Assembly: GCF_900230285.1 (NCBI RefSeq)
Contig: NZ_OCNK01000002.1
Coordinates: 682,001-746,000 of the forward strand
Length of the DNA stretch: 64,000 bases
Origin: Blastococcus haudaquaticus
GTDB lineage: Bacteria; Actinomycetota; Actinomycetes; Mycobacteriales; Geodermatophilaceae
Direction: 5' to 3'
This document shows positions 1 through 64,000 of the stretch, one piece after another. Under the pieces are notes generated by a model. It saw only the letters and a program-made list of their open reading frames with translations. It was not told where the DNA came from and did not search any database. The first letter of the stretch is position 1. Every line of letters begins with the position of its first letter. The position numbers and the translations under genes are program-made.

Positions 1-68
1 GTGGCCACCATGGCCTGCTCGACCGCGCGCCGGACCTGCGTCCGGCGCCCCTGAATCCCCTCACCTGA
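1..68 (+). CDS. Possible 3' end of an unidentified gene (partial)
   Basis: One plus-strand frame is open from the window edge to a TGA at 66-68 and reads ...LLDRAPDLRPAPLNPLT. It looks more protein-like than the other frames, but only 21 codons are visible and no family can be named. A perfect 9-bp hairpin (27-35/40-48, loop CTGC) lies inside it. That could be a terminator if the true gene ends earlier, for example at the TGA at 52-54 in another frame. Treat this as a weak hint only. Confidence 0.25.
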   Translation, partial: GHHGLLDRAPDLRPAPLNPLT

Positions 69-214
69 TGCACGCCTCCGTCCCCGGACGGGGACGTGCC
101 GTGAGGGCGCGGGCGGACGCGATCTCGCTCGTCCCCTCCTCGCCGACCGCCGCGGCGCCGCCAATGCGCGCGCCCGTGGCCGGCGGGCTTCCTGCTGACC
201 GAGAGCTGAACCCG

Positions 215-721
215 ATGAATTCCCTGACCGAGAAGCAGATCCGCGCGTCGCTCGTCAACGCCAGCCGTCGCGAGGCCGCCTCGGCGGTCCTCCCCGACCT
301 GGCAGAGCTGCCCTGGGAGCGGCTGGACTACCTGGGCTGGCGCGACCGCAGGGCACCGCTCACCGGCTACGTCGTCGTCGAACTGGACGGCGACCCGACC
401 GGAGTCCTGCTGAGGGCCAGCCCGGCGCCGTCCAGCGGGAGGCGGCGCAAGGCGATGTGCGTCTGGTGCCGAGACGTGGCGACGGTCGAGGCGACGCTGT
501 ACGTTGCCCGCCGAGGCGGCGCGTCCGGGCGAGCCGGCAACACCATCGGCACGCTGATCTGCGAGGACTTCACCTGCTCGCGGAACGCGCGGCGGCCCCC
601 GACGAGCGCGGAGTCGGGAACCGGTATCGAGGCTGTTGCCGACCAGGTCGTGGCCGAGCGGATCGCCGGGCTGCGCGAGCGGTCCGCCCAGTTCGTCCGC
701 GACGTCGCCGCGACCGGCTGA
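215..721 (+). CDS. FBP-domain (EF-G-binding type) zinc-finger protein
   Basis: A 168-residue protein that resembles the actinobacterial FBP-domain family, related to the C-terminal treble-clef zinc finger of FusB-type elongation factor G binding proteins. A helical N-terminal half is followed by a four-cysteine zinc site: C82-x2-C85 (MCVWC) and C116-x4-C121 (ICEDFTC). By family, FusB proteins bind EF-G and help release it from the ribosome. Whether this chromosomal homologue does so is inference. The ATG at 215 is chosen because it begins the conserved part; the frame is open further upstream but that stretch is low-complexity. A 12-bp inverted repeat just downstream separates it from the convergent sulfurtransferase gene. 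Confidence 0.75.
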   Translation: MNSLTEKQIRASLVNASRREAASAVLPDLAELPWERLDYLGWRDRRAPLTGYVVVELDGDPTGVLLRASPAPSSGRRRKAMCVWCRDVATVEATLYVARRGGASGRAGNTIGTLICEDFTCSRNARRPPTSAESGTGIEAVADQVVAERIAGLRERSAQFVRDVAATG

Positions 722-727
722 GGTCGC

Positions 728-762
728 GCCCCTGACCCGTGTCGACGACGCGGGTCAGGGGC
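728..762. terminator. Bidirectional hairpin between convergent genes
   Basis: A perfect 12-bp inverted repeat (728-739 with 751-762, 11-nt loop) sits between the convergent FBP and sulfurtransferase genes and overlaps the stop codon of the latter. There is no U-tract, as is common for GC-rich actinobacterial terminators. The terminator role is inferred from position. Confidence 0.6.
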
Positions 763-1573
763 CGGTGTCGGCGGGACGATCGAGGTCGGCCGACCACTGG
801 GACCAGGAACCCGGCCACAGCGCCGCCTCGATGCCGGCCGATGCCAGCGCGGCCACCTCGTGCGCCGCGGTGACCCCGGAGCCGCAGTAGACGCCGACCG
901 GACCGCCGTCGCCGACACCGAGCGCCGCGAACCGCTCCCGCAAGGCACCCGGCGGGAGGAAGGTGCCCTCCGGCGCCAGGTTGTCCGTCGTCGGCGCGCT
1001 CACCGCGCCGGGCACGTGGCCGGCCCGGGGGTCGATCGGCTCGACCTCGCCCCGGAAGCGCTCACCCGCGCGGGCGTCGAGCAGCACCCCGGACGTCGGC
1101 AGCGCCGCCGCGTCGTCGATGGACAGCACCGGCATGCCGCCGCCGCTCAGCACCACGTCCCCCGGCGTGGGGACGACGTCGCCCGCTTCCACCGGTCCCC
1201 CGGCGCGGCGCCAGGCGTCGAGTCCGCCGTCCAGCAGCCGGACGTCGTTCAGGCCACCCCAGCGCAGCAGCCACCACGCGCGGGCCGCCGCCAGGCCGCC
1301 CGTCGCGTCGTAGACGACGACGGCGTCGTCCCGGCCGATCCCCCACCGCCGCGCACACGCTTGCAGCCGCTGTAACGAGGGCAGCGGGTGGCGTCCCTGC
1401 GCGGTGGACGGCGGATCGGCGAGCTCGGTCTCCAGGTCGACGAAGACGGCACCGGGAAGGTGCGCTCCCAGGTAGTGCTCGCGCCCGTGCGGGTCGCCGA
1501 GTGCCCAGCGGACGTCCAGCAGCACCGCCCGACCGCCCCGCCGCAGGTCGTCGGCCGAGATCAGGACACTCAT
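755..1573 (-). CDS. Thiosulfate/3-mercaptopyruvate-type sulfurtransferase (two rhodanese domains)
   Basis: A 272-residue protein with tandem rhodanese domains (about residues 8-130 and 150-268). The first is the inactive fold partner. The second carries the active-site loop CGSGVTA, with the catalytic persulfide cysteine at C230. The family moves sulfane sulfur from thiosulfate or 3-mercaptopyruvate to cyanide or thiol acceptors in the cytosol. Length and domain order match standard actinobacterial TST/SseA proteins. The loop sequence does not settle the donor, so a specific gene symbol is withheld. Its ATG at 1573 is about 105 bp downstream of the SnoaL-like gene's stop on the same strand. 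Confidence 0.9.
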   Translation of the reverse strand: MSVLISADDLRRGGRAVLLDVRWALGDPHGREHYLGAHLPGAVFVDLETELADPPSTAQGRHPLPSLQRLQACARRWGIGRDDAVVVYDATGGLAAARAWWLLRWGGLNDVRLLDGGLDAWRRAGGPVEAGDVVPTPGDVVLSGGGMPVLSIDDAAALPTSGVLLDARAGERFRGEVEPIDPRAGHVPGAVSAPTTDNLAPEGTFLPPGALRERFAALGVGDGGPVGVYCGSGVTAAHEVAALASAGIEAALWPGSWSQWSADLDRPADTGP

Positions 1574-1679
1574 CGCGGTGATGCGATGGCGCCGCGATGC
1601 GTCAGGCGGCGGTCATCGGCGACCGTATGACCGCCCTGATGCGCATCTCGGCGGCAACCGCCCCCGCGGCGGGCTCCGC

Positions 1680-2144
1680 TCACTGGGGGGCGAGCAGGCC
1701 GCGCAGTTCCTGGGTGAGCGCCTCGCGTTCGTCGGGGAAGCCGTGGAAGGCCGCCGGCGTCGACTGGAACAGGGAGATGCGCCAGCGGCCACCACCCTCG
1801 TCGACCGCGACCAGGGTGTGCACGGTGTGCAGGTCCGGGTCGAGGTCGCTCTCGCCGGGCGGGATCATCCCGGCGTGCGCGAGCAGGACGGCCACGCCCG
1901 GCGCGATCGGCCGTACGGAGCGCACGATCCCGACGTAGGACTGCGTCTGGTGGCTGCCGAAGATCGCCCGCAGATCGGCGGCGATCGACAGCCGGCCGCG
2001 GTGGTGGGTGCCGTCGAACCCGATGATGTCGCCGTCGTCGGCGAAGCCGGCCGCCACGGACGCACCGCTGCGCCGGTTCCACCCATCGAGGAAGGAGTGG
2101 TACAGCGCACGGATCTGGGCGTCGTGCGGATGGGCTGCGGTCAC
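1680..2144 (-). CDS. SnoaL-like / SgcJ-EcaC family protein
   Basis: A 154-residue single-domain protein of the NTF2-like (cone-shaped alpha+beta) superfamily, closest in pattern to the SgcJ/EcaC group. Features are an N-terminal helix with ALYHSFLDGWNRR, then a GFDGTHHRG turn and a C-terminal beta-sheet ending WRISLFQST. Members are small-molecule-binding or cyclase/isomerase-like proteins; the substrate here is unknown. The GTG start at 2144 has GAGGAG about 11 nt upstream. It sits alone between the sulfurtransferase and the ABC exporter, so context does not narrow its job. Confidence 0.7.
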   Translation of the reverse strand: MTAAHPHDAQIRALYHSFLDGWNRRSGASVAAGFADDGDIIGFDGTHHRGRLSIAADLRAIFGSHQTQSYVGIVRSVRPIAPGVAVLLAHAGMIPPGESDLDPDLHTVHTLVAVDEGGGRWRISLFQSTPAAFHGFPDEREALTQELRGLLAPQ

Positions 2145-2316
2145 GCTGGTTCGAACTCCTCTACGCGTACTGGGACAGGAGTGACGGTAGTGCTCCGGTG
2201 AGCGCGACCGTTCGACGCTCGCCGTTCACCACCGGGGTGCGACGGAGGTCGGCGGACCTCCGACCGAGCGCCGACGACGGTGCGTGTCCGGACGACTGCC
2301 GACGGCGAGGGAGCAC

Positions 2317-2337
2317 GGGCCGGCCGGAGGCCGGCCC
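2317..2337 (-). terminator. Hairpin terminator after ABC exporter gene
   Basis: A perfect 9-bp GC stem (2317-2325 with 2329-2337, loop GGA) begins 4 nt beyond the stop codon of the minus-strand ABC exporter gene. No T-run follows. Confidence 0.55.
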
Positions 2338-2340
2338 CCG

Positions 2341-4233
2341 TCAGCCGACCTCGACCGCCGACCGGTCGACGTCGGCGAACTGGGTCCGGTAGAGGTCGGC
2401 GTACCGGCCGCCGAGCGCCAGCAGCTCCTCGTGCGTCCCCGACTCGGCCACCCGACCGTCCTCGATCACCAGGATCTGGTCGGGGCTGCGGATCGTGGAC
2501 AGCCGGTGCGCGATGACCAGCGATGTGCGCCCGCTCAGCGCGGCGTCGAGCGCGTGCTGGACGGCGGCCTCGCTCTCGCTGTCCAGGTGTGCGGTCGCCT
2601 CGTCGAGGATGACGATCCCGGGAGCCTTGAGCAGCACCCGGGCGATGGCCAGCCGCTGCTTCTCACCGCCCGACATGCGGTAGCCGCGGTCGCCGACCAC
2701 GGTCTCCATGCCCTCGGGCAGCGACCGGACGAGGGCGGCGATGCGGGCGCCTTCGAGAGCCGACCACAACTGCTCCTCGGTCGCGTCGGGGCGCGCGTAG
2801 AGCAGGTTGGCCCGGATGGAGTCGTGGAACAGGTGCGCATCCTGGCTGACCACGCCGATCGCGTCGCGCAGCGAGTCCAGCGTCGCCGTACGGACGTCGA
2901 TGCCGCCGACCCGGACCGTCCCACCGGTGACGTCGTAGAGACGCGGCACCAGGTTGGCGATCGTGGACTTCCCCGCTCCGGAGTGCCCGACCAGCGCCAC
3001 CAGCTGCCCGGGCTCCACGCGGAAGGAGACGTCGTGCAGGACGTCGACCGGCCCGCCGTGCTCGGGGAGGGACACCTCTTCCAGTGACGGCAGCGAGACG
3101 TCGGTGGCCGACGGGTAGCTGAAGGAGACCGCGTCGAACTCGATGGACCGGTCGCCGGCCGGCACCGGGACGGCGTCGGGTGCCTCGGCGATCATCGGTG
3201 CCAGGTCGAGCACCTCGAAGACGCGGTCGAAGCTCACCATGGCGCTCATGACGTCGACGCGGACGTTGGCCAGGGCCGTGAGCGGCCCGTACAGCCGGGA
3301 CAGCAGCAGCGCGAGGGCGACGACGTCGCCCGCGCTCAGGGAACCGGTGAAGGCCAGCCAGCCGCCGAGGCCGTAGACCAGCGCCGTCGCCAGCGCGGCG
3401 ACGAGCGTGAGGGCGGTGAAGAAGAAGCGGCCGTACATGGCCGAGAGGACACCGATGTCGCGGACCCGGGCGGCCCGCCCCCGGAAGGACTCCGCCTCGG
3501 TCGTGGGCCGGCCGAAGAGCTTGACCAGCAGGGCGCCGGCGACGTTGAACCGCTCCGTCATCGTGGCGTTCATCGACGCGTTCAGCCCGTAGGACTCCCG
3601 GGTGATCTCCTGCAGCCGCTTGCCGATGCGCCGCGCCGGGAGGACGAACAGCGGCACGAGGACCAGCGACAGCAACGTGATCTGCCAGGAGAGCGTCAGC
3701 ATCACGCCCGCGGTGAGGACCAGACCGATGACGTTGGAGACCACCCCGGACAGCGTCGAGGTGAAGGCCTGCTGGGCGCCGATCACGTCGTTGTTCAGCC
3801 GGCTGACCAGCGCACCGGTCTGCGTGCGGGTGAAGAACGCGACCGGCATCCGCTGGACGTGCTCGAACACCCGGCTGCGCAGGTCGTAGATGACCCCTTC
3901 GCCGATGCGGGCGGAGTACCAGCGGGTGCCCAGGGAGATGACGGCGTCCAGCACCGCGAGCCCGGCGATGAACAGCGCGATGCGGACGATGTCGCCGGTC
4001 GTGCCGTCGAGGGAGGCGATCCGGTTGACGATGTCACCGGCCAGCAGCGGGGTGACGACGCCGATGAGAGAGGACCCCACGACCAGGGCCAGGAAGAACG
4101 TCAGCTCGCGGCGGTACGGGCGGGCGATGCCGAGGATCCTGCGGACGGTGCCCTTCGGCAGCTCGCGCGCGGTCACGGAGGGATCGCGCCGGAACGACCG
4201 CATCGCGGCCATCGACGTCATCGGGTTGCTCAC
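2341..4233 (-). CDS. ABC transporter, fused permease/ATPase (type IV exporter)
   Basis: A half-transporter of about 630 residues with six N-terminal membrane helices followed by one nucleotide-binding domain. The ATPase part shows Walker A GHSGAGKST, the signature MSGGEKQRLAIAR, Walker B VILDEATAHLD and a switch His (VIAHRLST). This is the homodimeric or heterodimeric exporter architecture (lipid, peptide or drug export); the substrate cannot be read from sequence. No second half-transporter lies next to it, so a homodimer is likely. I chose the GTG at 4233 (VSNPMTSM...) with GAGAGGTGG upstream; a GTG at 4239 is an alternative. Confidence 0.9.
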   Translation of the reverse strand: MSNPMTSMAAMRSFRRDPSVTARELPKGTVRRILGIARPYRRELTFFLALVVGSSLIGVVTPLLAGDIVNRIASLDGTTGDIVRIALFIAGLAVLDAVISLGTRWYSARIGEGVIYDLRSRVFEHVQRMPVAFFTRTQTGALVSRLNNDVIGAQQAFTSTLSGVVSNVIGLVLTAGVMLTLSWQITLLSLVLVPLFVLPARRIGKRLQEITRESYGLNASMNATMTERFNVAGALLVKLFGRPTTEAESFRGRAARVRDIGVLSAMYGRFFFTALTLVAALATALVYGLGGWLAFTGSLSAGDVVALALLLSRLYGPLTALANVRVDVMSAMVSFDRVFEVLDLAPMIAEAPDAVPVPAGDRSIEFDAVSFSYPSATDVSLPSLEEVSLPEHGGPVDVLHDVSFRVEPGQLVALVGHSGAGKSTIANLVPRLYDVTGGTVRVGGIDVRTATLDSLRDAIGVVSQDAHLFHDSIRANLLYARPDATEEQLWSALEGARIAALVRSLPEGMETVVGDRGYRMSGGEKQRLAIARVLLKAPGIVILDEATAHLDSESEAAVQHALDAALSGRTSLVIAHRLSTIRSPDQILVIEDGRVAESGTHEELLALGGRYADLYRTQFADVDRSAVEVG

Positions 4234-4328
4234 GTCCACACCGCCACCTCTCGTCAGCCCGGCCAACACCGTCGGTGGCCGGGCTGTTCCGGAGGCAGTC
4301 TCTCAGCGACCCCTGTCAGGAAACCGGC

Positions 4329-5114
4329 TCAGGAGCCGGTGACCAGTGCGTGCAGTCGCTGTACCTGTGCCGCTCGCTCCGCGGCGTCCTGGGCGGCGAA
4401 GTCGTTCCGCACCGCCGACCGGATCAGCGCCGCCGTCGCCCGGCTGGCCTCGACCGGTGGGGCGGTCAGCGCGGCCACCAGGTCGGCGACCGTGGCGTCC
4501 AGGTCAGCGGCACCGACGACGACGTTCGCGAGCCCGAGCGCCTGGGCCTCGGGTGCCTTGACGGCGCGCCCGGTCAGGCAGATCTCCATGGCCCGCGAGT
4601 AGCCGACCAGCTCCATCAGCGTGCTGGTCCCGGTCAGGTCGGGCACCAGGCCCAGGGTCGCCTCCGGCAGCCGCAGCGACGCGTCGTCGGCCAGGACGCG
4701 GAGGTCGCAGGCGAGCGCCAGCTGCGCGCCCGCGCCGATCGCGTGCCCCTGCACCGCCGCGACCGAGACGATGCCCGGCGACCGCAGCCACCGGAAGCCG
4801 GCCTGGTACGCGCGGATCCGCTCCTGCGCCTGCTCGGCCGGCATCCGGCCGAGCTCGCCGAGCCCCCCGTCGGTGGAGGGCTGGGCGCTGAACAGGCTGC
4901 GGTCCAGGCCCGCGGAGAACGAGCGCCCCTCACCCCGGAGCACGACGACGCGGACGTCGTCGTCGAGGGAGGCGCCGACATCGGCCAGCGTCAGCCAGGT
5001 CGCCGGCGTCTGGGCGTTGAGCTGGTCGGCCCGGTCGAGGGTGACGGTGAGGACCGCGCCGTCCCGGCTCGTCCGGATCCAGCCGTTGTCAGCAGAGGGA
5101 GAGGAGGAGGTCAC
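4329..5114 (-). CDS. Enoyl-CoA hydratase/isomerase family protein
   Basis: A 261-residue crotonase-fold protein. The oxyanion-hole segments are visible: GRSFSAGLD near the N-terminal third and GHAIGAGAQLALACDLR in the middle. The family hydrates or isomerises acyl-CoA thioesters, and paralogues are too diverse to assign a substrate. Position 2 of the classical hydratase catalytic Glu pair is not obvious, so a plain hydratase call is uncertain. The GTG start at 5114 overlaps the stop of the upstream HTH gene (GTGA, 5111-5114), so the two are translationally coupled. Confidence 0.85.
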   Translation of the reverse strand: MTSSSPSADNGWIRTSRDGAVLTVTLDRADQLNAQTPATWLTLADVGASLDDDVRVVVLRGEGRSFSAGLDRSLFSAQPSTDGGLGELGRMPAEQAQERIRAYQAGFRWLRSPGIVSVAAVQGHAIGAGAQLALACDLRVLADDASLRLPEATLGLVPDLTGTSTLMELVGYSRAMEICLTGRAVKAPEAQALGLANVVVGAADLDATVADLVAALTAPPVEASRATAALIRSAVRNDFAAQDAAERAAQVQRLHALVTGS

Positions 5115-5338
5115 GCCTTCTTACTATTCCGGTTGGCCCCGCCGCGGCTGCGCAGCGTGGCCCCGGACTCCGAGAGGAGGCGGTGGACGAACCCGTAGGA
5201 ACGGTTCGTGGAGGTGGCCAGGGAACGGATGCTCTCGCCACCGTCGTAGCGCTTGCGGAGATCGTCGGCCATCGAGGACCGGTCACCTCCGGTGATGCGC
5301 TTGCCCTTGCCAAGATCCGTGATGCTCGAGTCGGCCAT
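5111..5338 (-). CDS. Small helix-turn-helix DNA-binding protein
   Basis: A 75-residue basic protein. The centre (about residues 22-58) reads as a homeodomain-like HTH: LRKRYDGGESIRSLA, a turn, then RSYGFVHRLLSESG, followed by a basic RSRGGANRNSKKA tail. Small conserved proteins of this pattern are widespread in actinobacteria; their targets are not known to me. The ATG at 5338 is preceded by GGAGGGGAG and is preferred over an upstream in-frame GTG. Its stop overlaps the enoyl-CoA hydratase start by four bases. That could mean regulation of its own operon, but the small size also fits a nucleoid-associated role. Confidence 0.7.
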   Translation of the reverse strand: MADSSITDLGKGKRITGGDRSSMADDLRKRYDGGESIRSLATSTNRSYGFVHRLLSESGATLRSRGGANRNSKKA

Positions 5339-5527
5339 GACTCCCCTCCGTGTCAACTGCCCGGCCCATGTCAGCACCGGCACGACCGGCCGCTCCCGGT
5401 CCCGGTGCTGGCAGTCCGTCCACCGAGTGCCGCCGTCCCACTGACCACGGCATCCCTGCAGCCATGATCACCCAGCCGTGGCATGTCGGCCACGCGAACC
5501 GGAACGAGCGCGGACCCGCGTGCCGAC

Positions 5528-5770
5528 CTACGCCGACCGGTGCTCGACGTCCTCGTGCTCCCGCGCGGGAGGGGTGCGCAGGATGCGGACGATCCACACG
5601 CCGGCGATGCCCACCCACGCGGCGGCCACGGCGATGTCCCACCCGTCGTGCCCGGTCGCGATCCTGACGACGAGGGCGACCAGCCAGATCCCGGCGACCG
5701 CCAGCCAGAAGGCGAGCCAGAGCGTGCGGGACGCCCGCCGCGTGGGGCGGCGCAGCCAGGTCCGGGGCAC
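5528..5770 (-). CDS. Small two-helix membrane protein, unknown function
   Basis: An 80-residue protein with a basic N-terminus (RTWLRRPTRRASR) and two hydrophobic segments, about residues 17-37 and 46-64. It resembles small actinobacterial DUF2530-like membrane proteins, but I cannot place it firmly. The GTG start has no clear Shine-Dalgarno and lies 19 nt after the ABC-F stop codon on the same strand, so it probably depends on transcription from that gene. Confidence 0.5.
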   Translation of the reverse strand: MPRTWLRRPTRRASRTLWLAFWLAVAGIWLVALVVRIATGHDGWDIAVAAAWVGIAGVWIVRILRTPPAREHEDVEHRSA

Positions 5771-5789
5771 CCGAGGAGGTCAGGCGGGC

Positions 5790-7391
<1,602 letters not shown>

Positions 7392-7398
7392 TGATCCC

Positions 7399-7404
7399 AG
7401 GGTA
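7399..7404 (-). promoter_or_regulatory. -10 element of a leaderless promoter (ABC-F gene)
   Basis: TACCCT on the minus strand ends 7 nt before the GTG start codon at 7391, the spacing expected when transcription begins at or next to the start codon. There is no Shine-Dalgarno. I see no convincing -35 box. Confidence 0.5.
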
Positions 7405-7520
7405 GGCGCTCAGAGGCGGATACCACGAACGGATGGAAGGTGACATCGGCGGCATCCCCCGCTCGGGCGTGTTACCGGGACATCGGCCCCACCGCGCCCG
7501 GGTGGCGCCAGGATGCGGCC

Positions 7521-9647
7521 ATGAATCCGCACGGGGCGCCCTGGCTGCCGACCTGTCCGGTCTGCGGACGACCGGTCGGCGACATCGGCACCGGTCCGTG
7601 CCCGTCCTGCGGGCTGCCCGCTGCCGCGCAGGCCGCGCTCGTGGTCGCCCGGATCGGGACGACGCTCAGCGACCTGGCCCGCGACCGGGACGCGTTGCTG
7701 GCCACCCTGCGGGCCGCCGCACCCGGTGCGCGGCCGGCGGGTCCGCCACCGGCGCCTGCTGCGCCGCCCGTCCCGCCACCGTCCGCTCCCCCGCCGTGGG
7801 CACCGCCCGCGCCGACGTGGCCGGCAGCGACGGGAGGGGCACCGACCCCGCCGCGCCCGCCGCGGCCCCGGCTCAGCCCGCAGCAGGTCCTGCTGGGGCT
7901 GGGCGCCCTGCTCGTGGTGGCCGCCGCCCTCACCTTCGTCGCCGTCGCGTGGAGCAGGTTCGGGCTGGCGTTCCAGGCGGGCGTGATGGTCACGGTCACC
8001 GCGCTCGCCTGCGCCGTCTCGGCCTGGGCGGCCCGCCGCGGCCTGCGTGCCACCGAGGAGGCGCTGGCCGCGGCCGGAGCGGCGCTGCTCGCGATCGACC
8101 TCGGTGCGGCCCGCGCCCTCGGGTTGTTCCGGCTGGAGGACGTCCCCCTCCGCACGTGGTGGGCGGTGTCCTGTGCCGTCGTCGTCGTCGTGACGCTCCT
8201 GCTCGGCCGCCTCACCCGGACGACGGCCACCTGGCCGCTCGCGGCGCTGCTGGCCGCCCAGCCCCTGCCCTTCCTGTTCCTGACCGGCGAGCTGCTCACC
8301 GGTCCGGCAGGGGTCGCCGTGGCGCTCGGGATGGCGGTGGTCGACGTCGTGGCGGCGGGCCGCCTCCGGCCGATGCTGAGCCCCGTCGCGACCGTGCTGG
8401 CGGGCGTCCTGGCGGCTGCCGGTGTCCTCGGCGGACTGGCCACCGCGGCGACGTCCGACGTAGGCGAGTCGTGGACGGCGGCGGGAGTGCTGGTGATCGC
8501 CGGGACGGGCGCGCTCGCGCTCGAGAGACGGGGAGGACTCAGGTCCCGGTTCCCCGAGCTGGTCCCCGGCGCGGTCGGCGCCGTCGTCGGCCTGGCGCTC
8601 GCCTTCTCCCTGCGGACGACCGGGGACGAGGGCTCCTGGATCGCCGCCGGCATCGGACTCGCGGCGCTCACCGCCGCCGTGCTGACCGTTGGCCGCACGG
8701 CTCTCACGGCGGGGCTCACGACCGCCGGTGCGGCGCTCCTCCTCGTCCACGGGTCGCTGCTCGCCGAGGAGCAGCGGTTCGGGACGCTGGCGGTGGTCGC
8801 GCTGGCCGCGACGATCCCCGCGGCGCTGGCTGCGGTGCGGATCGCGCTGCTGCGCCCGCCGGCCACCGCTCTGGCGCTGCTGCTCCCCGCGGCGGCCGTG
8901 CTGCTCGCCCGGGCCGACGACGTGCTCGTGGCCTGGGTGGCCGGGCTGCTGCTCGCGCTGCTCGCCGCCGTGGCCTTCGCCGTGGCGACCCTCCGGGCCG
9001 GGCGGCCCGAGGAGTGGACGGCGGCGGCCGCGGCGCCGGTCGCCGGACTCGCCGCGGCGGTCACCAGCGGGTCGGTCGAGGCCTGGGGCCAGATGGCGAT
9101 CCAGCTGGCGATCGTCGGCGTCGCAGCGGGCGGCTACGCCGTCGCGGCCTCCCGCCGCTGGGTGGGGGTCGTCGCCGTGGCCGACCTGGTGGTGGCCTCC
9201 TGGATCGCGGTCGGCGGAGCGGGCATCGAGACCCCCGAGGCGTACACGCTCCCGGCAGCCCTCGGTCTGCTGGTGGTCGCCCTCCCGCAGCTGCGGAGCG
9301 GCGCTCCGTCGTGGGCGGCCGAGGGCGCCGCCGCCGGGGTCGCCCTCGTGCCGTCGGCGCTCGTGGTCGTCGCCGAGCCGACCGCGCTCCGCCTCGTCCT
9401 CGTCATCGCCGCCGCCGCGCTGCTCACCGTCTTCGGCGCCGTGCGGCACCGGCAGGCCCCGTTCGTCGTCGGCGCCGGCGTCCTGCTGCTCGTGACCGTC
9501 GGCCGGCTGGCCCCCTATGCACCGCTCCTCCCCCGCTGGGTCACCCTCGGCACCGCCGGATTGCTGCTCCTGGTGGTCGGCGCGACCTACGAGCGCCGGC
9601 GCCAGCAGGCGCGGGAGGCAGTGGCCTGGGTCGCGCAGATGCGCTGA
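7521..9647 (+). CDS. SCO7613-type polytopic membrane protein with N-terminal zinc ribbon
   Basis: A membrane protein of about 708 residues. The N-terminus has a rubredoxin-like zinc ribbon with two CxxC knuckles (CPVCG about residue 10, CPSCG about 26). A Pro/Ala-rich linker of about 60 residues follows, then some 20 hydrophobic segments rich in Ala, Val and Leu. This matches the actinobacterial SCO7613 C-terminal-domain family, whose function is unknown. The second gene at 9715 is a paralogue without the ribbon. The ATG at 7521 directly precedes the zinc ribbon; the frame is open 27 codons further upstream. The linker suggests the ribbon samples the cytosol while the helix bundle stays in the membrane. 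Confidence 0.75.
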   Translation: MNPHGAPWLPTCPVCGRPVGDIGTGPCPSCGLPAAAQAALVVARIGTTLSDLARDRDALLATLRAAAPGARPAGPPPAPAAPPVPPPSAPPPWAPPAPTWPAATGGAPTPPRPPRPRLSPQQVLLGLGALLVVAAALTFVAVAWSRFGLAFQAGVMVTVTALACAVSAWAARRGLRATEEALAAAGAALLAIDLGAARALGLFRLEDVPLRTWWAVSCAVVVVVTLLLGRLTRTTATWPLAALLAAQPLPFLFLTGELLTGPAGVAVALGMAVVDVVAAGRLRPMLSPVATVLAGVLAAAGVLGGLATAATSDVGESWTAAGVLVIAGTGALALERRGGLRSRFPELVPGAVGAVVGLALAFSLRTTGDEGSWIAAGIGLAALTAAVLTVGRTALTAGLTTAGAALLLVHGSLLAEEQRFGTLAVVALAATIPAALAAVRIALLRPPATALALLLPAAAVLLARADDVLVAWVAGLLLALLAAVAFAVATLRAGRPEEWTAAAAAPVAGLAAAVTSGSVEAWGQMAIQLAIVGVAAGGYAVAASRRWVGVVAVADLVVASWIAVGGAGIETPEAYTLPAALGLLVVALPQLRSGAPSWAAEGAAAGVALVPSALVVVAEPTALRLVLVIAAAALLTVFGAVRHRQAPFVVGAGVLLLVTVGRLAPYAPLLPRWVTLGTAGLLLLVVGATYERRRQQAREAVAWVAQMR

Positions 9648-9714
9648 CCGGGTGCCCCGCCGGGCCGCCCGCCCTACGGTGGGAGCGCCTCGGGGGATCG
9701 GGAGGGAGGCGGTC

Positions 9715-11514
9715 ATGACGCGTTCGGTCGGCACGGCACCGGCTCCTCCCCTGCCCTACCGCGCCCGCCCACCGCAGGTGCTGCTCGGTGTCGGCGCCGT
9801 CCTGTTGGTGAGCGCGGCCGCGACCGTCGCCTCGGCGTACGGCGGCGGCCCCGTCCGGGTGCTGCTCCTCGCCCTCGCCGCGGTCGCCGCCGGTGCGTCA
9901 CTGCGGGCGGCCCGCTCGCGGCTGCGCAGCTCCGAGGAGACCCTCGCCGCCTCGGCCGCGGCGCTCGCCCTCGTCGGCACCGACCTGGGCGGACCCCTGC
10001 TGGGCGCCGCACCCGGCTCCGCCGCGCTGCTCGCCGTCGGGTTCCTGGTCCTGCACCGGGTCGCGCGCACGACGGCCTGCTGGCCGCTCGCCGCGTGGGG
10101 CGCCGGCCAGCTGGCCGTCCTGCGCTCGCTGGACGGCGTGGCGGACGGTCTGCACACCGCCGTCCACCTGGGCGTGGCCCTGGTGGGTCTGGGTGTCGCG
10201 CTGCGCGGACGGCGGGTCGTCGCCCGCATCGCGCTGCTCACCACGGTGCCGTGGTGGCTGGTCGGCGTCGCGGGCGGGTCCGCCAGCGCCTGGACCGACA
10301 CCGGCGCCGAGCGGTGGCTCTCCGCCGGGTTGATGGTCGCTGCCGCCGCCGGGCTGCTGCTGGCGCGGCGGCGTCGGGAGCTGCAGCCGCTGATGGGGCC
10401 CCGGGTCGCGGTACCGGTGTTGGCGGGCGTCGTCGCGGGGGCGGGGGTCACCGGCGCCTTCTCCTCGCTCGGACCGCTGACCATGACGTTGACCGGCTAC
10501 GCGGGCGTGCTCATCGCGAACGCCGCGGCGGCCACGCTGACCGACCGTCGTCGCGAGCTGTTCCTCCCCGTCGCCCTGTCCGCCGGCATCGTCATGGCGC
10601 TGCTCAGCATCGGCCAGCTGGTCGCCCTCGAGCGGTGGTCGGAAATCAGCCTGCTGCTGCTCCTCACCGCGCTGCCGACGGTGCTCGTCGCGGCGAGCCG
10701 TCGCGACGACCGGCCCGTCGCGCTGCCGGTGGCCATCGGCTGCCTGGCCGGGGCGGCGCTGCTCGCGCTGCCCGACGGGTGGTTCGGGCCGGTGGTGGCG
10801 GCCGTGCTGCTGACCGTCCTCTACGGCGTGGCGATGACGGCGGGCGCGGGGCTGGACGCCGCCTCCCGCGGCGCGACGGCCCGGGCCGCCGCCGTCTGCT
10901 CGCTCGCGGTCGCGGTGCTCCTGCGCGCCGCCGACGAGCGGACGACGCTCGCCGTCCTGCTCGCCGTCCAGGGCGTCCTCACCATCAGCTGGGCGTGGCG
11001 GACGCACGTGCCCGGGGAGCCGCTCGACGCGACCTCGTCGCCGGCCTGGCGGGGCGGTGCCGTGCAGCTCGTGGCCGCTGCCTGGTTCTTCGCCGCCGCC
11101 GCCGACCTCGCTGCCGTCGAGTGGTACTCGCTCCCCGCCGCCGCCGGCCTGCTGATCGCCGCCGGCCCGCGGCTGGTGGACGGGCCGTCATGGCCCTCGT
11201 GGGGGCCGGGGCTGCTGACCGCGGCGCTGCCGTCCGCCGTCCTGGCGATCACCACGTCGGACGGCGAACGCGCGGCTGCCGTGCTGATCGCCGCCGCGGC
11301 CGTCCTCGTCATCGGCGCGCGGACCGGCGTCCGTGCTCCGCTGATGGTCGGCGCGGGAACGGCCCTGGCCCTCGGGCTGGGCTTCACCGTGCGGGCGCTC
11401 CCCTGGCCCCTGGCCACCGCGCTGGTCGTGGGCGCGGCGCTGTTGGCCCTCGGCATGCGGCGGGAGCGGTCCCCCGTCGACGGCTTCGGCGCCCGCCTGG
11501 CCGACCTGCGCTGA
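9715..11514 (+). CDS. SCO7613-type polytopic membrane protein (paralogue, no zinc ribbon)
   Basis: About 599 residues, almost entirely hydrophobic helices, starting directly at RPPQVLLGVGAVLLVSAA. The first gene of the pair resumes after its linker with the matching RLSPQQVLLGLGALLVVAAA, and both share the motif TACWPLAA / TATWPLAA further on. The two are therefore tandem paralogues, and this copy lacks the cytoplasmic ribbon. The ATG at 9715 has a strong GGGAGGGAGG ribosome site. Gene spacing of 67 bp suggests co-transcription. The function is unknown; a paired membrane complex is a reasonable guess but not shown. Confidence 0.75.
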   Translation: MTRSVGTAPAPPLPYRARPPQVLLGVGAVLLVSAAATVASAYGGGPVRVLLLALAAVAAGASLRAARSRLRSSEETLAASAAALALVGTDLGGPLLGAAPGSAALLAVGFLVLHRVARTTACWPLAAWGAGQLAVLRSLDGVADGLHTAVHLGVALVGLGVALRGRRVVARIALLTTVPWWLVGVAGGSASAWTDTGAERWLSAGLMVAAAAGLLLARRRRELQPLMGPRVAVPVLAGVVAGAGVTGAFSSLGPLTMTLTGYAGVLIANAAAATLTDRRRELFLPVALSAGIVMALLSIGQLVALERWSEISLLLLLTALPTVLVAASRRDDRPVALPVAIGCLAGAALLALPDGWFGPVVAAVLLTVLYGVAMTAGAGLDAASRGATARAAAVCSLAVAVLLRAADERTTLAVLLAVQGVLTISWAWRTHVPGEPLDATSSPAWRGGAVQLVAAAWFFAAAADLAAVEWYSLPAAAGLLIAAGPRLVDGPSWPSWGPGLLTAALPSAVLAITTSDGERAAAVLIAAAAVLVIGARTGVRAPLMVGAGTALALGLGFTVRALPWPLATALVVGAALLALGMRRERSPVDGFGARLADLR

Positions 11515-11517
11515 CGG

Positions 11518-11988
11518 TCACTCCGTCGCCGCGCGACGCTCGTGGCGCCCGCGGGCGAGAGCGTGGGCGGCGCGGAGGACCTCCTGCACGGCTGCCCCGG
11601 TCCGTGGCGCGGGCTCGACGACCGAGAGCCAGCCGAGCTCCCCGTACACCGGGTGCGCGAACAGGACGTCGACCTCGCTCCGGTCGACCGGCTCCGTGTC
11701 GGGATGATCGCGCGGTCCGCGGCCGGTCCAGCGGCGGAACTCGGCCGTGCCGGCGGCGACGTTCAGGCGGAAGGCACCGGGCCGGTCCAGTCGTGACTCC
11801 CGGTCGTCGGGATAGTCCTTGGTCACGATGGTCGCGAAGGGCTGACCGGGCGGGACGACGCCGTCAGGCGCGTAGTAGAAGAAGACGTCGCCCCAGCTGA
11901 TCTCCGGCGACCCGTCGCCGGCGACCGGCCGAAGGGTGAGCACGCTGCCCAGGTCCTCGAGGAACTCGATGATCTCGTCGAACCGCAT
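11518..11988 (-). CDS. DUF6194 family protein
   Basis: A 156-residue cytosolic protein with the DUF6194 pattern: an N-terminal FDEIIEFLEDLGSVLTLRP, then SWGDVFFYYAPDG, TIVTKDYPDD, and a C-terminal HPVYGELGWLSVVEP. The family's function is not established; the fold resembles small ligand-handling DUFs of actinobacteria. The ATG at 11988 begins the conserved domain; an upstream ATG at 12009 would abut the divergent MerR start. It is transcribed away from the MerR gene from a very short shared region, which suggests control by that regulator. Confidence 0.7.
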   Translation of the reverse strand: MRFDEIIEFLEDLGSVLTLRPVAGDGSPEISWGDVFFYYAPDGVVPPGQPFATIVTKDYPDDRESRLDRPGAFRLNVAAGTAEFRRWTGRGPRDHPDTEPVDRSEVDVLFAHPVYGELGWLSVVEPAPRTGAAVQEVLRAAHALARGRHERRAATE

Positions 11989-12000
11989 GGGTTCCAGCGT

Positions 12001-12009
12001 TACATTCAT
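12001..12009. promoter_or_regulatory. Shared DUF6194/MerR divergent control region
   Basis: The 30 bp around the two divergent start codons contains TACATT (plus strand, 12001-12006), which can serve as a -10 box for the MerR gene with a GTG 9 nt on at 12016. It also holds an ACAT-TC-ATGT interrupted dyad at 12002-12011. MerR proteins bind dyads in this position. This is a candidate operator, seen by eye only. Confidence 0.35.
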
Positions 12010-12780
12010 GTGCTTGTGGAGACTTCTGCGGCCGAGGCCCGCGTGAGGGGCGCCCGAAGTCGCAAGTCGCCCCTCCGGACCGTGGACGTCGCACGGCAGG
12101 CCGGCTACTCGGTCCAGCAGATCCGGGACCTGGAGCACGACGGTGTCCTGCCGCCGGCCGAGCGCACGCCGGCGGGCTACCGGGCCTACTCCGGCCGGCA
12201 CGTCGACGCGGCACTGGCCTACCGGGTACTGGCCGTCGGGGCGGGCACAGCCGACGCCAAGCGGCTGATGCGCACCGCCCACTGCGACCCGATCGGGCTG
12301 CTGGCTGCGCTGGACGACGTCCACGCCCGGCTGCACGTCGAGCGGCGCGAGCTGGCACTCGCCCGTGCGGCCGCCGGGGCGATCGCCACCGAACCGATCG
12401 ACGACCCACGCCCGTCGGACTCGATGACCATCTCGGAGCTGGCGGCGGCACTGGGCATCCGGCCGTCCACGTTGCGCCACTGGGATGCCGAGGGATTGGT
12501 GACGCCCCGCCGATCGGCCGCCCGGAGCACCCGCACGTACTCACCGGCCGACGTCCGGGACGCGCGGCTCGTCCACCAGCTGCGGAGGGCGGGGTACCGC
12601 ATCGAGCCCCTGCGCGCGCTCGTGCCGCAGCTCCGGGACCCCGGACGGCGGGACGACCTCCTGGACGTGCTGAGCTCCCGCGCCACCGACATCGACCGCC
12701 GATCCCGCGCCCTCGTGCGCGCCGCCGCCGTGCTCGACCGGATGCTCGACGCGAGCGGCCAGGACCCGGCCGGGGGCTAG
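12010..12780 (+). CDS. MerR-family regulator with two HTH domains (TioE-like)
   Basis: A 256-residue protein that carries two MerR-type winged HTH domains. The first, about residues 23-75, includes TVDVARQAGYSVQQIRDLE and a wing GYRAYSGRHVDAAL. The second, about 139-200, includes TISELAAALGIRPSTLRHW, an EGLVTPRR turn and TRTYSPADVRDARL. A helical segment follows and could act as sensor or dimerisation region. The duplicated-HTH layout is that of the TioE-like actinobacterial group, named from thiocoraline clusters. No metal-binding cysteines are seen at the C-terminus, so a drug or redox ligand is likelier than a metal. The start is GTG at 12010 or GTG at 12016. Confidence 0.75.
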   Translation: MLVETSAAEARVRGARSRKSPLRTVDVARQAGYSVQQIRDLEHDGVLPPAERTPAGYRAYSGRHVDAALAYRVLAVGAGTADAKRLMRTAHCDPIGLLAALDDVHARLHVERRELALARAAAGAIATEPIDDPRPSDSMTISELAAALGIRPSTLRHWDAEGLVTPRRSAARSTRTYSPADVRDARLVHQLRRAGYRIEPLRALVPQLRDPGRRDDLLDVLSSRATDIDRRSRALVRAAAVLDRMLDASGQDPAGG

Positions 12781-12801
12781 GTCGGCTGCCACGATGCCCG
12801 C

Positions 12802-13428
12802 GTGGACACTTACGCGGAGATCGCCGACGAGCGTCGCAGTCTCGCTGACGCGCTCTCGGGACTGACGGGCGAACAGCAGGCGACGCGGAGCCTGTGCAGC
12901 GCATGGAGCGTGCACGACGTGGTCGCGCACCTCGTCGTGCCGCTGGAAGTGGGCATGCCGAGGTTCGCGGTGGCCATGCTCGTGTGCCGCGGCAACTTCG
13001 ACCGGGCGAACGTCCGGCTGGCCCGCGAGCAGGCGCGCCGCCCCTTCGGCGACCTGCTCGAGGTGCTGCGCCGGAAGGCCGACTCGCGGTTCACCCCGCC
13101 CGGCTCAGGCCCCGAGGCGCCGCTGACCGACCTGCTCGTGCACGGCCTGGACATCCGCTGGCCACTGGGGCTGCCGCGTGAGATTCCCGAGCAGCGGCTG
13201 CAGGCGTCGCTGGCGTACCTGACCGCCGCTCCGGTCGGTGGCGTCGTCCCGAAGGGCGCACTCGACGGCTTGCGACTGGCGGCGACGGACATCGGCTGGG
13301 CTCACGGCAGCGGTCCCACCGTGAGCGGCACCGCCGAGGCGCTGCTGCTGGCGATCACCGGCCGGACGGCCGCACTCGACCACCTCAGCGGCGACGGCGT
13401 ACCGACGTTGCGCGGCCGCCTGGCCTGA
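12802..13428 (+). CDS. Maleylpyruvate isomerase family mycothiol-dependent enzyme
   Basis: A 208-residue DinB/MDMPI-fold protein. The N-terminal four-helix domain shows CSAWSVHDVVAHL with the first metal-ligand His, and a later DLLVHGLDIRWPLG supplies the matching His region. The family uses mycothiol, the actinobacterial thiol, for isomerisation or thiol transfer at a divalent metal. The exact substrate is unknown. The GTG start at 12802 lies 22 bp after the MerR gene stop, so the two may share a transcript and a common inducer. Confidence 0.75.
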   Translation: MDTYAEIADERRSLADALSGLTGEQQATRSLCSAWSVHDVVAHLVVPLEVGMPRFAVAMLVCRGNFDRANVRLAREQARRPFGDLLEVLRRKADSRFTPPGSGPEAPLTDLLVHGLDIRWPLGLPREIPEQRLQASLAYLTAAPVGGVVPKGALDGLRLAATDIGWAHGSGPTVSGTAEALLLAITGRTAALDHLSGDGVPTLRGRLA

Positions 13429-13482
13429 TGGGCCCAGCGCGGTGCCGAGCCCGCTCCACCCCCGGGGTGCGATGGCCCTGCA

Positions 13483-13700
13483 GCGGACATCTCGCGCACC
13501 GGAATGTCCGCGTGGGGGACGTCGTGGAGGGGCGATGCGACGAGGACGGAGTCCAGCACTCCGGGCTCGTGGCCGATCCGGTCGGCCAGCGCAGCCAGGA
13601 AACGCGCGCCGAGGGGTCCCGCGATCGGATCGGGCGCGACGGCCTCGATCACCCACGCCGGGTCGACGTCGCCCGCGACCACGTGCCACGCCCTCCCGCC
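13483..13700 (-). pseudogene. Remnant of an unidentified gene (possible N-terminal fragment)
   Basis: On the minus strand a protein-like stretch reads GDVDPAWVIEAVAPDPIAG, ARFLAALADRIG and GVLDSVLVASPLHD, with good Ala/Asp/Val balance for an actinobacterial protein. It then runs without a stop into the antisense of the maleylpyruvate isomerase gene, where it loses its protein character. It may be the leftover of an acetyltransferase-like or other gene cut at its 3' side. I cannot name the family with confidence. Confidence 0.25.
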
Positions 13701-13707
13701 GACGACG

Positions 13708-13737
13708 ACTGCCCGCGCCCCGAGGGGCGCGGGCAGT
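13708..13737. terminator. Strong hairpin ending the suf operon
   Basis: A perfect 14-bp inverted repeat (13708-13721 with 13724-13737, two-base centre) lies about 60 bp beyond the sufT stop codon, just past dispersed repeat copy 1. It is symmetric, so it could also stop any plus-strand transcription from the isomerase gene. Confidence 0.65.
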
Positions 13738-13739
13738 TC

Positions 13740-13797
13740 GGCCCCTTGCAGGGGCCCACCGCGAGCTTGCGAGCGGTGGGGGGCCAGGGGTCCTCTG
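13740..13797 (-). repeat. Dispersed stop-codon-proximal hairpin element, copy 1
   Basis: GC-rich element that starts directly after the sufT stop codon. Read on the gene strand it has AGGACCCC near the 5' end, an inner stem CCCACCGC...GCGGTGGG with a loop of about 10 nt, and a 3' arm containing AAGGGGCC. The same layout and orientation recurs at 34290-34347 after secG and 39823-39878 after whiA. The 3' arm of this copy can also fold on itself (GGCCCCT-TGC-AGGGGCC). Confidence 0.75.
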
Positions 13798-14178
13798 TCA
13801 GACGCGGAAGCCGAGTGCGCGGAGCTGCTCGCGACCGTCGTCGGTGATCTTGTCCGGGCCCCACGGCGGCATCCAGACCCAGTTGATCCGGATGTCGTCG
13901 ACGAGGCCGGGCCCGGGGCCGCCGGTGAGCGCCTGGCGGGCCTGGTCCTCGATGACGTCGGTGAGCGGGCAGGCCGCCGACGTCAGCGTCATGTCGATGA
14001 TCGCGACGTTGCTGTCGTCGACGTCGAGGCCGTAGACGAGGCCCAGGTCGACGACGTTGACGCCCAGCTCGGGGTCGACCACGTCGCGCATGGCCTCTTC
14101 GAGGTCCTCGATGAGCGCCGACTTGTAGGCGGGCAGCTCGGCGGGGGTCTCGTCGGTGGTGGTCTGGTTCTCGGTCAT
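13798..14178 (-). CDS. sufT: SufT-like metal-sulfur cluster assembly factor (DUF59/MIP18 family)
   Basis: A 126-residue protein with a variable acidic N-terminus and a DUF59 domain: DPELGVNVVDLGLVYGL, then MTLTSAACPLTDVIEDQ with the conserved cysteine. These proteins assist Fe-S cluster maturation and target delivery. As the last gene of the suf operon, overlapping sufU by ATGA (14175-14178), it fits the usual actinobacterial SufT position. The ATG at 14178 is preferred to the longer open frame because it overlaps exactly. Dispersed repeat copy 1 and a strong terminator follow. Confidence 0.85.
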   Translation of the reverse strand: MTENQTTTDETPAELPAYKSALIEDLEEAMRDVVDPELGVNVVDLGLVYGLDVDDSNVAIIDMTLTSAACPLTDVIEDQARQALTGGPGPGLVDDIRINWVWMPPWGPDKITDDGREQLRALGFRV

Positions 14179-14627
14179 GCGGGGCCTCCCCAGGCTCGGG
14201 CGGACGCGTCCTTCAACGCCATCCAGCTCATCAGCGCGCACTTGATGCGCGCGGGGTACTTCGACACACCGGCGAACGCGACGGCGTCCTCCAGCTCGTC
14301 CTCGAGCTTCTCGGCGACCGACGGGTCGCCCTTGGCCTGCATCAGGGTCATGAAGTGCTCGCCGGCCTCCAGCGCCTGCGGCACCGTCTTGCCGAGCACC
14401 AGGTCGTACATCGCCGACACCGAGGCCTGGCTGATCGAGCAGCCCATGCCCTCGTAGGAGACGTCGGCGATCGTGTCGCCCTCCAGGTGCAGGCGCAGCG
14501 TCACCTCGTCACCGCAGGTCGGGTTGACGTGGTGCACCTCGGCCTCGAACGGCTCGCGCAGACCGCGGCCGTGCGGGTTCTTGTAGTGGTCCAGGATGAT
14601 CTCCTGGTACATGTTCTCCAGCTGCAT
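14175..14627 (-). CDS. sufU: SufU Fe-S cluster assembly / sulfur-relay protein
   Basis: A 150-residue U-type protein with the three conserved cysteines C38 (in NPTCGD, with D40), C63 (GMGCSIS) and C130 (IKCALM). In Gram-positive systems SufU holds Zn through these residues and takes sulfur from SufS to pass to the SufBCD scaffold. Its ATG at 14627 is 13 nt after the sufS stop, and its 3' end overlaps sufT. Length and residues are typical; nothing odd is seen. Confidence 0.95.
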   Translation of the reverse strand: MQLENMYQEIILDHYKNPHGRGLREPFEAEVHHVNPTCGDEVTLRLHLEGDTIADVSYEGMGCSISQASVSAMYDLVLGKTVPQALEAGEHFMTLMQAKGDPSVAEKLEDELEDAVAFAGVSKYPARIKCALMSWMALKDASARAWGGPA

Positions 14628-14640
14628 CAGCGGCTCGACC

Positions 14641-16763
<2,123 letters not shown>

Positions 16764-16772
16764 TTTCGCTCC

Positions 16773-17126
16773 TCAGTTGCTGGCCGCGGCGGGGAGGGAG
16801 TCGTCGATCGCAACGTCGACGAACACGTCCTCCCCCTCGACGCGGACCGGGTAGACGGACACCGGGTCGGTGGCCGGCAGGTTGGTGGGCTCGCCGGTGC
16901 GCAGGTCGAAGCACGACCCGTGCAGCCAGCACTCGATGGTCGGGGCGCCGCGGAACTCCTCCACGTCACCCTCCGACAGCGGGACCTCGGCGTGCGAGCA
17001 GAGGTCCTCGATCGCGTAGACGTTCCCCTCGAACCGGACGACGGCGATGTCGACGTCGTCCAGCTCCACCCGGAGCGAACCGGGCTCCTGGACGTCCTTC
17101 AGCGAACAGACCTTCTCGAACGTCAC
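16773..17126 (-). CDS. Rieske-type [2Fe-2S] ferredoxin in the suf operon
   Basis: A 117-residue Rieske ferredoxin with cluster ligands C43-x-H45 (LCSHA) and C66-x2-H69 (CWLHG). It resembles the ferredoxin subunit of non-heme dioxygenases, but no oxygenase gene is nearby. Its place between sufD and sufC, overlapping sufD by ATGA (17123-17126), is conserved in many actinobacteria. That points to an electron-supply or cluster-carrying role in Fe-S assembly. The exact role is inference. Confidence 0.92.
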   Translation of the reverse strand: MTFEKVCSLKDVQEPGSLRVELDDVDIAVVRFEGNVYAIEDLCSHAEVPLSEGDVEEFRGAPTIECWLHGSCFDLRTGEPTNLPATDPVSVYPVRVEGEDVFVDVAIDDSLPAAASN

Positions 17127-18460
17127 GCGGGGACCTCCTGCTCCTCCAGGCCGGGGAGCGCGCCGAGACGGGTCTCGATGGTGCGCATCAGCCGGTCCTG
17201 CAGGGCGTCGATCCCGATGTGCTGGACGACGTCGGCGAAGAAGCCGCGGACGACCAGACGACGCGCGGTCTCGGCGTCGATGCCGCGCGAGCAGAGGTAG
17301 AACAGCTGCTCGTCGTCGAACCGGCCGGTGGCGCTGGCGTGGCCGGCGCCGACGATCTCGCCGGTCTCGATCTCCAGGTTCGGGACGGAGTCGGCCCGAG
17401 CGCCGTCGGTGAGCACCAGGTTGCGGTTCAGCTCGTAGGTCTCGGTGCCGGTCGCGGTCGGCCGGATGCGGACGTCGCCGATCCAGACCGTGCGCGCCTC
17501 CTCGCCCTGCAGCGCGCCCTTGTAGAGGACGTTGCTGCGGCAGTTCGGAACCGCGTGGTCGACCCAGAGCCGGTGCTCCTGGTGCTGGGTCTCGTCGGCG
17601 AAGTAGACGCCGAAGAGCTCCGCGGTGCCGCCGGGTCCGGTGTACTGCACGTTGCTGACCAGGCGGACGAGGTCGCCGCCGAGGGTGACCACGACCTGCT
17701 TGAAGGTGGCGTCGCGGCCGACGACGGCGTCGTACTGACCGCCGTGCAGCGCGCCGGGGGCCCAGTCCTGGACGGAGACGAGCGTGACCTGCGCGCTGTC
17801 ACCGACGAGCACGGAGACGCCGCCGGAGTAGCGGGCGAGGCCGGTGTGGTCCAGGACGACGGTGGCCTTCGCGAAGGCACCCACCTCGATGACCAGCTGG
17901 CCCCACACGACGTCGTCACCGCCGGTCCCCGCGAGACCGAGCACGACCGGGCGGTCGAGCTGGGCCTCCTGCGGGACGCGGACGACAGCGGCGCCGCCAC
18001 TGCGCTGACGGGTCAGCGCGGCGAGCCGGTCGGCCGGCTCGGGCAGGCCCTTGAGCAGCGGGTCACCGGCCTCGACGCTGGTCAGCTCGACGCCCTCGGG
18101 CAGGTCGGACGTCCAGGTGAGGTGTGCGTCGGAGGCGGCGCCGTTCAGCAGGAGCCCGACCCGCTTCATCGGCGTGAAGCGCCACGTCTCCTCGCGACCG
18201 GTCGGCACGCCGAAGGCGTCCGGATCGGTGGAGGTGAACCGCTCCGCCGGGGAACCCGTCGGCGCCGGGCCACCGTGCGAGTGCGCCCCGGGGGTCGCCT
18301 GACCGGCGGTACCGGTGCCTTCGGCCGGGGTGGTCGGCGGGCCGGCCTGCGCACCCACGCCCGGAGCGAAGAGCTCCGAGGCGAGGGTGCTCGGCTGGGT
18401 GGTGAGGTCGGTCGTACCGGTGGGGGGGCTGGGCTGGGACGGGAGAGAGCTGGCAGCCAT
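17123..18460 (-). CDS. sufD: Fe-S assembly scaffold protein SufD
   Basis: A 445-residue SufB/SufD-family protein. The N-terminal about 70 residues are a low-complexity Pro/Gly/Thr tail (PAEGTGTAGQATPGAHSHGG region), longer than usual. The beta-helix core follows with GHASATGRFDDEQLFYLCSRG near the C-terminus. SufD pairs with SufB and SufC to form the scaffold complex. The start overlaps the sufB stop by one base (18460). The disordered N-terminal tail is the only unusual point. Confidence 0.95.
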   Translation of the reverse strand: MAASSLPSQPSPPTGTTDLTTQPSTLASELFAPGVGAQAGPPTTPAEGTGTAGQATPGAHSHGGPAPTGSPAERFTSTDPDAFGVPTGREETWRFTPMKRVGLLLNGAASDAHLTWTSDLPEGVELTSVEAGDPLLKGLPEPADRLAALTRQRSGGAAVVRVPQEAQLDRPVVLGLAGTGGDDVVWGQLVIEVGAFAKATVVLDHTGLARYSGGVSVLVGDSAQVTLVSVQDWAPGALHGGQYDAVVGRDATFKQVVVTLGGDLVRLVSNVQYTGPGGTAELFGVYFADETQHQEHRLWVDHAVPNCRSNVLYKGALQGEEARTVWIGDVRIRPTATGTETYELNRNLVLTDGARADSVPNLEIETGEIVGAGHASATGRFDDEQLFYLCSRGIDAETARRLVVRGFFADVVQHIGIDALQDRLMRTIETRLGALPGLEEQEVPA

Positions 18461-19896
18461 CAGCCGACGGCACCTTCCATCTGCAGCTCGATGAGCCGGT
18501 TGAGCTCGAGGGCGTACTCCATGGGCAGCTCGCGGGCGATCGGCTCGACGAACCCGCGCACCACCATGGCCATGGCCTCGTCCTCGGAGAGACCGCGGCT
18601 CATCAGGTAGAAGAGCTGGTCGTCGCTGACGCGGGAGACCGTCGCCTCGTGGCCCATGGCCACGTCGTCCTCACGGACGTCGACGTAGGGGTAGGTGTCC
18701 GAGCGGCTGATCGTGTCGACGAGCAGGGCGTCGCACTTGACCGTCGACTTGGAGCCGTAGGCGCCCTCGTCGATCTGCACCAGACCGCGATAGGACGTGC
18801 GGCCGCCGCCACGGGCGACCGACTTCGACACGATGGTCGAGGAGGTGTGCGGTGCGGCGTGCACCATCTTGGCGCCGGCGTCCTGGTGCTGACCCTCGCC
18901 CGCGAAGGCGATGGAGAGGACCTCGCCCTTGGCGTGCTCTCCGGTCATCCAGACGGCCGGGTACTTCATCGTCACCTTGGAGCCCAGGTTTCCGTCGACC
19001 CACTCCATGGTCGCGCCCTCGTGGGCCACGGCCCGCTTGGTGACCAGGTTGTAGACGTTGTTCGACCAGTTCTGGATGGTCGTGTACCGGCAGCGCGCGT
19101 TCTTCTTGACGATGATCTCGACGACCGCGGAGTGCAGCGAGTCGCTCTTGTAGATCGGCGCGGTGCAGCCCTCGACGTAGTGCACGTAGGCGCCCTCGTC
19201 GACGATGATCAGCGTGCGCTCGAACTGGCCCATGTTCTCGGTGTTGATCCGGAAGTAGGCCTGGAGCGGGATGTCGACGTGCACGCCCTTCGGCACGTAG
19301 ATGAACGAGCCGCCCGACCAGGTCGCGGTGTTCAGCGCGGCGAACTTGTTGTCGCCGGACGGGATCACCGAGCCGAAGTACTCCTGGAAGATCTCCGGGT
19401 GCTCCTTCAGGGCGGAGTCGGTGTCCAGGAAGATGACGCCCTGGTCCTCGAGCTCCTTCTGGATCTGGTGGTAGACGACCTCGGACTCGTACTGCGCGGC
19501 CACACCGGAGACGAGCCGCTGCTTCTCCGCCTCGGGGATGCCCAGCCGGTCGTAGGTGTTCTTGATGTCCTCGGGCAGGTCCTCCCACGAGGCGGCCTGC
19601 GCCTCGGTGGACCGCACGAAGTACTTGATGTTCTGGAAGTCGATGCCGGAGAGGTCCGAGCCCCAGTCGGGCATCGGCTTGCGCCCGAACAGCTTGAGCG
19701 CCTTGAGGCGGCGCTCGAGCATCCACTCGGGCTCGTTCTTGCGGCGGGAGATGTCGCGGACGACGTCCTCGTCGATGCCGCGACGGGCGGAGGCACCGGC
19801 GACGTCGGCGTCAGCCCAGCCGTACTCGTAACGGCCGAGCGCGTCGATCTGCTCGTCCTGCGTCAAGGGCACGGCGGGCTGCTGGGTGCTGGTCAT
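18460..19896 (-). CDS. sufB: Fe-S assembly scaffold protein SufB
   Basis: A 478-residue scaffold protein on which clusters are built. The SufBD core shows [32 protein letters not shown] (conserved core cysteine) and [21 protein letters not shown] near the C-terminus. Length is normal for an intein-free SufB; mycobacterial inteins at this gene are absent here. The ATG at 19896 overlaps the sufR stop (ATGA). It is the first structural gene of the operon. Confidence 0.97.
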
Positions 19897-20705
19897 GCGG
19901 GCGTCCTCTCCCGGTGGTTCGTGGGGGTGGTGCTGGTGGGCGCGCTCGCGGGCGCTGCTCGCTCACCTGGTACAGGGCGTGCGGGGGCCGTTCTGTTCCC
20001 CGCGCGCTGTGACCCGGGCTGCAAGGGCCCCGGGATGTGTGTGGTGCAGATTCCGTCGCCGTGGGCGATCGTGGCCAGCCGCTGGACGTGGGTGCCCACG
20101 AGCCGGCCGATCACCGCGGTCTCGGCCTCGCACAGCTGGGGGAACTCCGCGGCCACATGCGCCACCGGGCAGTGGTGCTGGCAGAGCTGCCCCCCGCCGG
20201 AGATCGCCGAGGCCGTGGCAGCGTAGCCCTCGGCCGTGAGCGCGACGGCGAGCGCCTGGGCCCGGTCGACCGGGGCACCGTCGGCCGCCCGCACAGCGCT
20301 CTCGACGGCGCTCGAGGCACGGGCCTCGAGCCCCGACAACTGCTGCTCGGCGACCGCGCGGACGGCGTCCGGGCCACCGGAGGCGGCGACGTACCGCAGG
20401 GCGGTCAGCGCGAGGTCGTCGTAGGCGTGCGGGAAGGCGGACCGGCCGGCGTCGGTGAGGTGGAAGCGACGGGCCGGCCGGCCACGGCCCCGGTGGGCGT
20501 CCCGCGTCAGCCGCTCCTCGAGCCGGCCGGCGGTGACGAGCGAGTCCAGGTGCCGGCGGACGGCGGCCGGGGAGATGCCCAGCCGGGTGGCCAGTTCGGT
20601 GGCGGTCTGCGGGCCGTGCTCGAGGAGCAGCGCGCCGACGCGGTCGCGGGTACGCCCGTCGTCGGCCGTCGCCGACGAGCGCGGGTGTGCCGCAACGCTT
20701 TCCAC
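19893..20705 (-). CDS. sufR: SufR, Fe-S-sensing repressor of the suf operon
   Basis: A winged-helix regulator of about 270 residues. The HTH lies near the N-terminus ([23 protein letters not shown], wing around [12 protein letters not shown]). Four cysteines occur in the C-terminal half with CxxxC-x12-C spacing (CQHHC, then QLC) and a fourth in GICTTH, matching the cluster-binding ligands of the SufR family. Holo-SufR represses suf; loss of the cluster derepresses it. An upstream GTG at 20750 is in frame, but the GTG at 20705 fits a -10-like TAGGAC at 20717-20722 with an almost leaderless mRNA. The C-terminal 45 residues are a Pro/Thr-rich tail. Confidence 0.92.
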
Positions 20706-20722
20706 AACACGAGTGTGTCCTA
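20703..20722 (-). promoter_or_regulatory. sufR-suf promoter region with ACAC-TC-GTGT dyad
   Basis: On the minus strand TAGGAC (20722-20717) is followed by ACACACTCGTGTTGTG, which runs into the proposed GTG start at 20705. The interrupted dyad ACAC-N2-GTGT in that position is a candidate SufR site that would block the transcription start. It is seen by eye; not tested. Confidence 0.4.
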
Positions 20723-20845
20723 TTTCAGGAGCCTCGCAAGCAAGGTCCACCTAAGAAGTGGACCGATCGACCCCGGTCGTGAGCAGCCTCACTCCAGCCG
20801 GTCTGCGAGCACCCGCCGACGGCCCGCTACGGGCGTCCCACCGCA

Positions 20846-20851
20846 TAGCAT
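20846..20851 (+). promoter_or_regulatory. -10 element of leaderless ctaA promoter
   Basis: TAGCAT ends 6 nt before the GTG start codon at 20858. No Shine-Dalgarno is present, so the transcript probably begins at the start codon. Confidence 0.5.
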
Positions 20852-20857
20852 CGGGGC

Positions 20858-21805
20858 GTGCCGGCCCTGCCCACCTCCTTCTCTCCCGCGACCGTCTCGC
20901 GCCTCGCGCTGGCGAACGCCGTCGCCAACGGCCTGATCGTGGTGACCGGTGGTCTGGTCCGGCTGACCGGCTCCGGGCTGGGGTGTCCGACGTGGCCGCG
21001 CTGCACCGACGAGAGTTTCGTGACGACCCCGGAGCTGGCCGGCCACGGCGTCATCGAGTTCGGCAACCGGCTGCTCACCTTCGTGCTCGCCGCAGTCGCC
21101 ATCGCGACGGTGGTGGCCGTCTGGCGCTCCCCGCGGCGCGACCTGCGCCTGCTGGCGGCGCTCACGTTCCTCGGCATCCCCGCGCAGGCGGCGCTGGGCG
21201 GCGTCACCGTGCTCACCGGGCTCAACCCGTGGACGGTCGCCGCGCACTTCCTGGTGTCCGCCGTCCTGGTCGCCCTGGCGACGACGCTCTGGCTGCGATC
21301 CCGCGAGCCCGGGGTCGGTCAGCCGCTGCTCCGCCGTCCCTTCGTGCTGCTGGTCGCCGGGATCGCGGCGGTCACCGCCGTCGTGCTCGTGTTCGGCACC
21401 GTCGTCACCGGCAGCGGGCCGCACAGCGGCGACCTCGACGAGGAGGCCGGCGTCACCACGGTCGACCGGATGGGCTTCGACCCGGAACTGGTCAGCCAGC
21501 TGCACGCCGACGTCGTCTTCCTGCTCCTCGGCCTGACGGTCGCACTGCTCGTGGCGCTCTACGCCACCGACTCCCCCGGCCGGGTCCGGCGGGCCGCTCG
21601 CGACCTGTTGATCGTGCAGCTCGCGCAGGGCGTCATCGGCTACGTCCAGTACTTCACCGACCTGCCGATCGCCCTGGTTCTGCTGCACATGCTCGGCGCT
21701 GTCCTGATCACCGCGTTCACCGCGCGCCTGGTCTGGTCGGTACGCGGCCCGTCGTCCGAGTTGCCTCTCAGCACGTCCTCGGAGCCGGCCGCCGCCACGC
21801 GGTAG
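20858..21805 (+). CDS. ctaA: Heme A synthase (COX15/CtaA family)
   Basis: A 315-residue membrane protein with about eight helices that oxidises the C8 methyl of heme O to make heme A for aa3-type cytochrome oxidase. Seen are the paired cysteines in the first external loop (GSGLGCPTWPRC), the EFGNR motif with neighbouring His (GHGVIEFGNR), the heme-ligand His in VAAHFLVS, QLHADVV and LLHMLGAV. ctaB, the enzyme for the preceding step, lies about 1 kb downstream on the other strand. A divergent arrangement with sufR leaves 152 bp between starts. Confidence 0.93.
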   Translation: MPALPTSFSPATVSRLALANAVANGLIVVTGGLVRLTGSGLGCPTWPRCTDESFVTTPELAGHGVIEFGNRLLTFVLAAVAIATVVAVWRSPRRDLRLLAALTFLGIPAQAALGGVTVLTGLNPWTVAAHFLVSAVLVALATTLWLRSREPGVGQPLLRRPFVLLVAGIAAVTAVVLVFGTVVTGSGPHSGDLDEEAGVTTVDRMGFDPELVSQLHADVVFLLLGLTVALLVALYATDSPGRVRRAARDLLIVQLAQGVIGYVQYFTDLPIALVLLHMLGAVLITAFTARLVWSVRGPSSELPLSTSSEPAAATR

Positions 21806-21876
21806 CCCGCGAGCGTTGTCCTCCAGCCTGCCATTTCGGGGCGCGAACTGACCGGCTCAGGGACAACGCCTCCGGC

Positions 21877-22161
21877 TCACTCGTGCCAGACGAGGACGAC
21901 GGCGAGCGAGCCGTCGGGTGACTCCCAGCGGCCGTTGGTCACCTTCTCCTTGGCGCTGCGGGCATCGGCCCACGCCGGCCAGGCGTCCTCCTCGTCGTGC
22001 CAGATCAGGCGACCGCCGGCGAGATAGGTTACGACGGGCCAGCCGGCCTCGATGAGCGCCTCGACCTCCGCGGCGTCGATGCGGTTGGCCTGCAGCGAGT
22101 ACGTCCGCCAGTCGGCCCCGACCAGCTGCCCCATCCGCGCGTTCGCGAGGTCGCGCCTCAC
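21877..22161 (-). CDS. Hypothetical protein, unrecognised
   Basis: A 94-residue acidic protein, rich in Trp (five), with the pattern WPVVTYLAGGRLIWHDEEDAWPAW and a C-terminal SLAVVLVWHE. I do not recognise a family. The ATG at 22161 overlaps the stop of the gene upstream by four bases (22158-22161), so the two are translationally coupled. Codon use is less GC-saturated than in neighbouring ctaA and ctaB, which suggests later acquisition. Confidence 0.6.
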   Translation of the reverse strand: MRRDLANARMGQLVGADWRTYSLQANRIDAAEVEALIEAGWPVVTYLAGGRLIWHDEEDAWPAWADARSAKEKVTNGRWESPDGSLAVVLVWHE

Positions 22162-22847
22162 ACGAGTCTGTCGCCCAGGTCAGCGCCCAGAGCCTCGATC
22201 TCCGGATCGTCCATGACGAAGCCAGCAAGCTCCTCGTCACAACCGACATACGTGGAGACGCAGTCGTAATCGGTGTACATGAACCAGGACCTGTCGGGCG
22301 GCCAGACCAGCTCCGGTCCCTTGAGGTCGGGATCGCTGGTGTCGGAAGCAGCCACACCCTTGACCGAATCCACCGCGTCGCATGCAGCGCGGTACAGGAG
22401 TGGGCCGCTCACCATCGCGCCTAGCCCGAAGTAGAAGAAGACCGGTCCTGCTGCGCGGACAGAGAGATGCTCGAACAACGACCTTCGCGGGACCGGATGA
22501 AACTCCCCTTCCCAAAGCTCGTATTCGTGCTCGCCGTTGCGCAGCGGCAGAGCTGGATCGAGGTCCGCCTCGGTGAGATGCCGACTGAATGGCACCCCGG
22601 CGAGCGCGGCCAACTCCTCCCACGTCGTCCGCGGAGCAGCTGCGGGATCGCCGTCCGCCGTCCCCCACGCGACGTACGGGTGGAAGAGCCGTAGGTAGCA
22701 GGGGAAACCCGTCGGAAGCACTTCGGCGAGGCGGACGGGGTACCCGTCGGCCGCCTTGCCGTTCCATACCTCGGTGAGCCAGGCCTCCTCGCCCAGAGGC
22801 AGACGATCGACAGCCGGCTGCCCAGCGTCCCCCTTGGAGTCCTCCAC
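22158..22847 (-). CDS. Hypothetical protein, unrecognised
   Basis: A 229-residue protein with several aromatic-rich stretches: FPCYLRLFHPYVAWG, GPVFFYFGLGAMVSGPLLYRA and WPPDRSWFMYTDYDC. There is no signal peptide and no clear membrane segment, so it is likely cytosolic. I do not recognise a family. The GTG at 22847 is 12 nt downstream of the ctaB stop with no evident Shine-Dalgarno, so it probably rides on the ctaB transcript. It is coupled to the small gene at 21877. Third positions hold more A/T than in the flanking heme genes. Confidence 0.6.
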   Translation of the reverse strand: MEDSKGDAGQPAVDRLPLGEEAWLTEVWNGKAADGYPVRLAEVLPTGFPCYLRLFHPYVAWGTADGDPAAAPRTTWEELAALAGVPFSRHLTEADLDPALPLRNGEHEYELWEGEFHPVPRRSLFEHLSVRAAGPVFFYFGLGAMVSGPLLYRAACDAVDSVKGVAASDTSDPDLKGPELVWPPDRSWFMYTDYDCVSTYVGCDEELAGFVMDDPEIEALGADLGDRLV

Positions 22848-22859
22848 GGGCCGGGCGCC

Positions 22860-23792
22860 TCAGACGATGGCGTCGACGACGATCGCGACCATCAGCAGCG
22901 CCAGGTACGAGATCGAGACGTGGAACAGCTGCATCGGCTTGGTCTCGCCGCCGCGCTTGATCCGCGCGAGCAACCGGTGCGACTCCACGACGAACCAGCC
23001 GCCGAGGAGCACCGCCGGGATCGTGTAGCCGAGGCCGATGCCGTAGCCGGCAGCCACCGGCCACAGCAGGAGCGAGACCGCGACGGTGAGCCACGCCCAG
23101 AACACCGACTGCCGGCCCACCGAGAGCGCGGAAGCGACCACGGGCAGCATCGGGACGTCGGCCCGCGCGTAGTCGTCCTTGAAGCGCATGGCCAGCGCCC
23201 AGAAGTGGGGCATCTGCCAGCAGAAGACGACGCCGAACACGACGACGGCGGGCCAGTCCAGCGATCCGGTGACCGCGGCCCAGCCGATCAGCACCGGCGC
23301 CGCCCCGGGGACCCCGCCGAACTCGGTGCTCCGCCGGGTGTGCCGCTTGAACACCATCGTGTAGAGGACGGCGTAGTAGAAGATCGCCGCCGCGGCCAGC
23401 GAGGCGGCCAGCAGCGTGGTCGTCAGCGCCAGGAGCACGACCGAGCTGACCGTCAGCACGAACCCGAAGATCAGCGCCGCCCGGGGCGTCACCGCGCCGG
23501 TCACCAGCGGCCGCTTCTGGGTGCGCTGCATCAGCCGGTCGATGTCGCGGTCGAAGTAGCAGTTGAAGACGTTGGCCGCGCCTGCGGCGAGCGTTCCGCC
23601 GACCAGGGTGGACAGCAGCAGCGACAGCGACGGCCAGCCGCGCGCGGCCAGCATCATCGCCGGCACCGTCGTCACCAGCAGCAGCTCGATGATGCGCGGC
23701 TTCGTCAGCGCGACGTAGGCGCCGATCCGGAGGCGGAGGGCGCTGGGCGGACGGCGTTCGGGATCGGCCCGGCGCGTCGAGAGCGCCGTCAC
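22860..23792 (-). CDS. ctaB: Protoheme IX farnesyltransferase (heme O synthase)
   Basis: A UbiA-superfamily prenyltransferase of about 310 residues with nine predicted helices; it adds farnesyl to heme B to form heme O. The first Asp-rich motif reads NVFNCYFDRDIDRLMQRT, and the family segment YTMVFKRHTRRSTEFGG is intact. The frame stays open 80 codons upstream, but that stretch is low-complexity. I take GTG 23792 (VTALSTRR...) as start, with little ribosome-site support; a -10-like TAGAGT lies at 23860-23865 and a 6-bp dyad AAGAGG-TG-CCTCTT at 23820-23833 in the leader. Confidence 0.92.
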   Translation of the reverse strand: MTALSTRRADPERRPPSALRLRIGAYVALTKPRIIELLLVTTVPAMMLAARGWPSLSLLLSTLVGGTLAAGAANVFNCYFDRDIDRLMQRTQKRPLVTGAVTPRAALIFGFVLTVSSVVLLALTTTLLAASLAAAAIFYYAVLYTMVFKRHTRRSTEFGGVPGAAPVLIGWAAVTGSLDWPAVVVFGVVFCWQMPHFWALAMRFKDDYARADVPMLPVVASALSVGRQSVFWAWLTVAVSLLLWPVAAGYGIGLGYTIPAVLLGGWFVVESHRLLARIKRGGETKPMQLFHVSISYLALLMVAIVVDAIV

Positions 23793-24067
23793 CGGGTCAC
23801 TGCCGGCCAGCTGAACAGCAAGAGGTGCCTCTTCGGAACGAGGACGGGGAACGCGCGCCACTCTAGCCGGAGGGCGCACCGGCACCGTCGCGGCAGGAGC
23901 GCGGATGACTAGGGTTGATCGCGTTGTTGCTGCGTGTGCAGCGGGTAGGGCCGACGTCGACGACGACGATGCGACCCCCGGGCCAGCGCGGGCCCGGGGC
24001 GGACGCCGACCGCACCACGACGCCGGCTGCACCACAGAGCGCCACTTCTCGAGGGAGTCCCCAGCAC

Positions 24068-26290
<2,223 letters not shown>

Positions 26291-26330
26291 ACGCGGGCGT
26301 CACACCACCACCGCCTGAAGGGCATGTGAC

Positions 26331-27431
26331 ATGGCACAGAACGAGAATCTGGCCGAACTCTCCGAGGCAGGCGTCGCCGTCTGGCTCGACGACCTCTCCC
26401 GTGACCGCATCCGCAGCGGCAACCTGCAGTCGCTGGTCGACGGTCACTCCGTCGTCGGCGTCACCACGAACCCGACCATCTTCGCCGCGGCGATCAGCGG
26501 GTCGGAGTCCTACGACGACCAGCTGCACGCCCTCGCCGTCCGCAAGGTGAGCGTCGAGGAGGCCCTGCGGACCATCACCGCCGCCGACGTCCGGGACGCC
26601 TGCGACCTGCTCGCGCCCGTGGCTGCGGCCTCCCCCGGCGACGGCCGGGTGTCGCTCGAGGTCGCACCCGGTCTGGCGCACGACACCGACGCGACGGCCG
26701 CGGAGGCCGGGCACCTGTGGTGGCTGGTCGACCGGAAGAACCTGTTCATCAAGATTCCGGCGACCGAGGCGGGCCTGCCCGCGATCACCGAGACGATCGC
26801 CAACGGCATCAGTGTCAACGTCACCTTGATCTTCAGCCTCGAGCGCTACCGCGCGGTCATGGACGCCTACCTCTCCGGCCTGGAGAAGCGGGTCGCGGAG
26901 GGCGGGTCGCTCGAGGGCATCGCCTCCGTGGCGTCCTTCTTCGTCTCGCGCGTGGACACCGAGATCGACAAGCGCCTCGACAAGGCCGGTGCCGACCCGT
27001 CGCTCAAGGGCAAGGCCGGCGTCGCGAACGCCCAGCTCGCATACCAGGCCTACGAGGAGGTCTTCTCCTCCGACCGCTGGCGGGCGCTCGAGGCGCAGGG
27101 CGCGGTGGCCCAGCGACCGCTGTGGGCCTCGACCGGGGTCAAGAACCCCGAGTACTCCGACACGATGTACATCAGCGAGCTCATCGCCCCCGGCACGGTC
27201 AACACGATGCCCGAGAAGACGATGATGGCCTACGCCGACCACGGCACCGCGGGCACGCCGATCCAGAAGTCCTACGACGACGCCGCAGCAGTGATGCGTG
27301 CCGTCAGCGACGCCGGGATCGACCTGGACGACGTCTTCCAGGTCCTCGAGGTCGAGGCCGTGCAGAAGTTCGTCGACTCCTGGGACGAGCTGACCGCGTC
27401 GGTGCGCAGCGAGCTCGAGGACAAGGCATGA
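26331..27431 (+). CDS. tal: Transaldolase
   Basis: A 366-residue (beta/alpha)8 barrel enzyme that transfers dihydroxyacetone units between sugar phosphates. The Schiff-base lysine is in [13 protein letters not shown], followed by the family segment [30 protein letters not shown] is also present. The long form is typical of actinobacteria and cyanobacteria. The ATG at 26331 lies 40 bp after tkt. Its 3' end overlaps pgi by ATGA. Confidence 0.96.
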
Positions 27432-29026
27432 GCCTCGGCATCACCGTCCGAGGACTGGACATCCCCGACTCCGTCCGCGCGCCCCTCACCGAGGACGACG
27501 TCGCCGCCCGGCTGGTCGGCAAGGACGCCACGCTGTGGGGCCCGGACGCCGAGAGCGAGTCCGCGATCCGGCTCGGCTGGCTGGACCTCCCCGCGTCATC
27601 GCGCGAGCTGGTCTCCCAGCTGGCCGACCTGCGCGCGGAGCTCACCGGCGAGGGTCTCGACCGGGTCGTGCTGTGCGGCATGGGTGGGTCCTCCCTCGCG
27701 CCCGAGGTCATCTGCCGCACGGCCGGTGTGCCCCTCGTCGTGCTCGACACCACCGACCCCGGCCAGGTGGCCGCGGCGATGGCCGACCTCGACCGCACCG
27801 TCGTCGTCGTCAGCTCGAAGTCCGGCGGAACGGTCGAGACCGACAGCCAGCGGCGCGCCTTCGTCCAGGCGTTCGCCGACGCCGGACTCGACGAGAAGGA
27901 GATCGGCCGGCGCTTCGTCGTCGTCACCGACCCCGGATCGCCGCTGTCGGAGACCGCGGCGGCCATGGGCGCCCGGGCGGTGTTCCTCGCCGACCCGAAC
28001 GTCGGAGGCCGCTACAGCGCGCTGTCGGCCTTCGGCCTGGTGCCGTCCGCGCTCGCCGGCGCCGACGTCGGCACGCTGCTCGACGAGGCGGAGGAGCTGG
28101 CCGGCACGCTCGCCCAGCCGGACAACTCCGCCCTCGAGCTCGGCGTCGCCATGGGTGCGGCCTTCCGCGCCGGCCGCGACAAGCTCGCCCTCGCCGATGG
28201 AGGGAGCGGGATCGTCGGCTTCGGCGACTGGGCCGAGCAGCTCATCGCCGAGTCGACCGGCAAGCAGGGCCGCGGGATCCTGCCCGTCGTCCTCGAGTCG
28301 GTCGACGCCCCCGGCGCGTCCGGCTCCGACGTCCTGCTCGCGGTGGTCGGGCCCGACGCCCCCGCCACGGAGCCGGCGATCGGTGTCACCGGCCCGCTGG
28401 GTGCCCAGTTCCTCGGGTGGGAGTACGCCACCGCGGTCGCCGGGCGGGTGCTGGGGATCAACCCCTTCGACCAGCCCAACGTGACCGAGAGCAAGGAGAA
28501 CACCCAGCGGATCCTGTCCGAGGGGCTCCCGGACGAGCGGCCGGCCGCGACGATCGGCGCGATCGAGGTCTACGGCAGCGGCGGCGTGCTCGACGGTGTG
28601 GACCTCTCCTCCCACGACGGCGTGGTCCTCGCGGTCGACGCGCTGCTGGCCTCGATCCCACCGCGCGGCTATCTGGCCGTCATGGCCTACCTCGACCGGG
28701 AGAAGGACGCGACCGCCGAGAACCTCCGCGCGGCACTCGCCCGCCGGGCGGAGAAGGCGGTCACCTTCGGCTGGGGCCCGCGCTTCCTGCACTCCACCGG
28801 GCAGTACCACAAGGGCGGCCCCCAGGTCGGCGCGTACCTGCAGCTCACCGGTGCGATCGCCCAGGACCTCCCGGTACCCGACCAGGCGTACAGCTTCGCC
28901 ACCCTGCAGGCGGCCCAGGCCGGCGGTGACCGGAAGGCGCTTGCCGACCGCGACCGTCCGGTGCTGCACCTGCACCTGACCGACCGCGCCGCCGGGCTCG
29001 GCCAGCTCCTCTCAGCGCTGACCTGA
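27428..29026 (+). CDS. pgi: Glucose-6-phosphate isomerase
   Basis: A 532-residue SIS-fold isomerase linking glucose-6-P and fructose-6-P. The sugar-phosphate site is [12 protein letters not shown], with [14 protein letters not shown] and STGKQGRG behind it, and a second SIS half from about residue 320. It is the divergent form often encoded beside or fused to transaldolase. Here the two genes overlap by four bases (27428-27431), the state just short of a fusion. A strong hairpin follows before zwf. Confidence 0.93.
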
Positions 29027-29035
29027 CCGATCCGG

Positions 29036-29070
29036 TCCCGTCGTCCGGCCCCCCAGGCCGGACGACGGGA
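29036..29070 (+). terminator. 15-bp hairpin in the pgi-zwf junction
   Basis: A perfect 15-bp stem (29036-29050 with 29056-29070, loop CCCCA) starts 9 nt after the pgi stop and ends 24 nt before the zwf ATG. No U-tract follows, so it may partly terminate, protect the upstream mRNA end, or separate expression of zwf-opcA-pgl from tkt-tal-pgi. Confidence 0.6.
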
Positions 29071-29094
29071 CACCCCCGACATCGAGGACGAAGC

Positions 29095-30612
29095 ATGATC
29101 CCCAACCCGCTGCGCGATCCGCGGGACCGGCGGCTCCCCCGGGTACCCGAGCCCTGCGCGCTCGTCGTCTTCGGCATCACCGGCGACCTCGCGCGCAAGA
29201 AGCTGCTGCCCGCGGTCTACGACCTGGCCAACCGCGGCCTGCTGCCCACCAACTTCGCCCTGCTCGGCTTCGCCCGCCGCGACTGGGAGGACCAGGACTT
29301 CGCGGAGCTGTCCCGCGAGGCCGCCCGTCAGCACGCTCGCACCCCGTGGCGCGAGGAGGTCTGGGAGCGGCTGGCCGGCAACGTCCACTTCGTCCAGGGC
29401 TCGTTCGACGACGACGACGCGTTCGACCAGCTCGCGGCGACCCTGCAGGACCTCGAGGGCTCGCACGGCATCGGTGGCAACGCCGCCTTCTACCTCTCCA
29501 TCCCGCCGGCCATGTTCCCCACGGTGCTCAAGCAGATGGAGCGCACGGGGATGGCCGACAGCACTCCGGACCGCTGGCGGCGGGTCGTCGTCGAGAAGCC
29601 GTTCGGCGAGGACCTGCCCTCGAGCCGCGAGCTCAACGAGCTGGTCGACTCGGTCTTCAGCGCGCAGGACGTCTTCCGCATCGACCACTACCTGGGCAAG
29701 GAGACGGTCCAGAACCTGCTGGCGCTGCGCTTCGCGAACAGCCTGTTCGAGCCGATCTGGAACGCGCAGAACGTCGACTCGGTGCAGATCACCATGGCCG
29801 AGGACGTCGGGATCGGGGGCCGGGCGCAGTTCTACGAGAAGACCGGCGCCGCCCGTGACGTCCTGCAGAACCACCTCCTCCAGCTGCTGGCCCTCACCGC
29901 GATGGAGGAGCCGGTCGAGTTCTCCGCCGAGGAGATCCGCACCGAGAAGCTCAAGGTGCTGCGCGCGGTCTCGCTGCCGGACGACCTGGAGACCTTCGCC
30001 ATCCGGGGTCAGTACGAGCAGGGCTGGCTGGCCGGGCAGCGCGCCAACGGTTACCAGCAGGAGGAGGGCGTCGATCCCGAGTCGACGACCGAGACCTTCG
30101 CCGCCGTGCGCCTCGGCGTCGAGACCCGCCGGTGGGCCGGGGTCCCGTTCTACCTCCGCACCGGCAAGCGGCTCCCCCGCCGGGTCACCGAGATCGCGCT
30201 GGTTTTCAAGCGCGCACCCCACCTGCCGTTCGCCGACACCGACACCGAGGAGCTGGGCAACAACCAGCTCGTCGTGCGCGTGCAGCCGGACGAAGGGGTC
30301 ACCCTGAAGTTCGGGTCGAAGGTTCCCGGCAGCGTGATGGAGGTCCGCGACGTCTCGATGGACTTCCTCTACGGCGAGCAGTTCACCGAGGCCAGTCCGG
30401 AGGCCTACGAGCGCCTGCTGCTCGACGTGCTGCTCGGCGACGCGACGCTGTTCCCGCGCAACGCCGAGGTGGAGGCCTCCTGGGCCGTGATCGACCCCCT
30501 CGAGGAGTTCTGGGCCGGGACCACCCCGCACCCGTACCGCGCCGGTGAGTGGGGCCCTCGCGCCGCCGACGAGATGCTGGCCGCCGAGAACCGCCGGTGG
30601 CGCCGTCCATGA
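29095..30612 (+). CDS. zwf: Glucose-6-phosphate 1-dehydrogenase
   Basis: A 505-residue enzyme for the first oxidative pentose-phosphate step. The Rossmann nucleotide-binding motif is FGITGDLARKKLLPAVYDL and the active-site segment RIDHYLGKETVQN carries the catalytic His/Lys. The ATG at 29095 has GAGGACGAAGC as ribosome site. opcA follows within 50 bp; in actinobacteria OpcA is needed for full activity of this enzyme. The product lactone is handled by pgl at the end of the operon. Confidence 0.97.
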   Translation: MIPNPLRDPRDRRLPRVPEPCALVVFGITGDLARKKLLPAVYDLANRGLLPTNFALLGFARRDWEDQDFAELSREAARQHARTPWREEVWERLAGNVHFVQGSFDDDDAFDQLAATLQDLEGSHGIGGNAAFYLSIPPAMFPTVLKQMERTGMADSTPDRWRRVVVEKPFGEDLPSSRELNELVDSVFSAQDVFRIDHYLGKETVQNLLALRFANSLFEPIWNAQNVDSVQITMAEDVGIGGRAQFYEKTGAARDVLQNHLLQLLALTAMEEPVEFSAEEIRTEKLKVLRAVSLPDDLETFAIRGQYEQGWLAGQRANGYQQEEGVDPESTTETFAAVRLGVETRRWAGVPFYLRTGKRLPRRVTEIALVFKRAPHLPFADTDTEELGNNQLVVRVQPDEGVTLKFGSKVPGSVMEVRDVSMDFLYGEQFTEASPEAYERLLLDVLLGDATLFPRNAEVEASWAVIDPLEEFWAGTTPHPYRAGEWGPRAADEMLAAENRRWRRP

Positions 30613-30658
30613 GCCGCACCTCCGCTCCCCCGCCGACCGCCCGATCCGAGGAGACGCC

Positions 30659-31699
30659 ATGACGACGCTCTGGGACACCACCGGCTCGGCCGTCGTGAAG
30701 GAACTGGCCGCGCAGCGGCGCACCGGCGGCGCCGTGCTCTCCGGGGTGGCGCTCACCCTGGTCGTGGTCGCCGACGAGAGCCGCGTGGCCGAGGCCGAGG
30801 AGGCGGCGACGCACGCCGCGGAGTCGCACCCCTGCCGCATCCTCGTGGTCGTCCGCCGGCAGCTGGAGGCACCGGCTCCCCGCCTGGACGCCGAAGTGCT
30901 CATCGGCGGGCGCCTCGGTCCGGGCGAGGCCGTCGTCATGCGGATGTACGGACGGCTGGGCCTGCACGCCGAGTCCGTCGTCCTGCCGCTGCTGGCCGCC
31001 GACGCCCCGGTGGTCGCGTGGTGGCACGCCGCTCCTCCGGAGAAGCTGGCCACCGACGCGCTCGCGGTCTTCGCCCACCGGCGGATCACCGACAGCTCGA
31101 TCGCCGAGGACCCGTTGGCAGCCCTCAGGACCCGTGCGGCCGACTACGCCCCGGGTGACACCGACCTCGCGTGGACCCGCAGCACCGCCTGGCGGTCGAC
31201 GCTGGCCTCCACGCTCGACTCGGTCTCCGGGCGGCGTGGCGAGCCGGTGGCCGTCCAGGGCGCCAGGGTCGAGGGGGACGCCGCCAACCCGACCGCCCAG
31301 CTGCTCGCCGGCTGGATCTCCTCCCGGTGCGGTTGCCCGGTGTCCGTCGAGGACGGCGGCCGCAAGCCGAACTCCAGCGGCGTCGACTCCGTCGCCCTGC
31401 AGCTGGACCAGGACGAGGAGGTGCGCATTCAGGCCGACCGCCGGGGTGGCGCGGTCATCTCCCAGCCCAACCGCCCGGATGCCACCGTGGCCCTGGTCGA
31501 CCGGCCGCTCGGTGACCTGCTGAGCGAGGAGCTGCGCCGGCTGGACCGCGACGAGCCCTACAGCGAGGCCCTCGAGGCGGCCACGGGCGTGAGCGGGCTG
31601 GCCGGCCGCTCCCCCGAGCGCGAGCACGTCTGGTTCGACCCGGCGGACAACGGTTCCTCCTCCCGGAAGCGCGCGGCGGCGAAGACGGCCGACGCGTGA
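30659..31699 (+). CDS. opcA: OpcA, glucose-6-phosphate dehydrogenase assembly/activator protein
   Basis: A 346-residue actinobacterial and cyanobacterial protein that allosterically activates or assembles G6PDH. The N-terminal domain includes TLWDTTGSAVVKEL, and the centre PVVAWWHAAPPEKLATDALA is typical. The C-terminal tail (NGSSSRKRAAAKTADA) is polar. The ATG at 30659 has GAGGAGACGCC upstream and follows zwf by 46 bp. Its stop overlaps the pgl GTG (31696-31699). Confidence 0.93.
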   Translation: MTTLWDTTGSAVVKELAAQRRTGGAVLSGVALTLVVVADESRVAEAEEAATHAAESHPCRILVVVRRQLEAPAPRLDAEVLIGGRLGPGEAVVMRMYGRLGLHAESVVLPLLAADAPVVAWWHAAPPEKLATDALAVFAHRRITDSSIAEDPLAALRTRAADYAPGDTDLAWTRSTAWRSTLASTLDSVSGRRGEPVAVQGARVEGDAANPTAQLLAGWISSRCGCPVSVEDGGRKPNSSGVDSVALQLDQDEEVRIQADRRGGAVISQPNRPDATVALVDRPLGDLLSEELRRLDRDEPYSEALEAATGVSGLAGRSPEREHVWFDPADNGSSSRKRAAAKTADA

Positions 31700-32493
31700 C
31701 GGAGGACCTCTCTGCGCCCCTGCCGGGAGGCCAGGTGCCGGACGTCGTCGTCGAGGCCGACGCCGACGCGCTGGCGCGGGCCGTCGGGGAGGCGTTGGTC
31801 GCCCGGCTGGCCGCCGCCCAGGCGGTGCACGGGACGGCGTCGGTCGTGCTCACCGGCGGCGGGATCGGCACCGCCGTCCTCCAGCAGGTCGCCCGCCTGG
31901 CCGCGGAGCCGGTCCGCGAGACCGTGGACTGGACGGCGGTCGACGTCTGGTGGGGCGACGAGCGCTTCGTCCCCGCCGACGACGACGAACGGAACGAGCG
32001 GGGCGCCCGCCGCGCACTCCTCGACGTGGTCGGCGTGCCCGCCGGGCGGGTGCATGCCATGCCGCCGTCCGACGGGGAGTTCGCCGATCCGGAGGACGCC
32101 GCTGCCTGGTACGCCGCGGAGCTCGCCGCCGCTGCCCCTGAGGGGCATGTCCTCCCGCGGATCGACGTGCTCCTGCTGGGGATGGGCCCCGAGGGCCACG
32201 TCGCGTCGATCTTCCCGGACTCCCCGGCCGTCCGCGACGAGCGGCCGGTCGTGGCGGTCCGCGACTGCCCCAAGCCACCGCCGACGCGGGTCAGCCTCGG
32301 CTTCGCCGCGATCAACGCCGCCGAGGAGGTGTGGCTGCTCGTCTCCGGGGAGGGCAAGGCCCCCGCGGTGGCCGAGGCCCTGGCCGGCGCCGAGCCGGCG
32401 CAGCTGCCCGCTGCCGGTGTCCGCGGTGTGCGGGCCACGAGGTGGTTGCTGGATCGCGCCGCCGCGCGCGAACTGCCCGCACCACCCGGCTAG
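31696..32493 (+). CDS. pgl: 6-phosphogluconolactonase
   Basis: A 265-residue hydrolase of the glucosamine-6-P isomerase fold that opens 6-phosphogluconolactone. Seen are VVLTGGGIGTAVLQ, DVWWGDERFVPADDDERN and LLLGMGPEGHVASIFP (active-site His region). The C-terminus ATRWLLDRAAARELPAP is the usual end; a degraded copy of this tail lies downstream at about 32605-32672. The GTG start overlaps opcA. It closes the pentose-phosphate operon. Confidence 0.95.
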   Translation: MTEDLSAPLPGGQVPDVVVEADADALARAVGEALVARLAAAQAVHGTASVVLTGGGIGTAVLQQVARLAAEPVRETVDWTAVDVWWGDERFVPADDDERNERGARRALLDVVGVPAGRVHAMPPSDGEFADPEDAAAWYAAELAAAAPEGHVLPRIDVLLLGMGPEGHVASIFPDSPAVRDERPVVAVRDCPKPPPTRVSLGFAAINAAEEVWLLVSGEGKAPAVAEALAGAEPAQLPAAGVRGVRATRWLLDRAAARELPAPPG

Positions 32494-32604
32494 CCGCCCC
32501 CCGACGAGGAACTCCCAGGTCAACGGGCTCGGCGCCCCGGGTCCGTGCCCATGAGGGCGGCCCACTCCTCCTCCTCCTGGACGGGGTCACGTCCGCACGC
32601 GGTA

Positions 32605-32672
32605 CTGCACCCGCTGACGAGGTGGTTGCTCCACCACGCGCCCGCGGGCAAGCTTCCGGCACCGACCGGCCG
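32605..32672 (+). pseudogene. Degraded duplicate of the pgl 3' end
   Basis: Reads LTRWLLHHAPAGKLPAPTG in the same codon frame as the true pgl terminus ATRWLLDRAAARELPAPPG, with a 14-base exact DNA match (ACGAGGTGGTTGCT) at its start. It lies about 180 bp downstream of the original and has no stop or start of its own in register. It looks like a small tandem duplication left behind in the pgl/PIG-L spacer. Confidence 0.5.
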
Positions 32673-32701
32673 CCCGGCGGCCGGTCTCCCGACGACGGGG
32701 G

Positions 32702-33475
32702 TTGACCGGAGTGCGCGACCCGCTGCTCGACATCCGGCCCGGTGACCGCTGGCTGATCGCTGTGGCACATCCGGACGACGAGACGTTCGGCTGCGGCTCG
32801 GTGATCGCCCTGGCCTCGGTGTGCGGCGCGGAGGTCACCGTCGTCTGCGCGACCCGGGGCGAGGCGGGGGAACCCGTTCCCGGATCCGCCGACGGCGCGG
32901 ACCTCGGGGCCGTCCGGGAGGACGAGCTGCGCCGCGCTGCCGAGCGGCTGGGCGTCCGGCGCGTGGAGCTGCTGGGCTACCGGGACTCCGGCTTCGACGG
33001 CGACCTCCCCGCCGGATCGCTCTGCGCCGCGCCGTTGGACGAGGTCGCCGGCGCCCTCGGCGGGCTGATCGCGGAGATTCGGCCGCAGGTGGTGCTCACG
33101 CTGGACGGCAGCGATGGGCACCGCGACCACCTGCGCGTCGGCGCTGCGGCCCGCCGGGCCCTGGGTGACAGCGCCGGTCCCCTGCTGGCCGAGCACTGCT
33201 TGCCGGTCAGCCTGCTGCGCCGCTGGCTGGACGAGATGCGGGCGGTGCGGCCGGACACCGTCTACCACTCCCTCGACCCGGCGGCACTGGGCCGGGACGA
33301 CGCCGACATCACCGACGTGCTCGACACGGCGCGGGTGCTCGACCGCCGGGAGGCCGCCATCGCCGAGCACCGCTCCCAGGTCTCCCCGTTCGACGGCCTC
33401 AGCCCCGACCTGCGGCGGGTGTTCCTCACCACAGACCACCTCGCCCGCGTCGCGCTCACCGGTCGCACGCGGTAG
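32702..33475 (+). CDS. PIG-L family deacetylase
   Basis: A 257-residue zinc-dependent LmbE/PIG-L deacetylase. The zinc motif AHPDDE is at about residues 21-26, with the third ligand region SDGHRDHLRVG in the middle. The family contains MshB and Mca of mycothiol metabolism as well as other N-acetyl-sugar deacetylases. This one lies outside the mycothiol loci known to me, so no symbol is given. The start is TTG at 32702 or GTG at 32711. A perfect 9-bp hairpin precedes it (32664-32672/32678-32686). Confidence 0.88.
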   Translation: MTGVRDPLLDIRPGDRWLIAVAHPDDETFGCGSVIALASVCGAEVTVVCATRGEAGEPVPGSADGADLGAVREDELRRAAERLGVRRVELLGYRDSGFDGDLPAGSLCAAPLDEVAGALGGLIAEIRPQVVLTLDGSDGHRDHLRVGAAARRALGDSAGPLLAEHCLPVSLLRRWLDEMRAVRPDTVYHSLDPAALGRDDADITDVLDTARVLDRREAAIAEHRSQVSPFDGLSPDLRRVFLTTDHLARVALTGRTR

Positions 33476-33583
33476 CGACCGGCCGCCGGACGCCCCGTGC
33501 CTGGCGTATCCGCGGAGCCGGGCAGCCACTCCCCCGGCGGAGACGGCACGCTGCCGTCCAGCCGAAGCAGTGAGGAGCGCCCC

Positions 33584-33793
33584 ATGGCCCGCGACGACAT
33601 GGCCCGCGACGACACGACCCTCGACCGCGACCTGACCGATGGGGTCCCCGAGCCGCGGACCGACCGGGAGATCCTCTCGCCGGACGCGTGGCCGGCCAGG
33701 CACGGGAGCCGTCCGAGGTCGGAGTACTGGGACGTCACGACGGCCCGCTGGGTCCGGCGCCCACCACTGCCCGCGCCCCGTCGCGGCGCGTGA
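33584..33793 (+). CDS. Small hypothetical protein
   Basis: A 69-residue, highly charged protein that begins with a repeated MARDDMARDD and then DLTDGVPEPRTDREIL. The C-terminal part includes SEYWDVTTARWVRRPPLP. It has no membrane segment. I do not recognise a family. The ATG at 33584 has GAGGAG about 7 nt upstream. It ends in a hairpin shared with the convergent rbpA gene. Confidence 0.55.
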   Translation: MARDDMARDDTTLDRDLTDGVPEPRTDREILSPDAWPARHGSRPRSEYWDVTTARWVRRPPLPAPRRGA

Positions 33794-33800
33794 AGTGGTC

Positions 33801-33826
33801 GCCCGTCCCCCGCGAGGGGGACGGGC
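33801..33826. terminator. Bidirectional terminator between small ORF and rbpA
   Basis: A perfect 11-bp stem (33801-33811 with 33816-33826) closed by a GCGA tetraloop lies in the 40-bp gap between two convergent genes. Confidence 0.75.
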
Positions 33827-33832
33827 GGACCC

Positions 33833-34174
33833 TCAGGCCCCGCGGCGCTGGTGCAGCCGGGTCAGGGCTTCCTGCAGAAGAGCGTCGCCGTCGGCGTCAC
33901 TGCGCCGCTCACGGACGTACGCCAGGTGGGTCTTGTAGGGCTCGGTGCGGGGGGCCGCCGGGGGGTTCCGCTCGTCCTGGCCGGCCGGGAGACCGCAGCG
34001 CGGACAGTCCCAGTGCTCGGGCACGTCGGCGTCGGAGGCGAAGGCCACCCGGGTCTCGTGCCGGTTCGCGCACCAGAACGGGATCCGGTTCCGAGGCGCC
34101 GCCTCGCCGCGCTCGGCCTCTCCCATCGGACCTGCACCGACCCGGCTTCCCCGGATCGCGTTTCCACCAGCCAC
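33833..34174 (-). CDS. rbpA: RNA polymerase-binding protein RbpA
   Basis: A 113-residue actinobacterial protein that binds RNA polymerase core and the sigma factor and stabilises open complexes. The zinc core has CANRH and CPRCG, with the intervening VAFASDADVPEHWD typical of the family. The sigma-interacting C-terminal helix ends LLQEALTRLHQRRGA. I take the GTG at 34174 (VAGGNAIRGSR) with AGGGGGC upstream rather than the longer frame. A -10-like TAGACT at 34226-34231 would give a leader of about 45 nt. Confidence 0.9.
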   Translation of the reverse strand: MAGGNAIRGSRVGAGPMGEAERGEAAPRNRIPFWCANRHETRVAFASDADVPEHWDCPRCGLPAGQDERNPPAAPRTEPYKTHLAYVRERRSDADGDALLQEALTRLHQRRGA

Positions 34175-34225
34175 GAGTGCCCCCTGCGTCTTCGGGATCG
34201 TGCGGCAGATCACGGCCGCCCCGGC

Positions 34226-34231
34226 AGTCTA
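34226..34231 (-). promoter_or_regulatory. Candidate rbpA -10 element
   Basis: TAGACT on the minus strand, about 50 bp upstream of the GTG start. The region just before it contains GGAAAT, faintly like a stress-sigma -35 box, but spacing and match are too poor to name a sigma factor. Confidence 0.3.
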
Positions 34232-34289
34232 GGGGCTGAACAGGCGATTTCCGGTCACGTTTTCGCGCCGGAAGCGTGACGTGCTGGAA

Positions 34290-34347
34290 CGGCCCTCCTG
34301 CAGGGGCCCGCCGCGAGCGTGCGAGTGGTGGGGGCAGGAGGGTCCTT
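34290..34347 (-). repeat. Dispersed stop-codon-proximal hairpin element, copy 2
   Basis: Begins 2 nt after the secG stop. On the gene strand the outer arms are GGACCCTCCTGC and GCAGGAGGGCC, paired almost end to end; the inner part is CCCACCACTCGC...GCGGCGGG. Compared with copy 1 the arm bases differ on both sides in a matching way. Similarity to copy 3 extends about 12 bp further out (GCTGGARCGRCCCTYCTGCAGG on the plus strand). Confidence 0.75.
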
Positions 34348-34349
34348 GT

Positions 34350-34583
34350 TCAGCCGACCTTGAGCAGGATCCCCAGTCCGACGATGCACACGGTCCAGAT
34401 CAGCGCGCAGAACACCGTCAGCCGGTTGAGGTTCTTCTCGACGACGGAGGAGCCGCTCAGGGAGGAGGACACGGCGCCGCCGAACATGGAGGACAGACCG
34501 CCGCCCTTGCCGCGGTGCAGCAGGATCAGCACGATGAGGATCACGCTGGTCAGGACGAGCAGCGCGTTGAGGACGAGCTCCAT
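34350..34583 (-). CDS. secG: Preprotein translocase subunit SecG
   Basis: A 77-residue two-helix membrane protein of the Sec translocon. The helices are about residues 4-22 and 51-72, joined by the cytosolic loop HRGKGGGLSSMFGG, which is the family signature. The ATG at 34583 has GGAGAAG upstream. Its usual actinobacterial neighbour is tpiA; here a binding-protein gene lies between them. Dispersed repeat copy 2 follows directly. Confidence 0.93.
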   Translation of the reverse strand: MELVLNALLVLTSVILIVLILLHRGKGGGLSSMFGGAVSSSLSGSSVVEKNLNRLTVFCALIWTVCIVGLGILLKVG

Positions 34584-34639
34584 GACGACTTCTCCAGGCT
34601 AGGCGGCCGGCTGACGACACCGGGCTCTGGTCCACGAGC

Positions 34640-36445
34640 CTAACGGACGCCCGCGGTGGCCAGGTCGTAGCCGCTGTAGGGCTGCATCACCACGGCGTTG
34701 CGCAGCCGCTGGCCGGCCAGCAGCTGGATGCGCGTCTCGGCCAGCGGCACGTACGCCGCGGCTGCGTCCACGGCGGAGACGACCTCCCGCCAGGCGGCCG
34801 TCTCCCCGGCGGCCCGGGCGGCGTCCACCAGGCCGCTGACGGCCGGGTCGTCGAACCGTGCGTAGTTGGTGTTCCCCACCGACCGGATGCTGCGGCCGTC
34901 GACGAGCGGCGCCAGGAAGGACCCCGGGGTCGGGAAGTCCGCCGTCGAGGTGGCGAGGATGATGCCGTAGCCGTTCGCCGCCACGCTGTCGGGGTTGCCG
35001 ACGTCGGTCGCGTAGAAGCTGGTCGCGTCGAGCGGCCGCACGTCCGCCTGGATGCCCACCTCCGCGAGCTGCGCGGCGATCTCCTCGGCCACCCGCACCC
35101 CGGCCGGCGTGTCGGCGACCGCGAGGACGGTGCTGAAGCCGTCGGGCATCCCGCAGGCCTCCAGCGAGGCGCGCGCGGCCGACAGATCGGGACCCGGATC
35201 GGGATCCTCGGGGCCACCGTCGAGGCTGCGTGGCCACAGCACCGAGCGACGCACCGCGTTCACGCCCCCACCGAGCTGCTCCTGCACCGCGGCACGGTCG
35301 ACGGAGGCCGCCACGGCCGCCCGGCAGTGCGGATCGGTCATCGGCGCGACGTCGGTCGGCAGGGCCAGCAGCCGGAGCGAACCGGTCGTGGTGTCGTCGA
35401 TGCGGTCGCGGAGCGGGCGATCGTCGTCGGCGTCCAGGCGGGCGGTGGTCGCCGAGTGGACACCGGCCCCGGTGATGTCGACGTCGGCGGACCCGGCGAG
35501 CAGCGCCTGGTCCCGCTCCACCGCGTTGAGGCCGGTCCGCACCACGACGCGGTCGGGCAGCGCCGTGCGGACGTCGTCCGTGGCGGGGTCCCACTGGGGG
35601 TTCCGTTCGAGCAGGATCCCGGCTGCCTGGTCGACCGAGGTGACGGCGTACGGGCCGGAGGACACCGGGTCGGCGCCGTACCCGGCGCCGCTGTCGTTCC
35701 CGATGGGCACCGGACTGCTCGACGGCAGGGCCAGCACGAACGGGAGGTCCCGCTGCGGAGCCCGGAGCCGGAAGACGATGGTCCGGTCGTCGGGGGTCTC
35801 GATCGTCGGCAGGCCGAGCTTGTCGGCCGCCTCGTCCTGGTAGGGACCGGCGTACTCGTTCCCCGGGACGTCGAAGAGGTCGACGACGTAGGTCGGGCCG
35901 CCGACGATGACGTCGGAGGCGAAGGACCGCTCGATGCCGTACTTCACGTCGCGGCTGGTGATGGGTCGGCCCGTCTCGAAGCGCACGCCCTCGCGGAGCG
36001 TGAACGTCCAGCTCAGCCCGTCCTCCGACGGCGTCCCGAGGTCGGTCGCGAGGTCGGGGACGAGTTCGTCGGTGCGCCCGGGCTCCGACGAGTAGGTGAC
36101 CAGGGTGCGGGTGTAGAGCCGCATCAGGTTCCAGACGCCGGGCAGGTAGGACCGCTGCGGGTCGAGGCTGTCGATCTCGGCGGACACGACGCGCAGCGTC
36201 TCGCCGGTCGTGGTGGAGGGCGCCCGGACACCGGAGACGCCGGCGTCCGGCGCGCCCTCGACCACGGGGACGTCGGCCCGTCCGCCGGCGCCGCCACCGC
36301 AGCTGACCGCGATGACGACGACCAGCACCACCACGGCGACCGCCGCCAGGATCCGGCGGCGGGGCAGTGCCCTGGCCCATGCGGGCAGGCGGTCGCCCCG
36401 CCGTTCCTGGATCTTCTCCACTGGCTGCTGCCGCCCCCACCCCAT
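34640..36445 (-). CDS. Orphan ABC transporter substrate-binding lipoprotein (family 5, peptide/oligopeptide type)
   Basis: A 601-residue extracytoplasmic binding protein. After a basic cytosolic start, a hydrophobic segment (about residues 32-48) ends in a lipobox-like VIAVSC, so it is likely lipid-anchored at C49. The SBP_bac_5 fold follows, with LREGVRFETGRPITSRDVKYGIERS as the hallmark segment (shown in part: GRPITSRDVKYGIERS). Ligands of the family are peptides, nickel or opines. No permease or ATPase gene lies nearby, so its transporter partners must be elsewhere. It starts 24 nt after tpiA and ends 57 nt before secG. Confidence 0.88.
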   Translation of the reverse strand: MGWGRQQPVEKIQERRGDRLPAWARALPRRRILAAVAVVVLVVVIAVSCGGGAGGRADVPVVEGAPDAGVSGVRAPSTTTGETLRVVSAEIDSLDPQRSYLPGVWNLMRLYTRTLVTYSSEPGRTDELVPDLATDLGTPSEDGLSWTFTLREGVRFETGRPITSRDVKYGIERSFASDVIVGGPTYVVDLFDVPGNEYAGPYQDEAADKLGLPTIETPDDRTIVFRLRAPQRDLPFVLALPSSSPVPIGNDSGAGYGADPVSSGPYAVTSVDQAAGILLERNPQWDPATDDVRTALPDRVVVRTGLNAVERDQALLAGSADVDITGAGVHSATTARLDADDDRPLRDRIDDTTTGSLRLLALPTDVAPMTDPHCRAAVAASVDRAAVQEQLGGGVNAVRRSVLWPRSLDGGPEDPDPGPDLSAARASLEACGMPDGFSTVLAVADTPAGVRVAEEIAAQLAEVGIQADVRPLDATSFYATDVGNPDSVAANGYGIILATSTADFPTPGSFLAPLVDGRSIRSVGNTNYARFDDPAVSGLVDAARAAGETAAWREVVSAVDAAAAYVPLAETRIQLLAGQRLRNAVVMQPYSGYDLATAGVR

Positions 36446-36468
36446 GCGGCCGGCGGCGGCAGCGGGGC

Positions 36469-37329
36469 TCAGCTGCCGTCGGCGGCTATCCGACAGATCT
36501 GTGCGAACTCGTCGGCGTCCAGGCTGGCGCCGCCGACAAGGGCACCGTCGATGTCCGGCCCGGCCAGGATCCCGGCCGTGCTCGCGGCCTTCACCGACCC
36601 GCCGTAGAGGATACGGACGGAGGCGGCCGTCTCCGGGCCGAAGCGCTCGGCGAGCCGCGACCGGAGTGCCCCGCAGACCTCCTGTGCGTCCTCCGGCGTC
36701 GCGACCTCGCCGGTGCCGATCGCCCAGACCGGCTCGTAGGCGATGACGATTCCGCCGCCGAACCCGGCACCCCCGCCATGGCCGACCCCGCCCACCTGCT
36801 CGGCCGTGAGCCCCTCCAGCGAGGCGTCGAGCTGGTCGGTGCAGAACGCGACGTGCGCCTCAGCCTTGCGGACGTCGAGCCCCTCCCCCACGCACACGAT
36901 CGGGACGACCCCGTGCCGGAGCGCCGCCTGCGCCTTGGCCGCCACGACCGCGTCGTCCTCGGCGTGCAGCGCGCGCCGCTCGGAGTGGCCGACGGTGACG
37001 TACTGGCAGGCCAGTGCGGCGAGCATCGCTCCGCTGACCTCGCCGGTGTAGGCGCCCGAGTCGTGGGCCGAGAGGTCCTGCGCGCCGAACCCGACGGACA
37101 GCTTGTCGCCGGTCACCAGGGTCTGCACGCTGCGCAGCGCCGTGAACGGCGGCAGGACGACGACCTCGGCGGTGTCGAGGACCGGTCCGGGCACCGTGAA
37201 CGCCAGCTTCTGCACCAGGCCGATCGCGTCCAGGTGGGTCATGTGCATCTTCCAGTTGCCGGCGATCAGCGTCCGCCGGTCACCGCCCTGAAAGGCGCCC
37301 CGCCTGGGGGTGGACTCCTTGCGCGCCAT
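36469..37329 (-). CDS. tpiA: Triosephosphate isomerase
   Basis: A 286-residue TIM barrel interconverting dihydroxyacetone-P and glyceraldehyde-3-P. Catalytic residues are seen: Lys in [10 protein letters not shown], His in TVGHSERR, Glu in [12 protein letters not shown]. It is about 25 residues longer than usual because of the N-terminal [15 protein letters not shown] stretch; an internal start closer to [10 protein letters not shown] is possible. The ATG at 37329 overlaps the pgk stop (ATGA). It forms a glycolytic block with pgk and gap upstream. Confidence 0.95.
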
Positions 37330-38533
37330 CACAGCCCCGATCCGTCGGCCAGCACCTGGAGGCCGGGGAGCTCCCGACCCTCGAGGTACTCCAGCGACGC
37401 GCCGCCGCCGGTGCTGATGTGCCCGTAGGCGTCCTCGTCGAGACCGAGCACGCGGACCGCGGCGGCGGAGTCGCCGCCGCCGACCACCGAGAGCCCGGCG
37501 ACGGCGCTGACTGCCCGCGCCACGCCGCGGGTGCCGTCCTGGAACGGCGCCAGCTCGAAGACGCCCATCGGGCCGTTCCAGAAGACGGTGCCGGCGTTGC
37601 CGAGCGTGGTGCCGAACAGCTCGACGGTGCGCGGACCGACGTCCAGGCCCATCTGGTCGTCCGGGATGGCGTCGACCGGGACGACGGTGGTCTCGACGTC
37701 GGCGCTGAACTCGGGCGAGCAGACCACGTCGACCGGGAGCACGATGCGGTCGCCGGCCTCGGCCAGGAGCCGACGGCAGGTGTCGACCTGATCGGCCTCC
37801 AGCAGCGACTTCCCGACACCGTGGCCCTGCGCGGCGAGGAAGGTGAAGCACATGCCCCCGCCGACCAGCAGGCGATCGACCTTCGGCAGCAGGGCCTCGA
37901 TGACCGCCAGCTTGTCGCTGACCTTCGATCCGCCGAGCACGACCACGTAGGGCCGCTCGGGGTCGGTGGTCAGCCGGGTGAGCACCTCGAGCTCCCGGGC
38001 GACGAGCCGACCGGCGGCGTGCGGCAGCCGCTCCGCGACGTCGAACACCGAGGCGTGCTTGCGGTGCACCGCACCGAAGGCGTCGTCGACGTAGAGGTCG
38101 GCCAGGGCAGCCAGCCGGTCGGCCAGCTCCCGGCGCTCGGCGTCGTCCTTCGACGTCTCGGCCGCCTCGAACCGGACGTTCTCCAGCAGCAGGACGTCGC
38201 CGTCGGCGAGCGCCGCCACCTTCGCCTTCGCGTCCTCGCCGGCGACGTCGGTGGCCAGGGGAACCGTCGAGCCCAGGAGCTCGCCCAGCCGCGCCGCGAC
38301 CGGTGCGAGGGAGAACTGCGGGTCCGGCGCACCCTTGGGCCGGCCGAGGTGGGCGGCGACGACCACCCGCGCGCCGCCGTCCCGCAGGGCCTGCAGGGTG
38401 GGCAAGCTGGCGCGGATCCGGCCGTCGTCGGTGATCTCTCGGGTCTGCTTGTCGAGCGGGACGTTCAGGTCGGCGCGCAGGAGCACGCGCCGACCGGAGA
38501 CGCCCTCGGCGAGGAGGTCGTCCAGAGAGCGCA

Positions 38534-38534
<1 letters not shown>
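37329..38534 (-). CDS. pgk: Phosphoglycerate kinase
   Basis: A 401-residue two-domain kinase generating ATP from 1,3-bisphosphoglycerate. Signature segments are [13 protein letters not shown] near the N-terminus, [17 protein letters not shown] and [12 protein letters not shown], with the nucleotide glycine patch [11 protein letters not shown]. The ATG at 38534 (MRSLDD) overlaps the gap stop codon. Spacing with tpiA is also a four-base overlap. Confidence 0.97.
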
Positions 38535-39822
<1,288 letters not shown>

Positions 39823-39878
39823 CGACCCTTCTGCAGGCTCCCGCCGCGGGCGTGCCAGCGGTGGGGGCGAGGGGTCCT
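39823..39878 (-). repeat. Dispersed stop-codon-proximal hairpin element, copy 3
   Basis: Begins at the whiA stop codon. On the gene strand it has AGGACCCC, then CCCCCACCGCTGGC...GCGGCGGG, then CTGCAGAAGGGTCG. Here the outer 3' arm reads GGGTC, restoring pairing with the GACCC of the 5' arm, whereas in copies 1 and 2 the A opposes C. It is most similar to copy 2. Confidence 0.75.
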
Positions 39879-39879
39879 G

Positions 39880-40860
39880 CTACTGGGCCAGCATGTCGTC
39901 GGTGACGACGGATTCCGTGTCCGGGATGCCGAGGTCCTTGGCCCGCTTGTCCGCCATCGCCAGAAGACGCCGTATGCGTCCGGCAACAGCGTCCTTGGTC
40001 ATGGGCGGGTCGGCGCGCTGGCCGAGCTCCTCCAGGGACGCCTGACCGAACTCCAGCCGCAGCCGGCCCGCCACGAGCAGGTGCTCGGGTGCGTCGTCGG
40101 CCAGGATCTCGAGCGCACGCTCCACGCGGGCGCTGGCGGCCACCGCGGCGCGGGCCGAGCGGCGCAGGTTCGCGTCGTCGAAGTTCGCCAGCCGGTTCGC
40201 GGTCGCCCGGACCTCGCGGCGCATCCGCCGCTCCTCCCAGGCCAGGACCGCGTCGTGGGCGCCCATGCGGGTGAGCAGGGCGCTGATGGCGTCGCCGTCC
40301 CGGATGACCACCCGGTCCGCGCCACGGACCTCGCGCGCCTTCGCCGGGATGCCCAGGCGCCGCGCGGCACCCACCAGCGCCATGGCCGCCTCGGGCCCGG
40401 GGCAGGTCACCTCCAGCGAGGAGGACCGCCCCGGCTCGGTGAGCGACCCGTGCGCCAGGAAGGCGCCGCGCCAGGCGGCCTCGGCGTCGTTGATGCCACC
40501 GGAGACCACCGCCGGCGGCAGCCCGCGGACCGGCCGCCCGCGCTGGTCGACCAGCCCGGTCTGCCGGGCCAGGCCCTCGCCGTGCTTCGCGATCCGGACC
40601 AGGTAGCGCACGCCGCGACGGATGTTGCCGCCGGCGAGCACGCTCACCCCGCTCGTGTAGCCGTACACCTCGCTGATGTCGCGGCGCAGGCGCCTGGCCA
40701 CCGAGCCCGTGTCCAGCTCCGCTTCGATGACCACTCGTCCGCCCACGATGTGCAGACCGCCCGAGAAGCGCAGCAGCGCCGTGACCTCTGCCTTGCGCTC
40801 CGAGGTCTTCGTGCACTCGACCCGTGAGAGCTCGTCCTTGACCATTGCGGTCATCGCCAT
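39880..40860 (-). CDS. whiA: Sporulation/cell-division regulator WhiA
   Basis: A 326-residue protein combining an N-terminal degenerate LAGLIDADG homing-endonuclease fold ([32 protein letters not shown]) with a C-terminal HTH ([20 protein letters not shown]). In Streptomyces it activates genes for sporulation septation together with WhiB; it is conserved across Gram-positive bacteria. It lacks endonuclease catalytic residues. The ATG at 40860 has AGGGGA upstream. It follows yvcK by about 90 bp. Its presence suggests a sporulating or differentiating organism. Confidence 0.95.
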
Positions 40861-40948
40861 GTGCGGCGTCCCCTTCCCCCTTGTACCGACCGCTCAGGAT
40901 CGAAAGCTGTCGTCAGTTCCGACACCTGATCGGACACCCGTACCCCTC

Positions 40949-41917
40949 TCAGCGCGCGCCGACCACGGAGGCCAGCGCGGCGGACAGTCGCACGGGATCG
41001 TGCCGTGGTGCGCCGTCGAGCTCGGCGACCGGAGCCAGGACCAGCTCGGCGCCGCACTCGCGCACCGCAGACAGGAGACCACGACGGTCAACCACCGAAT
41101 CAGCATCGGCGATCACCGTGTGCAACGCCACCCCGCCCAGATGCGCCTGCAGCACGCTCAGGTGCTCCTCCGGGGAGAAGCCGTCGGTCTCGCCGGGCTG
41201 CGGTACCAGGTTGAGCACCACCACCACGCGGGCCTGCGCGGACGCCAGCGCCGCCCGCAGCCGTGGGACCAGCAGGTGCGGCAGGACGGAGGTGTACCAG
41301 GACCCGGGACCCAGCGAGATGACGTCGGCCGCGGCGATCGCCTCGAGGACGGCGGGATGCACCGGCGGGTCCGCCGGGGAGACGAGGATCTCCCGGACGT
41401 GGCCCGGGGTGGCCGCGATGGCCACCTGACCGCGGATGGTGCGGCTGCGCTCCGGGTCGTCCGGATCGGTGGTGTCCACCTGCGCGACGAGGTCGAGCGG
41501 GACGTCGGCCATCGGCAGCACCCGCCCGCAGCAACCGAGCAGCGCGGCGAGGTCGTCGAGCGCGCGGGTGGTGTCCCCACCGTGCATCTCGGTCAGGCCG
41601 GTCAGCATGAGGTTGCCGACCGGGTGGCCGGCGAGGACGCCGGAGCCACCGAGCCGGTGCTGCAGGAGGGCCGCGAGCTCCTGCCCACGGGGATCGGCGC
41701 CGGCCAGGGCGGCCAGGGCCATCCGGAGGTCGCCGGGAGGCAGGACGGGCATCTCACGGCGGATGCGGCCCGACGAGCCGCCGTCGTCGGCGACGGTGAC
41801 GACCGCCGTCAGCTCGGGCGTGATCCGTCGCCACGCGCTCAGCGCCGCCGCGAGCCCGTGCCCGCCGCCGAAGGCCACGACGCGGGGGGGCTCCAGCCGC
41901 GGGTGCTCGGCGCCCAC
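40949..41917 (-). CDS. YvcK / gluconeogenesis factor family (UDP-GlcNAc-binding)
   Basis: A 322-residue CofD-like Rossmann protein; family members bind UDP-GlcNAc and affect cell-wall and carbon metabolism. Motifs are VVAFGGGHGLAAALSAW at the N-terminus, TVADDGGSSGRIRRE, PPGDLRMALAAL, and ISLGPGSWYTSVLPHLL. The GTG start at 41917 overlaps the last base of the rapZ stop codon. The whiA-yvcK-rapZ order is the conserved actinobacterial arrangement. Confidence 0.93.
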   Translation of the reverse strand: MGAEHPRLEPPRVVAFGGGHGLAAALSAWRRITPELTAVVTVADDGGSSGRIRREMPVLPPGDLRMALAALAGADPRGQELAALLQHRLGGSGVLAGHPVGNLMLTGLTEMHGGDTTRALDDLAALLGCCGRVLPMADVPLDLVAQVDTTDPDDPERSRTIRGQVAIAATPGHVREILVSPADPPVHPAVLEAIAAADVISLGPGSWYTSVLPHLLVPRLRAALASAQARVVVVLNLVPQPGETDGFSPEEHLSVLQAHLGGVALHTVIADADSVVDRRGLLSAVRECGAELVLAPVAELDGAPRHDPVRLSAALASVVGAR

Positions 41918-42888
41918 TACTCGCGGCCCAGGTCGCGGTGCCGGGCTGCTGCCGTCAGCCCCTCCGCGGTGAGTCGGCGCGCGAACTCCTCGGCGATCGC
42001 CACGCTGCGGTGCTTCCCGCCGGTGCAGCCGACCGCGAGCGTCAGGTACCGCTTGCCCTCCCGGCGGTATCCGGGGATGAGCAGGCGCAGCACGTCGGTG
42101 TAGCGGTCCAGGAACTCGGCCGCGTCGTCCTGCCCGAGGACGTAGGCGCTCACGTCGGGGTCCTGTCCGGTCTTGGGCCGCAGCTCGGGGATCCAGTGGG
42201 GGTTGGGCAGGAACCGGGCGTCGATCACCAGGTCGGCGTCCAGGGGCAGCCCGTACTTGAAGCCGAAGCTCATGACGGTCGCGGTGAGCGGCTGCGTCCG
42301 GCCCTCGCGCGCGAAGGCGTTCTCCAGCGTCGCGCGCAGCTGGTGGACGTTCAGGTCGCTGGTGTCCACCCACAGGTCGGCGTCCCCCGCGATCCCGGTG
42401 AGCAGCGCCCGCTCGGCCGAGATCCCGTCGATCAGCGTGCCGTTGCCCTGCAGCGGGTGCTCGCGGCGCACGGACTCGTAGCGCCGCACCAGCACCTCGT
42501 CCCGCGCATGGACGTAGATGACCCGGGGACGGTTGCCGGCCTCGGCGAGTACGCGGATCGCTTCCTGCAGGTCGCTGGAGAAGGCGCGGCTCCGCACGTC
42601 CACGACCGCGGCGAAACGGCGGATGTCCCCCCGCGCGCCCAGCTCCACCATCGGCTGGAGGAGCGCCGGGGGCAGGTTGTCGACGACGAACCAGCCCAGG
42701 TCCTCCAGGACCCGGCCGGCGCTGAGCTTCCCGGCCCCCGACAGCCCGGTGACGACGACGATCTCGAGCGGCTGGACCTCCGTCGTCGTCGGGTCGAGCG
42801 CCGGTTCGACGTCGGACTGGGGCCCTGCGGACCCGCCCTTGGCGCCGGACGGCGGTACGCCCCCGTCCAGTCCGGTGTCGGTGGTCAC
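41917..42888 (-). CDS. rapZ: RNase adapter RapZ family nucleotide-binding protein
   Basis: A 323-residue protein with an N-terminal P-loop domain and C-terminal RapZ domain ([20 protein letters not shown]). An acidic linker of about 40 residues precedes the P-loop. The P-loop reads [10 protein letters not shown] (about residues 48-57): the Ser/Thr expected right after the lysine is Leu, a noncanonical Walker A, as often in actinobacterial homologues. In E. coli RapZ controls glmS sRNA decay; the actinobacterial role is less clear. It overlaps uvrC by four bases. Confidence 0.93.
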
Positions 42889-44924
42889 GAGGCCACCCGG
42901 CCGACCTCGGCGGTCTCACCGGCGCCGTCCCGAGGGGTGCCGCGCTCGGCCGGGCCCTGCGGAGCGGTGGTCGACTCGACCGCCTCCGGCGACCCGTCCC
43001 CCGCGTCCTCGACAGCCGGGACCGCGATCGCCGCCAGGACGGCCTCCGCGGTCCGCCGGCCGATCCCCGGCACGGTGGTCAGCTCCTCGATCGAGGCGGC
43101 CCGCAGCCGCTTGAGCGATCCGAACTGCTTCATCAGCGCCTTCCGCCGCGACTCCCCGAGGCCGGGGACGTCGTCCAACATCGAGACCAGCATGCCGGTG
43201 GACCGCTTCTGCCGGTGATAGGTGATCGCGAAGCGGTGGGCCTCGTCCCGCACCCGCTGGAGGAGGTAGAGCGCCTCGGACGTGCGGGGCAGGATGACCG
43301 GGTCGCTGTCACCGGGCAGCCACACCTCCTCCATGCGCTTGGCCAGCCCGCACACCGCGACGTCGACGATGCCCAGTTCCGTCAGTGACCGGCCGGCGGC
43401 GGCCACCTGGGGTGCACCGCCATCCACCACCAGCAGATTCGGCGGGTAGGCGAACCGGCGGGGACGGCCCTCCTCGGCGGCGACGCCCTGCTCGTCCCGG
43501 CGGTCCGCCTCCTCCTTGAGGTGGCGGGCGAACCGGCGTCGGACGACCTCGGCCATGGCGGCGGTGTCGTCGGTGCCCTGGGCCACCGAGAACCGGCGGT
43601 AGTCGGACTTCTTGGCCAGGCCGTCCTCGAACACGACCATGCTGGCCACCACGTTGGTGCCCTGGACGTGCGAGATGTCGATGCACTCGATCCGCAGCGG
43701 CGCGTCGGGCAGCTCGAGGGCCTCCTGCAGCTCCGACAGCGCCAGGGAGCGGGCGGTCAGGTCGCTGGCCCGCTTGACGCGGTGCCGGGCGAACGCCTCC
43801 TTGGCGTTCCGCTCGACGGTCTCGAGCAGGCTCCGCTTGTCGCCGCGCTGCGGCACCCGCAGGGAGACCCGGCCGCCACGGAGCTCCTCGAGCAGCTCGG
43901 TGTAGACGTCGGCGTCGTCCGGCAGCTCGGGCACGAGCACCTCGCGGGGCACGGCCTCCCCCGCCTCCCCGACGCCTGTCTGCTCGTCGACGCCGCCGTA
44001 GACCTGCAGGAGGAACTGCTCGACCAGCTCGCCCGTGGTGACGGCCTCGACCTTGTCGACGATCCAGCCCCGCTGACCGCGGACCCGGCCACCGCGGACG
44101 TGGAAGACCTGGACCGCGGCCTCCAGCTCGTCCTGGGCGAAGGCCACCACGTCGGCGTCCGTGCCGTCACCGAGGACGACGGCCTGCTTCTCCAGCGCCC
44201 GCTTCAGGGCGCCGAGGTCGTCCCGCAGCCGGGCCGCCTTCTCGTACTCCATCGCCTCGGCCGCGGCCGCCATCTCGCGCTCGAGCCGCTTGATCATCGA
44301 CTCGGTCTTCCCGGCCATGAAGTCGCAGAAGTCGTCGACGATCTCGCGGTGCTCCTCGGCGCTGACCCGGCCCACGCAGGGGGCCGCGCACTTGCCGATG
44401 TAGCCCAGCAGGCAGGGCCGGCCGATCTGCCCGGCCCGCTTGAAGACCCCGTTGGAGCAGGTGCGGGCGGGAAAGACGCGGGTCAGGGTGTCAAGCGTCT
44501 CGCGGATCGCCCACGCGTGGGCGTACGGCCCGAAGTAGCGCACGCCCTTGCGCTTGGGGCCCCGCATGACCTGGAGGCGCGGGTACTCCTCGTTCAGCGT
44601 CACGGCGAGCGACGGGTAGCTCTTGTCGTCGCGGTAGCGGACGTTGAACCGCGGGTCGAACTCCTTGATCCAGTTGTACTCGAGCTGGAGCGCCTCGACC
44701 TCGGTGCCGACGACCGTCCAGTCGACGCTCGCCGCCGTCGTCACCATCTGCCGCGTGCGCGGGTGCAGCCCGGCGACGTCGGCGAAGTAGCTGTTCAGGC
44801 GCTGCCGGAGGCTCTTGGCCTTCCCGACGTAGATGACCCGGCCACCGGGGTCGCGGAACCGGTACACGCCCGGGGACTCCGGGATGCTGCCGACCGCCGG
44901 GCGGTACGTGGACGGATCGGGCAT
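42885..44924 (-). CDS. uvrC: Excinuclease ABC subunit C
   Basis: A 679-residue repair nuclease that makes both incisions around UvrAB-marked damage. The GIY-YIG domain starts [20 protein letters not shown]; a cysteine cluster [20 protein letters not shown] follows. Then come the UVR motif ([17 protein letters not shown]), the RNase H-like domain with [15 protein letters not shown], and paired helix-hairpin-helix motifs ([17 protein letters not shown]). The C-terminal tail is acidic. The ATG at 44924 follows a TAATGT -10-like box by 6 nt, so the mRNA is probably leaderless. Confidence 0.96.
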
Positions 44925-44930
44925 GCCCCC

Positions 44931-44936
44931 ACATTA
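44931..44936 (-). promoter_or_regulatory. -10 element of leaderless uvrC promoter
   Basis: TAATGT on the minus strand, six bases (GGGGGC) before the ATG at 44924. No Shine-Dalgarno fits. Confidence 0.5.
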
Positions 44937-45009
44937 GGTCGCGGGTGCGACAGGCCGACGACCCCGGGACCCGCACGTCGTGAGGCCGGGCGGTCCCGCC
45001 GGCCGTCGG

Positions 45010-45315
45010 TCAGGGCGCTGCGGGAACCGGGGAGCCGCGGTGCGCTGCCCGGGCGACGGCGGCGGCGGCCGCCGTTCCTCTGTGCTGGGTCAGCCGGACC
45101 CCGCGCATGACCAGCGCGGACGCACTGCACAGGCCTACGACGGCGGCAGGCACGGCGACCACTCCCGGCGCGGCGTCCCCCATGACCAGGTACGCGCACA
45201 GCGCCGTGAGCGCCAGCAGCACGGCTCCCGACCGCAGGCGCGGGCCGGGGGCGGCTCCGAAAGGCGCGCCACTGACGGACATGTCCGGGTCGCAGCCGGG
45301 CGTGAGCACGGTCAT
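45010..45315 (-). CDS. Small membrane protein, unknown function
   Basis: A 101-residue protein with two hydrophobic segments, about residues 31-46 and 50-68 (ALTALCAYLVMG and GVVAVPAAVVGLCSAS), and a basic C-terminus. No family is recognised. The ATG at 45315 has GAGGAGG upstream. Possible -10 boxes are TATGGT and TATCGA further up. It lies between uvrC and the VOC gene. Confidence 0.5.
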   Translation of the reverse strand: MTVLTPGCDPDMSVSGAPFGAAPGPRLRSGAVLLALTALCAYLVMGDAAPGVVAVPAAVVGLCSASALVMRGVRLTQHRGTAAAAAVARAAHRGSPVPAAP

Positions 45316-45463
45316 CCACTGCCTCCTCGCGGCCACCCTCCGTCGATACGGGGTGACGCTGGTCACACGGACCATAGGTGGCTCGAGCGCCCAGGCCAAT
45401 GGCTGGCGGAGAAATCCCACCGGACGGGAAGCCGCCGCGCGCTGCACCGACCCCGACGGTCGT

Positions 45464-46294
45464 TCACCACGCCTCGGGCGGGGTGAACTGGCTGATGGTG
45501 AACTCGGCGCCCTGCGGGTCCCGCACGAGCGCATTTCGGGTCCACTCGTCGTCGGGCCGCGTCAGCACCGTCGCCCCCAGGCGTTCGGCCGTCGCCGCGC
45601 TGTCGTCGCGGTCGGCCACCGTGAAGGTGACGGTCCAACGGGCCGACTCCCCCGACTCCAGACCGACCAGACCGCCGATGACGTCGGCGAAGCCGGGCGG
45701 CGCCGAGGCCTGCCGTTCGTGGATGCCCGGGTCGACGGTCGCCGCGAGGTGGTCGCCGTACCCGGGCACCTGGATCATCGTTCCGGCGTCCTGCCCGAGG
45801 TCCATGGTGACCCAGCCGAACAGCGCCCCGTAGAAAGCGAGTGCGCCCTCTCGGTCGGGCGTGTGAAGGTCGCTGAAGTTCCAGGCGCCCGGAGCGTTGG
45901 TGAGCTGGGCGCCCAGCCGCCGACGGGGCTGCCACAGGCGGAAAGCTGCTCCCGCCGGGTCGATGCAGGAGGCCGCGCGGCCACCGGGCCCGGCGTCCTC
46001 CGGTCCGGCGGTCACGGCTCCCCCCAGGCCCGGTACCCGCGCGGACGTGGCGTCGGCGTCGTCCACGGCGACGTAGGTGTTCCAGGTCGGCGTGCCCGCC
46101 CCGGGGCCGATGGCCGCGACATCCTGTCCGTCCAGGGTCGCGAGCAGGTAGCTGCCGGGGGCATCCGGCGGCACCACATCCGTCAGGGTCCAGCCGAAGA
46201 GGCCGGCGTAGAAGCGGGCGGCCTCGGCAGGGTCGGGTTGCTCGGTGTCGATCCAGCACGTGACTCCGTGCGGATAGGTCCTCTGATCGGTCAC
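45464..46294 (-). CDS. VOC family protein (two glyoxalase-like domains)
   Basis: A 276-residue protein with two vicinal-oxygen-chelate domains: GVTCWIDTEQPD...ARFYAGLFGW (about residues 10-130) and NFSDLHTPDREGALAFYGALFGW (about 140-272). Such proteins bind a metal and act as glyoxalases, dioxygenases or antibiotic-sequestering proteins. The function is not assignable. The GTG start at 46294 has GAGAGGGG six bases upstream. The uvrA terminator hairpin lies about 50 bp before it. Confidence 0.88.
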   Translation of the reverse strand: MTDQRTYPHGVTCWIDTEQPDPAEAARFYAGLFGWTLTDVVPPDAPGSYLLATLDGQDVAAIGPGAGTPTWNTYVAVDDADATSARVPGLGGAVTAGPEDAGPGGRAASCIDPAGAAFRLWQPRRRLGAQLTNAPGAWNFSDLHTPDREGALAFYGALFGWVTMDLGQDAGTMIQVPGYGDHLAATVDPGIHERQASAPPGFADVIGGLVGLESGESARWTVTFTVADRDDSAATAERLGATVLTRPDDEWTRNALVRDPQGAEFTISQFTPPEAW

Positions 46295-46345
46295 GTCGCA
46301 CCCCTCTCGGCCCCGGTGCCGGGGACGCTAACGAGGGGGTGTGAC

Positions 46346-46377
46346 ACCGCGGGGCCGGGCAGTGCCCGGCCCCGCGG

Positions 46378-46378
<1 letters not shown>
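46346..46378 (-). terminator. uvrA terminator hairpin
   Basis: A perfect 16-bp stem (46346-46361 with 46363-46378, one-base centre) begins at the uvrA stop codon. It is one of the strongest in the window. Confidence 0.75.
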
Positions 46379-49269
<2,891 letters not shown>

Positions 49270-49406
49270 GTGCTTCCTGTCAGTCGCTGTGGCTGGATGC
49301 ATCAGTCGAGGGCAAGGCCCCGACCTGGAGAGCTGTTCCCGTCACCCGGCGCGCCCGCCTGTCGCCCCCGTCACGCGTCGGGGCGGCGAGGCGCCATGCC
49401 GCGTAC

Positions 49407-50843
49407 TCAGGCAGGGGCCTGGGCGGCGGACGCGGTGGGGTCGAAGACGGGTGCGTACCGCCGCCACGGCTGCAGACGCTCCAGCTCTCCGGCGAGCCAG
49501 AGTAGTCGTCCCTCGGCGCCCGGGGGGCCGACGAACTGGACGGCCGCCGGCAGCCCGTCGGGGCGGACGCCGGCGGGAACCACAGCGGCCGGGAGCCCGG
49601 CCAGGTTCCAGGCCGCCGTCCACGGCGCCCACCGCGCGTTCGCCGTGACGTTGGCCAGGAAGGAGCGCTCGTGCCACGGACGGGCGGGGAGCGGTGGCCC
49701 GGTGGTGACGGGGCTCAGCAGCACGTCGGCGTCGGCGAAGAAGCCGACCATGCGGTCGCGGAAACGTTCGGCCGTGCGGGGCCGCACCAGGTGCGCCCGC
49801 CTGACCAGGCGGCCGAGGCGCGCGTGCGTGCGGCTCCGCGGCTGCAGGGCATCGCGGTCGATGCCGAGGTGCTCGGCGTCGTCCTCGGCACCGACCATCC
49901 AGCGGGTCAACGCGCCCGTGGCAGCGCCCAGCGTGATCGGCGGCTCCCGGCGGACCACCGTGTGTCCGGCAGCGGTGAGCAGTTCGACGACGGCGTCGAC
50001 CGCGGCCCGTGTGGCTGCGTCCGCCCGGAGACCCGGGACGGGGGATCTGGTCGAGAGCGCGACGCGCAGCGGCCGGCCCGGCGCCTCCGGGGACACCGGC
50101 TCCTGACCCGCCAGGACGGCGTGGGCCACGGCGAGATCGGCCGCCGTCGTCGCGAGCGCACCGTTCTCGGCCATGCCCGACCAGCTGTTCGCGCCGATCT
50201 CGGCCGGGACCACCCCACGGCCCGGCTTCAGCGTCACCAGCCCGCACGCCGCGGCCGGGAGCCGGAGGGAGCCCATGCCGTCGTTGCCGTGGGCCAGGGG
50301 CACCGACCCGGAGGCCACCGCCGCCGCACTCCCGCCGGAGCTGCCCGCGGGTGAGCGCGCGGTGTCCCAGGGGTTCCGGCTGACCGCCCCAGGCCCGTCG
50401 GTGGACCCGTAGAGGCACAGCTCCGGGGCGCGCGTGATGCCCACGACGATCGCGCCGGCCTTGCGGAGGCGGGCGACGACCGGGTGGTCGCGCGTGGCAG
50501 GAGCCGGGGAGCAGGCGGGCGAGCCGTCGGTGCACACCTCGCCCGCGACGGCGACGTTGTCCTTCACCGCGATCGGCACGCCGGCCAGCGGGAGGGCGAA
50601 GCGGGTGAGCGCCGTGTCGATCGCGTGGGCCTCGGCGAGCGCGGCCTCGCGTCGCACCACCCGGAACGCGCCGATGCGGGCCTCGACCGCGTCGATGTGC
50701 GCGAGGTGGGCCCGGACGACGTCGACCGCCGTCACCTCACCGGAGCGCACGAGGCGGGCGATCTCCGTCGCCGGCAGGCCGACGGTGCCGGATGCGCTCG
50801 GCGCAGCAGGACCGGCACTGTCGAGAGCTCCGCTAGCGTCCAT
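49407..50843 (-). CDS. Amidase (amidase signature family)
   Basis: A 478-residue amidase-signature hydrolase. The catalytic Ser-cisSer-Lys set is visible: Lys in PIAVKDNVAVAG and the Gly/Ser-rich core ARSPAGSSGGSAAAVASG with the two catalytic serines. Substrates range from indoleacetamide to other amides; none is assigned. GatA is unlikely because gatB and gatC are absent nearby. The ATG at 50843 follows TACGGT by six bases, a leaderless pattern. The divergent MBL-fold gene starts 49 bp away. Confidence 0.9.
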   Translation of the reverse strand: MDASGALDSAGPAAPSASGTVGLPATEIARLVRSGEVTAVDVVRAHLAHIDAVEARIGAFRVVRREAALAEAHAIDTALTRFALPLAGVPIAVKDNVAVAGEVCTDGSPACSPAPATRDHPVVARLRKAGAIVVGITRAPELCLYGSTDGPGAVSRNPWDTARSPAGSSGGSAAAVASGSVPLAHGNDGMGSLRLPAAACGLVTLKPGRGVVPAEIGANSWSGMAENGALATTAADLAVAHAVLAGQEPVSPEAPGRPLRVALSTRSPVPGLRADAATRAAVDAVVELLTAAGHTVVRREPPITLGAATGALTRWMVGAEDDAEHLGIDRDALQPRSRTHARLGRLVRRAHLVRPRTAERFRDRMVGFFADADVLLSPVTTGPPLPARPWHERSFLANVTANARWAPWTAAWNLAGLPAAVVPAGVRPDGLPAAVQFVGPPGAEGRLLWLAGELERLQPWRRYAPVFDPTASAAQAPA

Positions 50844-50849
50844 GCCAGG

Positions 50850-50855
50850 ACCGTA
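50850..50855 (-). promoter_or_regulatory. -10 element of leaderless amidase promoter
   Basis: TACGGT on the minus strand, six bases before the ATG. It sits in the 48-bp divergent spacer shared with the MBL-fold gene. Confidence 0.5.
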
Positions 50856-50891
50856 ACGGCGGCCGCTGACAGTTTCCGATCGGAGTCCCCG

Positions 50892-51578
50892 ATGACCACC
50901 GCTCCCCCACCCGGCGACCACGCGTACACCGGGGACGTCGAGGTCGGCGCCCCGGCCCAGGTCCGCGAGCTGCCCGGGCTCACGATCACCAAGCTGGCCG
51001 TCAGCGAGATGGCCAACAACGTCTACCTGCTGCGCTGCACGGAGACCGGCGAGGGCCTGCTGATCGACGCCGCGGCCGAGCCCGACGCCCTCCGTGCCCT
51101 GATCGGGGACTCCGGCGTGCGGACCGTCGTCACGACGCACGGGCACTGGGACCACCACCGTGCGCTGCCGGAGGTGGTCGAGGCGACCGGCGCCGAGACG
51201 GTCGCGGGCACCGCGGACGCCGGCGACCTGCCGGTGCCGGTGCAGCGCACGGTCGAGCACGGGGACGCGGTGGCGGTGGGCCGGCAGACGCTGGAGGTCG
51301 TGCACCTGCGCGGCCACACCCCGGGGAGCATCGCGCTGGTCTGGCGGGGTCCCGCCGCGGCCGGGGTGCACGTGTTCACCGGCGACAGCCTCTTCCCCGG
51401 TGGTGTGGGGAACACGCAGGAGGACCCGGCCCGGTTCAGCAGCCTCATCGACGACGTCGAGGAGCGGCTGTTCGGCACCCTGCCGGACGAGGCCTGGGTC
51501 TATCCCGGTCACGGCGCGGACACGACGATCGGCACGGAGCGGCCCCATCTCGCCGAGTGGCGTTCCCGGGGCTGGTGA
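50892..51578 (+). CDS. MBL-fold metallo-hydrolase
   Basis: A 228-residue metallo-beta-lactamase-fold hydrolase with HGHWDHH (HxHxDH zinc motif), LRGHTPGSIALVW and the metal-bridging Asp in FTGDSLFPGG; VYPGHGADT supplies the last His. The pattern is of glyoxalase-II-like hydrolases. The ATG at 50892 has CGGAG upstream. The amidase is divergent from it, possibly the same function unit. Confidence 0.9.
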   Translation: MTTAPPPGDHAYTGDVEVGAPAQVRELPGLTITKLAVSEMANNVYLLRCTETGEGLLIDAAAEPDALRALIGDSGVRTVVTTHGHWDHHRALPEVVEATGAETVAGTADAGDLPVPVQRTVEHGDAVAVGRQTLEVVHLRGHTPGSIALVWRGPAAAGVHVFTGDSLFPGGVGNTQEDPARFSSLIDDVEERLFGTLPDEAWVYPGHGADTTIGTERPHLAEWRSRGW

Positions 51579-51837
51579 CACCGACGCCGCGGAGTCGGCC
51601 ACTCACGCACGGTCAGACCGACGACCTCGGTGAGTCGTTGCGGGTTCACTCCCGGTAACGCCAAGTCTGGCCCGGGATGCGGGGGCTTCCACCGCTCGGC
51701 CCGTGCGCCCGCCCCCACCGTTCCGTGACCGTTCCCTCACTTCCCGCGTTGTCAGGTGGTCCCGGCGCGACGATCGTCGCCCGAATCGGGAACCGCCCAG
51801 CTCCGGCGAACCGCCGGGCGCGACGAAGGGGAACGGG

Positions 51838-53499
51838 ATGAACGATCCACGGACGAGGTCAGCGCGGCGGCACGTGCAGCGCGCGCTGGCCGTCACCACC
51901 GGTGGGCTGCTGCTGGCCGTCGGCGTGCCGACGGCGGCAGACGCCGGCGGCGGCAACGGGTGCGAGCACCGCAACAACAACACCTACGACAAGCTGCTGG
52001 ACTGCGTGACGCTCGAAGGAGTGCAGGAGCACCTCGACGCCTTCCAGAAGATCGCCGACAACAGCACCGACCCGGTCTACCCGGGCAGCCGCGCAGCCGG
52101 CACGCAGGGTTACGCGGACAGCGTCGAGTACGTCGCCGGCCTGCTGGAGGATGCGGGTTACCAGGTCACCCTCGACCCGGTCGAGATCACCTTCAACTTC
52201 CCGGCCGTGCTGCGCCAGCTCGCTCCCGTCGAGGCCGCCTACGAGAGCGGGCCCTTCACCGGCAGCGGTGACGGCACCGTCCAGGGCGACGTGACCGCGG
52301 TGGACCTCGAGCTCGCCCAGGGGGCCGACGTGGTGTCGACCAGCGGTTGCGAGGCGGCGGACTTCGCCGGCATCGACTGGTCCGGCGACGCCGACATCGC
52401 GCTCGTGCAGCGCGGCACGTGCTTCTTCGGGACGAAGGCGTACTACGCCGAGCAGGCCGGCGCGGAGGCCGTGGTGATCATGAACCAGGGCAACACCCCG
52501 GACCGCGAGGAACTGCTGGTCGCTGACGCGACCAGCGTCGACGAGCCGATCCCCGGCGCCCCCGGGCCGGTCACGCACGGCATCCCGGTGGTGGGGGCCG
52601 CCTACGCCGACGGCCTCGCTCTGTCCCAGGCGGGATCCACCGCGTTCGTCGAGGTCCTCCCGGCGGAGACCCGCACCGATCACAACGTGATCGCTGAGCT
52701 GCCCGGCTCCAACCCTGACAACGTCGTCATGGCCGGTGCGCACCTCGACAGCGTCAACGAGGGACCCGGCATCAACGACAACGGATCCGGGTCGGCGGCG
52801 ATCCTCGAGACGGCCCTGATGATGGCCAACTCCAAGCCGGAGAACACGCTGCGCTTCGGCTGGTGGGCCGCCGAGGAGCAGGGCCTGGTCGGCTCCGCCG
52901 ACTACGTGGCCGGCCTGCCGGAGGCCGAGCGGAACCGCATCGCGCTCTACATGAACTACGACATGGTCGGTTCGCCGAACTACATCCAGATGGTCTACGA
53001 CGCCGACCAGTCGACCTTCCCCGCGCCGGTGGCGATCCCCGAGGGCTCGACGGCCATCGAGGACCTCTACGAGTCGTACTACACGGCGATCGCTGAGCCC
53101 TACGACGACACCGAGTTCTCCGGACGCAGCGACTACGAGGCCTTCATCCTCGCCGGCATCCCGTCGAGCGGGCTGTTCACCGGCGCGGAGGAGATCAAGA
53201 CGGAGGAACAGGCCGCGATCTGGGGCGGCACGGCCGGGGAGGCGTTCGACCCCGACTACCACGCCGCCGGGGACACGATCGGCAACGTCGACCCGCGGGC
53301 GCTCGAGGTGAACAGCGATCTCATCGCCTTCGCCATGCTGACGTTCGCCTACTCGACGGAGACGGTGAACGGGGTACCGGGCAAGGACGTCCCGGGCAAG
53401 CCGTTCGAGCTGCCGGCCCCGGCAGGTCCGCAGGGCACCTTCCAGGACGAGTCGGTCGCAGGAGGTGGCGGCCTGCACGCGCACGACGTGACCGCGTAG
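51838..53499 (+). CDS. Secreted M28 family aminopeptidase with PA domain
   Basis: A 553-residue exported zinc peptidase. The N-terminus has a twin-arginine-free signal (RRHVQRALAVTTGGLLLAVG...ADAGGG) cleaved near residue 37. A protease-associated domain spans about residues 130-260 (LVQRGTCFFGTKAYYAEQAG). The M28 domain has zinc ligands in AGAHLDSVNEGPGINDNGSG, the catalytic Glu in WWAAEEQGLVGS, Asp in MNYDMVGSPN, and His in DYHAAGDTIGN. It resembles Streptomyces leucine aminopeptidase. The ATG at 51838 has AAGGGGAACGGG upstream. Confidence 0.93.
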   Translation: MNDPRTRSARRHVQRALAVTTGGLLLAVGVPTAADAGGGNGCEHRNNNTYDKLLDCVTLEGVQEHLDAFQKIADNSTDPVYPGSRAAGTQGYADSVEYVAGLLEDAGYQVTLDPVEITFNFPAVLRQLAPVEAAYESGPFTGSGDGTVQGDVTAVDLELAQGADVVSTSGCEAADFAGIDWSGDADIALVQRGTCFFGTKAYYAEQAGAEAVVIMNQGNTPDREELLVADATSVDEPIPGAPGPVTHGIPVVGAAYADGLALSQAGSTAFVEVLPAETRTDHNVIAELPGSNPDNVVMAGAHLDSVNEGPGINDNGSGSAAILETALMMANSKPENTLRFGWWAAEEQGLVGSADYVAGLPEAERNRIALYMNYDMVGSPNYIQMVYDADQSTFPAPVAIPEGSTAIEDLYESYYTAIAEPYDDTEFSGRSDYEAFILAGIPSSGLFTGAEEIKTEEQAAIWGGTAGEAFDPDYHAAGDTIGNVDPRALEVNSDLIAFAMLTFAYSTETVNGVPGKDVPGKPFELPAPAGPQGTFQDESVAGGGGLHAHDVTA

Positions 53500-53507
53500 C
53501 ACCGGTC

Positions 53508-53541
53508 GTGGCGGGGCCGGCCTCCGGGCCGGTCCCGCCAC
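53508..53541. terminator. Terminator after M28 peptidase
   Basis: A 14-bp stem with one G-T pair (53508-53521 with 53528-53541) starts 9 nt past the stop codon, between convergent genes. Confidence 0.65.
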
Positions 53542-53549
53542 ACCCGGCC

Positions 53550-53762
53550 TCAGTCGCCGCCGAACCGCGCGTCGTGCACACGCCCGTCCGCGAGGAAGCC
53601 CAGCAGCCGGCGGCCCTCCGCGAGGACGTCGTCGCGCTCACCGGCCGACAGCGGCCCGGACGGTCGCACCGTCAGCACCGTGGCGTCGCCGTCGCGAGCT
53701 CGCCGGGCTCGTAGTGCCGGCGTGGCGCGGCCGAGGGCGCGGCGGCCGAGGACCTCGGGCAC
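53550..53762 (-). pseudogene. Fragment resembling the C-terminus of an AlkZ-like winged-helix DNA glycosylase
   Basis: A 70-codon frame from GTG 53762, with GGGAG upstream, ends ATVLTVRPSGPLSAGERDDV and LLGFLADGRVHDARFGGD. That ending looks like the last domain of AlkZ/YcaQ-type winged-helix proteins, which are about 350-400 residues long. The rest of the domain is absent and the N-terminal part here looks out of register, so it is probably a decayed remnant riding behind the S9 peptidase gene. A real small protein is the other option. Confidence 0.4.
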
Positions 53763-53773
53763 CCACTGCTCCC

Positions 53774-55828
53774 TCAGTCGACCCGGGTGGTGGGCACCGT
53801 CATGGGCTGGGCCGCCGCAGGGACCGTGCCGTTCGCCGCTGGAGCGGCGGTGACGGGGGCGGCCGCTTCCGCGGCTCCGGCGGCGTCGTTCAGGGGCGTC
53901 GGCAGCCAGCGTGCCCACCAGCGGAGGATGTGCTCGAACCGCGCCAGCCGGTGCTTCGGCCGGCCCGAGCGGCTCAGCTCGTGCCCCTCGCCCGGAAATA
54001 GCAGGAACTCCGACGGGACGCCGCGTCGCTGCAGTTCCACGAAGAGCCGGGCCCCCTGCTCCACCGGGCAGCGCCAGTCCTCCTCGGAGTGGACGACCAG
54101 CGTCGGTGTGGTGATCGCGTGCGCGGCGGCCAGAGCGCTCTGCCCCGCGATGCGCTCGGGGTCGCTGCCGAGGTACTGGTCGGGGAAGTACCACCCGATG
54201 TCGGAGGACCCGACGAAGCTCACCGGGTCGAGGAACGCCCGCTCGACGACGGCGCCGGCGAAACGGCCGGTCCGCCCGATGAGCAGCGCCGTCAGGTAGC
54301 CGCCGTACGAGCCGCCCATGATGCCGACCCGCTCGGCGTCGAGCGCCGGGTCCTCGAGCGCGGCGTCGAGGAACGCGAGGACGTCGTCGGCGTCCAGACC
54401 GCCCCACCCGCCGCGGATCGCGCGGCCGTGCGCGGCGCCGTACCCGGCGGAGCCCCGCGGGTTGCACTGCACGACCGCGTAGCCCGCCGAGACGTAGGTC
54501 TGGGTCTCGTCGAAGAGCTTCCAGCTGTACTGCGTGAAGGGTCCGCCGTGGATGGTCAGCAGCACGGGGTGCGGGCCGGGCCCGGGCGGGACGGTGACCC
54601 AGCCGTGCACGGGGTAGCCGTCCGGGGCGGCCGCGGTGCGTTCCGCCACCCGGTGCACCCGGCCGGTCTCGGTCAGGGGCCGGCCGAAGGCGGTGAGCAG
54701 CCTGCGTCTGCCCGGCGTCAGCGCGACGAGCTCGCCGGCGGACCCGTCGTGCGCGACGACGGCGACGACCACTCCCCCGCCCGCCGCCACGCCGCGGACG
54801 GTGAAGGGACCGTCCACCAGGGTCTCGGCCGGGCCGCCGTCCAGCGGGACCCGGAGCAGCTCCACGCTGCCGCGGCGCTGCACGCCCACCAGGACGGCAC
54901 CGTCGACGACCACGGTCGTCGGCGTCTCGTCACCGCGGTGGTGCCGTTCCGGATCGAGCAGCGGCTGCAGCGTGCCGTCGTCCCGCACGCCGCACGGCAC
55001 CGCCTGACGGGCGACGAAGTCCAGCCCGTCCGGGCCGAGGTCGGGAACGGCAGTGACGACCAGTTGCTCCCCTGCGTAGGCCGGTGCGGCGCAGTCGCCG
55101 GTCCCGGCTGTCAGCCGCCGCAGGCCGGAGCCGTCCGGAGCGATCCCGTGGACGTCACGCACGAGGTCCCGGTCGGCGCGCGGGTGGCGCGCGGAGACGA
55201 AGGCGAGCTCACCGCCGTCCGGACGCCAGGTGACGTCCTCGCAGTCGGCGTCGCCGGTGGTGACCTGGACCGGCTCGGACAGCGGCGCGGTGTCGTCGGC
55301 GAAGTCGACCGGGAGGTCGAGGACGAAGACCTGGCTGCGCCGGTCGGCGAGGAAGCCGATCCCGTCGAGCCGGTACGTCAGCGACGTGATCAGGCGGGGT
55401 GGCTCGGCCGCCGGCGGAACGCCGTCCACCGTGCCGTACCGGCCGTGCTCCGGAACGCGGGCGACGTAGGCCAGCCGCCGCGAGTCCGGCGACCAGACCG
55501 GTGCTCCTGCGCCGAGGTGGTGCCCGGTGAGCCGGCGGGGCTCCCCACCGGCGGTCGGCATCAGCCAGATCTGGGGGCGCCCACCGGCCTCGGCACTGAG
55601 GAAGGCCAGCCAGCGCCCGTCCGGGGAGAACGCCGGGGAGCTGTCGAGGTGCCCGGAGGTCACCGGCCGCGCCGGCGCGGACCCGTCGGTAGGCACCGCC
55701 CAGAGCTGGCTGCGGTACTCGTCGGCCTCGAGGTCGGGCCGCGCGACGGCGACGACGGCCATCCGTCCGTCCGGGGAGACGGTCGGGACGCCCGGCGTGC
55801 GCAGGAGCGCGAGATCGTCAGGCCGCAT
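53774..55828 (-). CDS. S9 family peptidase (prolyl oligopeptidase type)
   Basis: A 684-residue protein with an N-terminal beta-propeller of TolB-like repeats (SPDGRWLAFLSAEAGG, SPDSRRLAYVAR) and a C-terminal alpha/beta hydrolase domain. The catalytic Ser is in GIMGGSYGGYL; Asp is in the VVHSEEDWRCPVEQ region and His in GEGHELSRSGRP. It lacks a signal peptide, so it is cytosolic. The tail after the hydrolase domain is Ala/Pro-rich (about 35 residues). The ATG at 55828 follows TAGCGT by eight bases, a leaderless pattern. Confidence 0.92.
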   Translation of the reverse strand: MRPDDLALLRTPGVPTVSPDGRMAVVAVARPDLEADEYRSQLWAVPTDGSAPARPVTSGHLDSSPAFSPDGRWLAFLSAEAGGRPQIWLMPTAGGEPRRLTGHHLGAGAPVWSPDSRRLAYVARVPEHGRYGTVDGVPPAAEPPRLITSLTYRLDGIGFLADRRSQVFVLDLPVDFADDTAPLSEPVQVTTGDADCEDVTWRPDGGELAFVSARHPRADRDLVRDVHGIAPDGSGLRRLTAGTGDCAAPAYAGEQLVVTAVPDLGPDGLDFVARQAVPCGVRDDGTLQPLLDPERHHRGDETPTTVVVDGAVLVGVQRRGSVELLRVPLDGGPAETLVDGPFTVRGVAAGGGVVVAVVAHDGSAGELVALTPGRRRLLTAFGRPLTETGRVHRVAERTAAAPDGYPVHGWVTVPPGPGPHPVLLTIHGGPFTQYSWKLFDETQTYVSAGYAVVQCNPRGSAGYGAAHGRAIRGGWGGLDADDVLAFLDAALEDPALDAERVGIMGGSYGGYLTALLIGRTGRFAGAVVERAFLDPVSFVGSSDIGWYFPDQYLGSDPERIAGQSALAAAHAITTPTLVVHSEEDWRCPVEQGARLFVELQRRGVPSEFLLFPGEGHELSRSGRPKHRLARFEHILRWWARWLPTPLNDAAGAAEAAAPVTAAPAANGTVPAAAQPMTVPTTRVD

Positions 55829-55836
55829 GGCCCGGG

Positions 55837-55842
55837 ACGCTA
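55837..55842 (-). promoter_or_regulatory. -10 element of leaderless S9 peptidase promoter
   Basis: TAGCGT on the minus strand, eight bases before the ATG at 55828; no ribosome site seen. Confidence 0.4.
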
Positions 55843-55852
55843 GCCGAGGGAC

Positions 55853-57175
55853 TCAGGACGGCACACGGCGCGCGCGGGCGGTGCTCACGAGCAGCGTGCC
55901 GCCGAGCAGGGGCAGCAGCGCGAGCAGCAGCAGACTGCGGTCGACGCCCAGTGCCTCCCCGGCTCCCCCGACGACGGCGGAGCCCACACCGCCGCCGACG
56001 AGGAAGACCAGTGTCGCGATGCCCAGGGCCACGCCGCGGACGTCGGCCGGCACAGCGCCGCCCACGGCAGCCATGAGGGACGGCTGGCCGAGACCGAAGG
56101 CGAGCGTCACCAGGATCACCGCCGTCACGAGCACCGCCGCGGAGCCGCGCGCCGCACCGACGGCAGCGACGACCAGCGCCAGCGCCGCGGTCGCGTCGGA
56201 GACGATCAGGGACCAGCTCGGGCCCAGTCGTGTCAGCAGCGGGCCCGCGAGACGCGGGGCGACGAAGCCGGTGAGGGCGCTGGGCAGCAGCGCGAGACCC
56301 ACCTGCAGGGGGGTCCACCCGCGCGCCGCGAGCACGGCGGGCACCGCGATCAGCAGGGCGAACCACGCGGCCGGGACCGCGGAGGCGGCCAGGGAGCTGC
56401 GGACCACGACGGGCTCACGCACGACCCGCCGCGGGAGGAAGCCCTCCGGTCGGCGCCGCACCCGCGCCGCGACGGCGGGAACGCCCACGGCGACGAGCAC
56501 GGCGCCCACCGTCGCGATGAGGACCCCCGAGGCGGGCGACTGCACGAGCAGGACCAGACCGGCGGCGGTGGCGGCCACGAGCACCGCCCCCAGGACGTCG
56601 AGCCGGGCGCCGCTCCCCTGGGTCGGCAGGGCGCGCCACAGGGCAGGGACGACGAGCAGACCCAGCGCCGGGAGCGCGACGACCGCCCGCCAGCCGGCCA
56701 CATCGGCGACGAGACCACCCGCGAGCGGGCCGAGCGCGCTGACGGCCGCCGCCATCCCGGCGACCTGCCCGAGCGCGGTGGTCCGGACGGCGCCGTCGTA
56801 GCGGGCGCTGACGATGGCCATGCCGAGGACGGGCACCGCGGCGGCACCCATGCCCTGCAGGATCCGTGCAGCCAGGAGCACCTCGATGTTCGGCGCGAAG
56901 CCGCCGAGGACCGCGCTGCCGGCCATCAGGCCGACCCCGACGAGCAGGGGGAGCCGGATGCCGGCGAGGTCGGCGACCCGTCCGTAGACGGCGGTCGCCA
57001 CCGCGAGCATCAACGCGTAGAGACTGATGACCCACGAGACCCCACCGGTCGTGAGGTCGAGGTCCGCCGCGATCGCCGGCAGCGTGACCGCTACCGCCGC
57101 GCTGCCCATCCCGGCGAGGCCGAACAGCAGACCGACGAGCCCGGCGACGCGGCCGGCGTCCGTCTGATCCCCCAC
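55853..57175 (-). CDS. MFS transporter (DHA2/EmrB-like)
   Basis: A 440-residue membrane protein with about 12-14 helices. The first loop motif is YGRVADLAGIRLPLLVG (motif A type: GR-x-ADLAG-x-R), and ALGPLAGGLVADVAGWRAV matches the antiporter motif C region of drug/H+ antiporters. The substrate is unknown. The GTG start at 57175 has a weak ribosome site. It lies between the S9 peptidase and the terC pair on the same strand. Confidence 0.88.
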   Translation of the reverse strand: MGDQTDAGRVAGLVGLLFGLAGMGSAAVAVTLPAIAADLDLTTGGVSWVISLYALMLAVATAVYGRVADLAGIRLPLLVGVGLMAGSAVLGGFAPNIEVLLAARILQGMGAAAVPVLGMAIVSARYDGAVRTTALGQVAGMAAAVSALGPLAGGLVADVAGWRAVVALPALGLLVVPALWRALPTQGSGARLDVLGAVLVAATAAGLVLLVQSPASGVLIATVGAVLVAVGVPAVAARVRRRPEGFLPRRVVREPVVVRSSLAASAVPAAWFALLIAVPAVLAARGWTPLQVGLALLPSALTGFVAPRLAGPLLTRLGPSWSLIVSDATAALALVVAAVGAARGSAAVLVTAVILVTLAFGLGQPSLMAAVGGAVPADVRGVALGIATLVFLVGGGVGSAVVGGAGEALGVDRSLLLLALLPLLGGTLLVSTARARRVPS

Positions 57176-57219
57176 GAAGCGGCCTCAACCGGTCGGCGGC
57201 CCCGTCTGTTCCGCTGCCG

Positions 57220-58314
57220 TCAGCGTCGGGCGCGGTCCTCGTCGGTCTCGTCGGCGATGCGGGCCTCCGCGGCGGCCGCGGCCTCGGGGCCGCCGGTCGG
57301 TACGGACTTCGCCGTCTCCGGGTCGACCACCGGCTCGTCGGCGCCGATCAGCTGACCGCGCGTCTTGAGCAGGCTGGCGACCGTCGCGATGACCAGCACG
57401 CCCAGGATGATCGAGAGCGAGAGCCAGATCGGGATGTGCGGCACCGCCTCGATCGGCTCGCGCTCACCGGCGAACGGCAGCTGGTTCTCGTGCACGGCCT
57501 CCAGGATCAGCTTGACGCCGATGAAGGCCAGGATGACCGCCAGCCCGAGCGACAGGTAGACGAGCCGCTTCAGCAGACCGCCGAGCAGGAAGTACAGCTG
57601 GCGCAGGCCCATGAGAGCGAAGACGTTGGCCGTGAAGACGATGAACGGCTCGCGGGTGAGACCGAAGATGGCCGGGATGCTGTCGAGCGCGAAGATCAGG
57701 TCGGTCGTGCCGAGCGCCAGGATGACCACGATCATCGGCGTCCACATCTTCTTGCCGTTCTCGCTCACCCGGATCTTCGCGCCGTGGAAGTCCTTGGTGA
57801 TCGGCAGGATCTTGCGCATCCGCCGGATGAACGCGTTCTCCTCGTAGTCCTCGTCCTCACCGCGGTGCCGGACGAGGTTGAACGCCGTGTAGATCAGGAA
57901 GATGCCGAAGATGTAGAAGACCCACACGAACCGCTCGATGACCACGGCGCCCAGCAGGATGAAGATCCCGCGCAGGACGAGCGCGATGATGATGCCGATC
58001 ATCAGCGCTTCCTGCTGGAACTTCCGTGGCACCTGGAAGCGCGCCATGATGATCACGAAGACGAACAGGTTGTCCACCGAGAGCGAGTACTCGGTGAGCC
58101 AGCCCGCGTAGAACTCCGTCGCGTAGGTGCCGTTGGTGAACGCCAGCATCAGCAGGCCGAAGACCAGCGCCAGGCTGACGTAGAAGGTCACCCAGAGGCC
58201 GGCCTCCTTGAGTGAGGGCTCGTGCGGGCGACGGGCGACGATGGCGAGGTCCGCGAGCAGCAGGACCGTCAGCCCCACGAACGTCGTGATCTCGAACCAG
58301 ACGGGAAGTTCCAC
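57220..58314 (-). CDS. TerC family membrane protein (copy 1)
   Basis: A 364-residue protein with about nine helices. Conserved acidic residues in membrane helices are seen in SVDNLFVFVIIMARF and LGTTDLIFALDSIPAIFG. TerC proteins export metal, mainly manganese, or help load exported metalloproteins. The C-terminal tail is acidic (ETDEDRARR). The GTG start at 58314 sits eight bases after TAGAGT, so a leaderless mRNA is likely. It lies downstream of copy 2 but is separated by a very strong hairpin, so it appears to be transcribed on its own. Confidence 0.92.
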   Translation of the reverse strand: MELPVWFEITTFVGLTVLLLADLAIVARRPHEPSLKEAGLWVTFYVSLALVFGLLMLAFTNGTYATEFYAGWLTEYSLSVDNLFVFVIIMARFQVPRKFQQEALMIGIIIALVLRGIFILLGAVVIERFVWVFYIFGIFLIYTAFNLVRHRGEDEDYEENAFIRRMRKILPITKDFHGAKIRVSENGKKMWTPMIVVILALGTTDLIFALDSIPAIFGLTREPFIVFTANVFALMGLRQLYFLLGGLLKRLVYLSLGLAVILAFIGVKLILEAVHENQLPFAGEREPIEAVPHIPIWLSLSIILGVLVIATVASLLKTRGQLIGADEPVVDPETAKSVPTGGPEAAAAAEARIADETDEDRARR

Positions 58315-58322
58315 GGGGCCTC

Positions 58323-58328
58323 ACTCTA
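58323..58328 (-). promoter_or_regulatory. -10 element of leaderless terC copy 1 promoter
   Basis: TAGAGT on the minus strand, eight bases before the GTG at 58314. It shows that copy 1 has its own promoter after the terminator. Confidence 0.5.
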
Positions 58329-58381
58329 CGGGCGGGCCCCCGCTGCCGCTGTCGGCCGGTCGGGCACTTCGGATGGTCGGG

Positions 58382-58420
58382 CGCGTCGCTGCGGAGCCGG
58401 TCCGGCTCCGCAGCGACGCG
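58382..58420 (-). terminator. 19-bp perfect hairpin between the two terC genes
   Basis: Arms 58382-58400 and 58402-58420 are fully complementary around a single T. It starts 5 nt after the stop codon of terC copy 2 and should end that transcript. Confidence 0.8.
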
Positions 58421-58425
58421 GTCAC

Positions 58426-59529
58426 TCAGCGGTGCACCGGATCGTTCACCGGGACAGCGGTGGTGCGGTCGACGTCGGCGTCCACCTCGACGGGCTCGGG
58501 CGTGACGACGGCGCCGCGCTGCTCGGCACCCTCGGCCCCGGCCGGCAGGTGCTCGGCGCGGTCGCGCCGGTTCCTGGCCAGGCTCGCGACCGTCGTCACG
58601 ACGAGGGTCAGCAGGATGACCGACAGCGACAGCCAGGTCGGGATCTCCGGGATGGCGGTCACGTGCTCACCGCCGTTGATGAAGCCCAGCTCGTTCGTGT
58701 GCAGGGCGTGGATGACGAGCTTGACGCCGATGAACCCGAGGATGACCGCGAGGCCGTAGGACAGGTAGACCAGCCGGTCGAGCAGTCCGTCGATGAGGAA
58801 GAACAGCTGACGCAGGCCCAGCAGCGAGAAGGCGTTCGCGGCGAAGACCAGGTAGGTCTCCTGGGTGAGCCCGAAGATCGCCGGGATGGAGTCGACCGCA
58901 AAGAGGATGTCGGCGCTGCCGATGGCGATGAGCGCGATGGCCAGCGGGGTGATGTACCGCTTGCCATCGATCCGCACCGCCATCTTGTCCGAGTGGTACT
59001 CGTCCGTGGTCGGGAAGACCTTCCGGGCGGCCCGCAGGAGGATGTTCTCCTTGTAGTCCTCGTCGCCGTTGTGACCGCCACTGCGGGCCTGCGCCCACGC
59101 GGTGTAGATCAGGATCGCGCCGAAGAGGTAGAAGACCCAGCTGAAGTTCTCGATGGCGGCGGCGCCGACGACGATGAAGACGGTGCGCAGCACGAGCGCG
59201 AACGTGATGCCGTAGAGCAGCACCTTCTGCTGCAGTTCCCGCGGGACCCCGAAGCTGGCCATGATCAGGACGAAGACGAAGAGGTTGTCGATGGACAGGC
59301 TCTTCTCGGTGATGTAGCCGGCGAAGTACTCGCCACCGAACTGGGCACCGTAGAACCAGAAGATCAGCAGTCCGAACACGACCGCGATGCCGACGTAGAC
59401 GCCGGACCAGATCGCGGACTCACGCAGGGTCGGCGCGTGCGGGGTCCGCACGTGGCCGACGAGGTCGAAGATCAGCATCCCGACGATCAGACCGATCGTG
59501 AGAGCCCACACCCAGACAGGGACATCCAT
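58426..59529 (-). CDS. TerC family membrane protein (copy 2, riboswitch-controlled)
   Basis: A 367-residue paralogue of the downstream gene. Matching acidic helix motifs are SIDNLFVFVLIMASFGVP and SADILFAVDSIPAIFG; the N-terminus is VPVWVWALTIGLIVGMLIF. A yybP-ykoY-type RNA lies directly upstream, and its family controls manganese export genes, including TerC/Alx-type proteins. That strongly supports Mn2+ as the relevant metal. The ATG at 59529 has CCGGAGG at good spacing, and that ribosome site is the part the riboswitch hides. Confidence 0.93.
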   Translation of the reverse strand: MDVPVWVWALTIGLIVGMLIFDLVGHVRTPHAPTLRESAIWSGVYVGIAVVFGLLIFWFYGAQFGGEYFAGYITEKSLSIDNLFVFVLIMASFGVPRELQQKVLLYGITFALVLRTVFIVVGAAAIENFSWVFYLFGAILIYTAWAQARSGGHNGDEDYKENILLRAARKVFPTTDEYHSDKMAVRIDGKRYITPLAIALIAIGSADILFAVDSIPAIFGLTQETYLVFAANAFSLLGLRQLFFLIDGLLDRLVYLSYGLAVILGFIGVKLVIHALHTNELGFINGGEHVTAIPEIPTWLSLSVILLTLVVTTVASLARNRRDRAEHLPAGAEGAEQRGAVVTPEPVEVDADVDRTTAVPVNDPVHR

Positions 59530-59538
59530 AGAGCAGTT

Positions 59539-59666
59539 CCTCCGGCAACTGGCAGCAGTCAGTACCGGAGGTCTCTCCCGCCGCAGGCCAGGGCCGGCGA
59601 CCGACGGGACCGGAGATCACGGGATCTCGTACTGACGGCCCTGCCGCGTGGGGATACTCCCCTCCA
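59539..59666 (-). ncRNA. yybP-ykoY manganese riboswitch with SD-sequestering platform
   Basis: Read on the minus strand. The conserved first loop GGGGAGTA is at 59662-59655, followed by a stem-loop. The second loop segment CCGTCAGTACGAG is at 59638-59626, another GC stem follows, and the 3' signature GAGAGACCTCC is near 59577-59567. These are the paired loops that bind Mn2+ in this class. GGAGG (59666-59662 region) can pair with CCTCC to close the P1 helix. Beyond it CCTCCGG (59571-59565) is an exact complement of CCGGAGG (59545-59539), the ribosome site of terC copy 2, so ligand binding would free the site and switch translation on. The call rests on pattern; no covariance model was run. Confidence 0.85.
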
Positions 59667-59875
59667 CGAACCACCGGGACGAGCGCGCGCATCAGCGCCC
59701 GCACTCCGTGTGGTCCGTTCTCTGCAACGGTGACGGGCGCCCGACAGTTCCGCCACGGGCGATCTTCCGCTGAGAGCCGGGTCACACGGGGCTGTCAGCA
59801 CACGGAGCCCCCGCTCCCGGCACCGGGACCGGCTCGACGTCGCACGAGGTGACGGCGAGCCCGCGTCGAGCCGGA
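59667..59875. other. Spacer between terC riboswitch and uvrB terminator
   Basis: No credible gene is seen. It should hold the promoter for the riboswitch-terC transcript, but I could not pick a convincing -35/-10 pair. Confidence 0.5.
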
Positions 59876-59930
59876 GCGATGTGCAACCGTGGCGCCTCCC
59901 CGGCCGGACGTCGCCATGGATGCACATCGC
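59876..59930 (-). terminator. Long hairpin after uvrB
   Basis: GCGATGTGCA (59876-59885) pairs exactly with TGCACATCGC (59921-59930). The inner bases CCGTGGCG and CGCCATGG continue the stem with one wobble. It begins 10 nt after the uvrB stop. Confidence 0.6.
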
Positions 59931-59939
59931 CGCCCGGTT

Positions 59940-62060
59940 CTAGGCGTGGGCGGCGTCGAGCTGCCGGAGCTCCTTCTTCAGCTCGGTCAGCTCGTCCCGC
60001 AGGCGCGCCGCGACCTCGAACTGCAGCTCCCGCGCGGCGGCGAGCATCTGGTCGTTCATCTGCGAGATGAGGTCGGCCAGCTCGTTGCGCGGCAGGCCCT
60101 GCGTGTCGATCGCCCCGGCCTTGGCCTTCTTGTTCTTCGAGGACAGCCCGGGCACCGGCGCCTTCCCGCGGGACTGCTGCCGGCCGGAGCCACCGATGAG
60201 CTCCGCCGAGGACTCCGAGTCCTCCGCCTCCCGGTAGATGCCCTCGAGGATGTCGACGATCTTCTTGCGCAGCGGCTGCGGGTCGACCCCCCGCTCGAGG
60301 TTGTAGGCGACCTGCTTCTCGCGGCGCCGGTCGGTCTCCTCGATCGCCTGCGCCATCGACGGGGTGATCTTGTCCGCGTACATGTGCACCTGGCCGGAGA
60401 CGTTGCGCGCCGCCCGGCCGATCGTCTGGATCAGCGACGTGCCCGACCGGAGGAAGCCCTCCTTGTCGGCGTCGAGGATGGCCACGAGGGAGACCTCGGG
60501 CAGGTCGAGACCTTCGCGCAGGAGGTTGATGCCGACGAGCACGTCGTACTCGCCCTGGCGCAGCTCGCGCAGCAACTCCACCCGGCGCAGGGTGTCGACC
60601 TCCGAGTGCAGGTAACGCACCTTGATGCCGAGCTCGAGCAGGTAGTCGGTGAGGTCCTCGGCCATCTTCTTGGTCAGCGTGGTGACCAGGATCCGCTCGT
60701 CCTTCTCGGTGCGGATCCGGATCTCGTGGACCAGGTCGTCGATCTGCCCCTTGGTCGGCTTGACCACGACCTCCGGGTCGACCAGACCCGTCGGGCGGAT
60801 GACCTGCTCCACGAACTCACCGCCTGTGCGGCCCAGCTCGTACTTCCCGGGCGTCGCCGACAGGTACACCGTCTGGCCGATCCGGTCGGTGAACTCCTCC
60901 CACTTCAGCGGGCGGTTGTCCATGGCCGACGGCAGCCGGAACCCGTGCTCGACGAGCGTCCGCTTGCGGCTCATGTCGCCCTCGTACATGCCGCCGATCT
61001 GCGGGACGCTCACGTGCGACTCGTCGATGACCAGCAGGAAGTCGTCCGGGAAGTAGTCGACGAGGCAGCTGCCGGCGCTGCCGGGCATGCGGCCGTCGAT
61101 GTGCCGTGAGTAGTTCTCGATGCCGGAGCAGAAGCCGACCTGGCGCATCATCTCGATGTCGTAGGTCGTGCGCATGCGCAGCCGCTGCGCCTCCAGCAGC
61201 TTGCCCTGCCGCTCCAGCTCGGCGAGCCGGGTCTCGAGCTCGGCCTCGATGCCGCGGATGGCCCGCTCCATCCGCTCGGGGCCCGCGACGTAGTGGGTCG
61301 CCGGGAAGACGAACAGCTCCTCGACCTCCCGCACGACCTCACCGGTGAGCGGGTGCAGGTAGTAGAGCCGCTCGACCTCGTCACCGAACATCTCGATCCG
61401 GACGGCGAGCTCCTCGTAGACCGGGAAGACCTCGATCGTGTCCCCGCGCACGCGGAACGTGCCGCGGGTGAAGGAGAGGTCGTTCCGGGTGTACTGCTCG
61501 GTGACCAGGGTGCGCAGCAGGTCGTCGCGGTCGCGGGACTCGCCCAGCCTGATCTTCAGCGCCCGCTCCACGTACTCCTGCGGGGTGCCCAGGCCGTAGA
61601 TGCAGGAGACGGTGGCCACGACCACGACGTCGCGACGGGTGAGCAGGCTCTGCGTAGCCGAGTGGCGGAGCCGCTCGACCTCGTCGTTCACCGAGGAGTC
61701 CTTCTCGATGTAGGTGTCCGTCTGCGGGACGTACGCCTCGGGCTGGTAGTAGTCGTAGTACGAGACGAAGTACTCGACGGCGTTGTTCGGCAGCAGTTCC
61801 TTGAACTCGTTGGCCAGCTGCGCGGCGAGCGTCTTGTTGGGTGCGATGACGAGGGTCGGGCGCTGCACCTGCTCGATCAGCCAGGCCGTGGTCGCCGACT
61901 TGCCGGTACCGGTGGCGCCGAGCAGGACGACGTCCTTCTCCCCGGCGTTGACCTTCTCGGCGAGCGCCTTGATGGCCGCCGGCTGGTCACCGGAGGGCTG
62001 GAACTCGCTGACGACGCGGAAGCGCCCCTGCGTAGGCCGGAGATCCGTCATGGTGGGCAC
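59940..62060 (-). CDS. uvrB: Excinuclease ABC subunit B
   Basis: A repair helicase of about 706 residues. Walker A is [13 protein letters not shown], Walker B has [11 protein letters not shown], the beta-hairpin region has [20 protein letters not shown], and [11 protein letters not shown] is motif III-like. The C-terminal UVR motif is [20 protein letters not shown]. The GTG at 62060 lies seven bases after TACCGT, so a leaderless mRNA starting MPTMTDLRP is likely; the ATG at 62051 is the alternative. uvrA and uvrC are also in this window. Confidence 0.96.
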
Positions 62061-62067
62061 GGGGAGA

Positions 62068-62073
62068 ACGGTA
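62068..62073 (-). promoter_or_regulatory. -10 element of leaderless uvrB promoter
   Basis: TACCGT on the minus strand, seven bases before the GTG at 62060. No SOS-type box is evident by eye. Confidence 0.5.
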
Positions 62074-62154
62074 CGACGCGGGTGTGACAGAACGGGTCCG
62101 AGCGGGCGAGCGGGCCGGCTGGTGAACCCGGGGAGAACGGGACGCATCCGCTAC

Positions 62155-62184
62155 TTGTCCTCCACGCCGACGCCCCCCTAGCGT
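62155..62184 (+). promoter_or_regulatory. Candidate sigma-70-type promoter (TTGTCC-N18-TAGCGT)
   Basis: A -35-like TTGTCC at 62155-62160 and a -10-like TAGCGT at 62179-62184 with 18-bp spacing point into the long glgX leader. Predicted start is near 62191. The downstream ATG is about 370 nt away, so this may drive a structured leader or a separate small RNA. Confidence 0.4.
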
Positions 62185-62300
62185 GCCTGGTCGCAGGAAC
62201 GGTTCCGGACCGGGGACCAGCGCCACCCGGCGTCAGCCGGGCGAGGTCGGCCCCCGGAACGGCGGCGTCCGGCCTCCACCGGGGTCGTCCTCCGCGCGCC

Positions 62301-62395
62301 GCCCCGGCACCGGGCAGCCGTCAGCGGCCCGTGCCGGGGCCTGCGCACGACGCCCTCCGCGGCCCTGCCACGGGGGGCGTCGTCGTGCCCGCCCA
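62301..62395 (+). other. Two adjacent strong hairpins in the glgX upstream region
   Basis: The first is a 14-bp stem with one bulge (62301-62315 with 62327-62340). The second pairs GCACGACG..CCC at about 62345-62355 with GGGCGTCGTCGTGC at about 62375-62389. They lie in an otherwise gene-free 500-bp region between divergent uvrB and glgX. They may form part of an untranslated RNA; I see no match to a named RNA family. Confidence 0.35.
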
Positions 62396-62559
62396 CCCGG
62401 CCGACCGGCAGCGGCGCGACTCACACAAGATGCAGGTGTGCGGGGGGCGTCGCAGGGGCACCCCGGCACGGTCGCAGCAGACGACTTCCTCCGCGAAGAT
62501 CGCCGGAGATACATCCCCTGCCCCGGGGTTCGGGGCACAGCGCAGGAGGAAATCCCAGG

Positions 62560-64000
62560 ATGACGCAGGTCTGGCCCGGCAGTGCCTACCCCCTCGGGGC
62601 CACGTACGACGGCACCGGCACGAACTTCGCGATCTTCAGCGAGGTCGCCGAGAAGGTCGAGCTGTGCCTCTTCGACGACGCCGGCAACGAGGAGCGGATC
62701 CGGCTCCCCGAGATGGACGGCTACGTCTGGCACGCCTTCCTGCCCGGGGTCCACCCCGGGCAGAAGTACGGCTTCCGGGTGCATGGGCCGTACGACCCGG
62801 CCCAGGGGCTGCGGTGCAACCCGAACAAGCTGCTGCTCGACCCGTACGCAAAGGCCATCGACGGCCAGATCAACTGGGACCCGTCGGTCTTCGGCTACGA
62901 CTTCGAGACCAAGGAGCGCAACGACGGCGACTCCGCGGCGCACATGCCGAAGTCCGTCGTCGTCAACCCGTTCTTCGACTGGGGCGTCGACCGCCCACCC
63001 AAGACGCCGTACAACAAGACGGTCATCTACGAGGCCCACGTCAAGGGCCTGACCATGACCAACCCGCGCATCCCCGAGGAGCTGCGCGGCACGTACGCCG
63101 GCGTCGCGCACCCGGCGACCATCGAGCACCTCACCGAGCTCGGCATCACCGCGATCGAGCTCCTCCCGGTGCACCAGTTCGTGCAGGACGACACCCTCCA
63201 GCAGAAGGGCCTGCGCAACTACTGGGGCTACAACACGATCGGCTTCTTCGCCCCGCACAACGAGTACGCCAGCGACACCGCCGCCGGGCAGCACGTGCAG
63301 GAGTTCAAGGGCATGGTCCGGGCCCTGCACGAGGCGGGCATCGAGGTCATCCTCGACGTCGTCTACAACCACACCGCCGAGGGCAACCACAACGGCCCGA
63401 CGCTGTCCTTCCGCGGCATCGACAACCGCACGTACTACAAGCTCGTCGAGGGCGACGAGCGGTACTACATGGACTTCACCGGCACCGGGAACACCCTGAA
63501 CGTCCGGACGCCGCAGTCGCTGCAGCTGATCATGGACTCACTGCGCTACTGGGTCACCGAGATGCACGTCGACGGCTTCCGCTTCGACCTCGCCTCCGCG
63601 CTGGCCCGCGAGCTGCACGCCGTCGACCGGCTGGCCACGTTCTTCGACCTGGTGCACCAGGACCCGGTCGTCAGCCAGGTGAAGCTGATCGCCGAGCCCT
63701 GGGACGTCGGCGAGGGCGGCTATCAGGTCGGCAACTTCCCGGCCCTGTGGACGGAGTGGAACGGCAAGTACCGCGACACCGTCCGCGACTTCTGGCGGGG
63801 CGAGGACGCCACCGTCGGCGAGTTCGCCAGCCGGATCACCGGCTCCGCCGACCTCTACCAGCACTCCGGCCGCCGCCCCTTCGCGAGCATCAACTTCGTG
63901 ACGGCGCACGACGGCTTCACCCTCAACGACCTCGTCTCCTACAACGAGAAGCACAACGAGGCCAACGGCGAGGGCAACAACGACGGGGAGAGCCACAACA
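62560..64000 (+). CDS. glgX: Glycogen debranching protein GlgX (3' end beyond window)
   Basis: Partial, 480 codons visible to the window edge. The N-terminal CBM48 domain ([19 protein letters not shown], about residues 7-25) is followed by the GH13 barrel: [22 protein letters not shown], catalytic-Asp segment [17 protein letters not shown], Glu in [16 protein letters not shown], and [14 protein letters not shown]. It is an isoamylase-type enzyme that cuts alpha-1,6 branches of phosphorylase-trimmed glycogen. The ATG at 62560 has GGAGGA 10 nt upstream. Full-length family members run about 700 residues. Confidence 0.93.

Follow-up and report, generated by a model that had tools for sequence, protein, structure and literature searches.

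A probable manganese-responsive riboswitch with a three-way junction upstream of terC copy 2 in Blastococcus haudaquaticus

The locus raises the question of whether the leader of terC copy 2 in Blastococcus haudaquaticus is a metal-sensing RNA and, if so, at which step it controls its gene. The window is the whole 64,000-nucleotide stretch of DNA that was analysed; the leader is read on its minus strand, and a position n in the aptamer equals 59670-n in window coordinates. The controlled gene starts with an ATG at 59529, and its protein matches PF03741 (E 1.2e-50) and TIGR03718, named 'R_switched_Alx' (E 3.2e-114). The leader is very probably a Mn2+-sensing yybP-ykoY riboswitch with a three-way junction that controls terC copy 2 translation. 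Earlier work already describes the class, its ligand, a member with a three-way junction (PMC9495176), and actinobacterial terC leaders (PMC3890552).

Conserved motifs, fold, and class membership

The original prediction named three signature motifs in a fixed order before terC copy 2, and they are present on the minus strand as GGAGGGGAGTA (L1), CCGTCAGTACGAG (L3), and GGGAGAGACC (3' side of L1). The span it gave, 59539-59666, runs exactly from the 5' strand of P1.1 through the end of the ribosome site. No strong common promoter box was found upstream of the aptamer, where TANNNT stands at one position in 15 of 81 leaders. Single-sequence MFE folding of the leader gave a z of -0.69 and a fold that differs from the proposed one, so folding of this one sequence would not have revealed the element.

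The evidence comes from relatives of the gene. Searching species genomes with the TerC2 protein yielded 80 loci, mainly from Blastococcus, Geodermatophilus, Modestobacter, and Micrococcales, and (G)GGGAGTA, CGTCA, and AGACC occur in this order upstream of the start codon in all 80 terC relatives; stricter motif patterns missed one piece in L066 and L083. Because the order is kept throughout and a model built from Micrococcales leaders only also matches the window, the motifs are not regarded as a product of chance. Once redundancy was removed, 68 leaders remained, and in these the L1 core, CGUCA, and the far-side CGG of L3 are invariant. The leaders fit a three-way junction composed of P1.1 (6 bp), L1, P1.2 (4 bp), P3.1 (8 bp), L3, P3.2, and P4 (Table 1).

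In the alignment of these 68 leaders, 89.5% of cells are paired and 21 of the 30 pairs show two-sided changes. Doubly changed cells number 252 against a shuffled mean of 88.8, and none of 500 shuffles reached 252; sliding the helix partners out of register abolishes the covariation signal. RNAalifold, unaided, predicts P1.1, P1.2, P3.1, and P4, the same helices of the three-way junction that the covariation supports. The 19 Micrococcales leaders taken alone are 95.8% paired, with 34 doubly changed cells versus 10.2. When the two groups are aligned jointly they match poorly at P3.2, and this helix scores lower in that alignment. At the third pair of P1.1, 55 of the 68 leaders have GC and 13 have AU, and the first two G residues on the 5' side of L1 are also paired within P1.1. 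The window itself carries one A-C mismatch in P3.1 and one C-U mismatch in P4.

Table 1. Features of the terC copy 2 leader and the adjoining genes, in window coordinates
Feature	Position	Strand	Remarks
Riboswitch leader of terC copy 2	59669-59539	minus	
P1.1 5' strand (UGGAGG)	59661..59666	minus	partner is the switch strand
Loop L1, 5' side, GGGGAGUA	59655..59662	minus	invariant in 68 sequences
P1.2 5' strand UCCC	59651..59654	minus	two-sided CG to UA changes, one pair, 20/68 sequences
P3.1 5' strand CGGCAGGG	59639..59646	minus	helix with two-sided changes in 6/8 pairs
Loop L3, CGUCAGUAC	59629..59637	minus	CGUCA invariant in 68 leaders
P3.2 hairpin GAGAUC-CCGU-GAUCUC	59613..59628	minus	perfect 6-bp hairpin, covarying in part
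L3 3' side CGG	59610..59612	minus	invariant in 68 leaders
P3.1 3' strand UCCCGUCG	59602..59609	minus	same helix covariation as the 5' strand
P4 hairpin, third arm of the three-way junction	59580..59601	minus	sequence varies, pairing mostly retained, many two-sided changes
P1.2 3' strand GGGA	59576..59579	minus	P1.2 pairing and covariation
L1 3' side GAGA (part of GAGAGACC)	59572..59575	minus	GAGA 79/81, AAGA 2/81
Switch strand CCUCCGGU	59564..59571	minus	predicted to pair with P1.1 5' strand (ON) or ribosome site (OFF)
Ribosome site region GCCGGAGG	59539..59546	minus	complementary to switch strand
terC copy 2, 367 aa, TerC/Alx family metal homeostasis membrane protein	58426..59529	minus	PF03741, TIGR03718
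TAGAGT, -10-like box, 8 nt before terC1 GTG	58323..58328	minus	TANNNT at such distance in orthologues
terC copy 1, neighbouring paralogue downstream of terC copy 2	57220..58314	minus	PF03741 E 7e-50

The original prediction proposed an RF00080 search as its check, with a missing match as refutation, and that search was negative: RF00080 matched nothing in the window at its gathering threshold, nor in 571 bases at E <= 10. Weak miRNA-type matches in the leader at E <= 10 were set aside as chance hits on GC-rich stems. RF00080 has one match in the organism's own genome at E <= 0.001, which scores 27.9 bits in a genome search and precedes a gene for a GDT1 antiporter (PF01169, E 4.1e-40); cmscan with RF00080 did not recover this site, and positive controls were therefore run on two regions of E. 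coli K-12. RF00080 gave no match to the alx leader (L121:4373-4499) even at E <= 10, and 41.6 bits for mntP, below its 45-bit cut-off. Since alx is missed and mntP falls short, a missing RF00080 match cannot refute membership, and such a match is not treated as defining the class.

Two covariance models were built from leaders instead. R1 comprises 64 terC leaders including that of the window, and R2 comprises Micrococcales terC leaders only, with the window's family absent; their E-values come from a short calibration and are rough. R2 finds the window at 59669-59565 with 70.9 bits (E 1.1e-13) and E. coli alx with 46.3 bits (E 3e-8), while R1 scores 43.1 bits on alx (E 2e-8), 17.9 bits on mntP (E 0.012), and 59.8 bits on the same stretch of the GDT1 leader that RF00080 matches. 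This leader is a second class member in the same genome (L001:1486-1587, minus strand, contig C6), in which GUCGACAUG replaces the CGUCANNAC loop.

The terC copy 2 leader is accordingly assigned to the yybP-ykoY class on sequence grounds: both leader-based models find alx, R2 finds the window, and R1 and RF00080 converge on the GDT1 leader. The assignment in the original prediction thus holds on the conserved core, covariation, the R1 and R2 matches to alx, and the set of downstream genes. The leader has the L1 core, GGGGAGUA and AGACC, framing P1.1 and P1.2, and an L3 with the invariant metal-contacting adenosine (UCA), matched to A41 by spacing. It shows statistical kinship with experimentally studied members (alx and mntP), and of the cation exporter families that the class precedes (TerC, GDT1/UPF0016, P-type ATPase, MntP), a member follows the RNA at 27 of 30 loci of the phylum search. 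The four-way junction P1-P4 of the solved structures is absent, and the leader forms a three-way junction that lacks the P2 arm; this is not treated as excluding it, because a three-way member has been described (PMC9495176). It could be argued from the lack of an RF00080 match that an unrelated regulatory RNA has converged on short G-rich motifs. Such convergence is strongly disfavoured and highly improbable, as E. coli alx is recovered by R1 (E 2e-8) and by R2 (E 3e-8) and as motifs, motif order, surrounding helices, and gene set are all concordant.

The E. coli alx leader, which is reported to be a Mn2+ riboswitch, has GGGGAGUA, CGUCANNACG, and GUGAGACC in order, an equal helix order in the model alignment, and control of a TerC/Alx exporter. 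It is likewise not matched by RF00080, and differs in being A+U-richer and in carrying a long additional stem in the P4 region. The solved L. lactis yoaB and X. oryzae RNAs share the L1/L3 metal core and the Mn2+-stabilised P1.1 switch helix (PMC6754395, PMC9190785, PMC11087558), but they are four-way junctions acting on transcription, whereas the present leader is a three-way junction predicted to act on the ribosome site. C. glutamicum cg2157 (terC) also has an actinobacterial terC leader, with an Rfam prediction and a 5'-UTR observed in RNA-seq (PMC3890552); it scored 49.1 bits with an older Rfam model.

Ligand and translational control

The yybP-ykoY class is reported as Mn2+-ON (PMC9190785, PMC11647493), P1.1 is stabilised by Mn2+ in L. 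lactis (PMC11087558), and manganese frees the ribosome-binding site in E. coli mntP (PMC11647493). By analogy, the ligand of the terC copy 2 leader would be Mn2+, and high manganese would turn exporter production ON, a direction taken from the class and from the two pairings. The spacing of L3 matches the metal-site nucleotides U39, C40, A41, U44, and C45 listed in PMC9190785, and the A at 59633 is the likely counterpart of A41 of L. lactis, the invariant Mn2+-contacting adenosine.

The same class and fold could instead respond to another cation or a mixture, such as Ca2+ with Mn2+, or be strongly gated by alkaline pH. The S. pneumoniae mgtA riboswitch, which shares the three-way junction, is described as switching on transcription of an ATPase gene in response to Ca2+ as well as Mn2+ (PMC9495176); variants of altered metal specificity are expected in the class (PMC7266159), alkaline pH favours Mn binding by the E. 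coli mntP riboswitch (PMC11647493), and the R1-linked ATPase that was tested is closest to PMR1-type Ca2+ ATPases. This reading is nevertheless unlikely, given that the L3 adenosine and L1 core are unchanged, that the controlled gene is of the TerC/Alx type (NCBIfam R_switched_Alx), and that the nearest known RNA, found by both R1 and R2, is E. coli alx.

In the preferred mechanism, a Mn2+ riboswitch acting on translation, the RNA would fold as P1.1-L1-P1.2, P3.1-L3-P3.2, and P4, with the P2 arm absent. Without Mn2+, the 3' strand of P1.1, CCUCCGG, would pair with the ribosome site CCGGAGG and keep initiation off. Mn2+ would dock L1 onto L3, P1.1 would close, and the freed ribosome site would allow the TerC/Alx exporter to be made; the choice between ON and OFF would be decided during transcription. 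The complementarity behind this scheme was part of the original prediction, and CCTCCGG (59571-59565) and CCGGAGG (59545-59539) are indeed exact reverse complements, although the spacing between them measures 19 nt rather than the 20 claimed. The Shine-Dalgarno (SD) sequence GGAGG occupies 59543-59539, 9 nt upstream of the AUG, and the strand at 59571-59564 can either close P1.1 or cover this site.

The claim of a translational switch by competing pairings gains support from two comparisons. Over 31 phylum-wide loci, in which the P1.1 strand and the ribosome site compete for one strand, the switch strand matched its own downstream site with a mean of 17.9 versus a permuted 14.3 +/- 0.48, and none of 5000 permutations was as high; here every locus is treated as independent, and the score is that of the best 8-mer anywhere in about 95 nt, not just at the annotated SD. 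A few loci, such as L091, L096, and L098, lack a good ribosome-site match. Imposing P1.1 and P1.2 makes the SD cheaper to open in all 68 leaders, with the median going from 9.0 to 2.6 kcal/mol, a drop that arises partly by construction, as the strand is shared; in the window's leader, folded with 160-179 nt, opening takes 8.5-9.2 kcal/mol before and about 4 kcal/mol after. Within the close-relative alignment, covariation between switch strand and SD was not significant, and both strands hardly vary there. By predicted energy the OFF hairpin is the more stable state, by 3.5 kcal/mol when only the named helices are counted and by about 13 kcal/mol between two constrained folds, so Mn2+ docking and co-transcriptional folding order must tip the balance.

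Control might instead be exerted mainly at transcription, with Rho or another attenuator acting on the leader when it is left untranslated in the OFF state, and with sequestration of the SD as a secondary effect. E. coli mntP joins a translational riboswitch with Rho-dependent termination (PMC11647493), and in at least one actinobacterial relative, L106, a U-tract terminator overlaps the P1.1 strand (R1 match at L106:1501-1598). For the window leader this is improbable: no intrinsic terminator-like site was found in it, the ribosome site, which lies 9 nt from the AUG, is part of the OFF hairpin, no T run follows that hairpin, and the conserved feature is complementarity to the SD.

The neighbouring terC gene

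terC copy 1 has no significant R1 match in its leader and no clear SD in its start region. The TAGAGT box 8 nt before its GTG suggests, from sequence, a leaderless transcript. Of 37 terC1 orthologues, 10 are preceded by a riboswitch of their own, another 20 (19 by pattern and the window's by eye) show TANNNT at the leaderless distance, and 7 have neither; in close relatives (L004-L051), the gene has either the leaderless-like start or its own riboswitch with an SD and ATG. On a quick terC1 protein tree, the riboswitch or leaderless label changes at least six times, with at least two changes forced by well-supported branches, and the near sisters L006 and L007 differ in this label. A divergent second riboswitch-controlled terC stands back to back with the first in L012, L015, L026, and L034 (minus strand, 1893-2742), and L014 retains only a degraded remnant of it.

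Two inverted repeats flank terC copy 2 and its leader. A perfect 19-bp repeat at 58382-58420, between the two terC genes and with no T run after it, is a possible terminator or mRNA-end hairpin. A strong repeat at 59862-59946, after uvrB, gives weak microRNA-model matches on both strands and is probably the uvrB transcript end.

Distribution and meaning

In draws of 150 Actinomycetota genomes, R1 matches at least 34 and RF00080 at least 4, none of them above its cut-off; both counts are lower bounds because stricter filters were applied in both. Within the window's family, 35 of 40 genomes have an R1 match. At 30 loci from the phylum search, the window's own among them, the downstream gene encodes TerC in 17, a P-type ATPase in 8, GDT1 in 2, and another protein in 3, as assigned by tblastn with three reference proteins and by Pfam for five loci. 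The three others are, one each, a Na/Ca exchanger, an M50 protease, and PurC. R1 matches precede an M50 protease with a CBS domain at L112:1632-2828 and a Na/Ca exchanger family protein at L115:1616-2944. PurC (SAICAR synthetase, L106:1723-2607) is an unusual neighbour of the R1 match in L106 and may have its own promoter.

RF00080 misses most copies in Actinomycetota and even E. coli alx, so the lack of a match says little in this phylum, and the difference between 34 and 4 genomes would extend the known Mn2+ regulon. A broader reading is tentative and rather doubtful: the actinobacterial three-way-junction RNAs may constitute a large subclass invisible to Rfam, with a wider or shifted cation range and with a tandem terC pair evolving as one copy swaps between riboswitch control and a leaderless start that is presumably constitutive. 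Of practical interest are the copies that the current Rfam model overlooks and the alternating control of paired terC genes. The pairs of switch strand and matching ribosome site from the different loci amount to a natural mutational series for the translational mechanism. For Blastococcus haudaquaticus, an actinobacterium of soil and rock, the leader clearly predicts control by manganese.
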